Part shown: piece after piece, positions 1-64,000 of the stretch
Layout: every line of letters begins with the position of its first letter
Numbering within the stretch: position 1 is the stretch's first letter
Source: an uncultured Eudoraea sp.
GTDB taxonomy: Bacteria > Bacteroidota > Bacteroidia > Flavobacteriales > Flavobacteriaceae
Length of the DNA stretch: 64,000 bases
Assembly (NCBI RefSeq): GCF_947490415.1
Contig: NZ_CANLGX010000003.1
Span: 579,821 to 643,820, forward strand
Reading direction: 5' to 3'
Program-made: the position numbers and the translations under genes
Notes under the pieces: generated by a model
What the model saw: the letters and a program-made list of their open reading frames with translations, nothing else
Told to the model about the DNA's origin: nothing
Database searches by the model: none

Positions 1-1132
1 TATGAATCTTCCTTACCTTTCCCTTCTTGTCAATAAAGATAGTTGTAGGGTATGAAATAATATGATTTAACATGGGTAGTTTTTCATTCGCTTTGGTTTT
101 GCTGGAACTGGCATATTGAGCCAGAAGAATTGGATAAGTTACCCCTACCCTATTTTTTAGCCTTTCAATTCCCTTAAAAGCCAGTTCTTTGGTCTTGGCA
201 TACTCGAAAGCCAGGGCAACCACTTCAAAATTGTCCGGTTTTTTGGTTTTTACGTAATCTGATAAAAATCTGGTTTCATCAAGGCAATTCGGGCACCAGG
301 TACCCATAATTTGTACCACTACAACTTTTTCCTTAAATCTGGAGTCTTCTAGTGAAATTAAGATGTCTTCAGTATTTGGAAACGAAAACTGTAATTTATC
401 ATAGCCCTCCTTCATAAAGGTTAGCGATTCTTCATCAGCTAATTGAAATCCTTCATTCCTGCGGCCAATAAAAGGCTCTTTAAAATGATTTCCTGAATAA
501 AAAGTGCCGTTTAAAGTACTGTCTGTCACCTTTGCAGTAAACAAAAAAGCGTGAGCCCCGTCAAAAGTGGAGAGTCTCAAACTATCGCCATCTACTATCC
601 CTTCTAAATACCTATAATCACCCGTGTTTGTTCTGAAAGTACCACTAACCTTGTTGATTTGTTGTGTAAAAATACCCTTGGCCAAATACTCATCTTCAGA
701 ATCCGGACTAAATTTGGTTTCCCATATCCCGGAAACATCTACCCTTGCATTTGCTGAACTATGAAATCTAATGCTATCTCCATATACTGCGTAAAATGGC
801 ACAATTCTATCCAGGCTTTCTTTTATAAATCTGCCCTTAATAACCGAATCATTAAAAGTTCCTGAGATATAGCCCTCAAATGCAGGCATTTTAATTTTTA
901 TGCTGTCATTACGGATTTCAATCTCATCAACCCGAACAGTTTCCCCAGCATTATAAACGTCCATTATATATCCTGATTCAGATTTTTTTAAATTAAAATT
1001 AAAGGGAAGAAGCTCATTATTCATGGCTTCCAATTGAGCTAACCACATCCCTTCCCTAAGGGACTCACTTTCCTGCTTCTTGCAAGACAATAAAGTTAAA
1101 AACAGCAAGAAAAAACAATAAAATCTTTGCAT
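1..1132 (-). CDS. TlpA-like thioredoxin-fold lipoprotein (3' end cut by the window)
   Basis: The reading frame starts at the ATG at 1132 and is open to the window edge, so the C-terminus is missing. The N-terminus is a lipoprotein signal ending in a LLSC lipobox at about residue 17, which predicts an envelope-anchored protein. Residues about 25-250 are beta-rich with no family that I can name. A thioredoxin domain follows, with the redox motif WCPNC (Cys280 and Cys283) typical of TlpA/ResA-like thiol oxidoreductases. The family reduces or exchanges disulphides outside the cytoplasm. The gene is divergent from pheT across a 127-base gap. Substrate unknown. Confidence 0.85.
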   Translation of the reverse strand, partial: MQRFYCFFLLFLTLLSCKKQESESLREGMWLAQLEAMNNELLPFNFNLKKSESGYIMDVYNAGETVRVDEIEIRNDSIKIKMPAFEGYISGTFNDSVIKGRFIKESLDRIVPFYAVYGDSIRFHSSANARVDVSGIWETKFSPDSEDEYLAKGIFTQQINKVSGTFRTNTGDYRYLEGIVDGDSLRLSTFDGAHAFLFTAKVTDSTLNGTFYSGNHFKEPFIGRRNEGFQLADEESLTFMKEGYDKLQFSFPNTEDILISLEDSRFKEKVVVVQIMGTWCPNCLDETRFLSDYVKTKKPDNFEVVALAFEYAKTKELAFKGIERLKNRVGVTYPILLAQYASSSKTKANEKLPMLNHIISYPTTIFIDKKGKVRKIH

Positions 1133-1211
1133 CTTAAAAGTTATTTAATAAGGTGCGAAATAACGATTAAAATCCTTTAATAAAAAATAAAGCTATTCAG
1201 CCTCTACTATA

Positions 1212-1242
1212 TTGAATGTATAAGACCTTTGTTTTATCTTTG
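1212..1242 (+). promoter_or_regulatory. Candidate promoter of pheT
   Basis: TATCTTTG at 1235-1242 matches the Bacteroidota -7 element TAnnTTTG. A TTG at 1212-1214 lies 20 bases upstream in the -33 position. The pheT start codon is 17 bases downstream, a short leader. Confidence 0.55.
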
Positions 1243-1259
1243 AAGGCTAAAACTAGCCA

Positions 1260-3686
1260 ATGAAAATTTCCTATAACTGGTTAAAACAGTTTCTTAAGCT
1301 CGATTGGGAAGCAGAAAAAACAGGGGAACTTCTAACCAATTTAGGGCTTGAAGTAGAAGGCATCTCCCAATTCGAGTCTATTCCCGGTTCTTTAGAGGGT
1401 GTAGTAGTAGGCCATGTCCTAAGTTGTGAAAAGCATCCGAATGCCGATAGGTTAAAGCTGACTACGGTTGATATTGGTTTAGAAAACCCTGTTCAGATAG
1501 TTTGTGGTGCGCCAAATGTCGCCGAGGGACAAATGGTACCTGTGGCCACGATAGGTTCTACGTTATACGCCAATGATGGAAAGACCCTGCTAATTAAGAA
1601 AGGAAAGATAAGAGGCGTTGAGAGTCATGGAATGATTTGCGCAGAAGATGAGTTAGGTTTAGGTGAAAGCCATGAGGGTATAATGGTTTTAAGCGAGACA
1701 CTCATACCGGGAACGGCTTGTTCCGAAATCTTTAAAATAGAAAAAGATGAAATCTTTGAAATCGGCTTAACACCAAACAGAGCGGACGCTATGAGCCATC
1801 ATGGAGTAGCCAGAGATCTAAAAGCAGGGCTTAAGCAGAGAGATATTCATACAGAACTTATTACTCCCTCCGTAAGTAATTTCAATATTGAAAACAGATC
1901 GTTAAAAATAGATGTTGCGGTTGAAAATAACAACCTCGCACCGAGGTATTGCGGAGTAACACTTAGTAATCTTATTGTGCAGCCTTCTCCGGATTGGTTA
2001 AAAAACAGATTGCGCGCCATCGGCCTGAGCCCTATTAATAATGTGGTAGACGCTACTAATTACGTCCTGCATGAATTGGGGCAGCCCTTGCACGCATTTG
2101 ATGCCGATAGAATTAGCGGCAAAAAGATAGTTGTAAAGACTTTACCATCCGGCACTAAATTTATGACCCTGGACGGTGAGGAACGCATTTTGAATGAAGA
2201 AGATTTAATGATATGTGATGATGAGAAGCCCATGTGTATTGCCGGAGTTTTTGGGGGAATTAATACAGGTGTGACGGAAAATACCAGATCAATATTTCTT
2301 GAAAGCGCCTATTTTGACCCCGTTTCAATTAGGAAAACCGCCAAACGCCACGGGTTAAATACTGATGCATCTTTTCGTTTTGAAAGAGGTGTAGATATAA
2401 ATAACACCGAATATTGCCTGCGCAGGGCAGCTTTATTGATAAAGGAGATCACAGGGGGAGATGTTACTTCGGACGTTGTAGATCTTTATCCCCGGAAGAA
2501 AGATGATTATCAGGTATTTCTTTCTTTCGAAAGAATCAATACCTTAATAGGGCAAAAAATACCCGCAGATACGATTAAGTCTATATTGGCATCCTTAGAT
2601 ATCCAGGTTAAAAATTCTACCGAATCGGGCTTAGGGCTTCTTATTCCATTTTACAGAGTAGATGTACAAAGAGAAGTGGATGTAATTGAAGAAATTTTGA
2701 GAATTTACGGATATAACAATATTGATTTTAAAGAAAAGCTGAATGCTTCCATTGCTACCAGTACAAGATTTGAAGATCATAAACTTGAAAAACTAATTGG
2801 CGAGATGCTGGCTTCGAGAGGTTTTTATGAAATTATGACCAATAGTCTTACCAGTCCCAATTATGATAAATTTCTAGCTACTAATTCTGAAGAAACGAGA
2901 GTTGCCATATTAAATCCGTTAAGTGCAGATTTATCAGTTTTAAGACAAACCATGCTATTTTCGGCATTAGAAACAGTGGCTTATAATATTAACAGAAAAA
3001 AACAGAACCTAAATTTTTTCGAATTTGGAAAAACATACCAGAACACCAAATCAGATTATTTAGAATCTAAGCACTTAACCTTAATTATTACGGGAACCCG
3101 AAATGAAAACAGCTGGATCTTTCCTTCCAGGCCTACAGATTTTTATTTCCTAAAAGCAGCAGTTGAACTGGTTTTAGAGCGACTTGGTATTGCTGATTAT
3201 AACTCATTTTCCGAGCAGAATGACATTTTCCATGAAGGCCTATGCCTGAAAAAGAATAATACTGAATTGGTAACCTTTGGAATTGTTCAAAAGGCTATTT
3301 TGAAAGAATTTGATATTAAACAAGATGTTTTTTATGCCGATTTTAAGTGGGACGCATTATCAAAGAACATCCCCAAGAATAAAATAATTTTTGAGAAAAT
3401 TCCAAGATTTCCTGAGGTAAAAAGAGATCTGGCTTTATTGTTGGACATGGATATCTCATTTGATGAAATCAAAACCATTGCATTCGATACAGAAAGAAAT
3501 CTACTGAAAAATATTACTCTTTTTGACGTCTATACCGGAAAGAATCTCCCACCGGAAAAAAAATCATATGCTGTAGGATTTACCATAGGGGATGCCCGGA
3601 AAACATTAACGGATAAGCAGATCGATAAGATTATGAAAAAACTGCAGCAACGCTTTGAAAAAGAGTTGGGTGCAGAGTTACGATAG
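1260..3686 (+). CDS. pheT: Phenylalanine-tRNA ligase beta subunit
   Basis: Beta chain of the heterotetrameric PheRS, which charges tRNA-Phe with phenylalanine in the cytoplasm. At 808 residues it has the usual full length. It opens with the family-typical MKISYNWLKQF, followed by an EMAP-type tRNA-binding domain (about 42-155), B3/4 editing and B5 domains (about 200-480), a catalytic-like core, and a C-terminal FDX-ACB anticodon-binding domain from about 715 (FPEVKRDLALLLD). pheS is not adjacent, so the alpha subunit is encoded elsewhere. A TAnnTTTG promoter lies just upstream. The stop codon is one base from the convergent fasciclin gene. Confidence 0.98.
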   Translation: MKISYNWLKQFLKLDWEAEKTGELLTNLGLEVEGISQFESIPGSLEGVVVGHVLSCEKHPNADRLKLTTVDIGLENPVQIVCGAPNVAEGQMVPVATIGSTLYANDGKTLLIKKGKIRGVESHGMICAEDELGLGESHEGIMVLSETLIPGTACSEIFKIEKDEIFEIGLTPNRADAMSHHGVARDLKAGLKQRDIHTELITPSVSNFNIENRSLKIDVAVENNNLAPRYCGVTLSNLIVQPSPDWLKNRLRAIGLSPINNVVDATNYVLHELGQPLHAFDADRISGKKIVVKTLPSGTKFMTLDGEERILNEEDLMICDDEKPMCIAGVFGGINTGVTENTRSIFLESAYFDPVSIRKTAKRHGLNTDASFRFERGVDINNTEYCLRRAALLIKEITGGDVTSDVVDLYPRKKDDYQVFLSFERINTLIGQKIPADTIKSILASLDIQVKNSTESGLGLLIPFYRVDVQREVDVIEEILRIYGYNNIDFKEKLNASIATSTRFEDHKLEKLIGEMLASRGFYEIMTNSLTSPNYDKFLATNSEETRVAILNPLSADLSVLRQTMLFSALETVAYNINRKKQNLNFFEFGKTYQNTKSDYLESKHLTLIITGTRNENSWIFPSRPTDFYFLKAAVELVLERLGIADYNSFSEQNDIFHEGLCLKKNNTELVTFGIVQKAILKEFDIKQDVFYADFKWDALSKNIPKNKIIFEKIPRFPEVKRDLALLLDMDISFDEIKTIAFDTERNLLKNITLFDVYTGKNLPPEKKSYAVGFTIGDARKTLTDKQIDKIMKKLQQRFEKELGAELR

Positions 3687-3687
3687 G

Positions 3688-4239
3688 TTACAATTGATTT
3701 GGCAAAATTACACTGTCAATTACGTGGATAACACCATTACTCTGATTGGCATCTGCAGAAGTTATCCTTGCTATATTTCCAAAACAATCAGTTAGAACAA
3801 TATCCAGGCCATCCATAGTGGCTAATAACTCATTACCCTGAACAGTAGTTAAACTCGCAATACCTTTACCCCTGCACATTGCCTTTAATATTTTTGAAGC
3901 CGTAAGATTACCAGCAACGATGTGATAGGTAACAAAAGATTGTAAGGCCCTTTTATTTTCAGGTCTTAACAATGCAGCTATCTTATCCTCAGACATCTTC
4001 TTAAAGGCTCCGTCTGATGGAGCAAAAATTGTGAATGGACCATCACCAGCGAGAGTTTCTTCAAGATCTGCAGCTTTTACAGCAGCAAGAAGCGTTTTGT
4101 GAATTTGAGATTCCTCCGTGCTCCGAATAATTGTTTTTTTTAATAGATCATTATTTACGGAAGCCAGGGAAGTTTGAGAAAAAGTTGTTAAAGAGGTCAA
4201 TAAGGCAAGTAGGCTTAGGGGGGTTGCCAAATATTTCAT
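3688..4239 (-). CDS. Exported fasciclin (FAS1) domain protein
   Basis: A 183-residue protein with an N-terminal signal peptide (hydrophobic residues about 5-25) and one FAS1 domain (about 40-180). Both FAS1 hallmarks are visible: the H1 segment FTIFAPSDGAF and the H2 segment NGVIHVIDSVILP. FAS1 domains mediate adhesion to surfaces, matrix or partner proteins, but the ligand here is unknown. The two cysteines in the mature part (in the MCRGKG and TDCFGN segments) could form a disulphide. It faces pheT tail to tail with one base between stops. Confidence 0.9.
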   Translation of the reverse strand: MKYLATPLSLLALLTSLTTFSQTSLASVNNDLLKKTIIRSTEESQIHKTLLAAVKAADLEETLAGDGPFTIFAPSDGAFKKMSEDKIAALLRPENKRALQSFVTYHIVAGNLTASKILKAMCRGKGIASLTTVQGNELLATMDGLDIVLTDCFGNIARITSADANQSNGVIHVIDSVILPNQL

Positions 4240-4385
4240 GGTATCTAATTTAAATTATTCGAAATTATCGATGAACGGTATAGCTAAGCCGACAAGATAC
4301 AATTATGGTGGACACAGTCATATAAGTGAAAATGCATTTGAAAGAATTTAACAAAATATTAACGTTGCTGAAATCTTAAACAGAA

Positions 4386-4416
4386 TTTGTTTCATAAAGT
4401 CAATTCATTATTTTTG
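4386..4416 (+). promoter_or_regulatory. Canonical Bacteroidota promoter for the 4442 gene
   Basis: TTTG at 4386-4389, a 19-base spacer, then TATTTTTG at 4409-4416. This matches the TTTG-N19-TAnnTTTG consensus of the Bacteroidota housekeeping sigma factor exactly. The ATG is 26 bases downstream of the -7 element. Confidence 0.75.
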
Positions 4417-4441
4417 ACTCAATTGCTAGAAAAAGAAACCC

Positions 4442-5158
4442 ATGTTATTAAAAAACACAAATATCCAGGAGCAACTCAATAAAGCAAAACGTCAGTTCTC
4501 CGAAGAACAGCTTATTAATGAGGTATATTTACTCTTACAGAAATCTTCCGAAAAAGAAGAAAAAATTCTGAAAAAAATATCCGGCAGTACTAATCGTTCA
4601 CAAAATAATTTCAAATTTGATCTTTTAGAAACAGATAGAATTTTTCACATTGATCAAATAAAGGAAATCTGCATTAACTACAGACTTCGTTTTCTGGACT
4701 CCAAATATTTTAAAGGTCAGATTCCGGATAAAACAATTGATAAGATAAAACTGCTGGAGAAAAAGCATAATATTGAAATTGAAGGTTTTAAAATAGTTGC
4801 CCCTTCAAAACTGTTCAAATTAGCAGATAAAGATGATCCCCTATTGTTTGCCCCTATTGGTAATGGATATTTTTATTTAATTGATAAATGGGGTAATGAT
4901 CTGCATCCTTTACGCAGGATTCTGGTTTGGCCATTTAAGAATATTATCAACCTTACATTACTTGTAGTTTTAATCAGTTATCTAACTACACTTTTTATTC
5001 CAAACGGACTTTTTTCAAAATCAAATTCGCAAATGGAATTTATGATAATATTCTTTTTTATGTTCAAATCTATAGCCGCGGTAGTTATTTTCTACGGGTT
5101 CGCTTTGGGTAAGAATTTTAATCCTGCTATCTGGAATAGTAAATATTTTAATGCCTGA
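4442..5158 (+). CDS. Uncharacterised membrane-anchored protein
   Basis: A 238-residue protein whose function I do not recognise. The N-terminal about 160 residues are charged and helical (many Lys/Glu), with no signal peptide, so this part probably sits in the cytoplasm. Two hydrophobic segments follow (about 165-187 and 198-222), separated by a short loop, giving a tail-anchored hairpin. It is a single-gene unit with its own consensus promoter and converges on the lipoprotein gene that ends at 5214. The start is the ATG at 4442; no earlier in-frame alternative looks better. Confidence 0.75.
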   Translation: MLLKNTNIQEQLNKAKRQFSEEQLINEVYLLLQKSSEKEEKILKKISGSTNRSQNNFKFDLLETDRIFHIDQIKEICINYRLRFLDSKYFKGQIPDKTIDKIKLLEKKHNIEIEGFKIVAPSKLFKLADKDDPLLFAPIGNGYFYLIDKWGNDLHPLRRILVWPFKNIINLTLLVVLISYLTTLFIPNGLFSKSNSQMEFMIIFFFMFKSIAAVVIFYGFALGKNFNPAIWNSKYFNA

Positions 5159-5213
5159 GCATATAGACTAGCGAATTTCATATTGTACTTCGCTTTTTTC
5201 ATGCGGTGTTAAA

Positions 5214-6356
5214 TTAGTTGGTATACATCTGAAAAGGCACGCCATTCAGATCTATATTATCGATAAATGCAGGGTTGGGAATAGGTCTGACACGCAATAG
5301 GCCACCTTTACCAGGATCTCCTGATTTCTGATATCCAATTAAAATAAGGTTGTTTTTGGCATCGTATGAAACCATGCTGGTATCGCCAATTTCGAATTCA
5401 ACTAATTGTTCCTGTTCCGATAAAAAATTCTCGTAGTAATAAAGAAATGCAGTATTAGTTTCAAAATCATAAACAGCCGGAATATTTGGATATGAAGTCC
5501 CGGAAAAATTCGTGGGCATTGAATAATACAAATTCCCTACATCATCATAAAAGGAGGATTCAGAATCTCCGAATCCAGGTTCCTTACCATCGCCATAACG
5601 AATCGTTGCGCTTATTGCCATTGTAGTACTGCTAATAATATGATGTAACTCAGGATAACTGACTATGATATTCTCATCATCGGATTTAAAAAGTCTTTGT
5701 ACGTCAAATCCGAGATTTATATCGGCTACTAACTCTCCCATCCCGGTATCAAAGACTATCAAGGCATTTTTATTTTCATCTTCTATATCCTCTGATAAAA
5801 TATATACGTGATTATTTGAAAAAACTGCCTGTAAGGGTCTTTTAGCCAACTCAATATCAACAAATTCAGCTACTGATGTTGAGGTGTCAATTATTCGAAT
5901 ATAATAAAGTGTCTCTTTGGCTCCTCCTCCGGGTACCTCATAACCAACGTAGAAGGTATTTTCGGAATGAGCAAGTGCCCGAACAATAAGATCACAATTT
6001 CCCAAATCATCAAAGACAATTGTTTTTTGTAAGGCGTCATTTTTAAAATCATATAAAGAAATTCTCCCTGAACAATCCGTTTGAGCATTAAAAATACTTA
6101 TTTCGTTTCCGTCTCTGTAAGTAACCGAAGGAAAAGAAATACCTTCAAATTCACTTATCCCCGGATCTAAAAAAATAGTTTCAGCATCAGCATCTAAATT
6201 AATAAGTGATAGGACTTCATTAGATTGCACCAACAATGAATAATTAGCATCAACATTGGGAAAGTCTTCTTTTGTATTCTGAAGGTCTCCGGTATCATCG
6301 CTGCACCCCAGCATAAAAAGGGCCAGCAAAAGAAAGTAAATTCTGTAGGTTTGCAT
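5214..6356 (-). CDS. Lipoprotein of unknown function, beta-propeller-like
   Basis: A 380-residue protein with a lipoprotein signal (lipobox LGCS at about residues 16-19), so it is probably anchored in the outer or inner membrane. The mature part is rich in alternating hydrophobic beta-strand segments with repeated patterns such as an aromatic or aliphatic run followed by DD/DN turns, suggesting a propeller-type fold. I cannot assign a family with confidence; it could fall among the Bacteroidota DUF4221-type proteins. It ends 30 bases upstream of... the next minus-strand gene begins transcription before it, with the ABC-F gene (6386-8014) on the same strand, so the two may be co-transcribed. 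Confidence 0.75.
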   Translation of the reverse strand: MQTYRIYFLLLALFMLGCSDDTGDLQNTKEDFPNVDANYSLLVQSNEVLSLINLDADAETIFLDPGISEFEGISFPSVTYRDGNEISIFNAQTDCSGRISLYDFKNDALQKTIVFDDLGNCDLIVRALAHSENTFYVGYEVPGGGAKETLYYIRIIDTSTSVAEFVDIELAKRPLQAVFSNNHVYILSEDIEDENKNALIVFDTGMGELVADINLGFDVQRLFKSDDENIIVSYPELHHIISSTTMAISATIRYGDGKEPGFGDSESSFYDDVGNLYYSMPTNFSGTSYPNIPAVYDFETNTAFLYYYENFLSEQEQLVEFEIGDTSMVSYDAKNNLILIGYQKSGDPGKGGLLRVRPIPNPAFIDNIDLNGVPFQMYTN

Positions 6357-6385
6357 AGCATTAGGATTTGGGAGGTCCTATTCAG

Positions 6386-8131
<1,746 letters not shown>

Positions 8132-8158
8132 TTAACAGCTTCAGGCTATTGGTTTAAC

Positions 8159-8166
8159 TAGTTTTG
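8159..8166 (+). promoter_or_regulatory. Candidate -7 element upstream of the 8191 gene
   Basis: TAGTTTTG matches TAnnTTTG and lies 24 bases before the chosen ATG. No TTTG is seen at the expected -33 position, so this is a weak call. The position also argues against the upstream TTG start at 8164, which would overlap the promoter. Confidence 0.4.
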
Positions 8167-8190
8167 TATCCTATAGGCAGCGAAAATTAT

Positions 8191-9570
8191 ATGAATAAAA
8201 CTTTACTATATTTTATTATAATCTTACTGGCAGCTTGTAATACCGCAGAAAAAAAATCTACAGCGGTTTATTTTGGCGGGGAAATTGTAAACCCTTCAAG
8301 CGAGTATGTTGTCCTGTTTAAAGGAGACGTGGTTTTAGATACAGCACGTCTTGATGAGAATAATAGATTTTCCTTTCAGTTGGATTCAGTAGACGAGGGT
8401 CTTCATCATTTTTACCACTTTCCGGAAGAGCAGTACGTGTTTTTAGAGCGAGGTGATAGTTTACAATTAAGGCTAAATACAGTTGATTTTGATGAATCAC
8501 TGGTTTTTTCTGGTACCAATGAACAGGTAAATAACTTTCTATTGGAGATGTTTCTGGCCAATGAACAGGAGGAAGAGTTGATTTATCAATACTATAGCCT
8601 GGAACCTGAAGCATTTATATCAAAAATAGACTCCTTAAAAAATGTAAAACTTGAATCGTTAAACAACCTTTCAATGGAGGCTGAACTTTCAGATGGTGCT
8701 AAGGAAATAGCCCAGGCGGGTATTATGTATACTTCCTATATCTTCAAAGAGGCCTATCCGTTTTATCATAAAAGGAAAAAAGGTGAGAAATCTATTCATG
8801 ATCTTCCCCCTGACTTTTATGACTATCGCGCCGATATCAATTATGATAACAAAGGTCTAGGTTATTACCGGCCGTATTATAATTTCATGAAATATCATTT
8901 AGGGAACCTTTCATACATGGACTGTAAAAATGGCTGTGGAAGTCAGATTAAATTGGCAAAAAACAAACTCCATTTTAATCAACACAAATTAAAGTTAATA
9001 GATAGTCTAATAATGCAAAAGGAACTTAGAGATAATCTATTCAGGAATGTTGCAATGGATTATTTGCTTAAATATGACAAAGAGGAAAATATTGAAATTT
9101 TCATTAAGGAATTTCATCAAATGTCAGGGAACAATAGGCACATACATGAAATTAACGGACTATATGACGGGATAAAAAATTTACAACCGCAGAAAGAACT
9201 GCCTGAACTCATGGTATTTGATTCTGAAGGCAACAAGGTTTCCATAAAGGACTTAGGAAAAGACAGAAAGGTTGTATTTTACTTTTGGTCAGCGCCCGAA
9301 AAAAGGCATTTTACCAATATGATTACACGTATTAATCTATTAAAAGAAAAATATCCGGAGTATACTTTTATTGGTCTAAATGTAAGAACTGAACATTCCC
9401 GATGGAATAATATGCTCGAAGTTTCACAACTGGATAAAAACGAACAATTTTGGACAGATAATTTTGAAGATGTTGCGCATACCTTAATCGTCTATGACCC
9501 AAATAGAGGGATTATTACAAATGACGGCATAATTGTAGATGCTTTTGCTAACGTTTATACCTCTTTCTAG
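8191..9570 (+). CDS. Lipoprotein with a cysteine-free thioredoxin-like domain
   Basis: The ATG at 8191 gives a 459-residue lipoprotein with the signal LLAAC at about residues 12-16. Residues about 20-110 form a beta-rich N-terminal domain like that of TlpA-type Bacteroidota proteins, followed by a helical middle. The C-terminal domain (about 340-459) keeps the thioredoxin-fold pattern (LPELMVFDSEG, VVFYFWSAPEK, YTFIGLNV), but the CxxC site is replaced by SAPEKRHF. It is therefore unlikely to be a thiol oxidoreductase. It may act as a binding or scaffold protein in the envelope. It stands alone, convergent with the transaldolase gene. Confidence 0.8.
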   Translation: MNKTLLYFIIILLAACNTAEKKSTAVYFGGEIVNPSSEYVVLFKGDVVLDTARLDENNRFSFQLDSVDEGLHHFYHFPEEQYVFLERGDSLQLRLNTVDFDESLVFSGTNEQVNNFLLEMFLANEQEEELIYQYYSLEPEAFISKIDSLKNVKLESLNNLSMEAELSDGAKEIAQAGIMYTSYIFKEAYPFYHKRKKGEKSIHDLPPDFYDYRADINYDNKGLGYYRPYYNFMKYHLGNLSYMDCKNGCGSQIKLAKNKLHFNQHKLKLIDSLIMQKELRDNLFRNVAMDYLLKYDKEENIEIFIKEFHQMSGNNRHIHEINGLYDGIKNLQPQKELPELMVFDSEGNKVSIKDLGKDRKVVFYFWSAPEKRHFTNMITRINLLKEKYPEYTFIGLNVRTEHSRWNNMLEVSQLDKNEQFWTDNFEDVAHTLIVYDPNRGIITNDGIIVDAFANVYTSF

Positions 9571-9643
9571 GATACCAGGTTTGATTGACAGAACAAACGA
9601 TTATGGATAATCCTAACCGCTTGGCCCAAAATAAGTTACTGAG

Positions 9644-10297
9644 TTAATTTCCCTTATTATAATCCGCTAAAAACTTTTCTAACCCTATATCTGTTAAGGG
9701 ATGTTTTAACAGTCCTTCAATAGCAGATAAAGGCCCGGTCATAACATCAGCCCCCACTTTAGCACAGTCGATAATATGCATCGTATGTCTTATTGAAGCA
9801 GCCAGAATTTCCGTTTCATATCCATAATTGTCATAAATGTGCCTTATTTCAGAAATAAGATTTAATCCATCTGTAGATATATCGTCTAATCTTCCTATAA
9901 ACGGTGAAACATAAGTTGCTCCTGCCTTAGCCGCTAAAAGGGCCTGTCCCGGTGAAAAAACCAACGTACAATTTGTTCTAATGCCTTTGTCTGCAAAGTA
10001 TTTAAGTGCTTTTACTCCATCCCGGATCATAGGAACCTTGACAACAATTTGTTCATGTAAATCTGCCAGCACCTCCCCTTCTCTGATCATTCCCTGCAAA
10101 TCTGTCGCAATTACCTCAGCAGATACATCACCATCAACAATGTTACATATATCCACATAGTGTTTTAAGATATTATTTCTTCCTGTGATCCCCTCCTTTG
10201 CCATTAATGAAGGGTTTGTAGTAACCCCATCCAAAACGCCAAGCTCCTGAGCATCTTTAATTTGATCTAAATTAGCAGTATCAATAAAAAATTTCAT
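9644..10297 (-). CDS. Transaldolase, short FSA/TalC type
   Basis: A 217-residue TIM-barrel aldolase of the short transaldolase / fructose-6-phosphate aldolase group. It starts with MKFFIDTANLDQI and carries GVTTNPSLMAKEG; the Schiff-base lysine lies in the VVKVPM segment (about residue 87). Later motifs are NCTLVFSPGQALLAAKAGA and VSPFIGRLDD. The enzyme links glycolysis to the pentose phosphate pathway by moving a dihydroxyacetone unit. Sequence alone does not separate transaldolase from F6P aldolase, so no symbol is assigned. It is 65 bases downstream of the SDR gene on the same strand. Confidence 0.93.
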   Translation of the reverse strand: MKFFIDTANLDQIKDAQELGVLDGVTTNPSLMAKEGITGRNNILKHYVDICNIVDGDVSAEVIATDLQGMIREGEVLADLHEQIVVKVPMIRDGVKALKYFADKGIRTNCTLVFSPGQALLAAKAGATYVSPFIGRLDDISTDGLNLISEIRHIYDNYGYETEILAASIRHTMHIIDCAKVGADVMTGPLSAIEGLLKHPLTDIGLEKFLADYNKGN

Positions 10298-10362
10298 GTG
10301 TTTTCTTTTGTTTTAATAACCTTTGAAAGCTGCGTATCTACTTTAAAAACGCGCCTACAAAA

Positions 10363-11172
10363 CTACAATTTATAATGATTCAATAACAAGCGTTCATAAA
10401 GTTTATCAGGCAAAATTTTCTTTAAAACCAATGAAAATTTCTGCATTGTACTTCCAACTTTATAATGAACTTTTGGATTTTTAGTATTAATGATTCTAAA
10501 TACCATTTCTGCAACCTTTATAGGATCCTGACCTTCCTGTACATGATCATCGATTATGGCTAATGATTTGCTGTAGGATTGGTAATATGGCGAATCACTA
10601 TTTGCGGGTGCGTGGTAACGGCCGGCTGCTATATTCGTTGCAAAATCACCAGGTGCCAGGTTAGTTATCTTAATACCAAAGTCTTTGGTCTCCATTCTCA
10701 GGGCTTCTGTAAGTAATTCCAAAGCACCTTTACTGGCTGAATAAATCCCCCTATAAGGCAATCCCATATATCCGGCTATTGAGGTGATATTTATGATTAG
10801 TCCTGAATTTTGCTTTCTCATCTGCGGTAATACGGCTTTGGCCGTATTAATTGGTCCGTGGAAATTAGTGGTAAATACTTTTTTTATTTCAGCTTCCGGT
10901 GTTTCCTCAATTGGCCCCGTTATTCCAATTCCCGCATTATTTATAAGTACGTCTAAATACCCCTCAGCGGCAATTAAATTATCTATAGCCCGTGCAATAC
11001 TGTCATCATCCCTGACATCTAATTCTATGAGTTGAAAATCTGAGAATTCAGGATAGTTCTCCAAGTTACGAGTAGTACCATAAACCTTATATCCTTTGGA
11101 TTGAAGATGCAAACCAATAGATCTGCCAATACCTGAGGAACCGCCAGTAATTAAAACAATTTTTTGTCTCAT
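10363..11172 (-). CDS. Short-chain dehydrogenase/reductase (SDR)
   Basis: A 269-residue classical SDR: the NAD(P)-binding motif TGGSSGIG (residues about 9-16), NNAGIG, and the catalytic S...YxxxK seen as NITSIAGYMGLPYRGIYSASK. The TTRNLE segment after strand 2 has an arginine that would favour NADPH. The C-terminal part is longer than the minimum SDR and has a basic tail, as in the enzymes close to short-chain reductases of lipids or retinol. Substrate unknown. It could be co-transcribed with the transaldolase gene downstream. The SRP RNA lies 128 bases upstream on the same strand. Confidence 0.9.
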   Translation of the reverse strand: MRQKIVLITGGSSGIGRSIGLHLQSKGYKVYGTTRNLENYPEFSDFQLIELDVRDDDSIARAIDNLIAAEGYLDVLINNAGIGITGPIEETPEAEIKKVFTTNFHGPINTAKAVLPQMRKQNSGLIINITSIAGYMGLPYRGIYSASKGALELLTEALRMETKDFGIKITNLAPGDFATNIAAGRYHAPANSDSPYYQSYSKSLAIIDDHVQEGQDPIKVAEMVFRIINTKNPKVHYKVGSTMQKFSLVLKKILPDKLYERLLLNHYKL

Positions 11173-11299
11173 ATACCTTGCAAATAAACAAATAAAAAGA
11201 AGAGAAAGAAAATACTGAAATCTTAATTCAGAACGGAAGTGAAGAATTATATTAATCCCTGGCAGGTGTCAAAAACACAAAATTAACTGCATAAAAAAA

Positions 11300-11395
11300 A
11301 GGCAAGCTACCTACATCGCACCGCTACAACCTCGTACCCTTGCTGCGTTCCCACCCTGGGGGATTCAGAGGGAGCTGGTCGTGTAGGACTTGCCT
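11300..11395 (-). ncRNA. ffs: Small signal recognition particle RNA (4.5S type)
   Basis: Read on the minus strand, the about 96-base segment begins and ends with complementary AGGCAAG and CTTGCCT. Its apical part holds the SRP domain IV elements that bind Ffh: CAGGGTGGGAACGCAGCAAGG (in pieces: CAGG, the GGGAAC tetraloop region and AGCAAGGG). This is the short bacterial SRP RNA, which with Ffh and FtsY targets nascent membrane proteins. It fills most of the otherwise gene-free 11173-11541 gap; nothing else was recognised in the remainder of that gap. Confidence 0.93.
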
Positions 11396-11541
11396 CATGC
11401 AAATATACGACCAATTTAAATTTGGGACAATCGTTTTACATTCTTATTTTAGCCCCAAAGCATTTAATAAATAATACTTTTGCTAAGAGTAACTTCCAAT
11501 ATTAGGCTATCTAATCTTAAACTATAGAAGTAAAATCGTAT

Positions 11542-12588
11542 ATGAATTTCATTAAGTTTTTCGTCCCTGTAATAATAACCATGCTGTTCTTAGCCTGCGA
11601 AGGGGATCCAAAACCCAAACAGTTATTTGAAATTGAGTTAGCCGGCAATACCAATGAGCTTAGCAATCAGGAGTCCGTAGCTGTATCCATAAACAACAAA
11701 AAAGGAAAAACAATAGATAAAATAAGCTATTCCATCGACGGGAAAGTATTGGAGCTAAAAGGAGACAAACTAAGTCTGGATATAACACGTTTGGGGCAAA
11801 AAGAACTCAAAGCTGTTATTGAATATGAAGGGAATACAGCGGAAATAACTAAAAAAATAAAGGTTTTGTCGGGCACAGCGCCTGAAATTTACACTTATGA
11901 AATTGTCAATGAATACCCACACGATTTAAACGCATTCACTCAGGGATTAGAATTTTACAATGATACCTTATATGAGAGTACCGGTAGTGGAGGAAATGCT
12001 AAATCGTTCATCAGGAAAATAGATTATAAAACCGGTAAAGTATTGCAACAAAAGGACCTTGCCAAAAATTATTTTGGAGAAGGTATTACCATTTTAAATG
12101 ACAAACTTTATCAACTTACATGGCGAAGCAGCATCGGATTTGTTTACCAACTTTCTGATTTTAAAGAACTTAATAGTTTTCAATATGGGGAGAGCAAAGA
12201 AGGTTGGGGACTCTGTAATGACGGAAAAATGATTTACAAAAGCGACGGTACTGAAAAAATTTGGTTATTAGATCCGGAGACACTAACGGAAGTAAGTTAT
12301 ATTGAAACAGTAACCAATAAATCCATTTTCAACAAAGCCAATGAATTGGAATATGTGGATGGAAAAATATACGCCAATGTATGGCAAAAGGAAAGTATGA
12401 TGATTATTGATGCGGAAAGTGGAGCCATCGTTGGGGTGATTAATATGGCCGGATTGAAGAATAAAGTTAAAAAACATGAAAATCTTGATGTTTTAAACGG
12501 CGTGGCCTACAACCCAACAACTGACACATTCTTTGTCACAGGAAAAAACTGGGATAAACTCTTTGAAATTAGGATCAAGAAAAAATAA
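11542..12588 (+). CDS. Glutaminyl-peptide cyclotransferase-like lipoprotein
   Basis: A 348-residue protein with a lipobox (FLAC at about residues 16-19). Residues about 25-110 form a small beta domain. From about 115 the sequence has the plant/bacterial glutamine cyclotransferase propeller: YPHDLNAFTQGLEF, YESTGSGG, FGEGITILNDKLYQLTW, WGLCNDG and VLNGVAYNP. The family converts N-terminal glutamine to pyroglutamate; in Bacteroidota it is exported. The stop is followed after one base by the start of the thioesterase gene, so the two are translationally close and probably one operon. Confidence 0.9.
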   Translation: MNFIKFFVPVIITMLFLACEGDPKPKQLFEIELAGNTNELSNQESVAVSINNKKGKTIDKISYSIDGKVLELKGDKLSLDITRLGQKELKAVIEYEGNTAEITKKIKVLSGTAPEIYTYEIVNEYPHDLNAFTQGLEFYNDTLYESTGSGGNAKSFIRKIDYKTGKVLQQKDLAKNYFGEGITILNDKLYQLTWRSSIGFVYQLSDFKELNSFQYGESKEGWGLCNDGKMIYKSDGTEKIWLLDPETLTEVSYIETVTNKSIFNKANELEYVDGKIYANVWQKESMMIIDAESGAIVGVINMAGLKNKVKKHENLDVLNGVAYNPTTDTFFVTGKNWDKLFEIRIKKK

Positions 12589-12589
12589 G

Positions 12590-13000
12590 ATGGAGGCTTT
12601 TGAAAAAACGTTAGTTGTACAACCTGATGATCTTGATGACCTAAATCATGTAAACAATGTCCGCTATGTACAATGGATTCAGGACATTTCCAAAGAACAT
12701 TGGCAGCACCTGACTTCAAAAGAGCTTCAGGAGCGTTTTATTTGGGTAGTTCTTAATCATAACATAACCTATAAAAGCGCCGCCGGTTTGGGTGATGTTA
12801 TTCTATTGAAAACATATATTGAAAATTCCAAAGGAGCAATTTCTACAAGGGTTGTTGAGATGTATAACGCGGCAACGAATACTCTTTTGCTACATTCAAA
12901 AACAACATGGTGCCTTCTTAATCCCGAAACACTCAAACCAATACGAATTTCAGAAGAAATTCGTTCTATTTTTGCAGATGTGACAAAGAATCATAGCTGA
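12590..13000 (+). CDS. Acyl-CoA thioesterase, hotdog fold
   Basis: The ATG at 12590 (MEAFEKTLVVQPDDLDDLNHVNN) gives 136 residues and follows the cyclotransferase stop by one base; a longer frame from 12533 would overlap that gene and is rejected. The DLNHVNNVRYVQW segment is the active-site region of the 4-hydroxybenzoyl-CoA thioesterase-like family (Asp followed by HVNN). The family hydrolyses acyl-CoA or acyl-ACP thioesters. The substrate is not predictable. Seven bases separate it from the next lipoprotein gene, suggesting one operon of three. Confidence 0.88.
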   Translation: MEAFEKTLVVQPDDLDDLNHVNNVRYVQWIQDISKEHWQHLTSKELQERFIWVVLNHNITYKSAAGLGDVILLKTYIENSKGAISTRVVEMYNAATNTLLLHSKTTWCLLNPETLKPIRISEEIRSIFADVTKNHS

Positions 13001-13006
13001 TATGAT

Positions 13007-14554
13007 ATGCGCCAAAGTCTTTTTATTATACCAATTCTATTGATAACACTTCTCTGGTGTTCTTGCAGGAAGGATTTTCAGTACGATACGAGCAGTGGCA
13101 ATTTGGAGTTTTCAAAGGATACAGTCTATTTAGATACGGTCTTTACCAATATTGGCAGTAGTACTTATTCTCTAAAGGTCTATAACCGATCAAATAACGA
13201 TATACAAATCCCTAGTGTTCGTCTGGCACAAGGAAATAATAGCAGCTACAGATTAAATGTAGATGGTGTGGCCGGGAAAGAATTTGAAAATGTCCCATTA
13301 ATGGCCAAAGACAGCTTATTTATTTTTATCGAAACAACTTTTGATATTTCGACAATAAGCGGGAATGAATTTTTGTATACGGATGCCATCCTTTTTGATG
13401 CAGGCCCCAAACAGCGGGAAGTTCAATTAGTGACTTTAATAAAAGATGCTATATTCCTTTATCCTGCAGAAAATGCTGATGGAACTAAGGAAACTTTACT
13501 TTTGGGACTGGACAAAGATGGAAATGAAATTAGAATAGAAGGATTTCTTCTTACCGATGAGCAACTGAGCTTTAGCAATGAAAAACCTTATGTTATCTAT
13601 GGTTATGCCGGAGTAGCATCCGATAAAATCCTTAATATTGCTGCAGGCAGCAGAGTACACTTTCACAAAGATTCGGGAATATTGGTAGGAGAAGGGGCTT
13701 CCCTTAAGGTTAATGGGACTTTAAGCATGGATACGCTTCTTTTGGAAAATGAAGTAATTTTTGAGGGTGACCGCCTGGAAACTGAGTTCTCCGAGGTGCC
13801 CGGGCAGTGGGGAACCATTTGGCTGGCTCCCGGCAGTAGTAACAATATCATAAACCATCTTACCATCAGGAATGCTTCTGTGGGACTATTGGTTGAAGGT
13901 AATTCGGACTTAAATCCGCCAAAACTTTCGGTCAGTAATTCTCAGATTTATAACAGCCTGGCGATAAATATTTGGGCAAAATCTTCCTCAATTAATGGAG
14001 AAAATTTGGTGCTGGGTAATGCGGGAAATGGCTCATTAATCCTTTCCAATGGGGGTAGTTATTCTTTTGTGCACTGTTCAATAGCCAATTATTGGAGTAA
14101 TGGTTTCAGATCAGGTGCTGCATTGCAAATCAGTAATTATGATCTCGTGGAGGATACAAGTGCAAGCGGACAGGACCTTGCAGCTAGTTTTATAAACTGT
14201 ATTGCAGATGGCAATATGTCTCTTGAACTCTCCTTAAATTCTGATGAGACAAATGCATTTGACTTTTCTTTCAAGAATTGCCTGATTAAATTTAAGGATA
14301 CAAATAATCAGTTTGATTCAGATCCTTTGTATGATTTTGATAATGATACCTACTACAACAATGTTTTTCTGAATGAGAATGCTGATTTTTGGAATACTGC
14401 AAAAAACGATTTCAGGCTTGGCATTTCTTCTTCGGCAATTGGCAAAGCAGATCCTGACACAGCATTGCTGGTACCCTCAGATCTTCTGGGAACAGATCGC
14501 AGTTCTGAACCCGATATTGGGGCCTATGAATTTGTAGCTTTCGATCAGAATTAA
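13007..14554 (+). CDS. Beta-helix lipoprotein of unknown function
   Basis: A 515-residue lipoprotein (lipobox WCSC at about residues 17-20). Residues about 25-140 contain a beta-sandwich-like domain (DTVYLDTVFTNIGSSTYSLKVYN) as seen in proteins of the choice-of-anchor kind. The rest has short repeated strands with Asn-rich turns (ILNIAAGSRVHFHKDSGILV, NNIINHLTIRNASVGLLVEG), the pattern of a right-handed parallel beta helix. The C-terminal DIGAYEF is a common end of such helices. Probably surface or outer membrane located. Function unknown; third gene of the run starting at 11542. Confidence 0.82.
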   Translation: MRQSLFIIPILLITLLWCSCRKDFQYDTSSGNLEFSKDTVYLDTVFTNIGSSTYSLKVYNRSNNDIQIPSVRLAQGNNSSYRLNVDGVAGKEFENVPLMAKDSLFIFIETTFDISTISGNEFLYTDAILFDAGPKQREVQLVTLIKDAIFLYPAENADGTKETLLLGLDKDGNEIRIEGFLLTDEQLSFSNEKPYVIYGYAGVASDKILNIAAGSRVHFHKDSGILVGEGASLKVNGTLSMDTLLLENEVIFEGDRLETEFSEVPGQWGTIWLAPGSSNNIINHLTIRNASVGLLVEGNSDLNPPKLSVSNSQIYNSLAINIWAKSSSINGENLVLGNAGNGSLILSNGGSYSFVHCSIANYWSNGFRSGAALQISNYDLVEDTSASGQDLAASFINCIADGNMSLELSLNSDETNAFDFSFKNCLIKFKDTNNQFDSDPLYDFDNDTYYNNVFLNENADFWNTAKNDFRLGISSSAIGKADPDTALLVPSDLLGTDRSSEPDIGAYEFVAFDQN

Positions 14555-14620
14555 GCTTTAGCAATATTATTTGAAGGAATTTTCTTTCAATATTTTTGAT
14601 TTCCAACACTTTATGTAGAA

Positions 14621-14641
14621 AAACCTTAATTATTCTATGGT
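14621..14641 (+). promoter_or_regulatory. Copy A of a shared 21-base motif upstream of the LytTR gene
   Basis: Reads AAACCTTAATTATTCTATGG followed by T. It matches copy B (18689-18709) at 20 of 21 positions, the only change being A/T at position 9. It ends 35 bases before the TTTG (14676-14679) of a weak -7 element, and no TTTG is present at -33. That placement suits an activator site, possibly for the LytTR protein encoded next to it; the binder is an inference. Confidence 0.6.
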
Positions 14642-14696
14642 AAAAGTAGGGTGTCTTTTCGAATAGGTTTACTACTTTGTACCCAAATAGCTTGGC

Positions 14697-15428
14697 ATGG
14701 AGTATTCTTATACTATAATTGATTCCGACGCCACCTCAAATTTGCAGTTGCAGCACTATTTGGAGGACTATGGGGATTTTGTATGCACCAGTCAGGCCAG
14801 AAACTGTGAAGATGGCTTAAATGCTATTCTTAAATACACTCCGGATGTTGTTTTTATTAACCTAAACGACAAGGCTTTTGAATATTTTCACATGGTCACT
14901 GAATTGTATCAGTATGTTAAAAATATTCCCATTCTTATTGGAATCTCAAAAAGCAAGGAGTACGCCTATAATGCTATTAAAAATAATTTCTTTGACTACT
15001 GGCTGATGCCTTATAATGAATTTGATATTCGTAAGACGTTATTACGGCTTAAAAAACAATTGCCAAAAGAAGATGTTTCTCATACGCTTTGTCTTAAATC
15101 TTACAATGATTACCAATATCTGGATACCAATGAAATACTTTATTTAAGAGCAGACAATAATGCTACAGATTTTATCATGAAAGACGGCAGCAAAATAAGC
15201 GCTTATAAAACCCTTAAGACTTTTGAAAATCAGTTACCCTCCAATTTTATACGTGTTCACCAAAGTTATATCCTGAACACGCATTATGTCTCGGGAATTA
15301 ATTATGGAAAATCTACATGCTTCTTAAAGATTAGGAAAACACAACTGCCTTTCTCCAAATCTTATAAAGAAAATATAGATGGTTTAAAAAAGATTTTATC
15401 AAAAAACACCATATCACCCTCCAATTAA
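14697..15428 (+). CDS. LytTR transcription regulator with a degenerate receiver domain
   Basis: A 243-residue two-domain regulator. Residues 1-120 have a CheY-like receiver fold with acidic residues at Asp9 and Asp11, but the expected phosphoacceptor aspartate is Asn55 (VVFINLND) and the conserved lysine before proline is Met104 (YWLMPYN). Residues about 136-240 form a LytTR DNA-binding domain (EILYLRADNNATDF, LPSNFIRVHQSYILN). Loss of both key residues predicts activity that does not depend on phosphorylation. It starts the signalling island and is preceded by motif copy A, so self-regulation is possible. Confidence 0.92.
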   Translation: MEYSYTIIDSDATSNLQLQHYLEDYGDFVCTSQARNCEDGLNAILKYTPDVVFINLNDKAFEYFHMVTELYQYVKNIPILIGISKSKEYAYNAIKNNFFDYWLMPYNEFDIRKTLLRLKKQLPKEDVSHTLCLKSYNDYQYLDTNEILYLRADNNATDFIMKDGSKISAYKTLKTFENQLPSNFIRVHQSYILNTHYVSGINYGKSTCFLKIRKTQLPFSKSYKENIDGLKKILSKNTISPSN

Positions 15429-15442
15429 AGGAATACTCTCAA

Positions 15443-15470
15443 AAACCTTTCAAATACTCATAGAATAGGT
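15443..15470 (+). promoter_or_regulatory. Possible third, diverged copy of the shared motif upstream of the small lipopeptide gene
   Basis: AAACCTT at 15443-15449 equals the first seven bases of copies A and B. A few bases on, CATAGAAT (15459-15466) is the reverse complement of their ATTCTATG core, and GAATAGGT (15463-15470) also occurs downstream of copy A at 14661-14668. The pieces match but the whole alignment does not, so this is only a candidate site. Confidence 0.3.
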
Positions 15471-15575
15471 ACATCTGCTAATACTTTTATTTTAAAACAA
15501 TAAACTTTTGGTTATCCTTTTAGATTAGTCCCATGCTAGTCAATAATAAATAACCCCTTAAAAAAAACGATAAAG

Positions 15576-15722
15576 ATGAAAAAAGTTTTAAGCATTGTCG
15601 CAATAGTAGTATTTAGTATGGGATTATATTCCTGTGACGCAGATAACAGCGCCGAAGATCAAACCTTATATGAGCAGGGAACTGATGGAGATGATACACC
15701 GATTGGAGGAGGTAGAAGCTAA
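15576..15722 (+). CDS. 48-residue secreted lipopeptide, unknown function
   Basis: A short open frame with ATG at 15576 and TAA at 15720-15722. It encodes a signal peptide (MKKVLSIVAIVVFSMGLYSC) with a lipobox cysteine at residue 20. The mature part would be 29 residues, acidic (DADNSAEDQ) and ending in a glycine-rich tail (PIGGGRS). A strong hairpin terminator follows 48 bases later, so the gene forms a separate short transcript. It sits between a LytTR regulator and a TPR sensor kinase. I recognise no family. It could be a signal peptide for the kinase, a small envelope lipoprotein, or less probably an unused frame. Confidence 0.7.
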   Translation: MKKVLSIVAIVVFSMGLYSCDADNSAEDQTLYEQGTDGDDTPIGGGRS

Positions 15723-15770
15723 ATTAAATTTTAAGAATATATTCAACCCTCACAATTTTTATAAATAATT

Positions 15771-15803
15771 AAAAAGCCTTAAATAGTGTATTTAGGGCTT
15801 TTT
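15771..15803 (+). terminator. Intrinsic terminator after the small lipopeptide gene
   Basis: AAAAAGCC-TTAAATA pairs with TATTTAG-GGCTTTTT around a very short loop, ending in a T-run. It separates the lipopeptide transcript from the kinase gene at 15842. The AT tails make it potentially bidirectional. Confidence 0.8.
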
Positions 15804-15841
15804 AATTATCTTGTATTGGAAGCAATTAGTTTCTAAGTGTT

Positions 15842-17944
15842 ATGGTAACTAAAAAACATATAGTTCTAATATCGCTCTTACTTCTTTTTTTTTCCTGCAA
15901 AAAAGAAAATCAATCTACCCATTTAAATAGTGAACTTCTCAGTCTAGATAGCACCCAAGTGTGGATCAAAAATGGAACAGACGCAAATCTACCTTTAAAG
16001 GCCCAAAAGGATTTTTTACAAAAGGCCTATGAGAGTGCTACCAGTGAACCAAATGATTCCATAAGGCTGAAGTATTATTCCGAACTTTCGCTGGCGTATC
16101 TACTAACAGATTCTATTAATTTCAGGAAGATTAACAAAAGTGGGCAGCTTATCTCACAAGAAACTAAAGATTCTTTAATCTTAGCGGCCTTACATTGGGA
16201 TCTGGGCTATTTTTATCAGTATAATTTTATTAAAGACAGCGCCTATTACGAATACGCCCAGGCAGAAAAAATTTATACCGCCTTAAATGATAAGTCCAGA
16301 AGAGGCCGAGTACTTTATAGAATGTCTTTAATACAAAAAGATATAAAGGACTTTACCGGGGCAGAAATTAACCTCATAAAAGCCATTGAACTGCTTCAAA
16401 CTGTGGAAAATAATGAACAATTGTTCCTCTGTTATAATTTATGGGGAACTCTTGCCAAAAGCTTGAATGAATTTGAGCTATCACGAAACTATTTTTCTAA
16501 AGCAGCGGAATACCTCAACAAACTACCAAAAGAATCAATTAATGAAAAACAAAACATACTGAACAATAATATTGGGAATTCTTATAAGGAACAAGGAGAT
16601 TATTTAAAAGCTATTCCATATTTCGAAAAGGTAGTAAGCACAGATAGTTTGCTGATTAAGAATTCAAAAAGCTACGCTCTTGCCCTTGATAATTTGGCTT
16701 ATAGTCAGTTCAAAACGGGCCAAATGAAAATTTCCGAAGCCAATTTAAAAGAGGCTTTGCAAATTAATATCCAGGAGAACTACCTTGATCAAATTGCCAT
16801 GAGTCGCTACCATCTGGCGGAGTATTTTTTGGCTGAAAGAGATACTACAATGGCAATGGCCAATGCTCAGGTGGCTCTTGAAATTGCAAAAGAAGGTAGT
16901 GATAACCAGCTTGTTCTTGAAACATTAAAGCTATACCCTTTATTAGACCCAGAAAATGCACCGTCCTATCTGAAGGAATACCTGGTTTTAAATGACAGTC
17001 TCCAGGAAGAAGATCGCAAGATCAGAAACAAATTTGCCCGTATCCGTTTTGAAACCGATGAGTTTATAGCGGAAAACCAACTTTTGGCAAGACAAAGGCA
17101 GCTATGGATAGGTATTGCTATAGGCCTTTTTTTATTGGCTATTTCCGTTCTTATTATTATTACTCAGCGCGCTAAAAATCGAAATCTGCGGTTCCAACAA
17201 CAACAACAGCAGGCCAACCAGGAAATATTTGAACTGATGCTCGCCCAGAACCAAAAACTGGAGGAAGGAAAACAATCTGAACAGAAACGAATTTCAGAGG
17301 AACTTCACGATGGCATACTGGGTGAAATGAATGGTATTCGGATGATGTTGTTGGGATTGAACAAAAAAATAGATGATAATGCCATTAGCATGCGCGGTGC
17401 GGCTATTGAAAAGTTACAAGGTGTGCAGGAAGAGATACGAACAATTTCTCACCAATTAAACGATGCTTCTTATCAGAAATTCCATAACTTTATAATATCC
17501 ATTGAAGATTTATTAAGAAATATATGTAACGCAGCTAATCTGGAGTACCATTTTAAATATGATGAAGGTCTTGATTGGGATGCCTTAAGTGGCGATATTA
17601 AAATTAATCTTTACAGAGTTATCCAGGAAAGTCTTCAAAATAGCATTAAACACTCCGCTGCTACAAGGATTAATCTTGAAATGGACTCAACAGATAGTGA
17701 ATTAAAAGTAACACTAAAAGATAACGGCCGGGGCTTTGATACCAAAAAAGGTAAGAAAGGGATTGGTCATAAAAATATTACTTCCAGGGTAAATAAATTA
17801 AACGGGGACTGGAGTTTAGAGAGCAAACCAGGAAAAGGCACCCTGGTAACCGTACAAGTGCCATACCAATTAAAGGAATCTGAAAGTGTAAGTCAGATTA
17901 ATGGAAAAGAAAAATTTAAGACAGTAGAAAAAACTTCATCATGA
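15842..17944 (+). CDS. Lipidated TPR-containing sensor histidine kinase
   Basis: A 700-residue sensor kinase. The N-terminus is a lipoprotein-type signal (LFFSC at about residues 16-20). Residues about 45-400 are tetratricopeptide-like helical repeats (for example NNNIGNSYKEQGDYLKAIPYFEKV), expected outside the inner membrane. One transmembrane helix (about 421-442) is followed by a coiled coil rich in Gln. The NarL-class dimerisation domain has the phosphorylatable His489 in ISEELHDGILGE, and the ATPase domain has NSIKHS, DNGRGFD and GIGHKNI boxes. Its ATGA overlap with the next gene marks a coupled kinase-regulator pair. The ligand is unknown; a peptide is plausible. Confidence 0.93.
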   Translation: MVTKKHIVLISLLLLFFSCKKENQSTHLNSELLSLDSTQVWIKNGTDANLPLKAQKDFLQKAYESATSEPNDSIRLKYYSELSLAYLLTDSINFRKINKSGQLISQETKDSLILAALHWDLGYFYQYNFIKDSAYYEYAQAEKIYTALNDKSRRGRVLYRMSLIQKDIKDFTGAEINLIKAIELLQTVENNEQLFLCYNLWGTLAKSLNEFELSRNYFSKAAEYLNKLPKESINEKQNILNNNIGNSYKEQGDYLKAIPYFEKVVSTDSLLIKNSKSYALALDNLAYSQFKTGQMKISEANLKEALQINIQENYLDQIAMSRYHLAEYFLAERDTTMAMANAQVALEIAKEGSDNQLVLETLKLYPLLDPENAPSYLKEYLVLNDSLQEEDRKIRNKFARIRFETDEFIAENQLLARQRQLWIGIAIGLFLLAISVLIIITQRAKNRNLRFQQQQQQANQEIFELMLAQNQKLEEGKQSEQKRISEELHDGILGEMNGIRMMLLGLNKKIDDNAISMRGAAIEKLQGVQEEIRTISHQLNDASYQKFHNFIISIEDLLRNICNAANLEYHFKYDEGLDWDALSGDIKINLYRVIQESLQNSIKHSAATRINLEMDSTDSELKVTLKDNGRGFDTKKGKKGIGHKNITSRVNKLNGDWSLESKPGKGTLVTVQVPYQLKESESVSQINGKEKFKTVEKTSS

Positions 17945-18612
17945 AAACGATTCGGATTTTAGCGGTAGATGATCATGAAATGACCACAATGGGATATAAA
18001 TTTATCCTGGAGGACACAGAATTTAAAGAATTTAGAGTACATGTAGATACTGCCAAAACCTATGAAGGGGCGATACAAAAAATAGAAAATTCTGTCACTT
18101 CATTTAATTATGACATTCTTTTATTAGACATACAATTATCACAAGCTGTTGAAGGACCTGCGAAAACCGGCGAAGATATAGGGGTTTTTGCACGAAAGGT
18201 GATTCCCAGGACAAAAATTGTTTTTATGTCTTCATTTAGTGATAATTACAGAATAAACAGTATTCTTAAGACTGTTGATCCCGAAGGTTATATGGTAAAA
18301 ACAGAAATAGATCAAAAATCATTACAGGCTATGGTCCTAACTGTAATATCCAATCCCCCCTATTATACACAGAAGGCCCTTGCAGCTATTCGGAAAAAGA
18401 TGGCTAATGATGATATTGTCCTGGATGAGAAAGATAAAAAGATACTTCATTATCTCTCTATAGGTACTAAAACTAAAGATATGGTTAATTATGTATCCTT
18501 ATCACTTCCCAGTATTGAAAATAGAAAACGGAATCTGAAAGCAGTTTTTGGGGTTGAAAAACAGAATGATCAGGCCTTGATTACCGAATCCAGAAACAGA
18601 GGATTCATCTGA
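17941..18612 (+). CDS. Response regulator, receiver plus LuxR-type-like output domain
   Basis: A 223-residue response regulator with an intact receiver: acidic pair Asp10/Asp11, phosphoacceptor Asp63 (ILLLDIQL) and Lys120. The receiver has an insertion after Asp63 (QAVEGPAKTGEDIG). The C-terminal about 65 residues (DEKDKKILHYLSIGTKTKDMVNYVSLSLPSIENRKRNLKAVFG) resemble a LuxR/NarL helix-turn-helix. Start codon ATG overlaps the kinase stop (ATGA), so the two are translationally coupled and it is the probable partner of that kinase. Targets are unknown; the 18777 gene downstream is a candidate. Confidence 0.92.
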   Translation: MKTIRILAVDDHEMTTMGYKFILEDTEFKEFRVHVDTAKTYEGAIQKIENSVTSFNYDILLLDIQLSQAVEGPAKTGEDIGVFARKVIPRTKIVFMSSFSDNYRINSILKTVDPEGYMVKTEIDQKSLQAMVLTVISNPPYYTQKALAAIRKKMANDDIVLDEKDKKILHYLSIGTKTKDMVNYVSLSLPSIENRKRNLKAVFGVEKQNDQALITESRNRGFI

Positions 18613-18688
18613 ATATACTCCCTCCTTCTAAGCAAAACTAGTCCCGTTTCTTTCTTCAAACTTGTCAGTTAAATACAAAATGCATGTA

Positions 18689-18709
18689 AAACCTTATTTA
18701 TTCTATGGT
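18689..18709 (+). promoter_or_regulatory. Copy B of the shared 21-base motif upstream of the 18777 gene
   Basis: Reads AAACCTTATTTATTCTATGG followed by T, 20 of 21 identical to copy A. It ends 36 bases before the TTTG of the -7 element at 18741-18748, almost the same spacing as copy A (35). Two near-identical sites with equal promoter spacing, 4 kb apart, support one regulator controlling both genes. Confidence 0.62.
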
Positions 18710-18740
18710 TTTTATATAGCCTACTATTATTTTTTAAAAT

Positions 18741-18748
18741 TAATTTTG
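18741..18748 (+). promoter_or_regulatory. Candidate -7 element of the 18777 gene
   Basis: TAATTTTG matches TAnnTTTG, 29 bases before the ATG. No TTTG is found at the -33 position, which fits an activator-dependent promoter using copy B of the motif. Confidence 0.5.
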
Positions 18749-18776
18749 ATATATACCAATAAGTTTTTTTGTTATA

Positions 18777-19448
18777 ATGTCAAACAAACAGGATAATTTT
18801 AGAGATAATCTTAAGCTTAAGCTGGATGACAACCCTCAAATAAAGGGATTGACTGCTTTTAGAAAGAGTTTGGAAAAAGATTATTTTTCTAATGTAGCCA
18901 TACGAAACTGTTCCACGGATAATACCCGGGAAAATTTAGTAATTGAAATGGATTGCAATTTTAAACTGGTTGAAGTTCTGTCACATTTACAAAAAGGTAC
19001 CTGGGGCAGAATATACTCTACACAGAATAGCTGGTCTAAAAGTTCCCCATTTTCTAAGGCATTGAGAAGCTTAAATGAATTGAATCGCAGGAGAATAGAT
19101 ATTGAAGAACTTTCTATTTTTTTAAAAGATTCCTCTATTATCATTAAGAATATATTTGAAAATAGTATTGAAGAACAACTTCGGCAAATTCTTCAAACTA
19201 TTGCAGAACACTATGTGTATTTTACCAAAAAACTTACTGAAACTCCCTATGAAATATATATTCCAGTCTTTGAGGAAGACCTCTTTGAAAATGATACCAA
19301 ACTAAAGAATATTAGGGCTGGAAATAATGATAAGAAAGATTATTTTGAATATTGGGGTCTTTATTTCGATTCTGAAAAAGATGCCGTAATCTATGACTTG
19401 AAGAATAAATCAATCATTTTTGGCGACTTATTTATGTTAAATCATTGA
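18777..19448 (+). CDS. Uncharacterised cytosolic protein of the signalling island
   Basis: A 223-residue protein with no signal peptide or membrane segment and no family that I can recognise. It is charged, mixed alpha/beta, with a basic and helical middle (SKALRSLNELNRRRIDIEELSIFLKDSS) and an acidic C-terminal third. Its promoter shares the 21-base motif with the LytTR gene, and it lies 164 bases downstream of the response regulator. A strong terminator ends it. A role as an output of the island is inferred from position and motif only. Confidence 0.7.
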   Translation: MSNKQDNFRDNLKLKLDDNPQIKGLTAFRKSLEKDYFSNVAIRNCSTDNTRENLVIEMDCNFKLVEVLSHLQKGTWGRIYSTQNSWSKSSPFSKALRSLNELNRRRIDIEELSIFLKDSSIIIKNIFENSIEEQLRQILQTIAEHYVYFTKKLTETPYEIYIPVFEEDLFENDTKLKNIRAGNNDKKDYFEYWGLYFDSEKDAVIYDLKNKSIIFGDLFMLNH

Positions 19449-19453
19449 TTAAA

Positions 19454-19489
19454 ATGGAAAACCAATAAATAGGGCTATTGGTTTTCCAT
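19454..19489. terminator. Bidirectional terminator between the 18777 gene and glyA
   Basis: A 14-base perfect inverted repeat (ATGGAAAACCAATA and TATTGGTTTTCCAT) around the 8-base loop AATAGGGC. It lies between two convergent genes and would serve either direction, though a long T-run is absent. Confidence 0.7.
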
Positions 19490-19502
19490 AAAACGGCGTT
19501 TG

Positions 19503-20780
19503 CTATCCATTGTTAAATAACGGAAGGTTTTTCATCAACTTATTAACCTTTTCTTTTACCTTCAAAACGACATCCTCCTCTTCCGGATGAGTAATAACTT
19601 CATCTATTAAGTCTACAATTTTGACCATATCCTGCTCTTTAAGACCTCTGGTAGTTATCGCAGCAGTACCAAATCTAATTCCTGAAGTTATAAAGGGTGA
19701 TTTATCATCAAATGGAACCATATTTTTATTTGCGGTAATATCAGCTTTGACCAGAATGTTTTCAGCATCCTTTCCGGTAATATTTTTATTTCGCAGATCT
19801 ATGAGCATCATATGATTATCGGTACCGCCGGAAATTATGTTATAATCTTTGGCAACAAAAGCTGCAGCCATAGCTGCGGCATTTTTCTTTACCTGCAACA
19901 TATAATGCAAAAATTCATCTGAAAGGGCTTCACCAAAAGCTATTGCCTTGGCTGCTATAATATGCTCTAAAGGCCCTCCCTGGTTACCAGGAAAAACGGC
20001 TAGATTAATCAAGGCAGACATTTTTCTTAAATTTCCGTTTTTCAGCTTAATCCCAAAAGGATTATCAAAATCCTGCCCCATTAAAATTAACCCACCTCTG
20101 GGGCCTCTAAGGGTTTTATGTGTTGTTGTGGTAACAAAATGACAGTGTGGTATGGGATCATTTAATATCCCTTTTGCAATTAGTCCTGCAGGATGTGCAA
20201 TATCTGCCAGTAAAAGTGCATCTACACTATCTGCAATTTCCCTAAATCTTTTAAAATCCATATCCCGGGAATACGCAGAAGCTCCCGCGATAATTAACTT
20301 CGGACGCTCCTTTTTAGCTATTTCCTCTATTTTATCGTAGTTTATCACACCGGTTTCTTCATCTACACCGTAAAACACCGGTCGGTAAAGCTTTCCGGAA
20401 AAATTAACCGGTGAACCGTGAGTAAGATGACCTCCATGTGAAAGATCAAAACCTAAAATTGTATCCCCGGGATTTAAACATGCCTGGTATACCGCTGCAT
20501 TTGCCTGAGAACCCGAATGCGGTTGAACATTTGCGTATTCCGCGCCAAATAATTCTTTAGCCCTGTCTATTGCCAGTTGTTCAATCTTATCAACTACTTC
20601 ACACCCCCCGTAATAGCGCTTTCCGGGATAACCCTCTGCGTATTTGTTGGTTAGAACAGATCCGGCAGCTTCCATAACTTGTGGACTTGTAAAATTTTCA
20701 GAAGCAATAAGCTCTATCCCATTTAATTGCCGTTCTTTTTCCTCGGCAATTAAGTCAAATATTTGATGGTCGCGTTGCAT
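19503..20780 (-). CDS. glyA: Serine hydroxymethyltransferase
   Basis: Cytosolic PLP enzyme converting serine and tetrahydrofolate to glycine and methylene-tetrahydrofolate, the main source of one-carbon units. 425 residues, the family's usual length. Motifs: [10 protein letters not shown] near the N-terminus, [13 protein letters not shown], the Asp-containing [12 protein letters not shown], and the PLP-binding lysine in [15 protein letters not shown]. The end has the GTAAITTRG folate-site segment. Single gene, divergent from fahA across a 112-base gap. Confidence 0.98.
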
Positions 20781-20847
20781 AACAATAATCTTGTGTTAAA
20801 TGAGGCGTAAAAGTACAAATTGCCAGACTTTAATAAGAAGAAAATAA

Positions 20848-20855
20848 TATATTTG
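20848..20855 (+). promoter_or_regulatory. Candidate -7 element of fahA
   Basis: TATATTTG matches TAnnTTTG and lies 37 bases before the fahA ATG. No clear -33 TTTG at the expected distance. Confidence 0.4.
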
Positions 20856-20892
20856 ATCAGGAATTTATCAAACATAAATCAACAATTATATC

Positions 20893-22179
20893 ATGTCATT
20901 AAAAACAAATGATCCATCCAAGCAAACCTGGCTACAAGTAGCCCCTAATTCTGATTTTCCAATTCAGAATATTCCTTTTGGTGTTTTCCTGACAAGGGAT
21001 GATGTCATAACAATTGGTACTAGAATCGGGGATCATGCAATTGATCTTGGAGCACTCCATCAACTGGGTTATTTCAATGGAATTCCGCTTACGGATGATA
21101 TATTCCTTCAGGATACCTTGAACGATTTTATTTCTGATGGTCATAAAACCTGGCGTTTAGTCCGAAATAGGATTAGCGAAATTTTTGACATTAACAACCC
21201 TATTCTAAAAGAAAACCAGGAACACTGCAAAATTGTTTTATTCACAATGGACGAGATAGAAATGCAGCTTCCTGTCCAGATTGGAGATTATACGGATTTT
21301 TATTCAAGTAAAGAGCATGCCACTAATATTGGTAGTATGTTCCGCGACCCTGAAAATGCATTGTTACCAAATTGGTTGCATATTCCAATTGGGTATCATG
21401 GCAGAAGCTCCACAATAATTCCCAGTGGGAATAATATTCGAAGACCAAAGGGACAGACGTTACCTAAAGGGGCTAACAAACCAGAGTTTGGACCTTCTAA
21501 AATGGTTGACTTTGAATTGGAAATGGCCTTTATAACAACAGATGCTAATAAATTAGGAGAATCTATCCCAATTGACGAGGCTGAAAAGTATATTTTTGGA
21601 CTGGTTTTACTAAATGACTGGAGTGCCAGGGACATCCAAAAATGGGAATATGTGCCCCTTGGGCCATTTATGGCAAAGAACTTTGCCTCTTCTATTTCTC
21701 CCTGGATTGTTACACTGGAAGCTCTTGAACCCTTTAGGGTTGAAAGCCCGAAACAAGACCCTAAACCACTACCCTATTTGCAACAAGAGGGAAAAAATAG
21801 CTTTGATATTCATTTAGAAGTTTCAATAACCCCAGAGGAAGGGGTCCCTACAACGATTACCAGATCAAACTTTAAGTATATGTACTGGACTATGGCGCAA
21901 CAGCTGGCACATCATACTTCCAATGGTTGTAAGATACTTAGTGGTGATCTTATGGGCAGTGGTACAATTTCAGGTGCAACCCCTGATTCTTATGGCTCAA
22001 TGCTGGAATTGGCGTGGCAGGGAACAAAGCCTGTTAGCCTGCAGAATGGGGAAAAAAGGACATCAATTCAAGATTTCGACACCGTAACTTTAAAAGGATT
22101 TTGTGAAAAAGATGGTGTGCGCATTGGGTTTGGTACGGTAGAGACAAAATTGCTTCCTGCACTAAAAGATAATCTCTAA
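20893..22179 (+). CDS. fahA: Fumarylacetoacetase
   Basis: Last enzyme of tyrosine/homogentisate breakdown: hydrolyses fumarylacetoacetate to fumarate and acetoacetate. 428 residues, with an N-terminal SH3-like domain (NIPFGVFLTR) and the C-terminal metal-binding FAH fold: DFYSSKEHATNIG, PIGYHGRSSTI, DFELEMAFI (metal Glu/Asp), NDWSARDIQKWEY and GDLMGSGTISG. The tyrosine-pathway partners (hmgA, hppD) are not in this window. A short AT-rich hairpin follows. Confidence 0.97.
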   Translation: MSLKTNDPSKQTWLQVAPNSDFPIQNIPFGVFLTRDDVITIGTRIGDHAIDLGALHQLGYFNGIPLTDDIFLQDTLNDFISDGHKTWRLVRNRISEIFDINNPILKENQEHCKIVLFTMDEIEMQLPVQIGDYTDFYSSKEHATNIGSMFRDPENALLPNWLHIPIGYHGRSSTIIPSGNNIRRPKGQTLPKGANKPEFGPSKMVDFELEMAFITTDANKLGESIPIDEAEKYIFGLVLLNDWSARDIQKWEYVPLGPFMAKNFASSISPWIVTLEALEPFRVESPKQDPKPLPYLQQEGKNSFDIHLEVSITPEEGVPTTITRSNFKYMYWTMAQQLAHHTSNGCKILSGDLMGSGTISGATPDSYGSMLELAWQGTKPVSLQNGEKRTSIQDFDTVTLKGFCEKDGVRIGFGTVETKLLPALKDNL

Positions 22180-22215
22180 ATTCAGAATATTAAAAGATCA
22201 TTTTACCGAATATAT

Positions 22216-22234
22216 ACGATATAATATCGTTTTT
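22216..22234 (+). terminator. Possible terminator of fahA
   Basis: ACGATAT and ATATCGT with a one-base centre, followed by a T-run. AT-rich and short, so a moderate call. Confidence 0.45.
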
Positions 22235-22302
22235 CGTTATGAGTTATATGTGTTTTGGCACAGCTATTGAAAACTGCTGTTAAAACCCTTAAATATAATA
22301 TC

Positions 22303-23490
22303 ATGAAAAAAACGATACTCTTTACAACAATTTTGGTTCTTTTAATAGCATGCGGAGGTGTTAAAAAAACCCAGGAGGCCATAAATACTGGTAATTATTC
22401 CGCTGCCATAAATAAGTCTATTAGAAATCTGGCCGATAATAAAACTAAAAAAGGCAACCAACCCTATGTGTTGCTTCTGGAAGAAGCCTTCAAAAAATAT
22501 ACGCAAAGGGAATTAGAAAATATTGCATACTTAAAAAAAGAAGGTAACCCTGCCAATTACAACGCGATATTTAATGGCTATAGCCGCTTGAAAAATGTTC
22601 AGCAGCAAATAAAACCACTTCTACCCCTGCAGGTATATGAGGAAGACCGGAATGCCAGATTTTCTTTTACCAATTACGATAATGAGATCCTTGTAGCAAA
22701 AGACAATTTATCTGATTATTTATATGATAACGCTTCAGAGTTGTTACAGAATGCAAAATACAAGGAGGACTATAGAAATGCTTATAGGGATTTTGAATAT
22801 CTGAATGAATTAAGTCCTGGATTTGCTGATAGCAGAGAAAAAATGGACGAGGCCTATATGAAAGGGTTGGACTATGTTAAAGTAAACATGGTTAATGATA
22901 CAGAGCAAATAGTGCCTGAGCGTTTAGAAGAAGAGCTTTTGAACTTCAACACTTACGGATTAAACGACCAATGGACACAGTATCATACCAATCCGCTGGC
23001 TGAAGTAGACTATGACTATGAAATGGAAGTCGCCTTCAGAGCCATTAACATATCTCCTGAACAAATCCAGGAAAAACAAATTATTAAGGAAAGACAGATT
23101 AAAGACGGAGTTGAAGTACTTGTTGATGCAGATGGCAGAGTAGTAAAAGACAGTCTGGGTAATGAAATAAAGGTGGATAGATTCAGGACGGTAAGTTGCA
23201 ATTTCTATCAGTTTACCCAGCATAAATCGGCGCAAGTTACCGGTAATGTAAGTTATATAGATTTGCAAAGAAAACAACAACTCAATTCATACCCTATTAG
23301 CAGTGAATTTGTATTTGAGCATGTTTATGCAAATTATAACGGTGATAAAAGAGCGCTTGATAACGATCTTGTCCCGCTATTAGAAAGAGTTGCGGTACCA
23401 TTTCCTTCCAATGAGCAAATGGTTTACGATGCCGGGGAGGATTTAAAATCAAGATTGAAGGACATCGTGGTAAGACACAAGTTTAATTAA
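22303..23490 (+). CDS. Lipoprotein of unknown function with TPR-like N-terminal half
   Basis: The ATG at 22303 gives a 395-residue lipoprotein (lipobox IACG at about residues 12-15); a longer frame from 22255 would hide the signal peptide. The N-terminal half is helical with repeat-like units (AINTGNYSAAINKSIRNLAD, AKYKEDYRNAYRDFEYLNELSPGFADSREKMDEAY), as in tetratricopeptide proteins. The C-terminal half is beta-rich with an apparent acidic loop (DADGRVVKDSLGNEI). Envelope-located; family not recognised. It is followed directly by a strong terminator. Confidence 0.8.
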   Translation: MKKTILFTTILVLLIACGGVKKTQEAINTGNYSAAINKSIRNLADNKTKKGNQPYVLLLEEAFKKYTQRELENIAYLKKEGNPANYNAIFNGYSRLKNVQQQIKPLLPLQVYEEDRNARFSFTNYDNEILVAKDNLSDYLYDNASELLQNAKYKEDYRNAYRDFEYLNELSPGFADSREKMDEAYMKGLDYVKVNMVNDTEQIVPERLEEELLNFNTYGLNDQWTQYHTNPLAEVDYDYEMEVAFRAINISPEQIQEKQIIKERQIKDGVEVLVDADGRVVKDSLGNEIKVDRFRTVSCNFYQFTQHKSAQVTGNVSYIDLQRKQQLNSYPISSEFVFEHVYANYNGDKRALDNDLVPLLERVAVPFPSNEQMVYDAGEDLKSRLKDIVVRHKFN

Positions 23491-23496
23491 AATCAG

Positions 23497-23521
23497 AACC
23501 CCGAAATTTCGGGGTTTTTTT
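23497..23521 (+). terminator. Intrinsic terminator after the 22303 gene
   Basis: AACCCCGAAA pairs with TTTCGGGGTT without a long loop (palindromic), followed by six T. GC-rich stem, textbook form. It also abuts the stop of the convergent ytxJ gene. Confidence 0.88.
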
Positions 23522-23915
23522 ATATATAGCTTGATAAATTCAGTGATGTAATTCCCCCATGAGATTCATGAGCTACAGCAAAACCGTTTTTTATTATTAA
23601 AACCTGAGGTGATTGGTGGTATACCTGAAATTTTTTTGCAACTTCATTAGAAACTTCCCTGTATCTGTGCAAATCCAAAAAATACAAATCAGCCTGATTT
23701 CCCTCTAGGGAATATGAATTCCTGAAAGATCTGAGAACCATACTGCTGATACCACAGGAAGTGGAGTGTTTAAAAATAATCTGAGGCCTTTTAGAAGAGT
23801 TTTGTTTAATCTCAATAAGCTGATCCACAGATGTTAAAGGTATCCATGCTATTTTATCCTTTTGTTCCTCAGGGTTTACATTTTTACTACTGAACAAGTT
23901 ATTAAATACTCCCAT
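23520..23915 (-). CDS. ytxJ: Monothiol bacilliredoxin YtxJ
   Basis: A 131-residue thioredoxin-fold protein of the YtxJ/DUF2847 family, linked to bacillithiol-dependent redox control and removal of mixed disulphides from proteins. The FKHSTSCGISS segment holds the single active cysteine, Cys54, followed by CGIS instead of CxxC. VYHQSPQVLII supplies the cis-proline loop. No signal peptide, so cytosolic. Convergent with the 22303 gene and divergent from clpB. Use of bacillithiol by this organism is inferred. Confidence 0.9.
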   Translation of the reverse strand: MGVFNNLFSSKNVNPEEQKDKIAWIPLTSVDQLIEIKQNSSKRPQIIFKHSTSCGISSMVLRSFRNSYSLEGNQADLYFLDLHRYREVSNEVAKKFQVYHQSPQVLIIKNGFAVAHESHGGITSLNLSSYI

Positions 23916-24078
23916 TTTTCTTTTAAAGCTAATTAGTCGATTTTTTTATTTCCATACAATCTGTCGAAATGTCCTGCGAAAAGATGATTTTTCCGACATT
24001 TTGTCTGTTTATTCTTCGTGGTAAGATTGTTGTCCTTTATAATTCAAAATTAAACATTAACGGCAAAAAACATATATA

Positions 24079-26679
24079 ATGAACATTAATAATTTTACCA
24101 TAAAATCTCAGGAAGTCATACAGCATGCGCAAATACTTGCACAGAGTATGGAAAATCCGCAAATTGAAAATGAACATATTTATAAAGCAATCGTGGAGAT
24201 TGATGAGAATGTACTCCCGTTTGTCTTAAAAAAATTAAATATTAATATCTCTCTGGTAAACCAAATACTTGAAAAAGATCTGGAAAGTTTACCAAAGGTC
24301 TCTGGAGGAGAAATACTCTTTTCTAAAGAAGCGGGTAAAACATTGAATGAAGCTAACGTTATTGCAAGAAAGATGGAGGATGAATATGTTTCCATCGAAC
24401 ATCTAATAGTTGCTCTTTTTAAATCTAATAGTAAAATTTCAAAAATATTAAAGGATCAGGGTATTCAGGAAAAAGATCTTTTGGCCGCGATTGAAGAATT
24501 GCGAAAAGGAGGTAAAGTTACTTCGCAAAGCGCCGAAGAAACTTATAATTCATTGAATAAATATGCGAGAAACCTGAATGACCTCGCAGATAAAGGTAAA
24601 CTGGATCCTGTTATTGGACGTGATGAGGAAATAAGAAGAATACTTCAAATTCTTTCCAGGCGAACCAAGAATAACCCTATGTTGGTTGGGGAACCAGGAA
24701 CTGGTAAAACTGCAATAGCAGAAGGACTTGCCCATAGAATTGTCCAAGGGGATATCCCGGAAAACTTAAAAGATAAAGTTATTTATTCCCTGGATATGGG
24801 GGCGCTTATAGCAGGTGCAAAATATAAAGGAGAATTTGAGGAACGGCTAAAATCAGTTATTAAAGAGGTGACCAGTTCAGATGGCAATATTGTACTCTTT
24901 ATCGACGAAATACACACCCTTGTTGGTGCCGGTGGTGGTCAGGGAGCAATGGATGCGGCAAATATTCTAAAACCCGCTTTGGCAAGAGGAGATTTACGCG
25001 CTATTGGTGCCACAACATTGGATGAATATCAAAAATACTTCGAAAAAGATAAAGCACTCGAGCGAAGGTTTCAAAAAGTTACGGTAAACGAACCTGATAC
25101 GGAAAGTGCAATTTCAATATTACGTGGTATTAAGGAAAAATATGAGGCACACCATAAAGTAAGAATTATGGACGAAGCTGTTATTTCTGCAGTCGAATTA
25201 TCACAGCGATATATTACCAATAGATTTTTGCCGGATAAAGCTATTGACTTAATGGATGAAGCCGCGGCTAAACTTCGAATGGAGATAAATTCCAAACCAG
25301 AAGAATTGGATGTACTGGACAGAAAGATCATGCAATTGGAGATTGAAATTGAAGCAATCAAAAGAGAAGATGATCAGGCTAAACTTAAAGTACTTAATGT
25401 AGATCTGGCCAATATCAAAGAAGATAGAAATGAAATTTTTGCTAAGTGGGAAAGCGAAAAAACGGTAATTGATAATATCCAAAAAACAAAACTGGATATT
25501 GAAAATTTCAAACAAGAGGCTGAAAGGGCAGAGCGAAATGGGGACTACGGTAAAGTAGCGGAATTGCGATATGGAAAAATAAAAGAAGCTCATGCGCGCT
25601 TAGAATCACTTCAAAAGGATCTTAGCAATGAACAGAAAAAAGGAACCCTTATCAAAGAAGAAGTAACTACCGAAGATATTGCAGAGGTGGTCGCTAAATG
25701 GACGGGTATTCCAGTTAAAAAGATGTTACAAAGTGAACGCGAAAAACTATTAAAGCTGGAAGATGTGTTACACAAGCGTGTTGTTGGGCAGGAAGAGGCC
25801 ATTCAGGCCGTATCTGATGCTATCAGAAGAAGCAGAGCAGGTTTGCAGGACACCAAACGCCCTATCGGCTCATTCTTATTCCTCGGCACCACCGGGGTTG
25901 GAAAAACCGAATTGGCAAAAACTTTAGCAGCTTATCTGTTTGATGATGAAAATGCACTTACCAGAATTGATATGAGCGAATATCAGGAGCGTCACTCAGT
26001 AAGTAGATTGATAGGGGCTCCTCCGGGGTATATCGGTTACGATGAAGGTGGTCAACTTACCGAAGCCGTGCGCCGTAAACCCTATTCTGTGATACTTTTA
26101 GATGAGATAGAAAAAGCACATCCGGATACATTTAATATCCTATTGCAAGTACTGGATGAAGGAAGGCTTACAGACAACAAGGGAAGAGTTGCTGATTTCA
26201 AAAATACTATAATCATAATGACCAGTAATATGGGCAGCCATATTATTCAGGAGAAATTTGAGGTCTTGGACGACATATATTCGGCAATGGAGTCTGCCCG
26301 AATTGAGGTTATGGGACTTCTTAGAAAAACTATTCGACCTGAATTCCTTAACAGAATAGATGATATTATTATGTTTACTCCCCTTAACAAAGAGGATATT
26401 ACACAGATTGTTAAACTGCAACTGGATCAGCTTAAAAAAATGCTCTCTAAGCAACATATCACAATTGATGCAACAGATGAAGCCATTGCTTACCTTGCAC
26501 AACGTGGTTATGACCCACAATACGGGGCCAGGCCAATAAAAAGAGTGATTCAGAAAGAGGTGTTAAACAGCCTCTCAAAAGAATTACTCAGCGGTAAAGT
26601 TAAGGCAGATAGTGTTGTGCTAATAGATTCTTTTAATGATGGTCTGGTTTTTAGAAATCAAAGTGAATTAGTTAATTAA
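24079..26679 (+). CDS. clpB: ATP-dependent disaggregase ClpB
   Basis: Hexameric AAA+ chaperone that, with DnaK, rescues aggregated proteins in the cytosol. 866 residues, standard for ClpB. It has the N-terminal Clp repeat domain (1-150), NBD1 with Walker A GEPGTGKT, a coiled-coil middle domain (about 405-525) that distinguishes ClpB from ClpA/C, NBD2 with GTTGVGKT, and the sensor-2 GARPIKR near the end. The first NBD2 residue after G is Thr rather than the common Pro. No CIRCE element was seen upstream. It has its own terminator. Confidence 0.98.
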
Positions 26680-26699
26680 TCCTGTTAATAATTGAAAAG

Positions 26700-26741
26700 T
26701 GTACCCTTCCGATTTACATCGGCATAGGGTACATTTTTTTT
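26700..26741 (+). terminator. Intrinsic terminator of clpB
   Basis: TGTACCCT at 26700-26707 pairs with AGGGTACA at 26726-26733, with an inner CCGAT/ATCGG stem, and is followed by eight T. Confidence 0.88.
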
Positions 26742-26756
26742 ATGCATTAAAATACC

Positions 26757-26783
26757 ATACAGTATATAGATTTTTTATCTTCG
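26757..26783 (+). promoter_or_regulatory. Palindrome and -7-like element before the TetR gene
   Basis: ATACAGTAT at 26757-26765 is a perfect 9-base palindrome, and TATCTTCG at 26776-26783 is one mismatch from TAnnTTTG. The palindrome lies between the -33 and -7 positions, a common place for a TetR autorepression site. Confidence 0.42.
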
Positions 26784-26800
26784 TACAAAATAGAAGACCC

Positions 26801-27397
26801 ATGCCAACTAAAGCTGAAAGAACTACTGCATATATTATTGAAACTGTAGCCCCTATCTTCAATAAGCATGGCTATGTGGGAACCAGCATGAATGACCTTA
26901 CTGAAGCAACCGGTCTTACAAAGGGAGCGTTATATGGTAATTTTGAAAATAAAGAGGCCCTTGCCATTGCCGCTTTTGAATATAACAGCAAACAACTTCT
27001 GAAGGCCATTGATGATAAGTTGAATGTCGAAGGTACAGCCCTGGAAAAACTATTTTCCCTTACTGATTTTTATCGCCATTATGACTCTTTCACAGCAAGC
27101 ATGGGAGGTTGTCCCGTTTTAAATGTGGGTGTAGATGCCAAATATAACAATGCTATTTTAAAGGCAGCAGCGAATGAAACAATACGAACAATTGAAGGGA
27201 AAATTGCTTTGGTTCTGGAAAATGGGGTAAAGAACAATGAGTTGAAACTTCCTGTTACCCCTTTGCAATTTGCAAAACAATTATACACAATGATTCAAGG
27301 AGCTACAGCCATGGCAACAATTACAGGTGACAGGAAATATCTTATTAATACCATCGCGTACCTTGATGTTCTGGTTAAAAAAGAAATCAAAAAATAG
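26801..27397 (+). CDS. TetR/AcrR-family transcription regulator
   Basis: The ATG at 26801 (MPTKAERT) gives 198 residues; upstream in-frame extension is unlikely as it runs through the clpB terminator. The N-terminal helix-turn-helix reads SMNDLTEATGLTKGALYGNFENKEAL, typical of TetR. The C-terminal ligand domain is helical, with the MGGCPVLNVG segment (a possible cysteine sensor) that is common in TetR proteins of this type. No obvious target operon is divergent from it: clpB is upstream and the PorP-like gene is convergent. Autoregulation by the 26757 palindrome is an inference. Confidence 0.92.
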   Translation: MPTKAERTTAYIIETVAPIFNKHGYVGTSMNDLTEATGLTKGALYGNFENKEALAIAAFEYNSKQLLKAIDDKLNVEGTALEKLFSLTDFYRHYDSFTASMGGCPVLNVGVDAKYNNAILKAAANETIRTIEGKIALVLENGVKNNELKLPVTPLQFAKQLYTMIQGATAMATITGDRKYLINTIAYLDVLVKKEIKK

Positions 27398-27401
27398 CTA
27401 T

Positions 27402-29084
27402 TTACTTACCTATAACTCTATAAATCCAGGTTTTACCGTCGTAACGCCCTCCATATTTAGAATCCCTTGCATTTCTTGCTTCCTGCATAGAATCATACCT
27501 TTTTAAATATACATAGTTATATTTATTCTTCGCACGATAGAATGATTTAGGCTGTAACCCTTCAGCCGACAACTTCTTGACAAAAGCTTCGAAGTATTTT
27601 TTGGTGCCAAAGACGTTAGCTATTAAATAATAACCGGGTTCTAAGCCCTCCTCAGAAGCCACTTCCTCGTATACTTCACCTTTTTTCAATACTACTACTT
27701 CTTCTATAGCTTTTTCTTCTTCAAGCGCATTAATAGAATCCTGCATATTCTTTTCCCTAAGTTTTCTGGCCTCTGCCAATGCTTCTGCTTGTTTAACAGC
27801 ATTTAGGGAGTCTATCCTGCTTTTCTCCTGACCCGCTTTTATGGCAGCAATCGCGATTGCCTCTTTAGCCATCCTGATGGAGTCTTTTCTTTTGGTTTCT
27901 GCCAGTTCTTGGGCTTTTGCCAATTCAATTTGTTGGTTTACGAGTGCAATTGAGTCTTTTCTTTTTGTTTCTGCCAGTTCTTGGGCTTTTGCCAATTCAA
28001 TTTGCTGGCGTACAATGGCAATTGAATCTTTACTTTTCTGATTCTGAAGTTGTTCCAGCGCTAATATTTCTGCTGCCTTAACAGCCGCCAGAGAATCTTG
28101 TTTTCTTTGGGCTTCCAACACTGCTAATTCTTCGTTTATCTGTTGCTGTTCTGTCTCCAAATCTTCTAACTCCTCAACTTCAAAGACTTGTTGCCCAAAA
28201 CTAAAGGCGGTCACAATTTCAAAACTCGGGTCCTCACCTTTAATATCAGCACTGGTTCCAAATTCAACCAAAGCCCCAAGGGAAAGTTTTTTAAAGAAGT
28301 GTCCCCCTATTCCGGTTGAGATGCCGTAAAAATTATTATATCCCACTTGAGCCCAGAATTTTGGTGTAGAAAAAAAGGTGTTCAATCCTATTTGATTATC
28401 AAAATCAGGCAAACGCTTATAGTAAAGAGTTGGTCTTATATAAGATGTGGAGGAATCACCAAAAATAGTTACAGGGAAATCATAACTGGCCAGACCCATA
28501 TAAATTAAACCCGTAGCACTGGCATTACCTTCATTGGTTGTAAGGTTTCGATCCAACAAATTTTCCATAGCGATACCAAAACTAAAAGCGTTCAACTGAA
28601 GTTTAACAGCAGGTGCTATTTGAAGAATAAAGTTGCTTTTTTCTTCAAATATTGGCAAACCCGGATCCATAATAAACTCCTCGGCCAGTTTTCGCTGGTA
28701 ACCAATGGCATTTATCCCCAGGGTTATTTGGGCTTTGGAATTCAATACAAAATTATATGCATAATTCAATACTCCTCCTGTATTGACAAAAACACCTGTA
28801 TTATGTTGAAGAAACCCTCCTCCAATGGCAGATTCTTCGTTAAGTTTTCTGGAATAATTTAAAAATAAGGTTGTGGGGCTACTATCCATAGTTTGCCATT
28901 GCCATCTGGTCCACAATGCTACTGATTGCGGATTATTCCTGTCCAATGAAAATACCGGACTTAACAGACTACTGTTAAATTCTGTAAGGTTATGCTGTCG
29001 GAAATCATATGGTAATTCCGGCTCCTGAGATTTTACAGATAGCACGGTCAAAACCATAAAAAAGAACAGTGCTTTTTTCAACAT
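27402..29084 (-). CDS. PorP/SprF-like membrane protein fused to a coiled coil and a SPOR-like domain
   Basis: A 560-residue protein with a signal peptide (about 1-19). Residues about 20-300 are a PorP/SprF-type outer-membrane barrel with the family's opening pattern (QEPELPYDFRQHNLTEFNSSLLSP) and repeated beta-strand segments; such proteins serve type IX secretion and gliding surface attachment. Residues about 300-475 form a highly charged coiled coil with tandem repeats (AKAQELAETKRKDSI). The C-terminal about 80 residues (YYLIANVFGTKKYFEAFVKKL...YVYLKRY) resemble a SPOR peptidoglycan-binding domain. Together this suggests a barrel tethered to the cell wall. SPOR identity is my inference. Confidence 0.8.
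   Translation of the reverse strand: MLKKALFFFMVLTVLSVKSQEPELPYDFRQHNLTEFNSSLLSPVFSLDRNNPQSVALWTRWQWQTMDSSPTTLFLNYSRKLNEESAIGGGFLQHNTGVFVNTGGVLNYAYNFVLNSKAQITLGINAIGYQRKLAEEFIMDPGLPIFEEKSNFILQIAPAVKLQLNAFSFGIAMENLLDRNLTTNEGNASATGLIYMGLASYDFPVTIFGDSSTSYIRPTLYYKRLPDFDNQIGLNTFFSTPKFWAQVGYNNFYGISTGIGGHFFKKLSLGALVEFGTSADIKGEDPSFEIVTAFSFGQQVFEVEELEDLETEQQQINEELAVLEAQRKQDSLAAVKAAEILALEQLQNQKSKDSIAIVRQQIELAKAQELAETKRKDSIALVNQQIELAKAQELAETKRKDSIRMAKEAIAIAAIKAGQEKSRIDSLNAVKQAEALAEARKLREKNMQDSINALEEEKAIEEVVVLKKGEVYEEVASEEGLEPGYYLIANVFGTKKYFEAFVKKLSAEGLQPKSFYRAKNKYNYVYLKRYDSMQEARNARDSKYGGRYDGKTWIYRVIGK
27880..28023 (-). repeat. Two tandem 72-base repeats in the PorP-like gene
   Basis: Units 27880-27951 and 27952-28023 encode nearly identical 24-residue blocks with the core QQIELAKAQELAETKR (residues about 355-402). 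They lie in the coiled-coil linker. The near-identity at DNA level points to recent duplication and possible length variation. Confidence 0.85.
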
Positions 29085-29177
29085 AACTAAAGAAAAAACA
29101 AAGGGTTAAACATACTAATTTTAACGAAATTCAGTTACATTTAAGCATACCATTAAAGTTAAATAAACTAATCCAGT

Positions 29178-29723
29178 ATGAAAGCAATTAAACTTCTAAT
29201 CTTTGCCTTTTTATTTACAGGCATAATCTCATGCAAAGATGACCAAAAATTATCAGATGCCTATGTTGAGCCTGCGGTTTCTACTTATTATTTCATACGA
29301 CATGCAGAAAAGATAAGAAGTAATTCAGAAGACATTGATCCTGAACTAAGCCAAAAAGGACTTGGAAGAGCTATGCACTGGGCAGAAATATTGAATGATG
29401 TTGAACTAGATGCCATTTATTCTACAGATTTCGAGAGAACTACTATGACCGCTGCCCCAACTTCTGTTAAGCAGGAAATAACTGTTCAATATTATGACCC
29501 TTCTAATATCGATATTAAGCAATTTAAAATGGATAATTTAGGAAAAAATGTTCTTATAGTTGGGCACAGTAATTCAACACCAGATTTAGTAAATAAGATG
29601 CTAGGAGAAGATAAATATGACGCCATGGATGACTATGACAACGGGAGTCTTTTTATAGTCCAGGTAACTGGTAAAAATGTATCAGCGAATCGTTTGAATT
29701 TCAATTGCAATTGTCCGGATTAA
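29178..29723 (+). CDS. Histidine phosphatase-family lipoprotein
   Basis: A 181-residue lipoprotein (lipobox ISCK at about residue 19) of the histidine phosphatase (phosphoglycerate mutase-like) superfamily. The RHAEK motif holds the catalytic histidine, and VGHSNSTP holds the second. The DAIYSTDFERT segment is also typical (STDxxRxxxTA). It could dephosphorylate an extracytoplasmic substrate. It converges on the 29701 gene and overlaps it by 23 bases at the 3' ends. Confidence 0.88.
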   Translation: MKAIKLLIFAFLFTGIISCKDDQKLSDAYVEPAVSTYYFIRHAEKIRSNSEDIDPELSQKGLGRAMHWAEILNDVELDAIYSTDFERTTMTAAPTSVKQEITVQYYDPSNIDIKQFKMDNLGKNVLIVGHSNSTPDLVNKMLGEDKYDAMDDYDNGSLFIVQVTGKNVSANRLNFNCNCPD

Positions 29724-30450
29724 CTTCTATATCTTCCAGGCGAATGGTTGATAGAAGTTCTAATTCTTTGGTTTTAAAAAGTGCTTCCAGCTCATATACT
29801 GAAATATTCTTTGAGGCTTTATAATTATTGTAATCAACAAACCGAATTCCATTAATTATCCTTTCATTAAACGCTTCACGAAATCTTGTTCCTCCTCCAT
29901 CGACATTAAATTCATATGCTAAGTAATCTGGCTTAAAAGTCTCTTTATTAAACCAATAGATATAAATGTCATCAAAATCTTCGCCTCCACCTTCTTCATC
30001 AAAAGTAACTTCCACTTTATAGTATTGCTTATCCCCTAATTGAGTTTCACCAAGAAGCTTTTTATTCACCGCAGGGTCATTTAAGCCATATGGAAGATAC
30101 GCGAAATAATGAACAGAATTTATTGAATTTGAATATTTGGCGGCCATGGAGTCGGCTACAATTACAGGGTTCCCATTTATGGTTCTTTCAAAACCATTAT
30201 GCTTCAGAATATCCAAAATGGTGGTAGAATCATTATTTATAATTCGCTTTAAGATTTTTCTTCCTGTATTGTTTTCTAATTCATACCTAATATCACGCAA
30301 GGTGAAAGATATATTACAAGATGAGTACAGATTACCCCCTGAGACTTCTATGGATTTGTCTATAATATCCTGAACATCAATTGTACCTGAGTTCTTGTTC
30401 CTGCAACCTATTGCTATAAAGATGAAAATGATAACGGTAAATCTCAACAT
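29701..30450 (-). CDS. Lipoprotein of the DUF6503-like type
   Basis: A 249-residue protein with a lipobox (AIGC at about residues 13-16). The mature part resembles outer-membrane lipoproteins that bind the hydrophobic side of lipids (IIDKSIEVSGGNLYSS start, many beta-strands). I believe it belongs to DUF6503, known mainly from Bacteroidota; exact role unknown. The 3' end overlaps the phosphatase gene on the other strand by 23 bases. Confidence 0.75.
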   Translation of the reverse strand: MLRFTVIIFIFIAIGCRNKNSGTIDVQDIIDKSIEVSGGNLYSSCNISFTLRDIRYELENNTGRKILKRIINNDSTTILDILKHNGFERTINGNPVIVADSMAAKYSNSINSVHYFAYLPYGLNDPAVNKKLLGETQLGDKQYYKVEVTFDEEGGGEDFDDIYIYWFNKETFKPDYLAYEFNVDGGGTRFREAFNERIINGIRFVDYNNYKASKNISVYELEALFKTKELELLSTIRLEDIEVNPDNCN

Positions 30451-30548
30451 GGGTAAGTTTTTATAGTAATCGTAAAAGTCTTGCTTTCTTTACACTTTTC
30501 ACAAAAATAAATTCGTTTTCCAATATATCGTACTCTGGTATTTGTTCT

Positions 30549-30556
30549 TACTTTTG
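30549..30556 (+). promoter_or_regulatory. Candidate -7 element of smpB
   Basis: TACTTTTG matches TAnnTTTG and ends 7 bases before the ATG at 30563. If it is used, the transcript would be nearly leaderless. No -33 TTTG is visible, so uncertain. Confidence 0.35.
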
Positions 30557-30562
30557 TCACTT

Positions 30563-31024
30563 ATGCAGAAAACCATAAATATAAAAAACAAAAAAGCCCG
30601 TTTTGAATTTGAATTCCTGGATACCTATATAGCCGGAATTGTACTTTCAGGATCCGAAATAAAATCTATTCGACTGGGTAAAGCTTCTATCACAGAAAGT
30701 TTTTGTGAGTTCAATGAACAGGGAGAACTTTTTGTTATAAATATGCAAGTTGATGAATATTCACATGCCACGCATTTTAATCACAAACCTAAAGCTGCCC
30801 GCAAACTTCTGCTAAAAAAACAAGAATTAAAAAAACTGGAAAAAGAAGTAAAAAATACAGGGCTTACTATTATTCCCCTGAATCTTTTTGTAAACGATAA
30901 GGGATTGGCTAAACTTAAAATTGTTCTGGCAAAGGGTAAGAAATTATATGACAAAAGGGAAAGCATTAAGGATAGAGACAACAAAAGAAATCTGGATCGT
31001 CTTAAAAAGAATTTTAATGCCTAA
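30563..31024 (+). CDS. smpB: SsrA-binding protein SmpB
   Basis: Binds tmRNA and brings it to stalled ribosomes for trans-translation. The ATG at 30563 gives 153 residues (MQKTINIKNKKARFEFEF), usual length; an upstream start at 30542 is rejected. Motifs: LDTYIAGIVLSGSEIKSIRLGKASI and the basic tail (KKLYDKRESIKDRDNKRNLDRLKK) that enters the mRNA channel. tmRNA itself is not in this window. Confidence 0.97.
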   Translation: MQKTINIKNKKARFEFEFLDTYIAGIVLSGSEIKSIRLGKASITESFCEFNEQGELFVINMQVDEYSHATHFNHKPKAARKLLLKKQELKKLEKEVKNTGLTIIPLNLFVNDKGLAKLKIVLAKGKKLYDKRESIKDRDNKRNLDRLKKNFNA

Positions 31025-31059
31025 GCGCTGAATAATTCAGTAAGCTCCTCGTGTTTTAA

Positions 31060-31701
31060 TCAATTTTTATCTTCCAAAAGCGGAACGAATCGAAAAGAGC
31101 CAAATTCCTGCCGTTCAAATTCCTTCTCTGATTTTCTAATTATACGTGTCATAATCTGATCATCCAGACCAACCGGGATTACCAATTTACCTCCAATTTT
31201 TAATTGAGATAACAGCGCCTTAGGAATTTCCGGAGCCCCGGCAGTTACTATAATTCCTTCAAAAGGAGCTTCCTCAGGAAGACCTTTATATCCATCTCCA
31301 AAAATAAATTTTTTGGGTCTGTAGCCCATTTTCTTAAAAAATATAGAGGTTTTTTTGAATAATTCCAGTTGTCGTTCAATAGTGAATACCTTGGCCTTCA
31401 ATCGCAGAAGCACGGCGGTCTGATAACCACTTCCTGTTCCAATTTCTAATATTTTATCCCCAGGGTTTATTTCTAACAATTCCGTTTGGAAGGCTACAGT
31501 GTATGGTTGTGATATGGTTTGCTCTGCAGCAATGGGAAAGGCTTTATCCTGGTAGGCGTGATCTTCAAAACTACTATCCATAAATAAATGTCTTGGAACC
31601 CCTCTGATAGCGTCTAAAACACTTTTATTTTTTATATTCTTGGCGGCAATAATGTCTACAAGTTTATTGCGCATTCCCTTATGTTTGAAAGTATCTTTCA
31701 A
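31060..31701 (-). CDS. pcm: Protein-L-isoaspartate O-methyltransferase
   Basis: SAM-dependent methyltransferase that repairs isoaspartyl residues in damaged proteins. 213 residues. Motifs: PRHLFMDSSFEDHAYQDKAFPIAAEQTISQPY (family signature) and the SAM site ILEIGTGSGYQTAVL. The later region IIVTAGAPEIPKALLSQLKIGGKLVIPVG is also typical. Convergent with smpB, separated by 35 bases. Confidence 0.96.
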   Translation of the reverse strand: MKDTFKHKGMRNKLVDIIAAKNIKNKSVLDAIRGVPRHLFMDSSFEDHAYQDKAFPIAAEQTISQPYTVAFQTELLEINPGDKILEIGTGSGYQTAVLLRLKAKVFTIERQLELFKKTSIFFKKMGYRPKKFIFGDGYKGLPEEAPFEGIIVTAGAPEIPKALLSQLKIGGKLVIPVGLDDQIMTRIIRKSEKEFERQEFGSFRFVPLLEDKN

Positions 31702-31795
31702 TAGTTTGGTTTTGTGCTGCTAAAATTAGAAAATCAAATTGGAAATAGGTGTGTTTTACAAGTGATACATTGACATATTTTAGAATTAATCTCCT

Positions 31796-31803
31796 TATTT
31801 TTG
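31796..31803 (+). promoter_or_regulatory. Candidate -7 element of the 31819 gene
   Basis: TATTTTTG matches TAnnTTTG, 15 bases before the ATG at 31819. TTGACA occurs at 31770-31775, but the spacing is 20 or more, so the upstream element is uncertain. Confidence 0.45.
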
Positions 31804-31818
31804 AAAAAACATAAACTT

Positions 31819-32784
31819 ATGCTCAAAGTTGGCGTATTAGGCGCAGGACATTTAGGTAAAATTCATTTGCGCCTTCTTAATGAATCAACTGAATATGATT
31901 TAATTGGATTTTTCGACCCGGATGCTGAGAACGGTGAAAAGGTTGCTGCAGAATTTGGATATACCTATTTTGAAAATATAGATTCCCTTATGGACGAGGT
32001 AGACGTTGTAGATATTGTCACACCTACCTTATCGCATTACGAGTGTGCGAAGAAAGCGATGGAAAAAGGAAAACACGTTTTTATCGAAAAACCCATTACC
32101 AACACTTTGAAGGAAGCAGAGGAACTTCTGATAATTGAGGATGCGAATAAGGTGAAAGGACAGGTGGGGCATGTAGAACGTTTTAACCCGGCTTTTATAG
32201 CGGTTAAAAATAATATTAAGGATCCTATGTTTATTGAAACTCACCGGCTGGCAGAGTTCAATCCCAGAGGAACTGATGTACCCGTGGTATTAGATTTAAT
32301 GATTCATGATATCGATGTAATTCTTAGTGTTGTAAATTCCGAAGTGAAAAGAATTAATGCAAGTGGTGTATCCGTAATTAGTAAATCCCCGGATATTGCC
32401 AATGCCAGAATTGAATTTGAAAATGGATGCGTTGCTAATCTTACTGCAAGTAGAATCTCATTAAAAAACATGAGGAAATCAAGGTTTTTTCAGCGAGACG
32501 CCTATATATCTGTTGATTTCCTTGAAAAACAAGTGGAAGTTGTTAGAATGAAAGACGCACCTGAAAAACCCGGTGAATTTGATATGGTACTTCAGAACGC
32601 AGAAGGAGATAAAAAACAGATATATTTTGAAAACCCTGAAATTCTGAACACCAATGCAATCCAGGATGAACTGGAAACCTTTGCAGAGGCTATAAATAAT
32701 AATAGCACCCCTGTAGTAACCTTAAAACAGGGAACTCAGGCTTTGAATGTAGCTTTACAGGTAATCTCGTCTTTCAAAAACTAA
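31819..32784 (+). CDS. Gfo/Idh/MocA-family oxidoreductase
   Basis: A 321-residue protein from the ATG at 31819 (MLKVGVLGAGHLGKIHL); a TTG at 31801 in frame is inside the promoter and is rejected. N-terminal Rossmann domain with GxGxxG and the EKPIT motif with conserved lysine; C-terminal dimerisation domain with GVSVISKSPDIANARIEFENG. The family uses NAD(P) to oxidise or reduce sugars and related compounds. Substrate unknown. It lies 54 bases before a 3-hydroxyacyl-CoA dehydrogenase gene, probably one operon with the next two genes. Confidence 0.9.
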   Translation: MLKVGVLGAGHLGKIHLRLLNESTEYDLIGFFDPDAENGEKVAAEFGYTYFENIDSLMDEVDVVDIVTPTLSHYECAKKAMEKGKHVFIEKPITNTLKEAEELLIIEDANKVKGQVGHVERFNPAFIAVKNNIKDPMFIETHRLAEFNPRGTDVPVVLDLMIHDIDVILSVVNSEVKRINASGVSVISKSPDIANARIEFENGCVANLTASRISLKNMRKSRFFQRDAYISVDFLEKQVEVVRMKDAPEKPGEFDMVLQNAEGDKKQIYFENPEILNTNAIQDELETFAEAINNNSTPVVTLKQGTQALNVALQVISSFKN

Positions 32785-32838
32785 TGGGTTTAGAGTAAAA
32801 AAGACATTAAGTAATTTTCACTGATTAATCAGCATATA

Positions 32839-33732
32839 ATGATAACAACAATTGCAGTAATAGGAGCAGGTACAATGGGTAACGGAATTGCGCATGTATT
32901 TGCGCAAAATGGTTATAAAGTTCACTTGGTTGACATCTCTCAGGAATCCCTCGACAAAGGGACTTTAACAATTTCCAAAAATCTGGATAGGATGCTGTTA
33001 AAGAATGTTATTACTGAAAATGAAAAGACAAATACATTAAAGAATATTGCTACATATACCTCACTGAAGGAAGGGGTAAATGAAGTAGGCCTGGTAATTG
33101 AAGCTGCAACCGAAAATGTGGAGTTAAAATTGGCCATCTTCAAAGAATTGGATATCCATTGCCCCGAAAACACTATTCTGGCGACTAATACATCTTCCAT
33201 TTCCATAACGCAAATTGCCGCAGCTACCAAAAGACCAGACAAAGTAATTGGAATGCATTTTATGAATCCTGTACCTATAATGAAATTGGTAGAGATCATC
33301 AGAGGTTATAATACGAGCGATCAGGTTACTCTAACCGTGATGGAAATTTCTGAAAAATTGGGTAAAATAGCCACGGAAGTAAATGATTATCCCGGTTTTG
33401 TATCAAATAGAATCCTAATGCCCATGATAAATGAAGCAATAGAAACCCTTTACAATAATGTAGCGGGTGTATCTGAAATAGATACGGTAATGAAATTAGG
33501 TATGGCACATCCCATGGGACCTTTGCAGTTAGCGGACTTTATTGGACTTGACGTATGCCTTTCAATTCTAAATGTTATGCATGACGGGTTTAAAAACCCT
33601 AAATACGCTCCATGTCCACTTCTCGTGAATATGGTAATGGCGGGTAAAACAGGAGTTAAGTCTGGAGAAGGATTTTACGACTATTCTGAATCGCGTAAGG
33701 CTGAAAAAGTAGCCAATCAATTTGCCCAATAA
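32839..33732 (+). CDS. 3-hydroxyacyl-CoA dehydrogenase (3-hydroxybutyryl-CoA type)
   Basis: 297 residues with N-terminal NAD-binding GAGTMGNGIAHVFA, NTSSISITQIA, the catalytic GMHFMNPVPIMKLVEII (His-Glu) and GFVSNRILMPMINEA (Asn). This length corresponds to the single-domain enzymes (hbd/paaH type) of fatty acid or butanoate metabolism, oxidising 3-hydroxyacyl-CoA with NAD. Four bases separate its stop from the ATG of the DUF1015 gene, which indicates operon membership. Confidence 0.95.
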   Translation: MITTIAVIGAGTMGNGIAHVFAQNGYKVHLVDISQESLDKGTLTISKNLDRMLLKNVITENEKTNTLKNIATYTSLKEGVNEVGLVIEAATENVELKLAIFKELDIHCPENTILATNTSSISITQIAAATKRPDKVIGMHFMNPVPIMKLVEIIRGYNTSDQVTLTVMEISEKLGKIATEVNDYPGFVSNRILMPMINEAIETLYNNVAGVSEIDTVMKLGMAHPMGPLQLADFIGLDVCLSILNVMHDGFKNPKYAPCPLLVNMVMAGKTGVKSGEGFYDYSESRKAEKVANQFAQ

Positions 33733-33736
33733 TTCT

Positions 33737-34987
33737 ATGGCAGTTATAAAACCATTTAAAGCAATACGACCAGCAGAGGATAAAGTGTCATTCGTAGCTT
33801 CACGTTCTTACGAAGAATATTCAAAAAAAGAATTAGACTGTGTCTTAAACTACAACCCATTTTCTTTTTTACATATAATTAATCCCGGTAACAGGCTTAA
33901 TAAAAAGGTCTCCGGCAAGGAACGTTTTAAACTAATTCATAACCGTTATTTGGAGTTTTTAGAAGACGAAATCCTTTTAAAGGACAATGAAGTAAGCTTT
34001 TATATTTATAAAATAGAAAAAGACAATCTTAATTGCTGCGGAATTATATGTGCAACCAGTACCGAAGATTACAGGAATTCTGTAATTAAAAAACACGAAA
34101 ACACACTTGAACACCGGGAAAAATTATTTGCGAATTATCTCCAATTAGTTCAGTTTAAGGCAGAGCCGGTTTTGATGATTTATCCGGATATCGATGAAAT
34201 ATCTATGATAATAAATTCAGAGATCAAAAACAATCCGCAATGTCATTTTACAACACCTGATAAGACGACTCATACCCTATGGAAAATTTCAGAAAAAAGT
34301 ACTTTAACACAACTGCAGAATGAATTTGGTAAGGTAAATTCCTTATATATAGCTGATGGGCATCATAGAAGTGCATCTTCGAATCTATTATCTCTTATGT
34401 CGCAAAAGAAAAACCCAGGTCATACTGGTAAAGAACCTTATAATTTCATCATGAGTTACTTAATCCCCGAATCGGAGATTAGAATATTTGAGTTTAACAG
34501 AATGGTACGTGATTTGAACGGACTTACGCCAAAAGAATTTCTTGTAAAACTGGATAAATTTTTTAGAATCACGAATCATGGTGATCAATTGTACAGACCA
34601 AGCAAAAAGCATCATTTTAGCATGTACCTTAACGGTTTATTTTATTCCTTATACCTACGGAAAAACAGATATGAATTTACGGATGCCCTTAGTAAGCTCG
34701 ATACTCAGATTTTATACAAGACTATCCTTGAACCCATCCTTCAAATAAACGATTTAAGAAATGATAAACGAATTCAATATGGCTATGGCAAACGCAATGT
34801 CCTTAAAATGAAAGATGAAATTGACCGTGGGAATTTTGCAGTAGGTTTTGGTTTAGTCCCTTTGGACGTTGAAGAGATAAAGGCAATAGCTGATGCAGGA
34901 TTGGTTATGCCTCCAAAAAGTACGTACATAGAACCAAAGCTCAGAAGCGCACTCGCTATCTACGATTTAGGTTCATCAGTAGGTTAA
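33737..34987 (+). CDS. DUF1015 family protein
   Basis: The ATG at 33737 (MAVIKPFKAIRPAED) gives 416 residues; an in-frame TTG at 33722 would overlap the previous gene. Family features: start VIKPFKAIRP, then RYLEFL region and the YIADGHHRSASS motif that looks like a catalytic or metal/nucleotide site. DUF1015 proteins are widespread in bacteria and often lie near serine or cofactor genes, but the reaction is not established to my knowledge. It is transcribed together with the dehydrogenase upstream. Confidence 0.9.
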   Translation: MAVIKPFKAIRPAEDKVSFVASRSYEEYSKKELDCVLNYNPFSFLHIINPGNRLNKKVSGKERFKLIHNRYLEFLEDEILLKDNEVSFYIYKIEKDNLNCCGIICATSTEDYRNSVIKKHENTLEHREKLFANYLQLVQFKAEPVLMIYPDIDEISMIINSEIKNNPQCHFTTPDKTTHTLWKISEKSTLTQLQNEFGKVNSLYIADGHHRSASSNLLSLMSQKKNPGHTGKEPYNFIMSYLIPESEIRIFEFNRMVRDLNGLTPKEFLVKLDKFFRITNHGDQLYRPSKKHHFSMYLNGLFYSLYLRKNRYEFTDALSKLDTQILYKTILEPILQINDLRNDKRIQYGYGKRNVLKMKDEIDRGNFAVGFGLVPLDVEEIKAIADAGLVMPPKSTYIEPKLRSALAIYDLGSSVG

Positions 34988-35083
34988 AGATGCAGCTTAA
35001 CACCATCTCATATTGCCAGGAAAGGAAAAAGCACAGAACAATTATTTAAAATATATAATTGACTAATTTCAAATAAAAAATAA

Positions 35084-35737
35084 GTGTCCATAAAAAAAAA
35101 TCTACTTAAAATCCTTGATGATCTTCCCAAAGAGATAAGCCTTGTTGCCGTATCCAAAACAAAAAGCAATGAAGAAATAATGGAAGCTTATGAAGCTGGT
35201 CAACGTATTTTTGGGGAAAACAAAATTCAGGAAATGGCTCTTAAATGGAGTGAATTACCTAAAGATATAGAATGGCATATGATAGGCCATGTACAAACCA
35301 ATAAGGTAAAATACATGGGTGAGTTTGTCTCATTAATTCATGGCGTGGATAGCCTGAAACTGCTAAAGGAGATTAACAAACAAGCCATAAAACATAATCG
35401 TAAGATTAATTGCTTACTTCAGGTGCATATCGCTCAGGAACAGACAAAATTTGGGCTTAATGAAACAGAGTTATTTGAATTAATTGGTTCAGAGGAGTTT
35501 GGAAATCTCAAAAATGTGAAAATAAAGGGCTTGATGGGTATGGCTACTTTTACCGATAACGAAGAACAAATAGCTAAGGAATTTTCATACTTATATTCAA
35601 TCTACTCAAAATTAAAAAATAGAATACCCGATGTAAATGTTCTGTCCATGGGTATGAGTGGAGATTATAAAATTGCAATTCGACAGGGCAGCACAATGGT
35701 ACGCATAGGAAGTAGTATCTTTGGTATTAGAAATTAA
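35084..35737 (+). CDS. YggS-type PLP homeostasis protein
   Basis: 217 residues from a GTG at 35084; the sequence matches the family directly from that codon. PLP-binding lysine in VAVSKTKSNEE (about residue 25). FGENKIQEM, HMIGHVQTNKVKY and the SMGMSGDYKIAIRQGSTMVRIGS ending are diagnostic. The family binds PLP and balances free vitamin B6 and amino acid pools; it has no known enzymatic activity. The gene stands between the DUF1015 and nuclease genes. Confidence 0.93.
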   Translation: MSIKKNLLKILDDLPKEISLVAVSKTKSNEEIMEAYEAGQRIFGENKIQEMALKWSELPKDIEWHMIGHVQTNKVKYMGEFVSLIHGVDSLKLLKEINKQAIKHNRKINCLLQVHIAQEQTKFGLNETELFELIGSEEFGNLKNVKIKGLMGMATFTDNEEQIAKEFSYLYSIYSKLKNRIPDVNVLSMGMSGDYKIAIRQGSTMVRIGSSIFGIRN

Positions 35738-35779
35738 TAATGTAAATAGGAATACCACAATTTGGTTCTAAAACAGTGT

Positions 35780-36901
35780 ATGTACGCTATACTTGACATA
35801 GAAACTACGGGAGGAAAATATAATGAAGAAGGGATAACCGAAATTGCCATTCATAAATTTGACGGGCATAAGGTTGTAGATAAATTCATTAGCCTTGTAA
35901 ATCCAGAAAAAGAAATTCAACCCTTTGTAGTTAATCTCACGGGCATTAATAACAAAATGTTGCGTACTGCTCCTAAATTTTATGAAGTGGCAAAGCGCAT
36001 TGTTGAAATAACCAAAGATACCGTCATTGTCGCTCACAATGCTCAATTTGATTATAGAATCTTGCGTACAGAATTTCGAAGATTAGGTTTTGATTTCGAG
36101 AGGAAGACCCTGTGCACTGTGGATTTGTCAAAAAGATTGATCCCGGATGCGGAATCGCATAGCCTGGGTAAATTGGTACGCTCATTAGGCATTCCGGTTA
36201 GTGACCGCCATAGGGCTAACGGCGATGCACTCGCTACATTAAAATTATTCAAACTTTTACTTACTAAAGACAGTGATAAGTCCATAATCAAAGAAATTGT
36301 GCGTGAAGAGTCATTGGGTGAACTCTCACAAAGGCAGTTGGATATTGTGGAAAGTATGCCAACAGAGGTCGGTGTCTATTACATGCACAATAAAGATGGT
36401 GATATAATTTTCCTGGGAAAAAGTAACAATATTAAAAAACGGGTGAACCGTCACTTTTTAAAAAGTGGAGACCTGGCCAGACAAATTCAAAAAGAGACCA
36501 AAAAGGTTACCTATGAAAAAACTGGCAATGAATTAGTGGCATTGCTAAAAGAAAATGAAGAACTCCTTAAGAATAAACCCAAATATAATATTCATGGGAA
36601 ACAAATTGCATCCTCAAATAAAAAACATCTTGTACAAATAAATGGCTATAATGTTTTATCAGATAATATAATCATTATTGACAAGGGCAGGGAAATTGGT
36701 GAACGCAGTGCTATACTAATCAAGAATGGTGAATTTTGTGGTTTGGGTTTCTATAACCTTAATTATCAAATTAATAATATTCATATCTTAGAATCTATTA
36801 TTACACCTATGAATAACTCCCGGTATGCCAGAAAAATCATTGAATCATACCTGGGAGAAAAAAAAGTACTTGAGATAATTGAATTGAAAAATAACCCGTG
36901 A
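35780..36901 (+). CDS. DEDD exonuclease fused to a GIY-YIG endonuclease domain
   Basis: The ATG at 35780 (MYAILDIETTGGKY) gives 373 residues. Residues 1-165 are a DnaQ-like 3'-5' exonuclease with DIETTGG (Asp6, Glu8), VAHNAQFDYRIL and HRANGDALATLKL. Residues about 190-275 are a UvrC/Cho-like GIY-YIG domain, with GVYYMHNKDG, and the second motif changed from YIG to FLG (IIFLGKSNN), and an NELVALLKENEELLKNKPKYN end. Such fusions occur in Bacteroidota and probably act in DNA repair. The stop overlaps the channel gene start. Confidence 0.9.
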   Translation: MYAILDIETTGGKYNEEGITEIAIHKFDGHKVVDKFISLVNPEKEIQPFVVNLTGINNKMLRTAPKFYEVAKRIVEITKDTVIVAHNAQFDYRILRTEFRRLGFDFERKTLCTVDLSKRLIPDAESHSLGKLVRSLGIPVSDRHRANGDALATLKLFKLLLTKDSDKSIIKEIVREESLGELSQRQLDIVESMPTEVGVYYMHNKDGDIIFLGKSNNIKKRVNRHFLKSGDLARQIQKETKKVTYEKTGNELVALLKENEELLKNKPKYNIHGKQIASSNKKHLVQINGYNVLSDNIIIIDKGREIGERSAILIKNGEFCGLGFYNLNYQINNIHILESIITPMNNSRYARKIIESYLGEKKVLEIIELKNNP

Positions 36902-37734
36902 CAGAATTCAAACCAAAAAAAGGCTGGAAATATAAGCTTCACGAAATAATTTATGGCACTCATACGCCGGCAGGTAAGCTATTTGATATAGTTCTACTAA
37001 TCGTCATTGTATATAGCGTAATTATTGTTATGCTGGAGAGTATCCCCAGAATAGATACGAAATACCATTCATTTCTTAATATTTCGGAATGGACAGTTAC
37101 CATTTTATTTACTTTAGAGTACATCCTTCGCCTTATCTGTATAAAAAAGCCAACAAAATATGTTTTTAGTTTTTTTGGTATAATTGACCTTCTTTCTACA
37201 ATTCCAAAATACTTGTCCTATTTCATAGGCGGTTCCCAGTATATTACAGCATTTAGGGCTTTACGATTATTGCGTGTCTTCAGAATTCTTAAACTGGTTA
37301 GATTTGTCGGGGAGTCTAATAATTTAATGCGGGCTTTGCGGGCCAGCAGGACCAAGATCTTTGTTTTTGTATTTTTTGTTTTGGTAATTTCCATATTGCT
37401 GGGTACTATTATGTATCTGGTAGAAGGACCACAACATGGGTTCAACAGTATCCCACATAGCGTATATTGGACCATCGTTACCTTAACTACGGTTGGCTAC
37501 GGTGATATTTCTCCGGAAACCGGACTGGGACAGATAATAGCCACCTTTATTATGATTATAGGTTATGGTATTATCGCTGTTCCAACAGGTATTGTATCAG
37601 CCGAATATACTACAATGCACAAGGATGCTAAGGAGGCCGATATGGGAAGGAGTTGTGTTTCCTGTGGCACTGAAATTCTACGAAAAGATGCTGAATATTG
37701 CAGAAGCTGTGGTCATAAATTAGGTGATGAATAA
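36898..37734 (+). CDS. Potassium-type ion channel with a C-terminal zinc ribbon
   Basis: 278 residues from a GTG at 36898, whose last bases form the TGA stop of the nuclease gene (GTGA overlap). It has six membrane segments, an S4-like helix with spaced basic residues (FRALRLLRVFRILKLVRF, about 120-137), a pore helix and the filter TVGYGDIS (about 198-205). The cytosolic tail has a zinc ribbon: CVSCGTE and YCRSCGHK (about 250-275). This is a voltage-gated K+ channel fold with an unusual regulatory ribbon. It overlaps miaA by one base. Confidence 0.93.
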   Translation: MTEFKPKKGWKYKLHEIIYGTHTPAGKLFDIVLLIVIVYSVIIVMLESIPRIDTKYHSFLNISEWTVTILFTLEYILRLICIKKPTKYVFSFFGIIDLLSTIPKYLSYFIGGSQYITAFRALRLLRVFRILKLVRFVGESNNLMRALRASRTKIFVFVFFVLVISILLGTIMYLVEGPQHGFNSIPHSVYWTIVTLTTVGYGDISPETGLGQIIATFIMIIGYGIIAVPTGIVSAEYTTMHKDAKEADMGRSCVSCGTEILRKDAEYCRSCGHKLGDE

Positions 37735-38648
37735 TGTCGGGTAAATACCTTCTTACAGTTGTAGGACCTACTGCAATAGGGAAAACAAAATTAGCTATAG
37801 ACCTGGCAACATATTTCAAAACTGAGATCATCTCCGCGGACTCCAGACAATTTTACCAGGAAATGTCCATTGGCACTGCGGTTCCTTCCAGACATGAATT
37901 AGAATCCGTACCTCATCATTTTATTCAACATAAAAGTATTCAGGAAATATACAATGTAAGGGATTTTGAAAAGGATGCCTTAAATGTGCTCGATATCCTT
38001 TTTAAGAAATACAATATTGCCATAATGGTGGGTGGCAGCGGCTTATATGTTGATGCGGTTATTTATGGTTTGGATGCTTTCCCCAAGGTTGATAAGGAAA
38101 TCAGAAGCAAATTAAATTCAATTCTTAAACAGGAAGGAATCGAAGTTTTACAAAATCAACTTAAAGAACTGGACGCAGAATATTATGCTAAAGTAGATAT
38201 TCAAAACCCCCATAGAGTCATTCGCGCTCTGGAAATATGCCTTGGTACCGGTGAAACCTATTCTTCTTTTATTAATAAAGAAAAGCCTCCTCGACCATTC
38301 AAATCCATTGTAGTAGGCCTTTCGACAGAAAGAAGCATACTTTATGATAGAATAAACAGGCGTGTGGATACCATGATAGAAAACGGACTTATTGAGGAAG
38401 CCAGATCATTATATAAACATAAACATTTAAATGCCTTACAGACTGTAGGTTACAAGGAACTATTTAACTTTTTTGATGGAAAATGGGACCTTGATTTTGC
38501 TATTTCAGAAATAAAGAAAAATACACGTCGGTTTGCAAAAAGGCAATTGACATGGTATGGAAAAAATAAGGATATTATTTGGGTAGACCTCACTACTCCA
38601 TTTGATGAGATACTGGATAAAATTATGCATTTAAAAAACACCATCTAG
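37734..38648 (+). CDS. miaA: tRNA dimethylallyltransferase
   Basis: Transfers dimethylallyl to A37 of tRNAs that read codons beginning with U. 304 residues. The P-loop is VGPTAIGKT; then ISADSRQFYQEMSIGTA, VGGSGLYVDAVIYG and the TRRFAKRQLTWYG C-terminal motif. The ATG at 37734 shares one base with the TAA of the channel gene, so translation is coupled. Note that this is a translation-accuracy gene inside an apparently unrelated operon. Confidence 0.97.
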   Translation: MSGKYLLTVVGPTAIGKTKLAIDLATYFKTEIISADSRQFYQEMSIGTAVPSRHELESVPHHFIQHKSIQEIYNVRDFEKDALNVLDILFKKYNIAIMVGGSGLYVDAVIYGLDAFPKVDKEIRSKLNSILKQEGIEVLQNQLKELDAEYYAKVDIQNPHRVIRALEICLGTGETYSSFINKEKPPRPFKSIVVGLSTERSILYDRINRRVDTMIENGLIEEARSLYKHKHLNALQTVGYKELFNFFDGKWDLDFAISEIKKNTRRFAKRQLTWYGKNKDIIWVDLTTPFDEILDKIMHLKNTI

Positions 38649-38649
38649 A

Positions 38650-39150
38650 ATGATAAAGGCCGATCCAAAAGTTTATTTTATTATGGGGGTTTCAGGCTGT
38701 GGCAAATCCACTATTGGGAGTCTACTGGCAAATGAACTCAAAATACCTTTTTATGATGGGGATGATTTTCATTCCAAAACCAATGTAAAAAAAATGGCCT
38801 CAGGACAACCGTTAACTGATAATGATCGAATGGGCTGGTTATTAAGATTAAATGAAATAGCCCTTACTAAGCGTGAAGAAGGTGCAATTATAGGTTGTTC
38901 TGCATTGAAAGAATCCTACAGGCGTATATTAGACGCAAATCTTCAGGAAAATGCAAAGTGGATTTATCTAAGTGGTTCTTTTGAAGATGTAATGAATCGC
39001 TTGCGCCAAAGAAAAGGTCATTTTATGCCTGCAGAACTTCTTAAGTCTCAGTTTGAAACTCTGGAGGTTCCCCAAAAAGCCATAAATGTTTCAATAAATA
39101 TGCCTCCTGAGAAAATAGTTAACCGAATCTTAGAGTTAATAAAGTACTAA
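38650..39150 (+). CDS. Gluconokinase, GntK-type
   Basis: 166 residues with P-loop MGVSGCGKSTIGSLLA, YDGDDFHSKTNVKKMASGQPLTDNDRMGWL and the LRQRKGHFMPAELLKSQFETLEVP segment. These match the gluconate kinase family, which produces 6-phosphogluconate for the pentose phosphate pathway. It begins one base after the miaA stop. The transcript should end at the hairpin near 39158-39178 or beyond. Confidence 0.9.
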   Translation: MIKADPKVYFIMGVSGCGKSTIGSLLANELKIPFYDGDDFHSKTNVKKMASGQPLTDNDRMGWLLRLNEIALTKREEGAIIGCSALKESYRRILDANLQENAKWIYLSGSFEDVMNRLRQRKGHFMPAELLKSQFETLEVPQKAINVSINMPPEKIVNRILELIKY

Positions 39151-39151
39151 T

Positions 39152-39178
39152 AAAAAAGGCATCCATTATCGGATGCCT
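39152..39178 (-). terminator. Terminator of the RprXY-like operon
   Basis: GGCATCC at 39158-39164 pairs with GGATGCC at 39171-39177. On the minus strand it is followed by six T, so it ends the minus-strand operon; it lies between two convergent operons. Confidence 0.8.
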
Positions 39179-39200
39179 AATTCACTTTATCTATTTTATA

Positions 39201-39908
39201 TTACTGCGTTTTTACTACCAGCCTGAATCCTTCACCATGAATATTAAGGATCTCCACCACATCATCTCTTTTAAGATACTTTCGCAATTTGGCGATATAA
39301 ACATCCATACTTCTGGATGTAAAATAATTGTCATCACGCCATATCTTGGTCAAGGCCAACTCCCTGGGCATAAGATCATTCTCATGCAAAGCCAGTAATC
39401 TTAATAATTCATTTTCCTTTGGCGAGAGTTTTATTGGCTCTTCGTCCTTATATTTTAGAAACCTTAACTTAGAATTTAAGTGAAAATTTCCAATATTAAA
39501 TTCAAATTGTTTACTGTCAGCCAAGGTATTAGAAGCCTTTCTCTGAAGAATAGCCCTTAATTTCATAAGCAAAACTTCTGAATCAAATGGTTTGTTCAAA
39601 TAATCGTCAGCACCTGCTTTATAACCTTTAAGCACGTCTTCTTTCATAGTTTTGGCTGTGAGAAATACAATTGGAACGTTCTCATTCTTCTCCCGAATTT
39701 CCCTTGCCAGGGTAAACCCATCCTTATAAGGCATCATCACATCCAATATACAGACGTCATAATTGTCTTTTTTAAACTTTTCAAAACCTTCCATGCCGTT
39801 TTTTGCCAAAGTAACATCAAAATCGTTCATGGATAGGTAATCCTTTAACACGATTCCAAAGTTAGGATCGTCTTCGACTAAAAGTATTTTTTTGTTTGCT
39901 GTTTCCAT
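39201..39908 (-). CDS. OmpR-family response regulator (RprY-like)
   Basis: 235 residues. The receiver is intact: Glu/Asp pair (VEDDPN, about 12-14), phosphoacceptor in VCILDVMMP (Asp about 56), and the NKPF lysine. The C-terminal winged helix is an OmpR/PhoB type (SPKENELLRLLALHEND, TSRSMDVYIAKLRKYLK, GEGFRLV). The sequence resembles RprY of Bacteroidota. It is the last gene of the operon, 6 bases after the kinase gene; function as the kinase partner follows from the arrangement. Confidence 0.95.
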   Translation of the reverse strand: METANKKILLVEDDPNFGIVLKDYLSMNDFDVTLAKNGMEGFEKFKKDNYDVCILDVMMPYKDGFTLAREIREKNENVPIVFLTAKTMKEDVLKGYKAGADDYLNKPFDSEVLLMKLRAILQRKASNTLADSKQFEFNIGNFHLNSKLRFLKYKDEEPIKLSPKENELLRLLALHENDLMPRELALTKIWRDDNYFTSRSMDVYIAKLRKYLKRDDVVEILNIHGEGFRLVVKTQ

Positions 39909-39914
39909 AAATTA

Positions 39915-41495
39915 TTAAATTAATGGTAGTTTAATATAGAAGCTACTTCCTTTATCTTTTTCACTTTCAGCATAAACTTCCCCTTGGTGATCCTCTACTA
40001 TTTTTTTTACATAAGCCAACCCTAGCCCATGTCCTTTAACGTTATGTATATCTCCGGTGTGTTCTCTATAAAATTTTTCAAATACTTTTTTCAACACCGC
40101 TTTACTCATTCCCGCACCCTGATCTTGTATTTTAATGACAATATAATTATTGGCAATCTCGGTGAAAATATCAATTTTAGGTGCCTCCGGTGAATATTTC
40201 ACAGCATTATCCAGGATGTTTACTATCACATTTCCAAAATGCATTTCATTTGCCAACACTTCAGATCTTATAGCATCTAAATGGGTGTGAATATATCCTC
40301 CCCTATCCGTTACAAGAAGTTGAACATGAGTAATTGATTTATTAATAATGTCGTGAATATCTACCCTGTCCTTACTTATATCTAATTGATTTTTTTCCAG
40401 TTTCGAGATCCTAAGTACATTTTCAACCTGAGCATGCATTCTTTTGTTTTCTTCCTTTATCATTTGCAGGTACCGTTGTACCTTTTCCTGATCTCCAATA
40501 ATTTTAGGATTCTTGATAGCTTCAATTGCCAAGTTTATTGTAGCAATGGGTGTTTTAAACTCATGTGTCATATTATTAATGAAATCTGACTTTATTTCTG
40601 AGATTTGTTTTTGTTTAATTAACTGATAAATTGCCCCCGAATATGCCACAACTATTATAAGAGTGAAAACCAAAGATAAAATCGCCATTCCCATAATATT
40701 TTGAAGTAAAAACTTCTTCTTTTTGGGAAAAGACAACAAGAGTGTAAAATTACTCATCCCCTCACTGTTCTTAAAGAATGGAGCTTTATAAACTGTTGTG
40801 CCTCCAAATTTGAATCTTTTAGACTTTACTTTAGTAGGCAGACCCTTGCTATAGACTCCATACTCATATTCAATATCCATATTCCGGTTTTCCAACTCAC
40901 GATCCAGTAATAATTCTATCTCCTGTTTTGAAACCCGTTTATGAATTGGAACTTTTTCTGCATATTCCCTATAGACATCGTCAAAAATTGCCTTGTCTAT
41001 GGATGATAAACCACCTACTTTCTCCAATTTTTGGATCGGATTTAGTTTATAGCTTTTACCATCCAATCCAAAATCCTCCTTATAAACTGTTTTCGTGCGT
41101 TTACTGGTGTAATTTTTTATTGTTGTGGTATCATTACCATTGCTATTGTCAAAGAACGTAGATCCGATATTATAATCTTCTTCCAAAATTCCATGCGAGT
41201 AAAATAGAATCTCGTTAGAATTTAAATCACGATCAATAAAAAATATGTTACTCAAATGGGAACTTTTAAACTCCCCTACGCTATCCTTAAGATTTAAAAA
41301 TCTCTCAGAATAGTCGTCCATTTCACGGTCTTCAATTTTGTCCGTTACTTTATTAAGAACTTCTGAAACTGCATTTGAAAATTGTTCTTCTTTATCTTCA
41401 ACAGAACTTTTTATCCAATACAGTTGTACAGAGATAATCCCAATAAGAGAGAGGCTCATTAATATGACCAGACTAACAAATAATCTCTTATTCAT
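39915..41495 (-). CDS. Sensor histidine kinase (RprX-like)
   Basis: 526 residues. Membrane helix about 5-27, an extracytoplasmic sensor region to about 270 without an obvious known domain, membrane helix about 272-292. The dimerisation domain contains the phosphorylated histidine in NNMTHEFKTP, followed by the ATPase boxes NILDNAVKYSPEAP, DQGAGM and GHGLGLAYVKKIVEDH. RprX is a Bacteroidota envelope sensor; the signal here is unknown. It follows coaE by 78 bases on the same strand, so it is probably part of the GT-ybbR-coaE transcript. Confidence 0.93.
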   Translation of the reverse strand: MNKRLFVSLVILMSLSLIGIISVQLYWIKSSVEDKEEQFSNAVSEVLNKVTDKIEDREMDDYSERFLNLKDSVGEFKSSHLSNIFFIDRDLNSNEILFYSHGILEEDYNIGSTFFDNSNGNDTTTIKNYTSKRTKTVYKEDFGLDGKSYKLNPIQKLEKVGGLSSIDKAIFDDVYREYAEKVPIHKRVSKQEIELLLDRELENRNMDIEYEYGVYSKGLPTKVKSKRFKFGGTTVYKAPFFKNSEGMSNFTLLLSFPKKKKFLLQNIMGMAILSLVFTLIIVVAYSGAIYQLIKQKQISEIKSDFINNMTHEFKTPIATINLAIEAIKNPKIIGDQEKVQRYLQMIKEENKRMHAQVENVLRISKLEKNQLDISKDRVDIHDIINKSITHVQLLVTDRGGYIHTHLDAIRSEVLANEMHFGNVIVNILDNAVKYSPEAPKIDIFTEIANNYIVIKIQDQGAGMSKAVLKKVFEKFYREHTGDIHNVKGHGLGLAYVKKIVEDHQGEVYAESEKDKGSSFYIKLPLI

Positions 41496-41573
41496 CTATT
41501 TAGTAAATTTAAAAATTTAACATTTAGCGAATCGCCTGTTTAACCTAACCTTAACAAAAATGTTAAAAAACCG

Positions 41574-42161
41574 TTAGACTACTATTTTAGTAAGTTTGAG
41601 ATGAATCTGCTCAACTTGTAATTTAGTCTGATCTAAGTCTATATTTTCGATAACGTAATCAGATAAAGGAATTTTTTTAGAATCGTCCCATTGATTCTCC
41701 ATGCGTGCCAAGATCTCTTCCTTTGAACCATTATCTCTTGCCATTATTCTTTCTAAACGGACCTCCTTTGGGGCCTTTACAAGTATTATCTTATCAAAAT
41801 TAGTATAGGAATTATTTTCAAAAAGTATTGCTGCCTCCTGGATTACATATGGAGTTTTTTTTCTTTTTACCCACGCCATAAAGTCATTTTTAACAGCCGG
41901 ATGCACTATTGCGTTCAGCTTTTGAAGTAATTCCTTATTGTTAAAAACCTTATCAGCTATATACTTTTTGTTTAAGCTATCCAGTTCATATGAATCCTTT
42001 CCCAACAGATTAATAACAGCAGTTTTAATCTCTTTAGAATTATTCATTAACTTTTTAGCTCTCAAATCTGAATTATAAACAGGAACACCCAATTCTTTAA
42101 ACATTTTGGCCACTGTTGTTTTTCCACTGCCAATCCCACCTGTTAATCCTATAATCTTCAT
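41574..42161 (-). CDS. coaE: Dephospho-CoA kinase
   Basis: Last step of coenzyme A synthesis, phosphorylating the 3'-OH of dephospho-CoA. 195 residues. P-loop GLTGGIGSGKTTVAKMF, then VPVYNSDLRAKKLM, HPAVKNDF, and VQEAAILFE. Start overlaps the YbbR stop by four bases, so they are translationally coupled. The CoA pathway gene coaBC is elsewhere in the window (47737-48942). Confidence 0.96.
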   Translation of the reverse strand: MKIIGLTGGIGSGKTTVAKMFKELGVPVYNSDLRAKKLMNNSKEIKTAVINLLGKDSYELDSLNKKYIADKVFNNKELLQKLNAIVHPAVKNDFMAWVKRKKTPYVIQEAAILFENNSYTNFDKIILVKAPKEVRLERIMARDNGSKEEILARMENQWDDSKKIPLSDYVIENIDLDQTKLQVEQIHLKLTKIVV

Positions 42162-43114
42162 TGACGTTTCAGAATAAATTCTACTTCATTCATCATTAGT
42201 TGAACACTATACACATCCTTGGGTTGTTCAATTAGGCTTACCTGAAGATCTTGATTATCACCTCTATGTTCCTGAAAATCAGCAACAACTTTAAAGTCTA
42301 AAGGGTTAATATCCTTTAATCGATCTATTCTGGCCTTACAAAGTACTGCAATTGTGCTGGGAAAAGTTTTTATCTGAGTTCCTTCCGGGAGATTAATAAC
42401 CTCAACTGGAATTTCTAGTAACTTTTCAGAGAATCGAAAAACATTCCCGGAGATTCTTACCTTTTTTATGGTAAGTTCAGAATTCTTTAGTTCTTCGGGC
42501 AAAACCAAATCAACTACTATGGAAAAATCCTCACTAATTTCATTGAGTTCAACTTCCGTCGTTGAGATTGAATTTATAATATCCAACTCCTTTTTTGGTC
42601 CTGTTATTGAGATTAGTGAAGGCTCTATCTTTAATTTCCCGTCTACAAGATAATTCTGGGCCGGGTTTAAGCTAATATTTGGAGTGATGGGAACCTCTTT
42701 TGATTCAACCTTGTAAAAATCTATAAACAGTGTATCCCTATCTAATTCTAAAAGGGTCATAGAAGCAGATAATTGGCTCTCTATCTGTTTCCTGAAATCA
42801 AGTTGGGTGACGTAAAAACCTGATTGATTATTAGCCATAGTAGATAGATCAATCTTAATTTTTTTTCTATTGTAATACAACCCTAAGAACTGAAACCCAC
42901 TGGCTCTAAGTCTTACATCAACATTTTTAAAAGAATTGTCCGCTAAAAGGAGACTGTCCGGCACATTGATATACTCCAGGTCAAAAGTAGTCCGGTCAAC
43001 ATAGGTCTCAGATAATCTGCTTACAAGCCAGGCCAGGAAAGAGCACAGAAGGAAGATTAAAAAGATATTTATCTTTCTTTTGTCATTACTTCTTTTGATA
43101 TCTTTCTGCTCCAT
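42158..43114 (-). CDS. YbbR-like (CdaR-type) domain protein
   Basis: 318 residues with one N-terminal membrane helix (about 15-35, FLIFLLCSFLAWLVSRL) and an extracytoplasmic part of repeated YbbR-type beta domains (for example LEYINVPDSLLL, ISLNPAQNYLV, ISITGPKKELDIINSI, VEVINLPEGTQIKTFPSTIAVL). YbbR proteins in other bacteria regulate a diadenylate cyclase; no such cyclase is adjacent here. It shares bases with both neighbours (1 with the glycosyltransferase, 4 with coaE). Confidence 0.9.
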   Translation of the reverse strand: MEQKDIKRSNDKRKINIFLIFLLCSFLAWLVSRLSETYVDRTTFDLEYINVPDSLLLADNSFKNVDVRLRASGFQFLGLYYNRKKIKIDLSTMANNQSGFYVTQLDFRKQIESQLSASMTLLELDRDTLFIDFYKVESKEVPITPNISLNPAQNYLVDGKLKIEPSLISITGPKKELDIINSISTTEVELNEISEDFSIVVDLVLPEELKNSELTIKKVRISGNVFRFSEKLLEIPVEVINLPEGTQIKTFPSTIAVLCKARIDRLKDINPLDFKVVADFQEHRGDNQDLQVSLIEQPKDVYSVQLMMNEVEFILKRQ

Positions 43115-44130
43115 TAAATTTGCTTAAAAAACAATTCAGGAAAAAGTTCCTGTGGTTTACTTTTGGTAAAATTAACTAAGATTACTGATTTTAGAAAACC
43201 ATAACCATAGCCGAGAAATTGAATCATAACGGCAATAATAGCCAAAAGGCCAACTACAAGGCTTTTATTCTTTATGAAGGCATCTAAAAAAATAAACGAA
43301 AAATATGCGGCATAAAGTATAATGGGCCATAGATATCTTCCCGACCCAATGAACAACCCTGCTATAGATATTATAAACCCAATACAGAAAAGGGAAGGGA
43401 ACCAGTAGAATATTCTGGAAGAACCTGGATGCCAGCTATTAAGAATTGGACGTACCATACCAAACTTTTTAACCTGCAATAAGAATTTATTGAAACTTAT
43501 TCTTCGCTTATGGTAAACAAAAGCCTCTCTAATTAATTTGGTTTCATACCCTTTTTCCCATAACCGCATACTTAAGTCCGGGTCCTCTCCAGGATGTATA
43601 TTTCCAAAGCCTCCCGAATCTTCAAAAGCCTTTTTAGAAATCCCCATATTAAAACTTCTGGGCTGAAATTTATCGACAGTTTTCTTATTCCCCCTGATAC
43701 CTCCAGTAGTGAAAATAGAAGTCATGGCATAATTTATGGCCTTCTGGATGTTTGAGAATGACTCATGTGCAGCATCAGGGCCACCAAAACAATCAACGTA
43801 TTTGCTGTTTAAGGAAACTGCTACCTTTTCCAGATAATTGACAGGAATTACGCAATCAGAATCCAATATTATAAAATAATTCCCTTTAGCTCGCTGCATA
43901 CCGTAATTTCTGGAATCTCCGGGCCCTGTATTATCTTTGAAAAGATAAGTGATATTTAATGATCCATTATAATCTTCAATAACAGATTTGGCCGTTGTAA
44001 CAGAGCCATCTTCAATAATGACTATTTCATATGATTTATCATAAGACTGATACAACAAACTCTCCAGCAGTTCGCGAATTTCATCAGGTCTGTTAAATAC
44101 AGGAATGATTAAAGAAAAAGAAAGTTCCAT
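43114..44130 (-). CDS. Membrane-associated family 2 glycosyltransferase
   Basis: 338 residues. GT-A fold with the opening SLIIPVFNRPDEIRELLESLLYQ, DNTGPGDSRNYGM, the DSDC (DXD) metal site and a later WEKGYET motif. About three membrane segments near the C-terminus (residues about 240-320). It would add sugars to a polymer or lipid at the inner face of the inner membrane. It is the first gene of the GT-ybbR-coaE group, and is preceded by the fabI terminator. Confidence 0.92.
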   Translation of the reverse strand: MELSFSLIIPVFNRPDEIRELLESLLYQSYDKSYEIVIIEDGSVTTAKSVIEDYNGSLNITYLFKDNTGPGDSRNYGMQRAKGNYFIILDSDCVIPVNYLEKVAVSLNSKYVDCFGGPDAAHESFSNIQKAINYAMTSIFTTGGIRGNKKTVDKFQPRSFNMGISKKAFEDSGGFGNIHPGEDPDLSMRLWEKGYETKLIREAFVYHKRRISFNKFLLQVKKFGMVRPILNSWHPGSSRIFYWFPSLFCIGFIISIAGLFIGSGRYLWPIILYAAYFSFIFLDAFIKNKSLVVGLLAIIAVMIQFLGYGYGFLKSVILVNFTKSKPQELFPELFFKQI

Positions 44131-44153
44131 ATCTAAATAAGGATATACACATA

Positions 44154-44180
44154 AAAGCCATCCTGCACTGGGATGGCTTT
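44154..44180 (-). terminator. Terminator of fabI
   Basis: AAAGCCATCC and GGGATGGCTTT pair around a short loop, followed on the minus strand by a T-containing tail (CTTTTAT). It lies after the minus-strand fabI gene and before the glycosyltransferase gene. Confidence 0.75.
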
Positions 44181-44198
44181 CTAATATTTTAGATGCTG

Positions 44199-45011
44199 CT
44201 ATTTAGTAAAATGATCAATTACCTCCTGGCTTACACCTGTATTTGAAAAACCACCATCATGAAACAAATTCTGCATCGTCACTTTTCTTGTAAGATCTGA
44301 GAAGAGAGATACGGTATAATCTGCACAATCCTGAGCGGTTGCATTACCTAAGGGAGACATCTTTTCCGCATAATTAATAAAGCCATCAAAACCTTTTACA
44401 CCCTGGCCAGCAGTAGTCGGTGTTGGAGATTGAGAAATTGTATTTACTCTTACCTTTTTCTCTTTGCCAAAAAAGTAGCCAAAACTTCTGGCCACAGATT
44501 CAAGATAAGCTTTATTGTCTGCCATATCATTATAATCCGGAAAAGTACGTTGCGCAGCCATATAGGTCAATGCCACTATACTTCCCCATGAATTCATTGC
44601 ATCTGCTTTGTATAAACTTTGCATTACCTTATGGAATGAAAGTGCAGAAACATCCCACCCTTTGGTTGTAAAATCATATTTTTCATCGGTATATAAACGA
44701 CCTTTACGAACATTAACCGACATACCAATTGAATGTAAAACGAAATCCAGTTTTCCCCCCAGAATTTCCATTGACTTAGCAACCAAATTATTCAAGTCAT
44801 CTTCACTGGTGGCATCTGCAGGAATTATTTGTGAACCCGTTTTCTCTGCCAGAGCATTAATCTGACCCATACGCATGGCAATTGGAGCATTTGTGAGAAC
44901 AAATATACCTCCTTCTTCATGCACACGTTCGGCCGTTTTCCATGCAATTGAATTTTCATCAAGTGCTCCAAAAATAATTCCCTTCTTCCCTTTCAATAAG
45001 TTATATGCCAT
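44199..45011 (-). CDS. fabI: Enoyl-[acyl-carrier-protein] reductase (NADH)
   Basis: Final reduction step of fatty acid elongation. 270 residues. SDR-type NAD site with GALDENSIAWKTAERVHEEGG and the active-site region YMAAQRTFPDYNDMADNKAYLES (Tyr and Lys spaced as in FabI), with DNK in place of the LAK of many FabI proteins. QSPTPTTAGQG is also typical. Soluble. It ends at a hairpin terminator and is not obviously in an operon. Confidence 0.95.
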   Translation of the reverse strand: MAYNLLKGKKGIIFGALDENSIAWKTAERVHEEGGIFVLTNAPIAMRMGQINALAEKTGSQIIPADATSEDDLNNLVAKSMEILGGKLDFVLHSIGMSVNVRKGRLYTDEKYDFTTKGWDVSALSFHKVMQSLYKADAMNSWGSIVALTYMAAQRTFPDYNDMADNKAYLESVARSFGYFFGKEKKVRVNTISQSPTPTTAGQGVKGFDGFINYAEKMSPLGNATAQDCADYTVSLFSDLTRKVTMQNLFHDGGFSNTGVSQEVIDHFTK

Positions 45012-45137
45012 GTTAAAGTGCTTTGTATTTATTTGAAGTCAAAGATATCTAAAAAAGTAGAAACTAAACCGCTCCTTTAGGATATTTGAAACACACTAAG
45101 AAAGGGGAAAATAAAACTAAAGGCTTGTTTTACCTTT

Positions 45138-46790
45138 TTAATTCAAAAGCTCCCGGGCATGTGCAAGAGCTGATTCTGACAGGCTCTTTCCTCCAAGCAT
45201 TTCCGCCAATTCAAATACTCTTTCATCCTCCAGCAATTCTTTCATTTGCGTTTGAGTACTATCGCCCTTATCAGTTTTAAATACTTTAAAATGATGATCC
45301 CCTTTGGAAGCAATTTGAGGAAGATGCGTTATAGAAAAAACCTGCATGTTCCGGCTCATTTCTTGCATAATATCGCCCATTCGGTTTGATATTTCACCGG
45401 AAACACCACTGTCTATCTCATCAAACATTAGAGTCGGTAATTGCTCGTAGCGGGCAAGTATCGATTTAATTACAAGCATAATACGAGATAGTTCTCCTCC
45501 GGAAGCAACCTTTTTTAAAGTATTATAATCCGACCCTTTATTCGCGGAAAATAAAAAGACTAGCGTATCAATGCCATTAATTTTATAATCTTCAGTTGGA
45601 ATAACCTCAATATTGAAAGTAGCATTGGGTAAACCCAGGGAGTGCAAAGAATGTTCAAGTTTTTCCTTTATTTCCGGAATTACTGTTTTTCGTCGAACAG
45701 ATAACAAATTGGCGTCTTTATCCAACGCATTCTTTTGTGCCTCAAGTAAATTTCTTTTATTTTGAATTTCGTCTTCAAGATTTTGTGTGGCACTAACCTT
45801 GTTTGTAAGTGATTCTCTTATAACAATTAATTCAGAGACATTGGATACGTCATGTTTTCTTTGCAGGTCATATATAACCTGTAATTTAGTATTGATTTCC
45901 TCAAGTTTCCCCGGATCAGGTTCAATAGATTCCTGCAGAATTTGTATTTCTTCGGCGATGTCTTTTAATTCAATAAAAACTGAATCAATTCGTTCCTTAA
46001 GATTTGCAAACTTGCTTCCAATTACCGATAGCTTTCCTGATATAAGTTTAAGTTCCTGAAGCAAACTTACAATCCCTATTTGTTCATCCCTCAACAGGTG
46101 ATTTCCTTTGGATAGGTTTTCTAGAACAGCTTCAACATTATTTAATTGTTGGTATTGATCCTCCAATTTTTCCTGAAGCCCATCTTCAAGATACACAGCA
46201 TCCAATTCATTTAATAAGAAAGTGTTGTAATCATGTTCTTTGTTAGCATTTTTTTGAAACTCAATGAGCTCATCAAATTCTTGTAAAGTAGCTTTGTATT
46301 TTACCAGTTTGGTATTGTATGAATTCAGGATCTTTGTATTGTCTGCAAAAGCATCAATCAATTTTAACTGAAAATCGTGCTCAGTTAACTGCAATGTCTG
46401 GTGCTGTGAATGAATATCAACAAGTCGTTTACCCAGTTGTGTTAATATATCCAGTGTAAGGGGAGAATCATTTACAAATGCTCTCGATTTACCACCAGGA
46501 TGAATTTCCCTGCGCACAATAGTATTGGAATCATACTCCAAATCATGCTCACTAAAAAATGATTCTAAATTATAATTTTTGATATCAAAAACAGCTTCAA
46601 TAACACATCTACTTCCTTTATCTTTTAGAGAAGTCATATCTGCCCGTTTCCCTAAAACCAGGGAAAGGCCACCTAAAAGAATTGACTTTCCAGCTCCCGT
46701 TTCACCCGTAATAGTAGTAAACCCCCCAGTGAAGTTTACATTGAGATTATCTATTAATGCATAATTTTTTATAGACAGATTTATCAGCAC
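45138..46790 (-). CDS. recN: DNA repair protein RecN
   Basis: SMC-like ATPase for double-strand break repair. 550 residues. N-terminal ATPase half (ALIDNLNVNFTGGFTTITGETGAGKSILLGGLSLVLGKR), a long coiled coil (about 155-370) and a C-terminal half with the signature ASGGELSRIMLVIKSIL, Walker B TLMFDEIDSGVSG and QIASKGDHH. It follows the DUF4835 gene by 60 bases; this order is common in the phylum. Confidence 0.97.
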   Translation of the reverse strand: MLINLSIKNYALIDNLNVNFTGGFTTITGETGAGKSILLGGLSLVLGKRADMTSLKDKGSRCVIEAVFDIKNYNLESFFSEHDLEYDSNTIVRREIHPGGKSRAFVNDSPLTLDILTQLGKRLVDIHSQHQTLQLTEHDFQLKLIDAFADNTKILNSYNTKLVKYKATLQEFDELIEFQKNANKEHDYNTFLLNELDAVYLEDGLQEKLEDQYQQLNNVEAVLENLSKGNHLLRDEQIGIVSLLQELKLISGKLSVIGSKFANLKERIDSVFIELKDIAEEIQILQESIEPDPGKLEEINTKLQVIYDLQRKHDVSNVSELIVIRESLTNKVSATQNLEDEIQNKRNLLEAQKNALDKDANLLSVRRKTVIPEIKEKLEHSLHSLGLPNATFNIEVIPTEDYKINGIDTLVFLFSANKGSDYNTLKKVASGGELSRIMLVIKSILARYEQLPTLMFDEIDSGVSGEISNRMGDIMQEMSRNMQVFSITHLPQIASKGDHHFKVFKTDKGDSTQTQMKELLEDERVFELAEMLGGKSLSESALAHARELLN

Positions 46791-46850
46791 AGCTATATTA
46801 TATAATATGGTCTGTAAAGATAAATTATTATTGGAATGAAATTGAAGTGG

Positions 46851-47744
46851 TTAATATGTTATTTCATCCCAGGTGGTGGAATAAAATGGAGCTACTTTAT
46901 TTAAGGTCTCTTTTAGGGCAACAATATCTACTTTAGGCCCATCGGAAAATATGTCTTGTATTTCCTCAGATTTGGCATCAAAGAAAGTTTGTATTAAAAA
47001 TGCGTTAGGTCTTCTTTGAGTTAAAGTCTCAAACAACCTCATAGAGCCTGCTATCACTTGCTTGCCAGTGCTATTATTGTCCCCTAAAATATCTAGCCCC
47101 TTTCGGTGATAATTGTACATGGCAATTCTATATTCTCTAAAAGTATTTGATAAGAGGTTATCTACCAACACAAATCGTGTCCTGTTATCCGAAGCTGTTT
47201 GGCTCCAGCCCGAAAAACTACTGCCTTGGGCCTGGGTCACAATTTGCTGTGCTTCTTTGTAAAATTCGGTGCCACCCTCCAGTGCAAAAGTATCTGCGTC
47301 CAGACCGAGTATTATGTATACATAATAGGAGATAACGCCAACCAAATTAGAATCAAAAACATTCGGGTTATAAACCAAAGGTTCAAACTCTATATATCTA
47401 AAATTGAACTGGTTGTCCTTATAATTAAAAATAGGGCTTTCATAAGAGGTGTTAAATACGGGACGAGAAGACTGAATCTGAATATTTGCACTAAATCTGT
47501 CAGATGCGTAGTCCGTTACTGTAATAAACATCCTGGCATTAACCTTCTCATTTTCATTGTATACCCTATTCGTCCATTGGCTTTTATTGACAAAATCATT
47601 CAATGCACGTTCCAAAGTTCCAAATATTTGTCTATTTGTCTGGTTTACCTGATCTGCATTAACTGTAATTGTACAATTAAGTTCCTGGGCACTGATATAA
47701 TTAGCACAAAGAAGGCTAAATAGGAGAATTAAAAAATTACGCAT
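46851..47744 (-). CDS. DUF4835 exported protein
   Basis: 297 residues with a signal peptide (about 1-19, cleavage near AQE). The mature part (LNCTITVNADQVNQTNRQIFGTLERALNDFVNKSQW) matches the Bacteroidota DUF4835 family. Its role is unknown but its conserved position beside recN and coaBC suggests an envelope function. It overlaps coaBC by 8 bases, so the two are translationally close. Confidence 0.9.
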   Translation of the reverse strand: MRNFLILLFSLLCANYISAQELNCTITVNADQVNQTNRQIFGTLERALNDFVNKSQWTNRVYNENEKVNARMFITVTDYASDRFSANIQIQSSRPVFNTSYESPIFNYKDNQFNFRYIEFEPLVYNPNVFDSNLVGVISYYVYIILGLDADTFALEGGTEFYKEAQQIVTQAQGSSFSGWSQTASDNRTRFVLVDNLLSNTFREYRIAMYNYHRKGLDILGDNNSTGKQVIAGSMRLFETLTQRRPNAFLIQTFFDAKSEEIQDIFSDGPKVDIVALKETLNKVAPFYSTTWDEITY

Positions 47745-48942
47745 GACCCTTGCTGATGATTTCGTTCAATATGTCTAAGGCTACTTCAGCCTTATTCTTA
47801 ACTTCAAACGTTTTTATCTCTAAATTCTTATCTATAAATGTTATTTTGTTTGTTGTTTTCCCGAACCCGGCATCTTCGTCATTAAGTGAATTCAGAACAA
47901 TGGCATCTAAGTTCTTTTTTATTAATTTCTTTTTGGCATTCTCAAGCTCGTTTTCAGTCTCCAATGCAAAGCCCACTAAATATTGATCCTTCTTCTGATC
48001 TCCCATTGATAATAGAATATCTTTATTTTTAACAAAATCAATTTGAAGGGTTTCAGATTCTTTTTTTATTTTTTGTTCGGATACCTTACTTGGCCTGTAA
48101 TCAGATACTGCAGCAGCACATATAGCAATATCGCATTCTTTATAATACTTATGAACGGCATTAAACATTTCCTGAGCAGATACCACCCGAATTATTTCTA
48201 TGGCCGGGTTATCCAGTATTAAATGGGAAGGACCTGATACCAACACAATTTCTCCCCCAAGTCTGGCAGCTGCTTTCGCTAATTCAAACCCCATAAGACC
48301 CGAGGAATAATTGCCTACGAACCGCACAGGGTCTATGGCTTCGTATGTGGGTCCGGCTGTAATCAACAGCTTTTTCCCTTTTAGTGGCAAGTTACTGGAA
48401 AGATATTCCTGCATAAACTGCACAATATCTTCTGGTTCTGCCATACGTCCTTCCCCAAATAATCCGCTTGCCAATTCACCTTTACCTGCTGGAATCATGA
48501 TATTACCAAAAGTCTGTAATTTTTTCAGACTCGCTATTGTTGTTGGATGTTTATACATATCAAGATCCATTGCCGGAGCAAAGAATACCGGGCATTTAGC
48601 GGAGAGGTAGGTTGCCAGCAATAAATTATCGCAGGTACCACTTGCCATTTTGCTCAGGGTATTGGCTGTAGCCGGAGCAATAAGCATTATATCAGCCCAC
48701 AAGCCAAGATCAACATGGTTGTTCCAATCCATGCTCGCTTCCTCTTCTTTGATAAAACTGGTAAGTACAGGATTCTTTGATAAGGTAGCTAAGGTAAGAG
48801 GGGTAACAAATGAAAGAGCGCTTTCAGTTAAGATAACCTTAACTTCAGCGCCTGCTTTTATAAACAATCTAACCAGAAAAGTGGTTTTGTAAGCAGCGAT
48901 ACCCCCGGTAATACCTAAAAGGATTTTTTTGCCGCCTAACAT
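47737..48942 (-). CDS. coaBC: Bifunctional phosphopantothenoylcysteine decarboxylase / phosphopantothenate-cysteine ligase
   Basis: Two steps of CoA synthesis: coupling of phosphopantothenate with cysteine and its decarboxylation. 401 residues. The N-terminal flavoprotein domain (CoaC) has GGIAAYKT, APATANTLSKMASGTCDN and the HNHVDLGLWAD-type region. The C-terminal CoaB domain has AGPTYEAIDPVRFVGNYSSG, AVSDYRP and the KKKLIKKNLDAIVLN segment. Together with coaE (41574) this gives two pathway genes in the window. It starts one base after the rpoZ stop. Confidence 0.96.
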   Translation of the reverse strand: MLGGKKILLGITGGIAAYKTTFLVRLFIKAGAEVKVILTESALSFVTPLTLATLSKNPVLTSFIKEEEASMDWNNHVDLGLWADIMLIAPATANTLSKMASGTCDNLLLATYLSAKCPVFFAPAMDLDMYKHPTTIASLKKLQTFGNIMIPAGKGELASGLFGEGRMAEPEDIVQFMQEYLSSNLPLKGKKLLITAGPTYEAIDPVRFVGNYSSGLMGFELAKAAARLGGEIVLVSGPSHLILDNPAIEIIRVVSAQEMFNAVHKYYKECDIAICAAAVSDYRPSKVSEQKIKKESETLQIDFVKNKDILLSMGDQKKDQYLVGFALETENELENAKKKLIKKNLDAIVLNSLNDEDAGFGKTTNKITFIDKNLEIKTFEVKNKAEVALDILNEIISKGHA

Positions 48943-48943
48943 A

Positions 48944-49279
48944 TTACTGCTGGTCTTTCTCTGTATTCCTATAGTAAATTTTATCTTCCAGCCATTCCAA
49001 TACCGCTAAAGCATGTGGTTTGGGAAGTTTTTCATAAAATTTTGAAACTTCAATTTGCTCCTTATTTTCAAATACCTCCTCAAGGCTATCGCTATAAGTT
49101 GCAAATTCTTCAAGCTTTTCCAGAAGTTCCTTTTTAATTTCAGAATTAATCTGGATTGCCCTTTTAGCAGTTATGGATATAGCCTCATAAATGTTATCCG
49201 TCTTTTCATCAAACTCATTTCTGTTGATGGTAACGGTAGATACCGGGGCTTTGGAATTCTTCAAATCGTTCATGTTCAT
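48944..49279 (-). CDS. rpoZ: RNA polymerase omega subunit, Bacteroidota type
   Basis: 111 residues, longer than many omega proteins but typical for this phylum. TVTINRNEFDEKTDNIYEAISITAKRAIQI is the omega helical core that holds beta-prime. Its ATG overlaps the bamD stop (ATGA, minus strand), so BamD and omega are translationally coupled. Function: assembly and stability of RNA polymerase. The second in-frame ATG at 49273 would also be possible. Confidence 0.9.
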   Translation of the reverse strand: MNMNDLKNSKAPVSTVTINRNEFDEKTDNIYEAISITAKRAIQINSEIKKELLEKLEEFATYSDSLEEVFENKEQIEVSKFYEKLPKPHALAVLEWLEDKIYYRNTEKDQQ

Positions 49280-50118
49280 TTTGAAAGGTTTTCTTGTTCG
49301 GAATAATTGTTTAATTGTTCATCTACTTCTTCAATCAAATCATTCGCATCTTCTGCATATTTGGTTTCCGGAAAGTATTTGAACAAATTGTTATATGCCA
49401 TTTTTGCAGCCTCCAGACGCTCTTTTTTGCGATTCTCTGTACTGTTTAAAGCTATATTCGTTGTTGCCTCGATTTTAAGATAAAGCGCCTCCTCGTGATA
49501 AATTGATCCGGGGTTATCTGAAATAAAATTATCTAAGGCCGCTATTGCGGAAACACTATAATCTAAAATATATGACTTTCCAAGTTTTGTAAATTGTTTG
49601 GCAACTTCAAAAGTTTTCTTTTCTTTCTTAGTTGTTAATTCCTTTGCCATAATATTTGCCTCAGCAAAGTACTCAGATTCAGGGTAAAGATTAATAAACA
49701 ACTGCAATTTGGTTAAGGCCTTGTCTGTATCAGTCTGGTCTACAGAATACCTGGGTGAAAGCATATAATAACTTTTAGCTCCAAGGAATGCAGCTTCAGA
49801 GGCCTTATCACTTTTTGGATAGGACTTTAAAAAACGTTCAAACTGATAACCTGCAAAGTTGTAATCCTCAATTTCATAGTAACTCTTAGCAAAAAAGAAC
49901 ATTACCCGCTCTCCCTGTGGTTTACCCACATATCCCGGAGCTATTTGTTCTAATAAGCGATTGGCCTTTTTAAAATCCCCTTCATTATATAGCTTTTCTG
50001 CAAGTTCATACTTTGCCTTAGTATCAGGCTTTTTTAATACCTTCTGGTATTCACCACATGCATTTAAGCTAATACTGATTATGAGTATGTAGAAAAGATT
50101 CTTGGTTCTAAAAAACAT
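49276..50118 (-). CDS. bamD: Outer membrane assembly lipoprotein BamD
   Basis: 280 residues with a lipobox (LNAC at about residues 18-21). Helical TPR units in the mature part (KYELAEKLYNEGDFKKANRLLEQIAPGY, FFFAKSYYEIEDYNFAGYQFERFLKSYPKSDKASEAAFLGA). BamD is the essential lipoprotein of the BAM complex that folds outer membrane proteins. It heads the bamD-rpoZ-coaBC-DUF4835 cluster, with recN behind. The 171-base leader upstream holds no feature that I recognise. Confidence 0.93.
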   Translation of the reverse strand: MFFRTKNLFYILIISISLNACGEYQKVLKKPDTKAKYELAEKLYNEGDFKKANRLLEQIAPGYVGKPQGERVMFFFAKSYYEIEDYNFAGYQFERFLKSYPKSDKASEAAFLGAKSYYMLSPRYSVDQTDTDKALTKLQLFINLYPESEYFAEANIMAKELTTKKEKKTFEVAKQFTKLGKSYILDYSVSAIAALDNFISDNPGSIYHEEALYLKIEATTNIALNSTENRKKERLEAAKMAYNNLFKYFPETKYAEDANDLIEEVDEQLNNYSEQENLSK

Positions 50119-50289
50119 TTTGCAAAATTAGTAATAATTGGCGGAATAAAAAACATTAATTAAGCACTAAGATACTACCTGAAAGGCCATTAAAAAGGAA
50201 TTTTAATGAAGTTTTAACCCAATTTTGGCTTTTTCATTTCTGCAGTACTACGACAAATTGCGGTTTCGAGATAAAATTCGACCATTAAC

Positions 50290-51180
50290 TTAAGCTCTGA
50301 TTTTAGCAAAAGTCCTCATAAACTCATTTATATGCCCTTTTAGTTTTGATGATGCTTCTACCAATGGCAAACGCACTGTTGGTCCACAAATACCATGAGT
50401 TTCCAAAACCGATTTAATCCCTGCGGGATTTCCTTCCTGGAAAATTAATTTCATTCCCTCTATCATGGCATTGTGCAAAGCATAGGCTTCTTTTTCCTTA
50501 CCCTGTAATCCCAGCCTTATCATTCTGGAAAATTCATTTGGAAGACCTTGTCCCAAAACGGAAATAACCCCTACTCCACCTTCTCTAACGGTTGGTAATG
50601 CTGTAAAATCATCACCTGAAATCACCAAAAAATCTGAGGGTAATATATTTATCAATCTTTTCAACTGAGACATATCCCCTGATGCTTCTTTTATTCCAAC
50701 AATATTGGAACAATCATTCGCCAGTCTGAGAACCGTATCCGGTTCAATATTACTTCCAGTTCTGCCAGGCACATTGTATAAAATGAGGGGCTTTTCAGAG
50801 GCTTGTGCCAAAGTTTTATAATGGCGGTAAATTCCCTCCTGAGTAGGCTTATTGTAGTAAGGTGATACGGATAAAACCGCCGCAAAATCCTTAAGATTGG
50901 TTTGAAGTAATTCCTCAGTTAAAAGATGTGTATTATTGCCTCCTATACCAACAACAAGCGGAAGTCTTCCGGCGTTTTCTTCAACTACCACATCAATTAC
51001 CAATTGTTTTTCAGCACTGGTAAGTGTTACAGATTCGCCCGTGGTACCTAATACGACGAGGTAATCAATATTTCCTTCAATGCAAAAATTTACGACGCGT
51101 TTTAAGGCGTCAATGTCAATAGATAAATCAAGATTAAAGGGAGTAATTAATGCAACCCCGGTTCCTAATAAATTTTTCAT
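50290..51180 (-). CDS. dapA: 4-hydroxy-tetrahydrodipicolinate synthase
   Basis: Lysine/diaminopimelate pathway aldolase combining pyruvate and aspartate semialdehyde. The ATG at 51180 (MKNLLGTGVALITPF) gives 296 residues; an in-frame ATG at 51198 overlaps the preceding gene. Motifs: GTTGESVTLT, VSPYYNKPTQEG, ILYNVPGRTG with Tyr, and the Schiff-base lysine in IVGIKEASGD. The 3' end is followed by a 171-base spacer. Seven bases separate it from the DUF6913-like gene upstream. Confidence 0.97.
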   Translation of the reverse strand: MKNLLGTGVALITPFNLDLSIDIDALKRVVNFCIEGNIDYLVVLGTTGESVTLTSAEKQLVIDVVVEENAGRLPLVVGIGGNNTHLLTEELLQTNLKDFAAVLSVSPYYNKPTQEGIYRHYKTLAQASEKPLILYNVPGRTGSNIEPDTVLRLANDCSNIVGIKEASGDMSQLKRLINILPSDFLVISGDDFTALPTVREGGVGVISVLGQGLPNEFSRMIRLGLQGKEKEAYALHNAMIEGMKLIFQEGNPAGIKSVLETHGICGPTVRLPLVEASSKLKGHINEFMRTFAKIRA

Positions 51181-51187
51181 AGTTAAA

Positions 51188-51727
51188 TCAAGCATCAATT
51201 TCGCCCAATACTTTAAGATATTTTTTAAGCTCTTTCTTAAAAGTATTAAAGTCTGTGAGCGATGTCTCTAATATTAGATCATTATATCTTTCGTCTATCT
51301 CCGCAAAACCAACATTAATTCTTGCTCTGGTCTTTATAGACATTAACTGGAGCATTAAATTCTCCTGATTATAATAATTTACCAACATGTCATATTCCCT
51401 GCTCAAAAACTCCAGGGCATAACTGTTCTCTATGGCTCCATGCCAGCCAAGGTCCTTATCTGAAAAAACAGGAGTTGCATAAGGTGAATTCTTATCATAA
51501 TAGCTTTTATAACCAATAATTTTAACCGCATTGGGCCTGAGTTTAAAGTCTTCTACAAATTCATAAAACAATTCCGCATTATCAAATTTATCCAGATCTA
51601 CAATAATGGCAATTGACGTAATACCATTTTTGCGCACAACCGCTTCTGGCGGATTTACAAATTGTTCCTTTAAATATTTTAACCCGGATTTGTATTTAAA
51701 TTTATCTTTGAGTGCCTTTAAAAACAT
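51188..51727 (-). CDS. DUF6913-like small cytosolic protein
   Basis: 179 residues, no signal or membrane segment. It has the conserved pattern KDKFKYKSGLKYLKEQF, ITSIAIIVDLDKFDNAE and GYKSYYDKNSPYATPVFSDKDLGWHG, which I associate with the Bacteroidota DUF6913 family. Role unknown. It is 7 bases upstream of the dapA start on the same strand, suggesting one operon. Confidence 0.75.
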   Translation of the reverse strand: MFLKALKDKFKYKSGLKYLKEQFVNPPEAVVRKNGITSIAIIVDLDKFDNAELFYEFVEDFKLRPNAVKIIGYKSYYDKNSPYATPVFSDKDLGWHGAIENSYALEFLSREYDMLVNYYNQENLMLQLMSIKTRARINVGFAEIDERYNDLILETSLTDFNTFKKELKKYLKVLGEIDA

Positions 51728-51793
51728 GTACCTTTACCTTTAGACAAATGTAATTAATATCCAAGCAACTATGATGCTAAGATAAGAAGGATA

Positions 51794-52558
51794 ATGATTT
51801 TAAAAATACAACATTTTGTTATTTTTGTAACAATTGCTTGTCTCTACGCTTGCAATGACGCACCGAAAAAGCTTAGTAAAATATCTGGTAAGCAGCTGCC
51901 AATAACAGATTCTATAAATGTTACAGATTCAATAGATATTTTTGTAGCTCCCTATCGAAAGCGTGTGAATGAGGTTTTGGATAGTACATTGGCCTTTGCT
52001 CCTTCTCAAATCACAAAGAAAGATGGTAAATACAATACCTCAGCAGGGAACTTAATGGCTGATATTATGCTTAGCGAAGCTAATCCTGTTTTCAAATCGA
52101 GAACCGGACATGAAATAGATTTTGTAATATCAAATTACGGCGGTATTCGAAGTATAATTTCTGAAGGCAAGGTAAGTGCGAGAACGGCTTATGAAGTAAT
52201 GCCATTTGATAATTCAATAGTGGTTGTTGCAATTAAAGGGAAGTCTGTCAGGGATTTGATTTCCTTTTTAATTAACGCAAAAAATCCACATCCAATAGCA
52301 GGTATACAAATTATTTTGAATAATAACGAAACCCTTAAGGATGTAAATATTCAGGGGTTACCTTTTGATGAAAATAGAACTTATTACGTGGCTACTTCAA
52401 ATTATCTGGCAGACGGAGGTGACGAGATGGGATTTTTCAGGGATGGTCTCAACACGGTTGATTTAAATTATTTGATTAGGAATGCAATGATTGATTATTT
52501 TAAAAAAGTAGATACCCTTACTGCCAAAGTGGACGACCGATTTATAAAAATTGAATAA
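51794..52558 (+). CDS. 5'-nucleotidase C-terminal domain lipoprotein
   Basis: 254 residues, lipobox ACND-type (LYAC at about residues 16-19). The fold is that of the C-terminal substrate-binding domain of UshA/5'-nucleotidase: SNYGGIRSII, EVMPFDNSIVVVAIKGKSVRDLI, and YVATSNYLADGGDEM. It carries no metal-binding catalytic half; that half is encoded by the next gene, whose start codon is one base after the stop of this gene. The two probably act as one enzyme in the envelope. Confidence 0.9.
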   Translation: MILKIQHFVIFVTIACLYACNDAPKKLSKISGKQLPITDSINVTDSIDIFVAPYRKRVNEVLDSTLAFAPSQITKKDGKYNTSAGNLMADIMLSEANPVFKSRTGHEIDFVISNYGGIRSIISEGKVSARTAYEVMPFDNSIVVVAIKGKSVRDLISFLINAKNPHPIAGIQIILNNNETLKDVNIQGLPFDENRTYYVATSNYLADGGDEMGFFRDGLNTVDLNYLIRNAMIDYFKKVDTLTAKVDDRFIKIE

Positions 52559-52559
52559 A

Positions 52560-53471
52560 ATGAAGAGACGGGAATTTGTAACAAATTCATTTGCCAGCAG
52601 CGCATACATAGGCATGGGTGGACTTAGCTTGAATAGTTGTGATTTTCTGAGTTCAAAACGCATTACGATACTGCATACCAATGACGTGCATAGTCATATA
52701 GATCCTTTTCCCAAAGAGCATAATTCGTTTCCGAATATGGGTGGTATTGCCAGAAGAGCCACATTGATTCAAAAAATCCGAGAGGAAAATCCATATACCC
52801 TTTTATTAGATGCCGGAGATATTTTCCAGGGCACCCCTTATTTTAATTTTTATGGTGGAGAATTGGAATTTAAATTGATGAGCATGCTTAAATATGACGC
52901 GGCCACAATTGGCAATCATGACTTTGATAATGGTATTGAAGGCCTTTTAGCCCAGCTGCCATTTGCCAGGTTTAAATTACTCTCGGCCAATTATGACTTT
53001 ACTAATACCGTGATGAATGGCTTCGTAGAAGCCTACAATACATTTATGGTCAATGGCATTAAAATTGGTGTATTTGGATTGGGAATAAAACTTGCAGGCC
53101 TTGTGGGTAAAGAACTTTTTAAAGAGACCGTATATCTTAATCCTATTGAAATTGCACAGGATATGAGTGCTTTATTAAAAAAAGAAGAACAATGTGATTT
53201 GGTTATTTGTTTATCACATTTAGGTTACTCATACGAAGATGATCAAAGGCCAAGTGACTTAAAGCTAGCTGCAAAAACAGATAATATTGATCTTATTATA
53301 GGCGGACATACGCATACATTTTTAGACAAACCCGTAATTAGACAAAATCGTTTAGATAAGTCGGTTTTGGTGAATCAGGTTGGCTGCTATGGAATAAATC
53401 TTGGTAGAATCGATTTTTATTTTGATTCTGAAAGGAATATTCATTCAGAGGGGATTTCTATTACGGTCTAA
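52560..53471 (+). CDS. Metallophosphoesterase half of a split 5'-nucleotidase, Tat-type signal
   Basis: From ATG 52560, 303 residues. The N-terminus has a twin-arginine motif (KRREFVTN) and a lipobox-like SLNSC, so export by Tat is likely. The calcineurin-like metal sites are complete: LHTNDVHSH, DAGDIFQG, GNHDFDNG, and GGHTHTF. It lacks the C-terminal nucleotidase domain. Order relative to the upstream gene is reversed compared with ordinary UshA-type enzymes (N-terminal catalytic then C-terminal). Confidence 0.9.
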   Translation: MKRREFVTNSFASSAYIGMGGLSLNSCDFLSSKRITILHTNDVHSHIDPFPKEHNSFPNMGGIARRATLIQKIREENPYTLLLDAGDIFQGTPYFNFYGGELEFKLMSMLKYDAATIGNHDFDNGIEGLLAQLPFARFKLLSANYDFTNTVMNGFVEAYNTFMVNGIKIGVFGLGIKLAGLVGKELFKETVYLNPIEIAQDMSALLKKEEQCDLVICLSHLGYSYEDDQRPSDLKLAAKTDNIDLIIGGHTHTFLDKPVIRQNRLDKSVLVNQVGCYGINLGRIDFYFDSERNIHSEGISITV

Positions 53472-53502
53472 TCCTTACTAAATCGTTATTTTTCTGAATG
53501 TC

Positions 53503-53949
53503 ATGAAAGTAAATGGCCTGATATGTGAAGGACATGGGGTAGCTTCGGGTAGATCTGATAATCAAAGATACCCGAGGGGAACATTGCGTAAACAACTTCC
53601 TTATTTTAAAGAAAAAGGATTAGATCTGTCTGTCTATTTTTTAGGGACCCTAAATCTGGATATTTCACCTTATCATCATAAAATAGGAAAGCCAAAATAT
53701 TATTTTGAAAGGGTTCAATGGTCTGATTATATCCCACCAGAAAATTTTTACTTTTTTGATGTTATTCTTTTTTTCCGAGATACGGAGTACAAAGGATTAA
53801 TTTATATGCCTGATCCTCTTACCAAGGTTGATCATATTCAGGAACTGACAATCCTGGAGTTAATTCTGCCAAGAATTTCCGGGCTTTCGTATGGTATGAA
53901 GGTTTCTATTGAAATTGTAGATGAACAACTGCAGTTGTTTAAGTTATAG
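53503..53949 (+). CDS. DUF120/RibK-like protein
   Basis: 148 residues, no signal peptide. The pattern GEGHGVASG... followed by LPYFKEKGLDLSVYFLGTLNL and a C-terminal LELILPRISGLSYGMKVSIEI resembles archaeal CTP-dependent riboflavin kinase (DUF120), which has GEG, GTLNL and an LEIIAP-LR-LKDGD end. GTLNL is at about residues 48-52. The match is my reading of conserved motifs and not a database result. If right, it is an unusual member in a bacterium, where RibF is the usual kinase. It lies 31 bases after the metallophosphoesterase gene. Confidence 0.6.
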   Translation: MKVNGLICEGHGVASGRSDNQRYPRGTLRKQLPYFKEKGLDLSVYFLGTLNLDISPYHHKIGKPKYYFERVQWSDYIPPENFYFFDVILFFRDTEYKGLIYMPDPLTKVDHIQELTILELILPRISGLSYGMKVSIEIVDEQLQLFKL

Positions 53950-53975
53950 AAATCCATTCCCATCGGGCTTATGGC

Positions 53976-54299
53976 TTATCCTGACCCATTCGGTACCTGG
54001 CTGTTTAGGACATATTCTACCAAAACTCTGAATTCTTCCAGTAATGTCGAGTTTGGATAGTGCTTTTTTGCTCTTCTGTACCAATAATCGGCGTTGAAGC
54101 GATCCCCTTCCTTGCGATGCAGATAGGCATGTATCCAAGAACCTAAATCAGAAGGGATATCCTGAGCAATATTATGAGATGCAATCCAATCCCCTTTTGC
54201 ATCATGCCAAAGTGCTTGTAATGGTAAAGGCCATAACTCAGATGGATGTTCATTTTGTTGGGTTTTTAAAAATTCCTGGAAACTTCCCGGGGTATTCAT
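53976..54299 (-). CDS. Small conserved hypothetical protein
   Basis: 107 residues, cytosolic, acidic and aromatic. LWHDAKGDWIASHNIAQD, SDLGSWIHAYLHRKEGDRFNADYWYRRA resembles small TPR/Sel1-like units. No known function. It is convergent with the DUF120-like gene (27 bases between stops). Confidence 0.65.
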   Translation of the reverse strand: MNTPGSFQEFLKTQQNEHPSELWPLPLQALWHDAKGDWIASHNIAQDIPSDLGSWIHAYLHRKEGDRFNADYWYRRAKKHYPNSTLLEEFRVLVEYVLNSQVPNGSG

Positions 54300-54434
54300 A
54301 TTGAGCCTTGATAAATTATATAGTTAATTCGGACATTTTTACCCTTGTTTGGTCCTTTTTGATTTGAATTAAAAAGAGAATAAACCGTTCTTGACAATTA
54401 CTATAAAAATAATCTAAAATTTAACACAAGTATT

Positions 54435-55202
54435 ATGAAAAAAACATCAATTTCTTATTTATTAATAGCTGCGTTCCTACTGGGTACAGTAGTAATAACA
54501 ACGGCACAGGAGGCAGACGCCCCGATGTGGGAAACTATTGTATTAACTCCAGATAACACCAAGTTAAAAGTTCTTAGTGCAAACATGAAGGCTCACAATC
54601 AAAAATACCATAAAGAAGGTCCTTACAAGGCTACCGTTTACCACATATCCAGTGGCCCGGATATTGGTAAAATTGTATGGATGATGGGACCACTAAAATA
54701 TGCACACCTTGATTCCAGACCAGCTGCAGGAGGCCATGATGAAGACTGGCGAGATAACGTAATGGCTTATGTAAAGAAAATGGAACACGGAGAATATTGG
54801 AAAGGCGATGTTAAACTATCCAATACAGATATGTTAACTGATGATCCTTCACTCTACCCTATTCAATTTATCAGATATTGGGAAGTTAATCTTGAGCACT
54901 CTCATAACGCAGAGAGTATGTTAACAATTATTAGCAAAACTGTTAAAGCTATGGAAGGTAACAATGCATGGGGTGTTTATTATAACGAATTTAGACAAGG
55001 GTCAAAAATTGGCCGACACATTGCTACTGTAGGCTTTTATAAAAATTGGGCAGAGTTCGATGAAGCGCCTACCTTTAAGAAAACTTTTTCTAAAGTTCAT
55101 GGAGAGGATTCATGGGACGCCTTTGTCCGAAACATGGATCAGGTAATGGATAATAGTTGGGATGAAATATGGGTATACGATAAAGAGCTTAGTGGAGACT
55201 AA
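54435..55202 (+). CDS. Exported protein, unknown function
   Basis: 255 residues with a signal peptide (about 1-24, cleavage after AQE-like site). The mature part has two similar halves (WETIVLTPDNTKLKVLSANMKAHNQKYH / RYWEVNLEHSHNAESMLTIISKTVKAM), the kind of duplication seen in dimeric alpha-beta barrel proteins. Probably periplasmic or secreted. No family can be named with certainty. It is followed by a symmetrical terminator shared with ligA. Confidence 0.75.
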   Translation: MKKTSISYLLIAAFLLGTVVITTAQEADAPMWETIVLTPDNTKLKVLSANMKAHNQKYHKEGPYKATVYHISSGPDIGKIVWMMGPLKYAHLDSRPAAGGHDEDWRDNVMAYVKKMEHGEYWKGDVKLSNTDMLTDDPSLYPIQFIRYWEVNLEHSHNAESMLTIISKTVKAMEGNNAWGVYYNEFRQGSKIGRHIATVGFYKNWAEFDEAPTFKKTFSKVHGEDSWDAFVRNMDQVMDNSWDEIWVYDKELSGD

Positions 55203-55224
55203 TTTTCTGTAAAACACACTTTTT

Positions 55225-55255
55225 AAACCCTCTTTTTCCTCTAAAAAGAGGGTTT
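55225..55255. terminator. Bidirectional terminator between the 54435 gene and ligA
   Basis: AAACCCTCTTTTT pairs with AAAAAGAGGGTTT around a 5-base loop, with T-runs on both outer sides. It serves the convergent 54435 and ligA genes. Confidence 0.88.
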
Positions 55256-57834
<2,579 letters not shown>

Positions 57835-57894
57835 TTCCTAAATGTTCTCCGGACTTTAAAAATATTAAAAAGACAATTAAAATGCATTTTGAAT

Positions 57895-58749
57895 TTATCC
57901 TGCTTTCTTAGCTTTAATCATTCTGTCGTTTCCAAAGATATCTTTTCTAAGTTCAATTTCAGAAAAATTGAATTCTTCCAAAAGCAATTTTACCGCTTCA
58001 CCTAAATATTGATTTATTTCCATATAAAGAACACCATTTGGAGTTAAGCTATTTTTTGCCAGTTTGGCGATTGGTCTATAAAAAAGTAAGGGATCCTCAT
58101 CAGGAACAAACAATGCCAAATAAGGTTCATTTTTGAGGACATTGGTATGCATTTTGTCTTTCTCCATTTCTCTGACATAAGGCGGATTAGAAATTATAAT
58201 GTCGTAGTTTTCCTTTAAGGAGGTAATCTTTAAAATATCGCCTTGCATAAATTCAATATCCACATCATTCTTTAGCGCATTTTTTTCGGCTACTTCCAGT
58301 GCGGATTTGGAAATATCCATTGCCGTAGCCTCTATATTTGGTTTTAGTTTGGAAAGAGAAATTGCAATGCAACCGCTTCCTGTGCCAATATCAATGACTT
58401 TAAGTTTATTATCTATATTTTGAAAATCTTCAAGCACCCAGTTTATCAATTCTTCTGTTTCCGGTCTTGGAATCAGAACAGACTCATTTACCATAATTTT
58501 CAAATCCATAAAAGTAGTCTCTCCCAAAACATACTGAATTGGTTGTTCATTCTTTAGTTTTGACAAACCCTCAAACATAATTTGTTCTTCCTCCTTAGTA
58601 ATAACAATTCCGGGATCTATCGCCAGAATAAATCGCTCTAACCCAAAATAGTGTTCTATCATTAAATAAAACATGCTGTCTACTTCCTCTTTGGGATAGT
58701 TATCATCCAATTCCTTATGAAATATTTCCTTTATTTCCTTTAACAGCAT
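57895..58749 (-). CDS. prmC: Peptide chain release factor N5-glutamine methyltransferase
   Basis: Methylates the GGQ glutamine of release factors RF1/RF2 to improve termination. The ATG at 58749 (MLLKEIKEIFHKEL) gives 284 residues; an upstream in-frame ATG at 58803 adds an untypical N-terminus. Motifs: PIQYVLGETTFMDL, VLIPRPETEELI, IDIGTGSGCIAISL and the catalytic NPPYV. Divergent from ribD across a 102-base gap. Confidence 0.96.
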   Translation of the reverse strand: MLLKEIKEIFHKELDDNYPKEEVDSMFYLMIEHYFGLERFILAIDPGIVITKEEEQIMFEGLSKLKNEQPIQYVLGETTFMDLKIMVNESVLIPRPETEELINWVLEDFQNIDNKLKVIDIGTGSGCIAISLSKLKPNIEATAMDISKSALEVAEKNALKNDVDIEFMQGDILKITSLKENYDIIISNPPYVREMEKDKMHTNVLKNEPYLALFVPDEDPLLFYRPIAKLAKNSLTPNGVLYMEINQYLGEAVKLLLEEFNFSEIELRKDIFGNDRMIKAKKAG

Positions 58750-58851
58750 TTTTTTTAGGCTATATTCTTTCAAAATTAAAACTACAAAAATCAGGTATTC
58801 CATGAATGTCTATAGTATCCGTATTCTTCTGGAATATCCTACTTTTGCCAA

Positions 58852-59904
58852 GTGAAGATACACGAAAAATATATGCGTCGATGCATTGAATTGGGCAAAA
58901 AAGCCTTGGGCTCTTCCCCTCCAAATCCAATGGTTGGAAGCCTTATAACCCATCAGGATAGAATAATCGGGGAAGGCTTCACCAGTCAATATGGGGGGCC
59001 ACATGCAGAAGTAAATGCAATAAATTCCGTTGCTGACAAATCACTTTTAAAAGAAGCTACTCTTTATGTTACCCTGGAGCCCTGCTCCCATTATGGGAAA
59101 ACTCCACCATGTGCCGATCTTATAATCAAAAACAACTTACAGAAAGTGATTATAGGCATTCAGGATCCTAATATCAAAGTATCAGGGCGTGGCATAAAAA
59201 AGCTTAAGGAAGCCGGATGTGAAGTATTACAGGGAGTATTAGAAGATGAGTGCAGGAAGCACCACAAGCGTTTTTTAACCTTTCAGGAAAAACAGAGGCC
59301 CTATATTATTTTGAAATGGGCAGAGTCTAAAGATGGATTTATTGCCCCACATGCAGACAAACGTAAAGCAAAGCCAGAACCGTATTGGATTAGTAATTCC
59401 TATGCAAGGCAACGTGTACATCAATGGCGCAGTGAACAACAGGCGATATTAGTGGGGACAAACACCGCTTTGTTAGATAATCCCAGATTAGATGTTCGTT
59501 CATGGAAAGGGACCTCGCCCATTCGAATAATTATTGACAAAGCATTAAAACTGCCAATGGATCTTAATATCTATGACCATTCTAACCGAACTATAATTCT
59601 AACTGAGCTGGAAGATAAAACAAAGATTAAGGAAGGGGTTGAATACGAGATCATTGATTTTAAGAAGAATATAGCCAAAGAAACCTGCAGGGTACTGTTT
59701 AAAAAAAATATATCCAGTGTGCTGATTGAAGGGGGGGCTCTTACCTTAGCTACTTTTATCAATGCCGGCCTATGGGATGAAGCGAGAATAATTACCGGGG
59801 ATATTGCCTTTGGTACCGGCACAAAAGCGCCACATATTGAGGGCAAACAAGTTAATACAGAAATCATGGGTACTAATACCATAAAGACACTTTTACATGA
59901 TTGA
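58852..59904 (+). CDS. ribD: Bifunctional riboflavin biosynthesis deaminase/reductase RibD
   Basis: 350 residues from a GTG at 58852 (IHEKYMRRCIELGKKALGSSPPNPMVGS), as in other RibD proteins; the in-frame ATG at 58873 would remove that conserved start. Zinc deaminase domain with HAEVNAI and PCSHYGKTPPCADLII; reductase domain from about 155. It makes the intermediate before lumazine formation in flavin synthesis. The GTG start overlaps nothing. It precedes the HAD gene by an 8-base overlap. Confidence 0.96.
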   Translation: MKIHEKYMRRCIELGKKALGSSPPNPMVGSLITHQDRIIGEGFTSQYGGPHAEVNAINSVADKSLLKEATLYVTLEPCSHYGKTPPCADLIIKNNLQKVIIGIQDPNIKVSGRGIKKLKEAGCEVLQGVLEDECRKHHKRFLTFQEKQRPYIILKWAESKDGFIAPHADKRKAKPEPYWISNSYARQRVHQWRSEQQAILVGTNTALLDNPRLDVRSWKGTSPIRIIIDKALKLPMDLNIYDHSNRTIILTELEDKTKIKEGVEYEIIDFKKNIAKETCRVLFKKNISSVLIEGGALTLATFINAGLWDEARIITGDIAFGTGTKAPHIEGKQVNTEIMGTNTIKTLLHD

Positions 59905-60508
59905 GAATATCATCTTTGATTTTGGAGATGTCTTCATAAACCTGGACAAACTGGCAACTGCCAGGGAAATGCAGCTATATGGTTTTAAAAACCTTACCCC
60001 TGAACTGGAAGAATTATTTACAGCTTATGAAAAAGGATTAATAACAACTGAGCATTTTCTCAATCAAACCAATCATTTGTTTCCCAAAGCAAGCAGGTTG
60101 GATTTAATTCACGCCTGGAATTCCATAATTCTTGATTTCCCAGAACAACGATTAAAATTTATAGAAAAATTGGCCAAAGAGGAAGATTACCGTCTTTTTC
60201 TTTTAAGTAATACGAATGAATTGCACATAGAATTTGTAAAGCAGAGAATGGGTAAAGAAAGGTATGCACGTTTTAAAAACTGTTTTGAAAAATTCTATTT
60301 ATCTCATGAGATTAATTTGAGAAAACCCGAACCAGCTATCTTCGAATATGTACTAAACTCAAATAATCTCAAGGCGGATAAAACGTTTTTTGTAGATGAC
60401 AGTAAGGAACATACTTCTGCAGCCGCAAAATTAGGTATTAGGTGTTGGCATCTTAAGGTTGGTAAAGAGGATATTTTAGACCTAAATACTCAAATATTAA
60501 AATGTTAG
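59897..60508 (+). CDS. HAD-like hydrolase
   Basis: 203 residues. N-terminal motif I reads IIFDFGDVFINLD, and motif IV is FFVDDSKEHTSAA; the lysine region is in LRKPEPAIFEY. This is a class of haloacid dehalogenase-type phosphatases, possibly with a sugar or nucleotide phosphate as substrate. A flavin-pathway phosphatase for the RibD product is a possible role given the position, but this is inference. Its start overlaps ribD by 8 bases and its stop overlaps the transporter start by 7. Confidence 0.88.
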   Translation: MIENIIFDFGDVFINLDKLATAREMQLYGFKNLTPELEELFTAYEKGLITTEHFLNQTNHLFPKASRLDLIHAWNSIILDFPEQRLKFIEKLAKEEDYRLFLLSNTNELHIEFVKQRMGKERYARFKNCFEKFYLSHEINLRKPEPAIFEYVLNSNNLKADKTFFVDDSKEHTSAAAKLGIRCWHLKVGKEDILDLNTQILKC

Positions 60509-61365
60509 ACCTTTCTTTAAGCATCCTTTTTTCAAGTCTGATATTTGTAATTTTTAAATTATTTGATACACACAAGATCCAGACTATTTATGCCATAATC
60601 ATAAATTATATTACCGCGTGTCTTGTAGGAGTTCTATTTTATAGCAAGCCCATTCAGCTTTATGAAATTCCAAAAAATGACTGGTTTTATGGTACGCTGT
60701 TATTAGGTGTTCTGTTTATCGTGGTCTTTAATCTTATGGCAAAGACTTCACAGCGCCTTGGAGTATCGGTAGCGTCTGTTGCCACCAAAATGTCTTTCGT
60801 GATACCTGTGATATTAGGACTGTTATTATATAACGAAAAACTGGGCTTTTTTAAAACATCCGGTATTGCACTGGCACTGGCTGCAGTATATTTTGCATCT
60901 GTGAAAGATACTCCCCGAGCAGTTCAAAAAAGATCTCTTTTGTTGCCTGTGATGGTGTTTTTAGGTTCCGGCATAATTGACGCCAGTATAAAATACATGG
61001 AAGAAAATCATGTTTCAACCAATGAATTTCCAATATTTTCTGCGACTGTATTTGGTGCTGCAGCTTGTACCGGAGTGTTGTTTATTCTTTTAAGATCATT
61101 TAAAGTACCCATAAAACTCAATTTCAAAAATATTTTAGGGGGTATTGCACTAGGAATTCCTAACTTCTTCTCTATTTTCTTTTTATTAAGAGCACTTCAA
61201 AATGAAACGCTGAACAGCGCCTCCATTTTTACACTGAATAATGTTGCCATTGTAATGTTTTCTACCTTGCTCGGTATTGTATTATTCAAAGAAAAGATCA
61301 GCCCTAAAAACTGGGGAGGTATTGTGTTGGCAGTTATAAGTATCATTCTAGTAGCATTTTTTTGA
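60502..61365 (+). CDS. EamA/DMT-type membrane transporter
   Basis: 287 residues with about ten hydrophobic segments, two five-helix halves as in the drug/metabolite transporter superfamily. Characteristic end of each half: LGLLLYNEKLGFFKTSGIALALAAVYF and LGIVLFKEKISPKNWGGIVLAVISI. Substrate unknown. Lies in the ribD operon with overlaps on both sides, so flavin or metabolite export is possible but unproved. Confidence 0.9.
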   Translation: MLDLSLSILFSSLIFVIFKLFDTHKIQTIYAIIINYITACLVGVLFYSKPIQLYEIPKNDWFYGTLLLGVLFIVVFNLMAKTSQRLGVSVASVATKMSFVIPVILGLLLYNEKLGFFKTSGIALALAAVYFASVKDTPRAVQKRSLLLPVMVFLGSGIIDASIKYMEENHVSTNEFPIFSATVFGAAACTGVLFILLRSFKVPIKLNFKNILGGIALGIPNFFSIFFLLRALQNETLNSASIFTLNNVAIVMFSTLLGIVLFKEKISPKNWGGIVLAVISIILVAFF

Positions 61366-61982
61366 TGGAAAATAAAATTGGTCTATATAAAACAGTATCC
61401 AAAGCATCAGAAGGTATCCTTTATAAAGACCGTAAGAGTAAATTTTATGCGTATACTTTTCCAGTAACAAATGAGAAGAATATAAAACCAATTATAGAAA
61501 ACATTCGCAAAAAGCATCCAACGGCGAATCATGTTTGCTATGCATGGAGAATAGGTGTAGAAAAACAAAGGCATAGAGCAAATGACGATGGGGAACCAAC
61601 TAATTCAGCAGGGGCTCCAATATACGGTCAAATAAAATCTTTTGGGTTAACCAATGTTGTGATAGCCGTGGCACGTATTTTTGGAGGCACTAAATTGGGG
61701 GTTGGTGGCCTGATATCAGCCTATCGGACAGCAGCACAATTAGCTTTAGAATCTTCTTCAATTATAGAAAAGTCGGTTAAAGTTGACTATAAACTATGTT
61801 TCAGTTATCCGCTCCTGAGCAAAGTAATGCGGGTAATTAAACAAAACCCAATAGAGATCATTAAGCAGGACATGTCACTGGACTGTACTATTGAAATATC
61901 AGTAAAACTTAAGGATGCGGCTCAGACTGAAAACATATTTAAGGGTATCCACGGAGTCTCCATATCGAAATTAGATGACTAG
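61365..61982 (+). CDS. YigZ/IMPACT-family protein
   Basis: The ATG at 61365 gives 205 residues and uses the last base of the previous TGA. N-terminal UPF0029-type domain with CYAWRIGVEKQRHRANDDGEPTNSAGAP, followed by a small C-terminal domain (YPLLSKVMRVIKQNPIEII). Members are broadly conserved; their biochemical role is not settled. Last gene of the ribD operon. Confidence 0.92.
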   Translation: MENKIGLYKTVSKASEGILYKDRKSKFYAYTFPVTNEKNIKPIIENIRKKHPTANHVCYAWRIGVEKQRHRANDDGEPTNSAGAPIYGQIKSFGLTNVVIAVARIFGGTKLGVGGLISAYRTAAQLALESSSIIEKSVKVDYKLCFSYPLLSKVMRVIKQNPIEIIKQDMSLDCTIEISVKLKDAAQTENIFKGIHGVSISKLDD

Positions 61983-62008
61983 TATTTTAACAGATATTTT
62001 CATCCAGA

Positions 62009-62437
62009 CTAAGTTAGTTCATCTATTGAATCATTATCATGATTTAGCAGTTTATCCATCAGGTAATCAGGGCATTTAACCGGTTTTTTGGTCTTAGCAT
62101 TTATAAATGCCAAAACGGTGTTTGCCTCCACTAAAAGTTCTTCCGCTTCATTGTAAATTTCATAGTCAAATTCTATTCTAACTGAGGGTGTTTTTTTTAG
62201 TCTTGTAACCACGGTTAAAAGATCATCATAAACCGCAGATTTATTAAATTTTAGTTGTAAGGAAATTACTGGTAACATAATTCCGTTTTCTTCCATGCTT
62301 TTGTAAGAAATACCCAAAGACCTTAACCATTCGACTCTTCCCATCTCCAGGTATTGCGGATAATTCCCATGATACACCACACCCATTTGATCAGTTTCTC
62401 CGTAACGAACCCTAAAAGAAAATCGATAAAAAAGCAT
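62009..62437 (-). CDS. YbgC/4HBT-type acyl-CoA thioesterase
   Basis: 142 residues, hotdog fold. The YGETDQMGVVYHGNYPQYLEMGRVEWLR segment carries the active-site aspartate and the VYHGNY motif of the YbgC/FadM group. Hydrolyses acyl thioesters in the cytosol. Divergent from dnaA. A second hotdog protein (12590-13000) in the window is not closely related in these motifs. Confidence 0.92.
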   Translation of the reverse strand: MLFYRFSFRVRYGETDQMGVVYHGNYPQYLEMGRVEWLRSLGISYKSMEENGIMLPVISLQLKFNKSAVYDDLLTVVTRLKKTPSVRIEFDYEIYNEAEELLVEANTVLAFINAKTKKPVKCPDYLMDKLLNHDNDSIDELT

Positions 62438-62645
62438 AATTTATCAGCTAAAAACTATATATTTATTATGAGGCCTAAAACGGGTGGCGAACATGCAAAA
62501 AAAAAAGATAAAATTCAACCCAAAATGATTTTTTTTTTAGAATATTTGTTCACATATTTGTCTCGCTCTAAAGAATGCCAAAATAGGCATTTTCTTTGAC
62601 CAACTTAGATAAATCTCTAACCAACAATATAAGATAATCTTTAAT
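62438..62645. other. AT-rich divergent region upstream of dnaA
   Basis: 208 bases between the thioesterase and dnaA genes. It has an A10 run (62497-62506), a T10 run (62529-62538) and a small hairpin (AATGCC 62574-62579 and GGCATT 62586-62591) in the dnaA leader. No perfect DnaA box (TTATCCACA) is seen, so it is not called an origin. It must hold the promoters of both divergent genes. Confidence 0.45.
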
Positions 62646-64000
62646 ATGAGTGTTACTGCTAATTCCGTTTGGAAAAATTGCTTGGCTTTTATCCAAGATA
62701 ATATCCAACCGCAGGCATTCAAAACATGGTTTGAGCCTATCAAACCAGTGAAATTATCTGATAATGCATTAAGTATTCAGGTTCCCAGTAAGTTCTTCTA
62801 CGAATGGCTGGAAGAACACTATGTAAAGTTACTTAAGGTTGCACTCACCAAAGAACTTGGAGAAAATGCAAAGCTGGTGTATATCATTAAGATGGAGAAT
62901 ACCTATGGCAACAGAGAACCTTTTACTGAACAAATTCCAAGTTCTAACAGGGGTAGTGTTAATCCTCAGGAAATGGATGTTCCTATAAAATCTAAAAATC
63001 CGGAATTAAAAAATCCTTTTGTAATCCCGGGTATACGAAATATAAAGATAGAATCTCAGCTTAACCCTAATTACAATTTTGATAATTTCCTGGAAGGTGA
63101 TTCCAACAGGCTGGCAAGATCTGCCGGTATGGCTGTCGCCAACAAACCTGGTGGAACTTCTTTTAATCCTCTTTTAATATTTGGAGGTGTAGGGCTGGGC
63201 AAGACACATCTGGCACATGCAATAGGTGTTGAAATTAAAGATAAATATCCGGAACGCACTGTGCTCTATATATCTGCTGAAAAATTCACACAACAGTATA
63301 TTGAATCTGTAAAGAAAAACACTAGAAATGATTTCATTCATTTTTATCAGTTAATCGACGTACTCATAATTGATGATGTGCAATTCTTATCAGGGAAATC
63401 GGGAACACAAGATGTTTTCTTTCATATTTTCAATCATTTACACCAAAATGGAAAACAAGTTATTCTAACTTCAGATAAGGCACCTGTAGACATGCAGGAT
63501 ATTGAACAGCGTTTACTTTCCCGATTTAAATGGGGATTATCCGCGGAGCTTCAAAACCCTGATTATGAAACCCGCATATCCATTTTAAGAAACAAACTAT
63601 ACAGAGATGGTGTTGAAATGCCCGATGACATAGTTGAATATGTTGCCAAACATATAAAGACAAATATTAGAGAATTAGAAGGTGCTATAATTTCCCTTAT
63701 TGCCCAATCTTCCTTCAATAAGAAAGAAGTTACTCTTGAATTGGCACAACAGGTAGTTGAAAAATTTGTAAAAAACACAAAAAGGGAAGTTTCCATAGAC
63801 TATATACAAAAAGTTGTTTCTGATTACTTTGAAATGGATGTAGCCACATTGCAATCCAAAACAAGGAAACGACATATCGTTCAAGCGCGACAGTTGGCTA
63901 TGTTTTTTGCCAAAAAATTCACCAAAGCTTCGTTGGCAAGTATCGGTTCACAGATTGGTAAAAGGGATCATGCAACCGTACTTCACGCATGCAAAACGGT
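62646..64000 (+). CDS. dnaA: Chromosomal replication initiator DnaA (3' end cut by the window)
   Basis: Open from the ATG at 62646 to the window edge (about 451 residues seen). Domain I (SVWKNCLAFIQDNIQPQAFKTWFEPI), a linker, AAA+ domain III with Walker A FGGVGLGKTHLAHA (about residue 180), Walker B VLIIDDVQFL and sensor regions, and the start of the DNA-binding domain IV (IVQARQLAMFFAKK, SIGSQIGKRDHATVLHAC signature). DnaA opens oriC. Only the last few residues are missing. Confidence 0.97.
   Translation, partial: MSVTANSVWKNCLAFIQDNIQPQAFKTWFEPIKPVKLSDNALSIQVPSKFFYEWLEEHYVKLLKVALTKELGENAKLVYIIKMENTYGNREPFTEQIPSSNRGSVNPQEMDVPIKSKNPELKNPFVIPGIRNIKIESQLNPNYNFDNFLEGDSNRLARSAGMAVANKPGGTSFNPLLIFGGVGLGKTHLAHAIGVEIKDKYPERTVLYISAEKFTQQYIESVKKNTRNDFIHFYQLIDVLIIDDVQFLSGKSGTQDVFFHIFNHLHQNGKQVILTSDKAPVDMQDIEQRLLSRFKWGLSAELQNPDYETRISILRNKLYRDGVEMPDDIVEYVAKHIKTNIRELEGAIISLIAQSSFNKKEVTLELAQQVVEKFVKNTKREVSIDYIQKVVSDYFEMDVATLQSKTRKRHIVQARQLAMFFAKKFTKASLASIGSQIGKRDHATVLHACKT

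What the first reader, a model, noticed from the sequence alone, without database searches (positions are those of the whole stretch)
14621..19489. Candidate peptide-responsive regulatory island
Seen: an ordered set of a LytTR regulator with a degenerate receiver, a 48-residue lipopeptide gene with its own terminator, a lipidated TPR sensor kinase overlapping its response regulator, and an unknown cytosolic protein, with a shared promoter motif on the first and last genes. Known: secreted or exported short peptides sensed by TPR-containing proteins are established in Gram-positive Rap/Rgg systems, though those TPRs are cytosolic. Inference: here an extracytoplasmic TPR domain could sense the lipopeptide or a fragment of it. 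I know of no described system with this exact arrangement.
Basis: partly seen in the sequence, partly recalled or inferred. Interest (0 to 1): 0.75.

Follow-up and report, generated by a model that had tools for sequence, protein, structure and literature searches.

The report
Peptide autoinduction circuit in marine flavobacteria
A cluster of five neighbouring genes looks like a complete chemical-signalling circuit, in which the bacterium secretes a short peptide, senses it outside the membrane with a kinase, and answers by making more of it; my searches found no description of such a circuit in these bacteria.

Summary
The order LytTR regulator – small secreted peptide – TPR histidine kinase – NarL-type response regulator – unknown protein is present in 30 of 35 close-group loci. 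A signal-peptide-bearing small ORF lies directly upstream of 92 of 95 kinases of this clade, against 21 of 337 other ORFs. In 13 of 93 precursors a C-terminal unit of about 11-16 residues is repeated, up to six times (0 of 4650 shuffles). The copies differ almost only at synonymous sites (pS 0.53, pN 0.02), as in a multi-copy pro-pheromone. The shared motif is a dyad with two full copies in the 3.9-Mb genome; its variants agree between the two promoters of one genome. The peptide promoter carries LytTR-type repeats at 21-bp spacing. Best reading: peptide → periplasmic TPR kinase → response regulator → LytTR gene and unknown gene; LytTR → peptide gene, closing a positive loop. Binding, processing and autoinduction are inferred. 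Lipidation is not essential, because some precursors lack the lipobox. The unknown protein's function is unresolved. Ten literature searches listed no description.

The parts
14621..14643 (+). Dyad operator upstream of the LytTR gene (AAACCTTA-N7-TATGGTAA)
   Evidence: Two full matches in genome; conserved in L003/L004; variants in other genera
14670..14679 (+). -7-like promoter element (TACTACTTTG) of the LytTR gene
   Evidence: Sequence, conserved in L003/L004; the Bacteroidetes -7 consensus is recalled
14697..15428 (+). LytTR transcription regulator with degenerate receiver
   Evidence: Pfam LytTR 4.7e-18; N55 and M104
15432..15481 (+). Three phased repeats at 21-bp spacing (15432-15444, 15453-15465, 15474-15481), predicted LytTR binding sites for the peptide gene
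   Evidence: 21-bp spacing z=7.4 (pair) and 6.0 (triple) over 30 regions; one exact match of the two-repeat pattern in the genome, four more with 3 mismatches
15521..15528 (+). -7-like element TAGATTAG of the peptide gene
   Evidence: Seen as TAGTTTAG-like in many relatives
15576..15722 (+). 48-aa secreted lipopeptide precursor; signal peptide residues 1-19, lipobox Cys20
   Evidence: ORF; orthologues
15681..15719 (+). Codons 36-48 (TDGDDTPIGGGRS): counterpart of the unit that is tandemly repeated in some relatives; predicted signal peptide
15765..15809 (+). Intrinsic terminator after the peptide gene
   Evidence: terminator at this place in 30 of 31 loci
15842..17944 (+). TPR sensor histidine kinase (HisKA_3/HATPase), lipobox Cys19, H489
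   Evidence: model
15950..16945 (+). Coding part of the extracytoplasmic TPR solenoid (residues 37-368)
   Evidence: AF2 model, block pLDDT mostly 85 or more here, overall pTM 0.54; fold matches
17090..17164 (+). Transmembrane helix, residues about 417-441
   Evidence: Read from the sequence; inside the long model helix
17941..18612 (+). NarL-family response regulator with intact D10/D11/D63/K120 and LuxR-like C-terminus
18689..18711 (+). Second copy of the dyad operator (AAACCTTA-N7-TATGGTTT)
18741..18748 (+). -7-like element TAATTTTG of the unknown gene
   Evidence: Conserved in the 3 relatives aligned, L003-L005
18777..19448 (+). Cytosolic protein of unknown function, predicted output of the circuit
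   Evidence: No convincing Pfam, NCBIfam, PADLOC or PDB-fold match; in 32 of 199 genomes, each time within about 0.5 kb of this RR
19454..19489 (.). Inverted repeat (14-nt perfect arms) between the unknown gene and the convergent gene at 19503-20780 (glyA-like, my reading), probable shared terminator

Best explanation
This is a self-contained peptide autoinduction (quorum-sensing-like) two-component circuit. The small gene makes a Sec-exported, usually lipidated precursor whose C-terminal unit of about 11-16 residues, probably cut near a basic residue close to the C-terminus, is the signal. The signal binds the periplasmic TPR solenoid of the kinase. The kinase phosphorylates the NarL-type response regulator. 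The regulator binds the ACCWTA-N7-TAWGGT dyad and activates the LytTR gene and the unknown gene. The LytTR protein cannot be phosphorylated in the usual way, so it acts through its amount: it binds three 21-bp-phased repeats and activates the peptide gene, closing a positive loop. Shown from sequence: gene order, secretion signals, repeat structure, selection on the unit, dyad and phased repeats, terminator, intact and degenerate phospho-sites. Inferred: processing, binding, which regulator binds which site, direction of regulation, density dependence.
For: Five-gene order in 30 of 35 close-group loci. Small secreted ORF upstream of 92 of 95 clade kinases versus 21 of 337 other ORFs. 13 of 93 precursors carry internal repeats, 0 of 4650 shuffles; pS 0.53 vs pN 0.020 among copies of 12 precursors; 3 loci carry arrays of whole peptide genes. 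K/R within the last five residues in 21 of 30 close-group precursors versus 7.7 expected. Partial Mantel of peptide against TPR domain, controlling for kinase, r=0.39, 0 of 2000. Joint absence of TPR domain, peptide and LytTR in L064, with kinase core, RR and unknown protein kept. TPR model matches LGN-peptide and Rap-pheromone structures. Dyad: exactly 2 full sites in the genome; LytTR- and unknown-gene dyads more alike within than between genomes (18.47 vs 16.48 of 23; 0 of 10000 permutations, 19 genomes). Recognition-helix type and dyad arm go together: TTV helices have no CCNTA arm (0 of 8), the others have it in 21 of 21. LytTR-like 21-bp repeats match the published layout of repeats with 11-13-nt spacers (passages of PMC6193735 and PMC4847170).
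Against: No expression, binding or mass-spectrometry data. The 21-bp spacing stood out only in the 30 close-group regions (other tiers z=-0.4, 1.0, 0.6), so the LytTR-to-peptide step may not be general. The best palindrome near the LytTR start reaches 7 of 8 arm positions in only 11 of 30 loci, against 30 of 34 at the unknown gene; in the window itself the LytTR-side dyad pairs at 5 of 8. The relaxed dyad is not enriched genome-wide (93 matches versus 194 for the reversed-pattern control). One relative (L066, an 86% complete genome) has a frame-broken peptide gene with an intact kinase. Most precursors (80 of 93) have a single unit. K/R near the C-terminus is weak in the third tier (11 of 23 versus 7.2). 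Helix/arm and Mantel comparisons do not remove shared ancestry. TPR fold matches are generic (designed TPRs also match).
Confidence: 0.73

Rival explanations
1. Tethered co-sensor: the lipopeptide is a periplasmic or outer-membrane partner of the kinase that reports lipoprotein trafficking or envelope stress (as NlpE or RcsF do, recalled), not a message between cells.
For: Lipobox in 26 of 30, 22 of 22 and 23 of 23 precursors of the first three tiers; kinase also carries the lipobox Cys in 31 of 33.
Against: Lipobox missing in 4 of 30 close-group precursors and in 13 of 18 in the fourth set; identical tandem units with mostly synonymous divergence and arrays of whole genes suit a released signal better than a single tether.
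Confidence: 0.15
2. The peptide is a bacteriocin or other effector that also induces its own synthesis, with the unknown protein as immunity or partner.
For: Autoinduced bacteriocins use comparable loops (general knowledge; listing holds examples); unknown protein is locus-bound.
Against: No transporter or modification gene among the five genes or the neighbours read; mature parts acidic (median net charge -8 in the close group) or near neutral (median 0 in the fourth set); no PADLOC match; peptide occurs without a recognised unknown gene in the other tiers.
Confidence: 0.05
3. The kinase senses something else (for example a metal bound by acidic or CxxC units); the peptide is a buffer or carrier.
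For: DGDD and CDDC-type units in several precursors.
Against: In other loci the unit is not acidic and has no Cys (for example IIGAGATGGNKKVD), yet position and repeat structure are the same.
Confidence: 0.04

Closest known systems
RRNPP systems (Rap-Phr, NprR-NprX, PlcR-PapR and others) of Firmicutes
   Same: Adjacent gene for a Sec-exported propeptide and a TPR receptor; TPR model resembles Rap bound to CSF or to a phage Phi3T pheromone (ranks 44-45 of the Foldseek list)
   Different: RRNPP receptors are 250-500 aa intracellular proteins (passages of PMC10075063); here the TPR domain is extracytoplasmic and fused to a transmembrane histidine kinase, so no peptide import is needed
Peptide two-component quorum sensing of Gram-positives (agr, ComCDE, plnABCD, sil)
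   Same: Secreted peptide, membrane kinase, response regulator, proposed positive loop, LytTR-type sites with 21-bp period
   Different: Kinase is HisKA_3 with TPR sensor instead of a polytopic HPK10 type (type recalled); the phosphorylated regulator is NarL-type, and the LytTR protein is a separate second step without phospho-acceptor
LytTR regulatory systems (HdrRM, BrsRM; PMC6193735, passages)
   Same: LytTR protein acting on direct repeats with about 12-bp spacer, positive feedback
   Different: No membrane inhibitor gene next to the LytTR gene; control comes from a two-component system
FimS-FimR of Porphyromonas gingivalis
   Same: Weak similarity to the NCBIfam FimS model (46.9 bits over residues 236-454)
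   Different: Far below the family cut-off of 600; whether FimS has a paired peptide was not tested
Yeast alpha-factor type multi-copy pheromone precursors
   Same: Several identical copies of a short signal in one secreted precursor
   Different: Bacterial, Sec or lipoprotein export, no GPCR (comparison from general knowledge)

Membership tests
RRNPP quorum sensing | Adjacent Sec-exported propeptide of 10-100 aa | tested here: met
   48 aa with signal peptide next to the kinase; pairing in 92 of 95 clade kinases
RRNPP quorum sensing | Receptor is a 250-500 aa intracellular TPR protein | tested here: not met
   700-aa kinase with lipobox and transmembrane helix; criterion from PMC10075063 passages
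agr/Com-type peptide two-component systems | HPK10-type polytopic kinase with LytTR response regulator as phosphate acceptor (definition recalled) | tested here: not met
   HisKA_3 kinase; LytTR acceptor is N55, D in 1 of 31
Peptide autoinduction (works like) | Secreted peptide activates its own kinase and expression | not testable with these tools
   Only indirect: pairing, repeats, operators
NarL/FixJ-type two-component system | HisKA_3 kinase with conserved His, and receiver plus LuxR-like HTH | tested here: met
   HisKA_3 25.5 bits, cut-off 24; H489 33 of 33, D63 and K120 39 of 39; RR profile matches VraR, RcsB, NarL over nearly full length; Pfam GerE itself not hit and Response_reg at 29.6 bits, just under its cut-off 30.2
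LytTR regulatory system (LRS) | LytTR gene with adjacent membrane inhibitor gene | tested here: not met
   No such gene beside it in the window
LytTR DNA-binding regulators | Repeats of 9-11 nt with 11-13-nt spacer near target promoters | tested here: met
   21-bp period, z=7.4 over 30 loci; layout from PMC4847170 passage; binding untested
FimS (NCBIfam HK_Porph_FimS) | Score above curated cut-off 600 | tested here: not met
   46.9 bits
PG1828 family lipoprotein | Score above curated cut-off 50 | tested here: not met
   18.8 bits over residues 1-27 only

The most novel reading that the evidence does not exclude
A family-wide, undescribed class of Gram-negative peptide pheromone systems: repeat-encoded, purifying-selected signals of about 11-16 residues read by periplasmic TPR histidine kinases, with unit sequences that differ by lineage and co-diverge with the sensor (private languages), amplified in one large branch by a two-step NarL-RR to LytTR positive loop.
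Probability: 0.62. Interest if true: 0.95.

Novelty: new variant of a known kind. Interest (0 to 1): 0.88.

Why it matters
Peptide quorum sensing is textbook Gram-positive biology; one review, seen in passages, states that Gram-negatives use AHLs, AI-2 and other small molecules, while noting that Bacteroidetes hold relatives of some quorum-sensing two-component proteins (PMC8895600). If this reading is right, a large family of polymer-degrading bacteria signals with repeat-encoded peptides, and the predicted units can be synthesised and tested at once. The extracytoplasmic TPR kinase would also give a ligand class to an orphan sensor type.

Tried and rejected
UNK function: Pfam, NCBIfam, PADLOC, PDB sequence profile and Foldseek on a model of mean pLDDT 79 gave nothing convincing (best Foldseek E 0.15). 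Larger regulon for the dyad in the own genome: relaxed pattern below control (93 vs 194); of three further zero-mismatch places looked at, L085 lies inside an ORF, L083 between ORFs, and L091 was not located by my string search; a fourth lies inside the 515-aa gene of the window (13584-13603). Chance or artefact origin of the small ORF: rejected. Lipidation as the essential feature: rejected. My first count of small ORFs upstream of kinases (58 of 96 vs 6 of 320) was distorted by ATG-only kinase starts, so I repeated it with one rule for all genes (six of the seven UNK control hits there are read-outs inside the RR gene, which makes the control conservative). My first synonymous/non-synonymous count used patterns that forced identity, so I repeated it by position. 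One search holds 12 of the 13 repeat precursors (the degenerate L047 left out), an ascertained set. Rows dropped: in the dyad comparison, 19 genomes with the CC..GG form at both promoters were kept, L003/L004 left out as near-duplicates; in the helix/arm table 29 of 34 unknown-gene promoters were used (L056, L057, L069, L070, L071 dropped, two of them TTV); the Mantel test used 24 of 30 close-group peptides (L047, L058, L060, L061, L070, L077 left out). L077 was left out of the repeat-spacing and dyad tests. One distant LytTR place (G079, short contig) was not fetched. In a draft of this report I had 22 of 22 for the helix table and four equal genes in L147; both are corrected here.
Full report
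OBSERVATION. The window belongs to a 3.9-Mb genome. The closest named relatives of its kinase are uncultured Eudoraea genomes (L003-L005). The kinase has a lipobox Cys19, a TPR solenoid, a transmembrane helix near residues 417-441 (my reading) and HisKA_3/HATPase domains. The response regulator has an intact phospho-site. The LytTR receiver lacks the acceptor Asp (N55) and the conserved Lys. A terminator follows the peptide gene. The motif shared by the first and last gene has exactly two full matches in the genome.

CONSERVATION. In L003 and L004 the order is identical. A profile of the response regulator found matches in 125 of 199 family genomes, 198 genera. I fetched the 40 best places outside the window. 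Of these and L003-L005 (43 loci), 34 hold a LytTR or unknown-gene relative; with the window they are the close group of 35. In 30 of the 35 all five genes are present (L061 with a duplicated kinase, L071 with a broken unknown gene). L005, L048 and L059 run off their contigs. L066 has a frame-broken peptide gene. L064 has no LytTR, no peptide and no TPR domain, but keeps kinase core, regulator and unknown gene. The other nine are two lone regulators (L073, L074) and seven kinase-regulator pairs, each with a small secreted ORF upstream. LytTR relatives (E<=1e-40) occur in 54 of 199 genomes. The unknown protein occurs in 32 of 199, each time within about 0.5 kb of the regulator (compared by coordinates). 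At phylum level 29 of 296 genomes match the regulator at E<=1e-25, all in the same family.

PEPTIDE. In further samples, 22 of 23 loci with a more distant LytTR (L120 has no kinase), 17 of 17 with kinase and regulator only, and 18 of 20 in the set also have a secreted small ORF just upstream of the kinase (the two exceptions, L171 and L172, have a regulator without kinase). These are samples, not every match. Under one rule for all genes the count is 92 of 95 kinases against 21 of 337 other ORFs. The three misses are the second kinase of L061, L064 and L066. Regulators without a TPR kinase (L073, L074, L120, L171, L172) have no such peptide directly upstream (L074 has an unrelated-looking 139-aa lipoprotein-like ORF about 1.1 kb away). 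Two more distant TPR kinases have none within the same distance (L006 has a 37-aa ORF that passes the filter about 0.4 kb upstream, L007 none).

REPEATS. In 13 of 93 precursors the C-terminal unit is repeated, with 0 of 4650 shuffled controls: six CDDCAHDSDDRETL copies in L058 (the last ends differently), five TDGDDTPTDDRQS in L046 (one with a substitution), five VSGSGAARSTKLD in L168, four IIGAGATGGNKKVD in L154, three TDDDDNPVVEREG in L043, and others. Twelve were compared copy by copy: 284 differences at 531 synonymous sites (0.53) against 37 at 1856 non-synonymous sites (0.020) (pairwise counts are not independent, and only recognisable repeats enter). Three loci carry arrays of whole genes: three near-identical plus a divergent one in L147, four plus a divergent one in L166 and L167. 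A basic residue lies within the last five residues in 21 of 30 close-group precursors (7.7 expected), 10 of 22 (3.5), 11 of 23 (7.2) and 17 of 18 (8.1) in the others, consistent with cleavage at a basic residue. A lipobox is present in 26 of 30, 22 of 22, 23 of 23 and 5 of 18.

SENSOR. The AlphaFold2 model (pLDDT 81, pTM 0.54) shows a TPR superhelix from 37 to 368. Foldseek matches LGN-peptide complexes, Rap with CSF or with a phage pheromone, designed TPRs, and VraS/DesK for the kinase; such TPR matches are broad. The TPR region is more variable (mean pairwise identity 0.32-0.38) than the dimerisation region (0.64) and the ATPase domain (0.46). Peptide distance correlates with TPR distance after removing kinase distance (partial r=0.39, 0 of 2000 permutations; 0.19, 69 of 2000 for the juxtamembrane part) on 24 peptides.

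REGULATORY SITES. The dyad ACCWTA-N7-TAWGGT lies 75-80 nt before the LytTR start in most close-group loci and 80-97 nt before the unknown gene's start in most. The best palindrome of the region pairs at 7 or 8 of 8 arm positions in 30 of 34 unknown-gene promoters (mean 7.18, shuffled 5.85) but in only 11 of 30 LytTR promoters (mean 6.33, shuffled 5.51). Variants are shared by the two promoters of one genome: 18.47 of 23 identical, against 16.48 between genomes, 0 of 10000 permutations, 19 genomes. The regulator's recognition helix changes in step: with TTV helices 0 of 8 arms are CCNTA, with the others 21 of 21 (29 of 34 promoters used; related genomes, not independent). I therefore assign the dyad to the response regulator. 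Upstream of the peptide gene three repeats of the AATACTCACAGAA kind lie 21 bp apart. Over 30 loci this spacing exceeds all others from 8 to 40 (z=7.4 pairs, 6.0 triples); the other tiers do not show it. LytTR proteins bind repeats of 9-11 nt with 11-13-nt spacers (passages of PMC4847170 and PMC6193735). I therefore assign these to the LytTR protein.

MECHANISM (inferred). These pieces close a loop: peptide, TPR kinase, response regulator, LytTR gene (and unknown gene), LytTR protein, peptide gene. The LytTR protein lacks its phospho-acceptor, so its amount probably carries the signal, which fits control of its gene by the regulator. The terminator (30 of 31 loci) separates a short peptide transcript from the kinase-regulator pair. 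What the circuit controls besides itself is, as far as the dyad shows, one cytosolic protein of unknown fold.

NOVELTY. Ten searches of the held library (one search aimed at LytTR sites) listed no paper that describes such a system. The library lacks most subscription papers and preprints, so this is not proof of absence. It works like peptide quorum sensing but fails defining tests of RRNPP, agr/Com and LRS.

Noticed in passing
L147 1142-1923; L166 965-1989; L167 916-1938 (oriented loci): Arrays of three (L147) or four (L166, L167) near-identical peptide genes upstream of one kinase, with one divergent copy next to the kinase.
   Followed up: partly
L061 (oriented) 2666-6961: Tandem duplication of the TPR kinase between the peptide and the response regulator.
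   Followed up: partly
L058 (G032:C1:3236945-3237664): A second LytTR gene in tandem upstream of the first.
   Followed up: no
Upstream of peptide genes in L122, L132, L133, L135 (exact), L121, L127, L134 (1 mismatch): A palindrome, TTGTGCACAA, recurs in 4 of 22 second-tier regions exactly (0 of 30 in the close group), where the 21-bp repeats are missing; it may be the operator of another sub-branch.
   Followed up: partly
L071 (G001:C12:248195-248849): The unknown gene is interrupted by a stop, while peptide, kinase and regulator stay intact.
   Followed up: no
L073, L074 (G018): Two extra response regulators of this clade without TPR kinase or peptide.
   Followed up: partly
window 13007-14554: 515-aa lipoprotein-like protein without Pfam match (E up to 0.5), upstream of LytTR also in 24 of 34 close-group loci.
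   Followed up: no
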